Below are positions 1 to 9,392 of a stretch of DNA of 9,392 bases, piece after piece; the stretch's first letter is position 1, and each line of letters opens with the position of its first letter. Source of the DNA: Promethearchaeota archaeon (GTDB lineage Archaea > Asgardarchaeota > Lokiarchaeia > Sigynarchaeales > SOKP01). The DNA lies in contig SDNN01000107.1 in the NCBI GenBank assembly GCA_004524425.1, positions 1 through 9,392 on the forward strand, in the 5' to 3' direction. The notes beneath the pieces were generated by a model. That model was given only the letters and a program-made list of their open reading frames with translations, ran no database searches and was not told where the DNA came from. Position numbers and translations under genes: made by a program.

Positions 1-194
1 ATGAGTTGAGACAAGTTTTCATTTTTCTCTCCTTCTACTCGTAAATCAACTATTTGAGAATTGACATTTTCTTTTTTTCTAAGATAAGCAGATAATTGTA
101 GAGTACCCAGCGGTAAATCCCCATAATACAAGGCCTTTTGATAATCACCTATGTAAAAAAATCCAGGGATGATGAGAAAGAGATCTTTTGACAT
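1..194 (-). CDS. B12-binding radical-SAM-type protein, N-terminus (partial)
   Basis: This is the first 64 codons of a gene that leaves the window at its left edge. The ATG at 194-192 is preceded in frame by a TAA at 200-198, so the start is well fixed. The peptide begins MSKDLFLIIPGFFYIGDYQ and has PLGTLQLSAYLRKK at about residues 29-42. This resembles the Rossmann-type cobalamin-binding domain at the front of B12-dependent radical SAM enzymes, in which a PPLGL.YLAAYLR-like helix follows the first beta strand; a strand SQIVDLRVEG follows, as expected. The radical SAM CxxxCxxC motif would lie beyond the edge, so the enzyme class is inferred and the substrate cannot be named. It shares its direction with the downstream-facing cinA-type gene, about 70 nt upstream of it. 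Confidence 0.6.
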   Translation of the reverse strand, partial: MSKDLFLIIPGFFYIGDYQKALYYGDLPLGTLQLSAYLRKKENVNSQIVDLRVEGEKNENLSQL

Positions 195-264
195 GATTTA
201 ATTTCTTCGGTTAAGTTCACTTAATAATCTATTAAATGTTAACTCTTTTAAACTCATATCATTA

Positions 265-759
265 TCATTTTGAATCGAAGGAGTCGAGGTAGTCTATAAT
301 TTCCTGCAAGACTTTTTGCTTAAAAGTTATTCGGTCAGCTTCATAATTGAATTTCTTCACCAGTGTCTCATCATTCTCCGTGGAGAATCCGATAAAAACC
401 AAACCGACAGGCTTTTCTGGAGTGCCCCCGGTAGGACCTGCAATTCCCGTTATTCCGATTCCCAAATCAGTTCTTCTTGATATAATCCTGACCCCTTCAG
501 CCATTTCTCTCGCTACCTCCTCCGATACGGCTCCAAATCTTTCGATTAATTTGGAATCAACATTTAACAAATCAGTTTTTGATTGGTTGCTATAACTTAT
601 CACGCCTCTTTCAAACACATTAGATGCTCCGGCTATGTTAGTTATCATGTGAGATACATATCCTCCCGTACATGATTCGGCAATTGCAATCCGAATTCTT
701 CTTTCCGTTAATTTATCAACTATCTTTCCGATTCTTTCCAGTACATCCATGTTGATCAT
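265..759 (-). CDS. pncC: CinA C-terminal domain / nicotinamide-nucleotide amidohydrolase
   Basis: This 164-residue protein is a stand-alone CinA C-terminal domain, the usual length for PncC. The family deamidates nicotinamide mononucleotide to nicotinate mononucleotide, recycling the pyridine ring in NAD metabolism. Seen in the sequence are AESCTGG at residues 27-33 (containing the family's conserved Ser), GVISYSNQSK at 52-61, FGAVSEEVA at 75-83, and the signature ITGIAGPTGGTPEKPVG at 103-119. These are all conserved blocks and none is broken. The N-terminal COG1058/MoCF domain of full-length CinA is absent. The start could be ATG 759 or the second ATG at 750, which gives MDVLERIGK; both lie before the conserved region. 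It is divergent from the GTPase operon across a 177-bp AT-rich spacer. Cytosolic, with no signal or membrane segment. Confidence 0.93.
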   Translation of the reverse strand: MINMDVLERIGKIVDKLTERRIRIAIAESCTGGYVSHMITNIAGASNVFERGVISYSNQSKTDLLNVDSKLIERFGAVSEEVAREMAEGVRIISRRTDLGIGITGIAGPTGGTPEKPVGLVFIGFSTENDETLVKKFNYEADRITFKQKVLQEIIDYLDSFDSK

Positions 760-784
760 CTTTTTCCATTATCTATTTTCATGG

Positions 785-806
785 AGTAGTATAAAATAGT
801 ATTTAT
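785..806 (-). promoter_or_regulatory. Candidate promoter for the cinA/pncC gene
   Basis: Read on the minus strand, the stretch contains ATAAATAC and TATTTTATA about 30-45 nt before the ATG at 759, a suitable distance for an archaeal TATA box on an mRNA with a very short leader. On the plus strand it shows TAGTAT twice (787-792 and 797-802) around an A-run. The assignment rests on base composition and spacing only. Confidence 0.3.
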
Positions 807-882
807 GTAGATAATAACCATTAGCTTAATAAAAATTAATAAGAAAAAAAGACAAATTAAAAATAATGTTTTAAATCATTAA

Positions 883-893
883 TCTTATAAAGT
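883..893 (+). promoter_or_regulatory. Candidate TATA box for the intron-bearing GTPase operon
   Basis: CTTATAAAGT lies about 45-53 nt before the ATG at 937. With transcription starting some 25 nt downstream, the leader would be about 20 nt. No convincing Shine-Dalgarno sequence precedes the ATG. It is one of several TATA-like strings in a very AT-rich spacer, so confidence is modest. Confidence 0.4.
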
Positions 894-936
894 AAATATA
901 AAAAACAAATTTTTCGCGAAAAAAATTAATAAATTT

Positions 937-1506
937 ATGACTGATACAGAAAACGCATTCGTGTTTAAAATCACGGTGATTGGCGATGGGGCAGTAGGTA
1001 AAAATTATCGATAAACGCGATGATTGCCTTTAACAAGCCTCATCAAGAAATACACGAAAGGTAGCTTTGAAAAAGATTATATCAAAACTCTTGGAGCACA
1101 ATTCTCTAAATATGATGAAGAAATAGAAGGTGATAATGTAAAATTATTCTTCTGGGATATTGCTGGTCAGGCAGAGTTCATGTTCATGCGTCCTACGTTT
1201 TATAAGGGATCAAAGGCAGCAATAATCGTCTTTTCACATGCTCCAGATGAAGAAATCAGTTTTGACCACGTAAAAGACTGGCATGATGACATCAAAAAGC
1301 ATTGTGGGGAACTGCCAATTGTATTATTCGGTAATAAAATTGATCTCGTTAATGAAAAGGATTTAGATGATAGAAAATGTGTGAATTTGGTAAAAAAACG
1401 GAAATTTCTTGGTTACTATAAGACCAGCGCAAAGACTGGAAAAAATGTTTATGAAGCATTTCAGGCAATTATTAAGGAATTATATAATAGATATAAAGAC
1501 GCGTGA
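937..1506 (+). CDS. Rab/Ras-like small GTPase, interrupted by a 30-nt putative intron in the P-loop
   Basis: The frame opens at ATG 937 and reads MTDTENAFVFKITVIGDGAVGK, then meets TAA (1012) and TGA (1021). From ACA at 1033 the same frame continues without a stop to TGA at 1504-1506. Removing 30 nt (1002-1031) gives a 179-residue protein with all Ras-family motifs: G1 GDGAVGKTS (16-24), switch I Thr41 in KTLG, G3 WDIAGQ (63-68), G4 NKID (123-126) and G5 SAK (154-156). Length and motif spacing match Rab-type GTPases. There is no C-terminal prenylation cysteine, so any membrane contact must be indirect. Without splicing, only a 25-residue peptide, or a protein restarted at TTG 1024 that lacks the P-loop Gly-Lys, could be made. 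The intact second exon argues against an old pseudogene. It is the first gene of a probable operon with the CxxC and V4R genes. Confidence 0.85.
1002..1031 (+). other. Putative 30-nt archaeal bulge-helix-bulge (EndA-type) intron in mRNA
   Basis: Hand folding gives outer pairs 994-995 with 1033-1034 (2 bp), a 4-bp central helix 996-999/1026-1029 (AGGT with GCCT, one G-U), bulge 1 at 1000-1002 (AAA), an inner helix 1003-1010/1018-1025 (8 bp, one G-U), a 7-nt loop at 1011-1017, and bulge 2 at 1030-1032 (TTA). This is the canonical geometry cut by archaeal tRNA-splicing endonuclease: 3-nt bulges on opposite strands separated by 4 bp. Cuts between the second and third bulge bases fall at 1001|1002 and 1031|1032. 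Joining the ends gives GGT AAA ACA AGC, exactly the G-K-T-S of the P-loop. The insert carries two in-frame stops. The weak point is the outer helix, which is only 2 bp. Shifting the excision to 1003-1032 or 1004-1033 would give the same product. Confidence 0.78.
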
Positions 1507-1808
1507 AACGATTTTCAATAATGTCAAGCAATCAAGAATACCCAAAAATTCTACTCTTCTCATCGAATCATTGTGCACCGTGCAAACCAGTTGAAGAGAT
1601 GTTAAAAAGAATCAATATATCCATGTTTGGAAAAAAGCTCAATATCGAAAAAATAGAAGTGGAAAAAAATCATCAACTTACAAGCAAATATAACGTTACC
1701 TCATTACCAACCATCATAATTGCTGACAAACGATTAAGCGTGAACATTCAAGAAGAGGATATCATTGATGCCATCCTTTATGGGTTCATTTCATCAGTTA
1801 AAATATAA
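1503..1808 (+). CDS. Thioredoxin/glutaredoxin-like CxxC protein
   Basis: This 101-residue protein has a thioredoxin-fold pattern. A strand KILLFSS (15-21) is followed by the redox motif CAPC (24-27) at the head of a helix, with the family's cis-proline in SLPT (Pro69). Such proteins reduce or exchange disulfides in the cytosol; the partner is unknown. The GTG start at 1503 overlaps the TGA stop of the GTPase gene (GTGA), a tight coupling. The alternative start ATG 1521 would give MSSNQEYPK and keeps the whole fold, so the exact start is open. No signal peptide or membrane segment is seen. Its place between a GTPase and a Cys-rich V4R protein suggests that it could act on one of them, which is inference only. 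Confidence 0.75.
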   Translation: MKRFSIMSSNQEYPKILLFSSNHCAPCKPVEEMLKRINISMFGKKLNIEKIEVEKNHQLTSKYNVTSLPTIIIADKRLSVNIQEEDIIDAILYGFISSVKI

Positions 1809-1866
1809 ATGCAATGGAAAAAAATAAAAAAAATTAAATTTAAAAAAATAAAAAGTTATAACAAAT

Positions 1867-1873
1867 AAGGAGA
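1867..1873 (+). promoter_or_regulatory. Shine-Dalgarno site of the V4R gene
   Basis: AAGGAGA sits 6 nt before the ATG at 1880 and matches the 16S rRNA anti-SD well. It is one of the few strong ribosome-binding sites in the window, which fits an internal operon gene that needs its own translation start after a 71-nt A-rich spacer. Confidence 0.75.
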
Positions 1874-1879
1874 TAAATA

Positions 1880-2359
1880 ATGGACCGGCAATTATTATCT
1901 AAAATATTAATGCAAATGAAGGCCCACTTGAAAAAGGGAAAGAAAATCGGAGATTTAAAAGTGGGCGCTTTGCTTGCACTTGGCCATCAGTTAGAAGCCA
2001 TATTTTATTACTTGGGCCACGAACTAGGTACGACATTGGATACAAGAAAATGCGATGAAGTAGTAAAAATCCCCGATGAGTTAAAAAAAATCGTAAAAGA
2101 ATACAATATTGGGGATATAACTATCATGGAAGCAACGGATGAAATCATCTCTTTACGATTAAAAAATCACAGCTCAATTGAGGATTTAATGGGTAAAGGC
2201 ATAAAATCTACAGGTAACTTTTGTTCCTTTGAAGCAGGGATGCTAGCAGGCATAGTTGAGAGAATGACTGATATTCATTGCTTTGCTCAAGAACTAGATT
2301 GTTCAATTCAATCTGGGAATGATTATTGTGAATTCATGATCGTGTTCCAACAAGATTAA
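1880..2359 (+). CDS. V4R-domain (TRAPP/Bet3-like) protein
   Basis: This 159-residue protein ends in a recognisable V4R pattern. It has FCSFEAGMLAGIVERMT (114-130), then Cys134, ELDC (138-141) and GNDYCEFMI (146-154), giving four regularly placed cysteines (115, 134, 141, 150), as in V4R proteins where they probably bind a metal or ligand. The V4R fold is shared with Bet3-type TRAPP subunits, part of the exchange factor for Rab1/Ypt1 in eukaryotes. The N-terminal half is helical and holds a Gly/His-containing segment (35-50), also typical of this fold. It has a strong SD and no obvious promoter of its own, so it is probably co-transcribed with the upstream GTPase and CxxC protein and is followed by a second GTPase. 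A role as GTPase regulator is inferred from fold and context; a small-molecule sensor is the main alternative. Confidence 0.8.
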   Translation: MDRQLLSKILMQMKAHLKKGKKIGDLKVGALLALGHQLEAIFYYLGHELGTTLDTRKCDEVVKIPDELKKIVKEYNIGDITIMEATDEIISLRLKNHSSIEDLMGKGIKSTGNFCSFEAGMLAGIVERMTDIHCFAQELDCSIQSGNDYCEFMIVFQQD

Positions 2360-2423
2360 AAATAATTAATTTATAAAATTCATAAGAAAAGATTTATCAC
2401 ATTATCTTGGATCATCAGATAAT

Positions 2424-2440
2424 TATTTATATTATAAATT
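2424..2440 (+). promoter_or_regulatory. Candidate promoter of the second GTPase
   Basis: The stretch contains ATTTATATTATAAATT about 43-58 nt before ATG 2482, spacing consistent with an archaeal TATA box and a leader of about 20 nt. Another TATA-like string, TTATAAAATT, lies at 2371-2380. No strong SD precedes the start. Confidence 0.4.
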
Positions 2441-2481
2441 GTATAATAATAAAAAAATTACATGTTATGTACTGATTAAGA

Positions 2482-3015
2482 ATGAGCGAAGAGCCAAATT
2501 ATATTGTTAAGATATGCTTATTAGGAGAAGCAGCTGTAGGGAAAACATCTTTAGTTTACAGATTTATTGAAAATAAATTTCGGGATAATTACAAGTCTAC
2601 GCTTGGCGTTAACTTACTAAAGAAGGACTTGAATGTGGACAACTATGGGAAAGTATCAGCTCAGATATGGGATTTAGGTGGACAAGAATCCTTTAAAAGC
2701 CTCAGAAAACTTTACTTAGAAGGCTCAAATGGAGCGTTATTGATTTTTGATACAACCAATAGAAAATCTTTTGATAAACTTAATGATTGGATATCAAGTT
2801 TCAGGGAATCTAGAGGAAATAGACCACTTCTGTTGATCGGTAACAAGATTGATTTAGAAGATAAAAAGAAAGTGGAAGATGCGGAGGCAAATGAATTGGC
2901 TAGCATAAATGATATGAATTTCATATCAACATCAGCTAAAACAGGAGCAAACGTTGAAATAGCGTTTAAGGATCTAATTAAGACTATTTTGGATGATATT
3001 ACGAAGGATTCATGA
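2482..3015 (+). CDS. Rab/Ras-like small GTPase (uninterrupted)
   Basis: This 177-residue GTPase carries every nucleotide-binding motif: G1 GEAAVGKTS (15-23), switch I Thr40 in KSTLG, G3 WDLGGQE (63-69), G4 NKID (121-124) and G5 SAK (151-153). The sequence between them (YLEGSNGALLIFDTTNRKSF, 78-97) is characteristic of Rab-like members. There is no C-terminal cysteine for prenylation, in line with other archaeal Ras-like proteins. It is a paralogue of the GTPase at 937 but clearly diverged from it (GGQ against AGQ, different termini), so the pair is not a recent duplication. Its P-loop is intact, which makes it a useful internal reference for where the neighbour is split. It lies 122 nt after the V4R gene behind its own TATA-like box. 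The regulator and target are unknown. Confidence 0.95.
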   Translation: MSEEPNYIVKICLLGEAAVGKTSLVYRFIENKFRDNYKSTLGVNLLKKDLNVDNYGKVSAQIWDLGGQESFKSLRKLYLEGSNGALLIFDTTNRKSFDKLNDWISSFRESRGNRPLLLIGNKIDLEDKKKVEDAEANELASINDMNFISTSAKTGANVEIAFKDLIKTILDDITKDS

Positions 3016-3111
3016 GATTTAGACTGAATTTTTCCTTCAATATCCTTTTCCTAAAGAAGAAAATGGGTACGAAATATAACCCTTCGAATTTGATGTTTTA
3101 AGGCACATTTA

Positions 3112-3158
3112 TTTATAAAACAATTCCTTTATAAATAATAAATAATAATTATAAAATT
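3112..3158 (+). promoter_or_regulatory. Multiple TATA-like boxes upstream of tbp
   Basis: Three TATA-like strings occur close together: TTTATAAA (3112-3119), CTTTATAAATA (3127-3137) and TTATAAAATT (3149-3158). The ATG at 3238 lies 80-120 nt further on, so transcripts starting from these boxes would carry leaders of roughly 50-100 nt, longer than elsewhere in the window. As the gene product itself binds TATA boxes, feedback control is possible. Not all three need be real in such AT-rich DNA. Confidence 0.45.
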
Positions 3159-3237
3159 AACAAAAAAAAAACGTGCAATTGTGATTTCACTTTTTTTATT
3201 AACATTCAACCAATAATAATCCCCTTTAGATGAGAAA

Positions 3238-3894
3238 ATGACAGAAGAAAATGAATTTGATGAGGAAGAGTTTGAGGAAGAGGAAGAAGAATATGATTAT
3301 GAATCCGATTTAGATTATAAGATTGAAAATGTGGTGGCAACGGTAAGTGTTGAAATCGCAGAAAAAATAGACCTTAATCAAATAGCAAGAAAGCATGCGG
3401 ATGTGGAATACAATCCTGAGAGATTTCCGGGCCTTGTGATGAGAATTGAAAAGCCAAGGGCTACGATCTTAATTTTTTCAACGGGAAAGATGGTGGTGAC
3501 GGGATTAAGAAAAGCGAGCGAAGCTGAGGCAGTGGTGAATAAAGTGGTGAAAAATATCCGGAAAGCTGGAATAAAATTATCAAATCCAGAAATCACCATT
3601 CAAAATATTGTTGCTTCAGGAGATCTCCACACTAATATCGATCTTAACATGGCGGCCATCGTGATGGAATATGCCATGTATGAGCCAGAAGTGTTTCCCG
3701 GGTTAATCTATCGCATGCAGGACCCAAAAACGGTATTTTTAATCTTTTCAACTGGAAGGATTGTGTGTACTGGTGCCAAGCAAAAAGAGATTGTAAGAGA
3801 TGCCGTCATGAAATTGAATCAACAAGTTAGAGAATTGGGTGTCGCCAAGAAAGATATTGGAGATACCGAATATCAAGATATCACATTCATCTAA
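3238..3894 (+). CDS. tbp: TATA-binding protein (TBP) with acidic N-terminal tail
   Basis: TBP binds the promoter TATA box and, with TFB, recruits archaeal RNA polymerase. The 218-residue protein has the two imperfect repeats of the saddle fold: about 28-115 and 116-209. Each holds an FPGL block (63-66, 153-156) and an IFSTG block (79-83, 169-173); the phenylalanines 63, 80, 153 and 170 sit where the DNA-kinking Phe residues are in the family. The oddity is the first 27 residues, 17 of them Asp or Glu, including a run of six Glu at 13-18. Most archaeal TBPs are about 180-190 residues, start close to the core, and carry any acidic tail at the C-terminus. No in-frame start between the tail and core is obvious, and the tail is encoded in frame from ATG 3238. 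It is monocistronic, facing a convergent gene downstream. Confidence 0.97.
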   Translation: MTEENEFDEEEFEEEEEEYDYESDLDYKIENVVATVSVEIAEKIDLNQIARKHADVEYNPERFPGLVMRIEKPRATILIFSTGKMVVTGLRKASEAEAVVNKVVKNIRKAGIKLSNPEITIQNIVASGDLHTNIDLNMAAIVMEYAMYEPEVFPGLIYRMQDPKTVFLIFSTGRIVCTGAKQKEIVRDAVMKLNQQVRELGVAKKDIGDTEYQDITFI

Positions 3895-3903
3895 TTCTTC
3901 CTA

Positions 3904-3920
3904 CTTTTAATTTTTTTATT
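3904..3920 (+). terminator. Candidate T-tract terminator after tbp
   Basis: CTTTTAATTTTTTTATT starts about 10 nt after the tbp stop. Archaeal termination commonly uses T-runs without a hairpin, and the neighbouring gene is convergent, so termination here makes sense. Confidence 0.45.
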
Positions 3921-3990
3921 GCTGTCCTTTAACTAACCTACAAATAAGAAGAATAAAACTAATAATAGATGAAATAAGATTAAAGAAAAA

Positions 3991-4344
3991 TTATAAGTAT
4001 TGGCTTTTAAATTCTTTTTTCTCGCTAATAGCATTTATTGAGGTCACGTATTCTTCATATAAGGCTTTTAATAAATCAGCATCTCTTGCCTTATTATAGG
4101 CCATGATAAAAAGCTGATTTAGAGATTTTTCGTTGTTTTTTATGTAAATATCATCATCTTCTTGTAAGATATCACTATATTTATCCAAAAAATTACACAG
4201 GATATATCTATTTTCACTCCTTAAATTAAGTTGGTTCAATGCACCATACATTTTCAAGATTAACGGTCCTTGATACCTTATATGATTATGATTTATGGCT
4301 TGAAATGCTTCGAGATATTGACTTCTTTTTAATGAAACGGTCAT
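3991..4344 (-). CDS. Hypothetical protein, helical, 117 residues
   Basis: I do not recognise this protein. It starts MTVSLKRSQYLEAFQAINHN and appears almost wholly helical, with amphipathic stretches such as NKARDADLLKALYEEYVTSI near the C-terminus and an acidic QEDDDIY patch in the middle. There is one Cys, no signal peptide, no membrane segment and no metal-binding cluster. Reading-frame length, an AGGA ribosome-site-like string 6 nt before the ATG, and the lack of a competing frame support a real gene. It lies downstream of the acylphosphatase on the same strand but is separated by 103 nt with poly-T tracts and an 11-bp tandem repeat, so it is probably a separate transcription unit. Convergent with tbp. 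Confidence 0.65.
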   Translation of the reverse strand: MTVSLKRSQYLEAFQAINHNHIRYQGPLILKMYGALNQLNLRSENRYILCNFLDKYSDILQEDDDIYIKNNEKSLNQLFIMAYNKARDADLLKALYEEYVTSINAISEKKEFKSQYL

Positions 4345-4356
4345 GTGATTCCTAAC

Positions 4357-4378
4357 TATAATACCATTATAATACCAT
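4357..4378. repeat. 11-bp tandem direct repeat (possible operator) upstream of the 117-residue gene
   Basis: TATAATACCAT occurs twice with no gap (4357-4367 and 4368-4378), followed by a degenerate third copy TATATTACGTA (4379-4389, 7 of 11 matching) and then GGTATTACC (4390-4398). The repeats lie 13-34 nt before the minus-strand ATG at 4344, where the TATA box should be. Eleven bp is about one helical turn, so the copies face the same side of the DNA. Confidence 0.5.
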
Positions 4379-4438
4379 TATATTACGTAGGTATTACCAA
4401 AAAAACTAAGGAAATTTTAAATTAAGATTATCATGCGG

Positions 4439-4447
4439 AAAAAAAAA
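4439..4447 (-). terminator. Candidate T9 terminator after the acylphosphatase
   Basis: On the minus strand nine T residues directly follow the stop codon of the acylphosphatase, with a second T7 run at 4405-4399. T-runs of this kind end archaeal transcripts, and they would close the aminotransferase-acylphosphatase unit. Confidence 0.45.
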
Positions 4448-4720
4448 TTAGAAGGCATATTCGAACCCCTTATACTTGTTCTCAGCGTCTTTAAAAGAGT
4501 GTTCCACTCTTTCCACTCTGGCATGCCTTGGACCCTTTTTGGAAAAATTTAATAATTCCTTAAGTTTATCTTCCGATCCTTCGGCTTCGATATACACGCT
4601 TCCATCTGGCATGTTTTTAACGATTCCCGTTAAACCCAATTTTCTTGCTACTTTTCTGGTAGTATAGCGAAAAAATACTCCTTGAACGTGTCCGTAAACA
4701 TTAATCACAATTTTTTTCAT
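4448..4720 (-). CDS. acyP: Acylphosphatase
   Basis: The 90-residue protein has the typical acylphosphatase length and both signature blocks. GHVQGVFFRY (10-19) contains the phosphate-binding loop and catalytic Arg18, and GIVKNMPDGSVYIEAEG (32-48) holds the water-activating Asn36. The family hydrolyses acyl phosphates such as carbamoyl phosphate or 1,3-bisphosphoglycerate in the cytosol. The C-terminus ends in YKGFEYAF, close to the family's usual F..RY ending but without the Arg. It follows the aminotransferase gene by only 24 nt on the same strand with no clear promoter between, so the two are likely co-transcribed, though no shared pathway is known. No strong SD precedes the ATG. Confidence 0.95.
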   Translation of the reverse strand: MKKIVINVYGHVQGVFFRYTTRKVARKLGLTGIVKNMPDGSVYIEAEGSEDKLKELLNFSKKGPRHARVERVEHSFKDAENKYKGFEYAF

Positions 4721-4744
4721 TGGATAATAAATCCATTTTAATTG

Positions 4745-5878
4745 TTATCTAGTAGCTAAATCTTTAATGATATTAATATTATCATTCAGTTCTTCTTGAG
4801 TGATTTTGGGATGAATATCTAAAGCGAAGATTTCTTTTGCAACCTTTTCCACAACAGGAAGCCTTAATTGAGTGTAATCTATCTCTTTTCCATAAAAAGG
4901 GCAGGACCAAGGACAACCTTTGGGATAGGCTACTTTTTTCTGGAATAATTTCGTTTGATACAATGGTTTGGGATAAAGTATCTTGCTCCGTGGAAATTTT
5001 GAAATGAATTCCTGTTGATCTAATCCAAAGATATGGGGATGAATTCTACCAATCCAATAGTTAAAAGCAGGTTCGCAATAATCTGGCACGTAAGGAGGGC
5101 TAATCCCTTCTACATTCTTCATTGCGCTAGTTAAATATTCAGCATTTTTATTTCTAATTTTCACATATTCATCCAATTTCTTTAATTGAACCCTTCCTAT
5201 TGCTCCTTGAATTTCAGTCATTCGATAATTCCAACCTAAACGATTATAAGCATACCAATATGGTTCTCCATGATGTCTCAATAAACGACACTGACGTGCA
5301 AATCTGGTATCATTCGTAGTAATCATCCCCCCTTCACCAGTTGTCATGTTTTTCGAGGGATAAAAACTAAATGCTCCTAAATCTCCAATGGAGCCAACTC
5401 TTTTACCTTTATACTTTGCACCATGGGATTGGCATGCGTCTTCAATTATTTTCAAGTCATGGTCTTCAGCAATCTCAACAAGTTCTCCCATATTGGCAGT
5501 AATTCCCGCTAAATGCACGGGTATAATGGCTTTTGTCTTATCAGTAATCTTATCTTCTACCGATTGACCATCTAGCGTATAGGTTTTATCATCTATATCT
5601 GCAAAAATTGGAATAGCATTATTATGCAAAATAGAACTAGCGGTTGCTATAAATGTATATGGCGGAACAATTACTTCATCCCCGGTTCCAATATCCAGAG
5701 ATGCAAGGGCTACGTGTAATGCAGCAGTTCCTGAATTCACGGCAATCGCATGCTTAACTCCTATATATTCGGCAAATTCCTTTTCAAATGATTCTACAAC
5801 CTTTCCATGTAACATGGAAAGCATTTGTGATTCCATCACCTTGATAACTTCTTTCTGCTCCTCCTCGGTTATATTCAT
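4745..5878 (-). CDS. DegT/DnrJ/EryC1/StrS family PLP-dependent aminotransferase
   Basis: This 377-residue protein is a full-length sugar-aminotransferase-type enzyme (fold type I). Such enzymes transfer an amino group, usually from glutamate, to keto-sugars for glycans or glycoconjugates. Visible features: NSGTAAL (48-54) for PLP phosphate, PPYTFIATA (72-80), DIDDKTYTLD (94-103), PVHLAG (120-125), EDACQSHGA (146-154, Asp147 pairing with the pyridine nitrogen), and SFYPSKNMTTGEGG (171-184) with the Schiff-base Lys176. WNYRMTEIQGAIG (216-228) is also diagnostic. The C-terminal part has CPWSCPFYG (322-330), a small Cys pair not needed for catalysis. The ATG 5878 is supported by a strong SD. No nucleotide-sugar genes are adjacent, so the substrate stays unknown. 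Confidence 0.93.
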   Translation of the reverse strand: MNITEEEQKEVIKVMESQMLSMLHGKVVESFEKEFAEYIGVKHAIAVNSGTAALHVALASLDIGTGDEVIVPPYTFIATASSILHNNAIPIFADIDDKTYTLDGQSVEDKITDKTKAIIPVHLAGITANMGELVEIAEDHDLKIIEDACQSHGAKYKGKRVGSIGDLGAFSFYPSKNMTTGEGGMITTNDTRFARQCRLLRHHGEPYWYAYNRLGWNYRMTEIQGAIGRVQLKKLDEYVKIRNKNAEYLTSAMKNVEGISPPYVPDYCEPAFNYWIGRIHPHIFGLDQQEFISKFPRSKILYPKPLYQTKLFQKKVAYPKGCPWSCPFYGKEIDYTQLRLPVVEKVAKEIFALDIHPKITQEELNDNINIIKDLATR

Positions 5879-5884
5879 TATTGT

Positions 5885-5893
5885 CTCACCTTC
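5885..5893 (-). promoter_or_regulatory. Shine-Dalgarno site of the aminotransferase gene
   Basis: On the minus strand GAAGGTGAG precedes the ATG at 5878 with a 6-nt spacer. AGGTGA is an excellent match to the anti-SD and fixes this start. Confidence 0.75.
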
Positions 5894-5918
5894 ATTTTTG
5901 ATTCAAAATAATTGAGAG

Positions 5919-5928
5919 ATTATAAATA
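5919..5928 (-). promoter_or_regulatory. Candidate TATA box of the aminotransferase-acylphosphatase unit
   Basis: Read on the minus strand this is TATTTATAAT, 41-50 nt upstream of the ATG. A start about 25 nt downstream would leave a leader just long enough to include the SD. Confidence 0.45.
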
Positions 5929-5985
5929 AAAATAGAATGTAAATCTTATGAAGATGATTATTTTGCTTTAGAAAGTGTTGATGTA

Positions 5986-6603
5986 CTAAAAATTGAGAAA
6001 ATACCTCTCATGTTCATGATCATATTCCACAATTTTATTTTTAATGAGGGTATCAAGCACGGTTTCCAACCACTGCTTGCTTGTATTTACTTGCGTTTGA
6101 ATTTCATTTAAGCTTAATTCTTCATTAATAGCTAAAAGAAACATGATCTTACTTTTGACCTTGAGATGATTTGATTCAATTACTGTTTCAAATTTTTTTT
6201 CCAAGTCATAAACTTTCATTTTTAACTGGGCCACTTCATTGCTCAACTTAGCAATTACTTCATCTCTAGTTCGAAACACGTTTAAACTAAATTGAAATAT
6301 GCGTTCAAGTTGTTCTTTTAATCGTTTTTCATCATCATACTTGTTGAGTTCCTTATTAAATTCCTCAAGAACTATTAAATAATCATTTCCCTCATCATAT
6401 CTGTCCAGGACTAACACGATGACCATTTCTTTATCTGAATTATAGAATGATACAGAGTTCCAGTCTTTTTCTTCTGTTATTATATAAGATTCAGAAAAAT
6501 TATGAGAAATTTGAATCTGTTGTATGACATTTTCAGGTATTTCCAAATTATCGGGATATTTTAAATATACGGTACCTCCAATAACATCGTCCCATCTTAT
6601 CAA
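5986..6603 (-). CDS. Putative longin-like / coiled-coil / winged-helix protein
   Basis: The 205-residue protein seems to have three parts. Residues 1-88 form an alternating strand-helix domain beginning IRWDDVIGGTVYLKYPDN, with a hydrophobic strand VIVLVLD (61-67). The WDD..G...YP opening resembles archaeal longin/roadblock-like regulatory domains, though I cannot confirm this by eye. Residues about 92-145 are a charged helix rich in heptad-like leucines (KLSNEVAQLKMKVYDLEKKF), likely a coiled coil for dimerisation. Residues about 149-205 resemble a winged helix: KIMFLLAINEELSLNEIQ, TSKQWLETVLDTLIKNKIVEYD, then ERYFLNF as the wing. It could therefore be a DNA-binding regulator with an N-terminal sensor or scaffold domain. 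No strong function can be given. A TATA-like box very close to the ATG suggests a leaderless mRNA. Confidence 0.75.
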   Translation of the reverse strand: MIRWDDVIGGTVYLKYPDNLEIPENVIQQIQISHNFSESYIITEEKDWNSVSFYNSDKEMVIVLVLDRYDEGNDYLIVLEEFNKELNKYDDEKRLKEQLERIFQFSLNVFRTRDEVIAKLSNEVAQLKMKVYDLEKKFETVIESNHLKVKSKIMFLLAINEELSLNEIQTQVNTSKQWLETVLDTLIKNKIVEYDHEHERYFLNF

Positions 6604-6618
6604 AAAAATACCCGAAGG

Positions 6619-6630
6619 AATTATAAATCA
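6619..6630 (-). promoter_or_regulatory. Candidate promoter of the winged-helix gene (leaderless)
   Basis: Minus-strand TGATTTATAATT lies only 16-27 nt before the ATG at 6603, which would place the transcript start at or next to the start codon. The rest of the 224-bp divergent spacer (6604-6827) holds other TATA-like strings and AAATACTT twice, 30 bp apart (6691-6698, 6721-6728), but no gene that I can see. Confidence 0.4.
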
Positions 6631-6815
6631 CCTTTAAAATGTAGTCCATTTAAAGAACATTTCTCCAATAATTATATAAATTTAGTTTTTAAATACTTAC
6701 TTAATTAATCAATAATAATAAAATACTTGATTCAAACCTCCTATTCTCTCATATAATTATTTTAATCAGATAAATCAACTAAAAAATTAAATAGTTCCAT
6801 GTTAATTCTAAAATT

Positions 6816-6820
6816 AGAGG
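6816..6820 (+). promoter_or_regulatory. Shine-Dalgarno site of the GIY-YIG gene
   Basis: AGAGG lies 7 nt before ATG 6828 and supports that start, which also begins right at the family's first strand. Confidence 0.5.
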
Positions 6821-6827
6821 ATAAAGC

Positions 6828-7088
6828 ATGTCAGTCTTTTACGTATATGTCTTAGAAACTGTCTCAAAAAAGGGAAAAAGAAGTTATTATACGGGATATA
6901 CGAAAAATCTTCTGAGAAGAGTGGAAGAACATAAAAATGGAACAGGTGCGAAATTTTGTCGGGGCAAAAAAATTGAATTGAAATATTTTGAAACATATAC
7001 TACTAGAAAAAAAGCAATGAATCGAGAAATTGAAATAAAATCCTTTTCTAGAAAAATGAAAAAGGATCTAATTGACAAATTTAGTTGA
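6828..7088 (+). CDS. GIY-YIG domain protein (UPF0213/YhbQ-like)
   Basis: The 86-residue protein is a minimal stand-alone GIY-YIG domain. It opens SVFYVYVLET, followed by YYTGYTKNLLRRVEEHKNGTGAKFCRG (20-46), which contains the YTG variant of the GIY-YIG core, the conserved Arg of the following helix (NLLRR) and the His of EEH. KYFETYTTRKKAMNREIEIKSFSR (53-76) supplies the conserved metal-binding Glu region. This is the UPF0213 group, related to the SLX1 nuclease domain. Members are probably small nucleases or nucleic-acid-binding proteins, without a settled cellular role. The PSTK-like gene starts 8 nt later, so the two are likely one operon. Confidence 0.93.
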   Translation: MSVFYVYVLETVSKKGKRSYYTGYTKNLLRRVEEHKNGTGAKFCRGKKIELKYFETYTTRKKAMNREIEIKSFSRKMKKDLIDKFS

Positions 7089-7096
7089 TTTAATCA

Positions 7097-7897
7097 TTGT
7101 TCACGAAAAATTTTTTAATTTGCTTGGCCGGCTTGCCAGCTTCAGGAAAAAGCACGTTTGCTCGAAAATTAAAGGAAATCATTGAACAAGAGCAGAAAAA
7201 TTACAAATCGGTGATCATAGATCCCGATAAAATAAGGCAGGCACTCTTTCCTCATGGTTTTGATCATCATGAAGAACCAATAGTAAGAAAGAAAAATTTA
7301 GAACAAATTAAAAGTGCATTAAACGCAGGTCAGATCGTTATTTCTGACGACTTAAATTATTACACTAGCATGAGACATGATCTCAAAGAAATTGCGGATA
7401 AACTTAAGCTTGAGATGTTCATAATTCATATAGAAACTCCTTTAAATACCTGTCTTAGATGGAACATGGATAGAGGGCACCCCATTCCAAATGATTTAAT
7501 TAGAAAAATTAATGATAAGTTTGATAAGTTTGATAAGTATAGTTGGGATTTCCCCATTGCTCGTTTTGATCTTTCAAAAATCAAGAATTTGGATTCGTCG
7601 GTGGAAAAATTATTGAAGAAAATCAACAGAGAATTAAAATCATCGCGCGAACATGATGAGAAAAAAAGTGCTTTGCGTGATGAGCTTACTCTGAGAAATG
7701 AGATGATTGACAAGATAACGCGAAATATCGTTGGAAAACTTTTGGAAGATCCAAGGAATACTGATTTTAAGAACGATATAATTAAACATAGGAAAAAATT
7801 CGTGAAAAAAAATTTAAATAAATCCATGGATGAGCTCTTAATCGCCAAGAACTTTAAAAAATATTTGAAAGAAAGTTTAGGTCATGAATTTTCTTAA
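7097..7897 (+). CDS. pstK: O-phosphoseryl-tRNA(Sec) kinase (PSTK)-like P-loop kinase
   Basis: PSTK phosphorylates Ser-tRNA(Sec), the step before SepSecS makes selenocysteinyl-tRNA in archaea and eukaryotes. The 266-residue protein has an N-terminal P-loop GLPASGKST (12-20), an IIDPDKIRQ block (40-48) with the Asp and Arg expected near the active site, and DDLNYYTSMRHDL (84-96), a close match to the PSTK block with YY.SMR. CLRWNMDRGHPIP (about 116-128) supplies a lid arginine region. A C-terminal helical, Lys-rich domain (about 170-266) would bind the tRNA. The related Kti12 family shares the N-terminal half and is the main alternative. The start must be TTG 7097, since a TAA lies 4 codons upstream in frame and no ATG precedes the P-loop. 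A 9-bp unit is repeated three times inside the gene. Confidence 0.75.
   Translation: MFTKNFLICLAGLPASGKSTFARKLKEIIEQEQKNYKSVIIDPDKIRQALFPHGFDHHEEPIVRKKNLEQIKSALNAGQIVISDDLNYYTSMRHDLKEIADKLKLEMFIIHIETPLNTCLRWNMDRGHPIPNDLIRKINDKFDKFDKYSWDFPIARFDLSKIKNLDSSVEKLLKKINRELKSSREHDEKKSALRDELTLRNEMIDKITRNIVGKLLEDPRNTDFKNDIIKHRKKFVKKNLNKSMDELLIAKNFKKYLKESLGHEFS
7514..7540 (+). repeat. 9-bp tandem repeat within the PSTK-like gene
   Basis: GATAAGTTT occurs at 7514-7522 and 7523-7531, then GATAAGTAT at 7532-7540. It encodes DKFDKFDKY in frame. The pattern looks like slippage expansion of a three-codon unit. Confidence 0.8.
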
Positions 7898-7980
7898 TAA
7901 TCCCTTCATTTTTAGTCAATAATAATCCATAAAGAAAAAAAAAATAAACCATCATTTACTTATTAACCCTTAGAGTTATT

Positions 7981-8000
7981 AAATTAATTAAATAAATTTT
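7981..8000 (+). promoter_or_regulatory. Candidate promoter region of cdc48
   Basis: The spacer before ATG 8026 is extremely AT-rich, with TTAATTAAATAAATTTT about 26-43 nt upstream. This is compatible with a TATA box and a near-leaderless mRNA. The exact element cannot be picked by eye. Confidence 0.3.
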
Positions 8001-8025
8001 GATTTTAAAACAGAGTTAAAAATAA

Positions 8026-9392
8026 ATGTCTCAGGAGAAGTCAGAAAAGAGCACTTTAAAATTGAGAATAGAAAGGCTCGAAAAGAACAGAAGTGGCAGA
8101 AGTCTGTGTTATGTCGATCAAGAGATTATCAATCAAATGGGCTTGTCGACGGGTGATATAATTGAAATCAGGGGAAAAAAGAAAACAACGGGAATTTTAG
8201 TTTCTAGCATGGCTGACAAGGGAAAAGGCGTGATAAGAATCGATGGTATCCAGCGATTGAATGCAGGTGCAACCATTGGAGAATATGTCACGATAAAATT
8301 AGCAGACGTTTTTCCAGCAGAAGAAGTTGTTTTAACACCCACGAGACCAAATATCGACATGAAAAAGCAAGCAGAAGCCATCAAAGGGAAATTAATCGAT
8401 AAACCTGTTGTTATTGGAGATATTGTTGATATTCTTGGTACTTTTGTACAGCAAGATGATCCTGATAATCCCATGAGTGATATCATGAAAATGTTTCCAT
8501 TTTTTAAAGGTGGGAGTAGACGACCAACCATTGGAACCTTACGCCTCATTGTTGAAAACACGAGACCATCAGATAAAGTGGTGAGGATCACCAGAAATAC
8601 GAGGATAAAAATTAATAAGAGAGTTGCTGTATTAAATGTGTCAGGTGAAGTAGTCACCTATGATGATGTGGGTGGTTTAACTGATGAAATACAAAGAATT
8701 CGTGAAATGGTGGAATTACCATTAAAACATCCAGAATTATTCCATAGGCTAAACATCGATCCTCCTAAAGGCGTCCTACTTTATGGTCCTTCTGGAACTG
8801 GTAAAACCTTAATGGCAAAAGCAGTTTCTCAGGAATCAAATGCATATTTCATCAGTATAAATGGTCCTGAAATAATGAGTAAATTTTATGGCGCAAGTGA
8901 AGGTCGGCTACGTGACATCTTTAGAGAGGCAGAAGATAATGCCCCCTCAATAATATTTATAGATGAGATCGATTCTATAGCTCCAAAAAGAGGGGAGATT
9001 ACAGGAGAGGTTGAAAGACGCGTTGTGTCTCAGCTTTTATCTTTAATGGACGGACTAAGAGGAAGAGGAGAAGTCATATGCATTGGTGCTACCAACAGGA
9101 TTAATTCCATTGATCAAGCATTAAGGAGACCCGGAAGATTTGACCGCGAAATTGAGTTTGGGGTTCCCAATGTGAAAGGAAGGAAGGAGATCTTTCAAAT
9201 CCATACCAGAGGCATGCCCATGGAAGAGGATGTCAATCTAAACTATTATGCGGAAATAACTCATGGTTTTGTAGGGGCTGACATCATGGCTGTTAGTAGA
9301 GAGGCCGCCATGTTTTCATTAAGAAGAATCTTACCTAAGATTAATTTAGATGAGCCAATACCGGGAGAGATAATCCAAGAACTCCGAATTAA
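8026..9392 (+). CDS. cdc48: CDC48/VCP-type AAA+ ATPase, N-domain and D1 (partial)
   Basis: The frame opens at ATG 8026 and is still open at the right edge after 455 codons. CDC48 proteins are hexameric unfoldases that extract and remodel proteins in the cytosol. Residues about 10-200 form the CDC48 N-domain: a double-psi barrel ([17 protein letters not shown], 32-48, through YVTIKLADV, 87-95) and a second subdomain ending [12 protein letters not shown] (185-196). TYDDVGGL (211-218) begins the D1 ATPase, with Walker A GPSGTGKT (254-261), pore loop KFYG (286-289), Walker B IIFIDEID (309-316), sensor 1 GATN (354-357) and arginine fingers Arg368 and Arg371 in RRPGRFD. Two oddities are Ser256 in place of the usual Pro in Walker A and a 25-30-residue insert at about 140-168. 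The D2 ring lies beyond the edge. Confidence 0.96.

Follow-up and report, generated by a model that had tools for sequence, protein, structure and literature searches.

Bulge-helix-bulge (BHB) introns of archaea are familiar from tRNA genes, and the accessible parts of two reports describe introns in 92-95% of the tRNA genes of three Asgard genomes (PMC11291895) and transposed BHB introns in the tRNA genes of Thermoproteales (PMC4090602). For archaeal mRNA, the accessible part of another report names cbf5 as the only BHB case besides an intron in the 5′UTR of HVO_1309 of Haloferax volcanii (PMC7714728). The HVO_1309 intron is an EndA-cut BHB in an mRNA, as predicted here, but it is 46 nt long, lies outside the coding region, was processed in vitro and was found as a circular RNA (PMC7714728, in the same part). 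The cbf5 intron of Desulfurococcales and Sulfolobales interrupts a protein gene, has a predicted EndA cut between bulge bases 2 and 3 and is present or absent by lineage (PMC2738675, accessible part).

Here we analysed 9,392 nt of a metagenomic contig (SDNN01000107.1; hereafter the window), for which an original prediction made from the sequence had placed a canonical BHB intron of 30 nt in the P-loop of a Rab-like GTPase gene. That prediction cited cbf5 as the known archaeal protein-gene case; cbf5 holds as a precedent, to which the HVO_1309 intron has to be added (PMC7714728, accessible part). The Lokiarchaeal introns described below share with cbf5 the traits just listed, but they occur in another phylum and in other genes, at four or more sites rather than one, with two introns in one gene. 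Their BHBs are canonical, whereas those of cbf5 are mostly unconventional, and their splicing is predicted, whereas that of cbf5 was shown by cDNA (PMC2738675, as far as its accessible text goes). With tRNA introns they have in common the motif and signs of gain and loss, but tRNA is non-coding and has no reading frame to restore (PMC11291895, PMC4090602, likewise in part). Among titles and abstract openings of the open literature, a scope outside which preprints and most subscription papers fall, we found no report of a BHB intron within an Asgard coding sequence.

A 30-nt insert splits the P-loop of a Rab-like GTPase

Direct translation from the ATG at position 937 gives MTDTENAFVFKITVIGDGAVGK followed by NYR*TR*LP. 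The codons GCA GTA GGT AAA (991-1002) are followed by AAT TAT CGA TAA, with the stop at 1012-1014, then by ACG CGA TGA, with the second stop at 1021-1023, and by TTG CCT TTA ACA AGC. Removal of 1002-1031 yields MTDTENAFVFKITVIGDGAVGKTSLIKKY..., the first 93 residues of which are those of the uninterrupted homologue P0001, and reading continues with TSLIKKYT... into a 179-aa protein that is 89% identical to P0001. Exon 1 (937-1001, forward strand) would run from the ATG to the AA of the P-loop Lys codon and encodes an N-terminus identical to that of P0001. Exon 2 (1032-1506, forward strand) would hold the remainder of the GTPase, with residues 1-151 of this piece aligning to positions 13-161 of the PF00071 profile.

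The gene order of the window, CinA (reverse strand), GTPase, thioredoxin, V4R, ..., TBP, recurs in orthologous loci within the stretches compared. The TBP and CDC48 genes are 95% and 88% identical, respectively, to those of Lokiarchaeota LW40_45, and judged from these two neighbouring genes the window is Lokiarchaeal. A thioredoxin-like ORF (1503-1808, forward strand) overlaps the GTPase stop codon, and this gene pair is conserved together in relatives. The ORF finder used a TTG inside the insert (1024-1026, forward strand) as the start of a truncated 160-aa GTPase, P0002, to which the starts of P0101, P0121 and P0122 are similar; it also assigned a TTG start to a gene at 5986-6603 on the reverse strand. 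No relative was found among viral contigs.

The insert has BHB geometry in the register that restores the protein

The insert at 1002-1031 (all features on the forward strand) is a predicted BHB intron. A central helix of AGGU (996-999) with GCCU (1026-1029) separates a 5′ bulge, AAA (1000-1002), from a 3′ bulge, UUA (1030-1032), with predicted cuts at 1001/1002 and 1031/1032, and inside it lies a stem-loop at 1003-1025 with 8 bp (1003-1010/1018-1025). These arms and bulges are all present as originally claimed, and the 30-nt insert with its in-frame TAA and TGA inside the P-loop can be read directly in the window sequence. The outer helix had been described as only 2 bp long, which proved an underestimate: past the 2 bp at 994-995/1033-1034 and a 1x2 internal loop, the exon-1 arm (985-995) and the exon-2 arm (1033-1044) continue with 8 bp of exon-exon pairing (985-992/1037-1044).

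The insert sits within the P-loop Lys codon, and the EndA rule, by which each bulge is cut after its second base, removes exactly 1002-1031 and restores GDGAVGKTS in frame, as had been predicted. Three excisions restore the protein, and this one alone has a 4-bp helix with 3-nt bulges. The alignment to GTPase homologues proposed as a check agrees, in that the first 93 residues of the spliced product are those of P0001. Coincidence had been considered unlikely, and shuffling bears this out: in this register, a central helix with at least three inner pairs arose in 491 of 200,000 shuffles of the 30 nt (0.25%) and at least eight inner pairs in two of 200,000, and the motif arose in any of the equivalent registers giving the same product in 0.53% of 30,000 shuffled inserts.

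Absence of the BHB from the minimum-energy structure of 970-1060 had been named as a result that would speak against the intron. The fold is strong (-25.0 kcal/mol, z -3.78, with 0 of 200 shuffles equally low; z -2.37 when the intron alone is shuffled), but its exact register is slid by one A (A1000-U1025 replacing A1003-U1025, better by 0.1 kcal/mol), and the objection therefore holds in part. Literal cutting of the slid fold would excise 29 nt and leave the exons out of frame. We infer that EndA favours the 4-bp helix and hence the unslid register.

Other kinds of intervening sequence do not fit the insert. Group I and II introns are not indicated by an insert of only 30 nt in a window where an Rfam scan gave no match (nor did a tRNA scan), and the in-frame TAA and TGA interrupt the reading frame that an intein would keep. 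The host gene is a PF00071 Ras gene, which places the insert outside the intron family located in cbf5. As in archaeal BHB introns, two 3-nt bulges and a 4-bp helix lie at the exon-intron borders, the slid form being energetically equal, and cuts between bulge bases 2 and 3 join the exons correctly.

Metagenomic homologues start at the same intron end

Three protein searches returned 1637, 392 and 337 homologues, and the best 120 of each gave 174 distinct proteins. P0101, P0121 and P0122 begin with xP(L/E)TSLIKK where normal homologues read GKTSLIKK, as P0002 does. Judged from these protein starts, the three begin exactly at the intron end of the window (site A). The Pro codon CCN would be the helix partner required by the GGN codon of exon 1. 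Detection by this route is limited to carriers with an NTG inside the intron. P0101 is identical to the uninterrupted P0008 and P0009 across 157 residues, and some insertions may thus be of very recent origin.

The four site-A carriers need four changes on a quick tree (173 rows) and three on a careful tree (56 rows, chosen by hand after the quick tree had been seen). On the careful tree, a single clade of P0002, P0101 and P0121 is rejected (p-AU 3e-5; the short P0122 was left out). By these trees the site-A carriers do not form one clade. A search of 83 genomes of the class of genome G003 with the pattern RCCNNNRACNWSNYTNATHAARAARTA found no site-A intron, so beyond the window the evidence for this site consists of protein starts. 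The one match to the pattern, L027, lies in an unrelated gene on the opposite strand and was taken as chance.

Similar inserts occur at other sites in GTPase genes

A homologue search of the same 83 genomes gave at least 54 matches at 70% identity or more in 53 genomes, to which the split gene of genome G028 was added (55 genes, 54 genomes); split genes of the remaining genomes could be absent from the matches listed. When the N-terminal regions of the 55 genes were read, 50 were uninterrupted and five had inserts. Together, Lokiarchaeal relatives hold at least seven further predicted introns of 29-31 nt, located in six GTPase genes at three further sites. Site B1, after the AC of a Thr codon, is occupied by 30 nt in L002 (Lokiarchaeota YT5_013), L050 and L124. 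Site B2, after the G of a Val codon, is occupied in L137 (29 nt), L135 (31 nt) and the paralogue L023 (G002:C82, 29 nt). The L135 gene carries a second intron of 29 nt at site C, the AGQEEFN-FMRP boundary.

Frame can be restored by 3, 3, 3, 5, 5, 5 and 23 excisions of the seven, and in each case a single excision combines the 4-bp helix with 3-nt bulges; this fitting excision gives KITVIGDGAVGKTS or WDIAGQEEFNFMRPTF. The 29- and 31-nt inserts additionally shift the frame. For each of the eight GTPase introns, shuffled inserts form the motif in 0.04-0.53% of cases. A B2 covariance model run on 227 genomes of the phylum gave matches of 85-87 nt in known carriers and of 56 nt in empty genes; one weaker long match among those listed, L171, was read and is an ordinary GTPase.

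Thermodynamic support varies. In L137 and L050 the BHB is part of the minimum-energy fold; in L135 at B2 it nearly is, in the window it is slid, and in L023, L002, L124 and the site-C intron it is absent. With the intron shuffled, z ranges from -0.28 to -4.32 over the eight and is weak (-0.28 to -1.77) in six. Three-row alignments contain one compensatory pair at B1 and none at B2, values that shuffles match and that are too thin to weigh.

Several other candidates were set aside: L018 has a poly-A frameshift without an insert, L129 an intact frame, L131 (CDC48-like, G016:C150) one in-frame stop without an insert, L138 an uninterrupted GTPase, and L139-L141 matches at contig ends. In L143 (G035:C27:6200-7400), a distant GTPase with a break at TIGVD-FHVK, two of 61 excisions give a 4-bp helix and the inner stem is irregular; this case is tentative and is not counted.

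Presence, absence and co-adaptation of the exon flanks

Sister genes with and without the intron differ by a clean empty site, both for L050 (intron) and L047 (none), at 93.6% DNA identity, and for L137 (intron) and L030 (none), at 92.5%. The 48-nt flanks are less similar to the intronless sister than the remainder of that exon 2 is (p 0.010 and 0.027, uncorrected) and more similar to other carriers (p 0.019, 0.029 and 0.12, uncorrected). Applied to three pairs in which neither gene has an intron, the flank test returned p 1, 1 and 0.14. These values hint weakly at transfer of introns together with flanking exon, a signal that pairing constraint could also produce.

Five of seven gene pairs have dN/dS of 0.039-0.089; in window/L003 and L135/L116, dS is saturated. 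Two of the five measurable pairs compare carrier with carrier (L050/L124 and L002/L124, dS 0.64 and 1.42), and their low ratios suggest that the protein stayed functional while its gene carried the stops, provided that the intron was inherited rather than acquired by a later transfer.

All 50 intronless orthologues show weaker exon-exon pairing at the splice site than the window and the three B2 carriers do, and in the B1 carriers this pairing exceeds that of 47 (L002), 49 (L050) and 45 (L124) of the 50; these comparisons are not independent, because the carriers are related. By this measure, the exon flanks are co-adapted to pair.

Candidate introns in rtcB and a dehydrogenase gene

The RtcB match of genome G028 is split, reading ...SPGGVGY, a 29-nt insert with a TGA, and DINCGVRL. 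This insert (L212:4232-4260, G028:C222, forward strand) has BHB form, with the helix UUGG/CCAA, bulges AUA and ACA and a 9-bp inner stem. One of three motif-restoring excisions fits, as do 114 of 30,000 shuffled inserts, and the two halves match positions 1-46 and 48-426 of the Pfam RtcB profile. The insert is present in one of ten genomes: L067, L187, L188 and L189 are uninterrupted through the motif, which in G003, G029, G030, G001 and G004 is covered by single matches.

The same genome has a 30-nt insert of BHB form in a zinc alcohol dehydrogenase gene (L223, about 1422-1451, G028:C200, reverse strand), at CGICGSD-VHM, with a 4-bp helix, a 10-bp inner stem and an 8-bp outer stem. One of eight excisions fits, and the motif arises in 56 of 30,000 shuffled inserts, a value that excludes the selection step, since the insert was picked from a scan list because the protein makes sense. 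The second half matches PF08240 and PF00107; the first half has no Pfam match.

That list was produced by scanning 479,670 bases of G028, in 40 stretches, for BHB motifs ab initio; the controls were variants with an altered 5′ bulge only. The scan showed no excess in a loose pass (275 candidates; 265, 277 and 300 in controls) or a strict pass (91; 79, 76 and 79), and with at least eight inner pairs it gave fewer candidates than the controls (5; 10, 8 and 7).

EndA- and RtcB-family genes are present in relatives

PF01974 (EndA family) and PF01139 (RtcB family) exceed the cut-off in all ten relatives searched. Residues were read in the PF01974 proteins L055-L062 and L064; L065 is a fragment, and G028, G035, G047 and G048 are covered by profile match only. 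Tyr, His and Lys, which we take to be the EndA catalytic residues, are present in five (L055-L059), and four full-length proteins (L060, L061, L062 and L064) lack the His. Genome G003 and the carrier genome G047 have one PF01974 match each, in the score range of the His-lacking, non-catalytic-type group; the one match of G002 is of the Tyr/His/Lys group. Two kinds of subunit would suit the heterotetrameric form of EndA described in the accessible part of PMC6379350.

Fifteen of the tRNA matches tested in G003 and G030 (L072-L101) measure 93-138 nt, lengths that point to numerous tRNA introns. A strict BHB test gave a 74-nt product for two of these (L091 and L094) and 82-83 nt for two more (L095 and L096), and it found the motif in none of five short matches. 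Relaxed motifs or crude ends may account for the other long matches.

Discussion

We consider it very probable that 1002-1031 is an mRNA intron of a Lokiarchaeal Rab-like GTPase that would be excised by EndA and sealed by RtcB. The original reading as a canonical BHB intron came through the computational tests (the EndA rule, a shared intron end, the other sites and exon pairing), qualified by the one-base slide and with splicing itself predicted. EndA would cut both bulges of the GTPase pre-mRNA, releasing 30 nt, and RtcB would join the exons, restoring the P-loop. If left unspliced, the mRNA would encode a 25-aa peptide and, at best, a GTPase that lacks the P-loop Lys, and splicing would therefore gate a switch protein.

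The in-frame stops might instead mark a pseudogene, broken by a neutral insertion and now decaying, and such a case could draw on the youth of some insertions suggested by P0101 and on the window itself being without measurable dN/dS. We regard this as improbable: in every frame-restoring set one excision has a canonical BHB in the correct register, dN/dS is low even between carriers (if the intron was inherited, not transferred later), the exon flanks are tuned for pairing, and the syntenic gene is retained in relatives. More doubtful still is that the true product is the truncated GTPase from the insert TTG, a regulator without a P-loop. Four homologues do have an NTG start at this place, but protein databases reveal only copies with such a start, an intact N-terminus is kept in exon 1, and the introns at sites B1, B2 and C interrupt the reading frame at other positions.

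Ribosomes reportedly hop across an insert in phage T4 gene 60, and here too the insert is short and contains a hairpin. Bypassing needs matching take-off and landing codons, however, and the TTA before the resumption point does not match the take-off AAA; the exact BHB geometry would also be left unexplained, and we give this explanation hardly any credence. An assembly or sequencing artefact, conceivable with metagenomic sources and single contigs, deserves just as little, given that independent sequences from ENA and JGI share one insertion point and that separate genomes have insertions at other sites, always of the same geometry. Of the spliced intron that we favour at 1002-1031, we think it likely that it belongs to a recurrent set of similar introns and is functional.

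There is perhaps an even chance that the pattern is general: Lokiarchaeal protein genes would then hold a population of 29-31-nt EndA/RtcB introns, with gains and losses between sister species and with positions in catalytic motifs (the P-loop, GYDINCGVRL of RtcB, CGSDVH of the dehydrogenase), where splicing would gate enzymes. With an intron in rtcB, the ligase would need itself for its own mRNA, forming a closed splicing control loop in the archaea closest to eukaryotes.

Archaeal coding-sequence introns have so far rested on one gene, cbf5, in the accessible part of PMC7714728. The set described here spans Rab-like GTPases and the gene of the splicing ligase itself, and archaea probably have more introns in protein genes than the single textbook case implies. 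If so, some Asgard genes would look truncated or broken only through unrecognised introns, and a multi-site, polymorphic Asgard set would make the gain, loss and function of archaeal introns directly testable.
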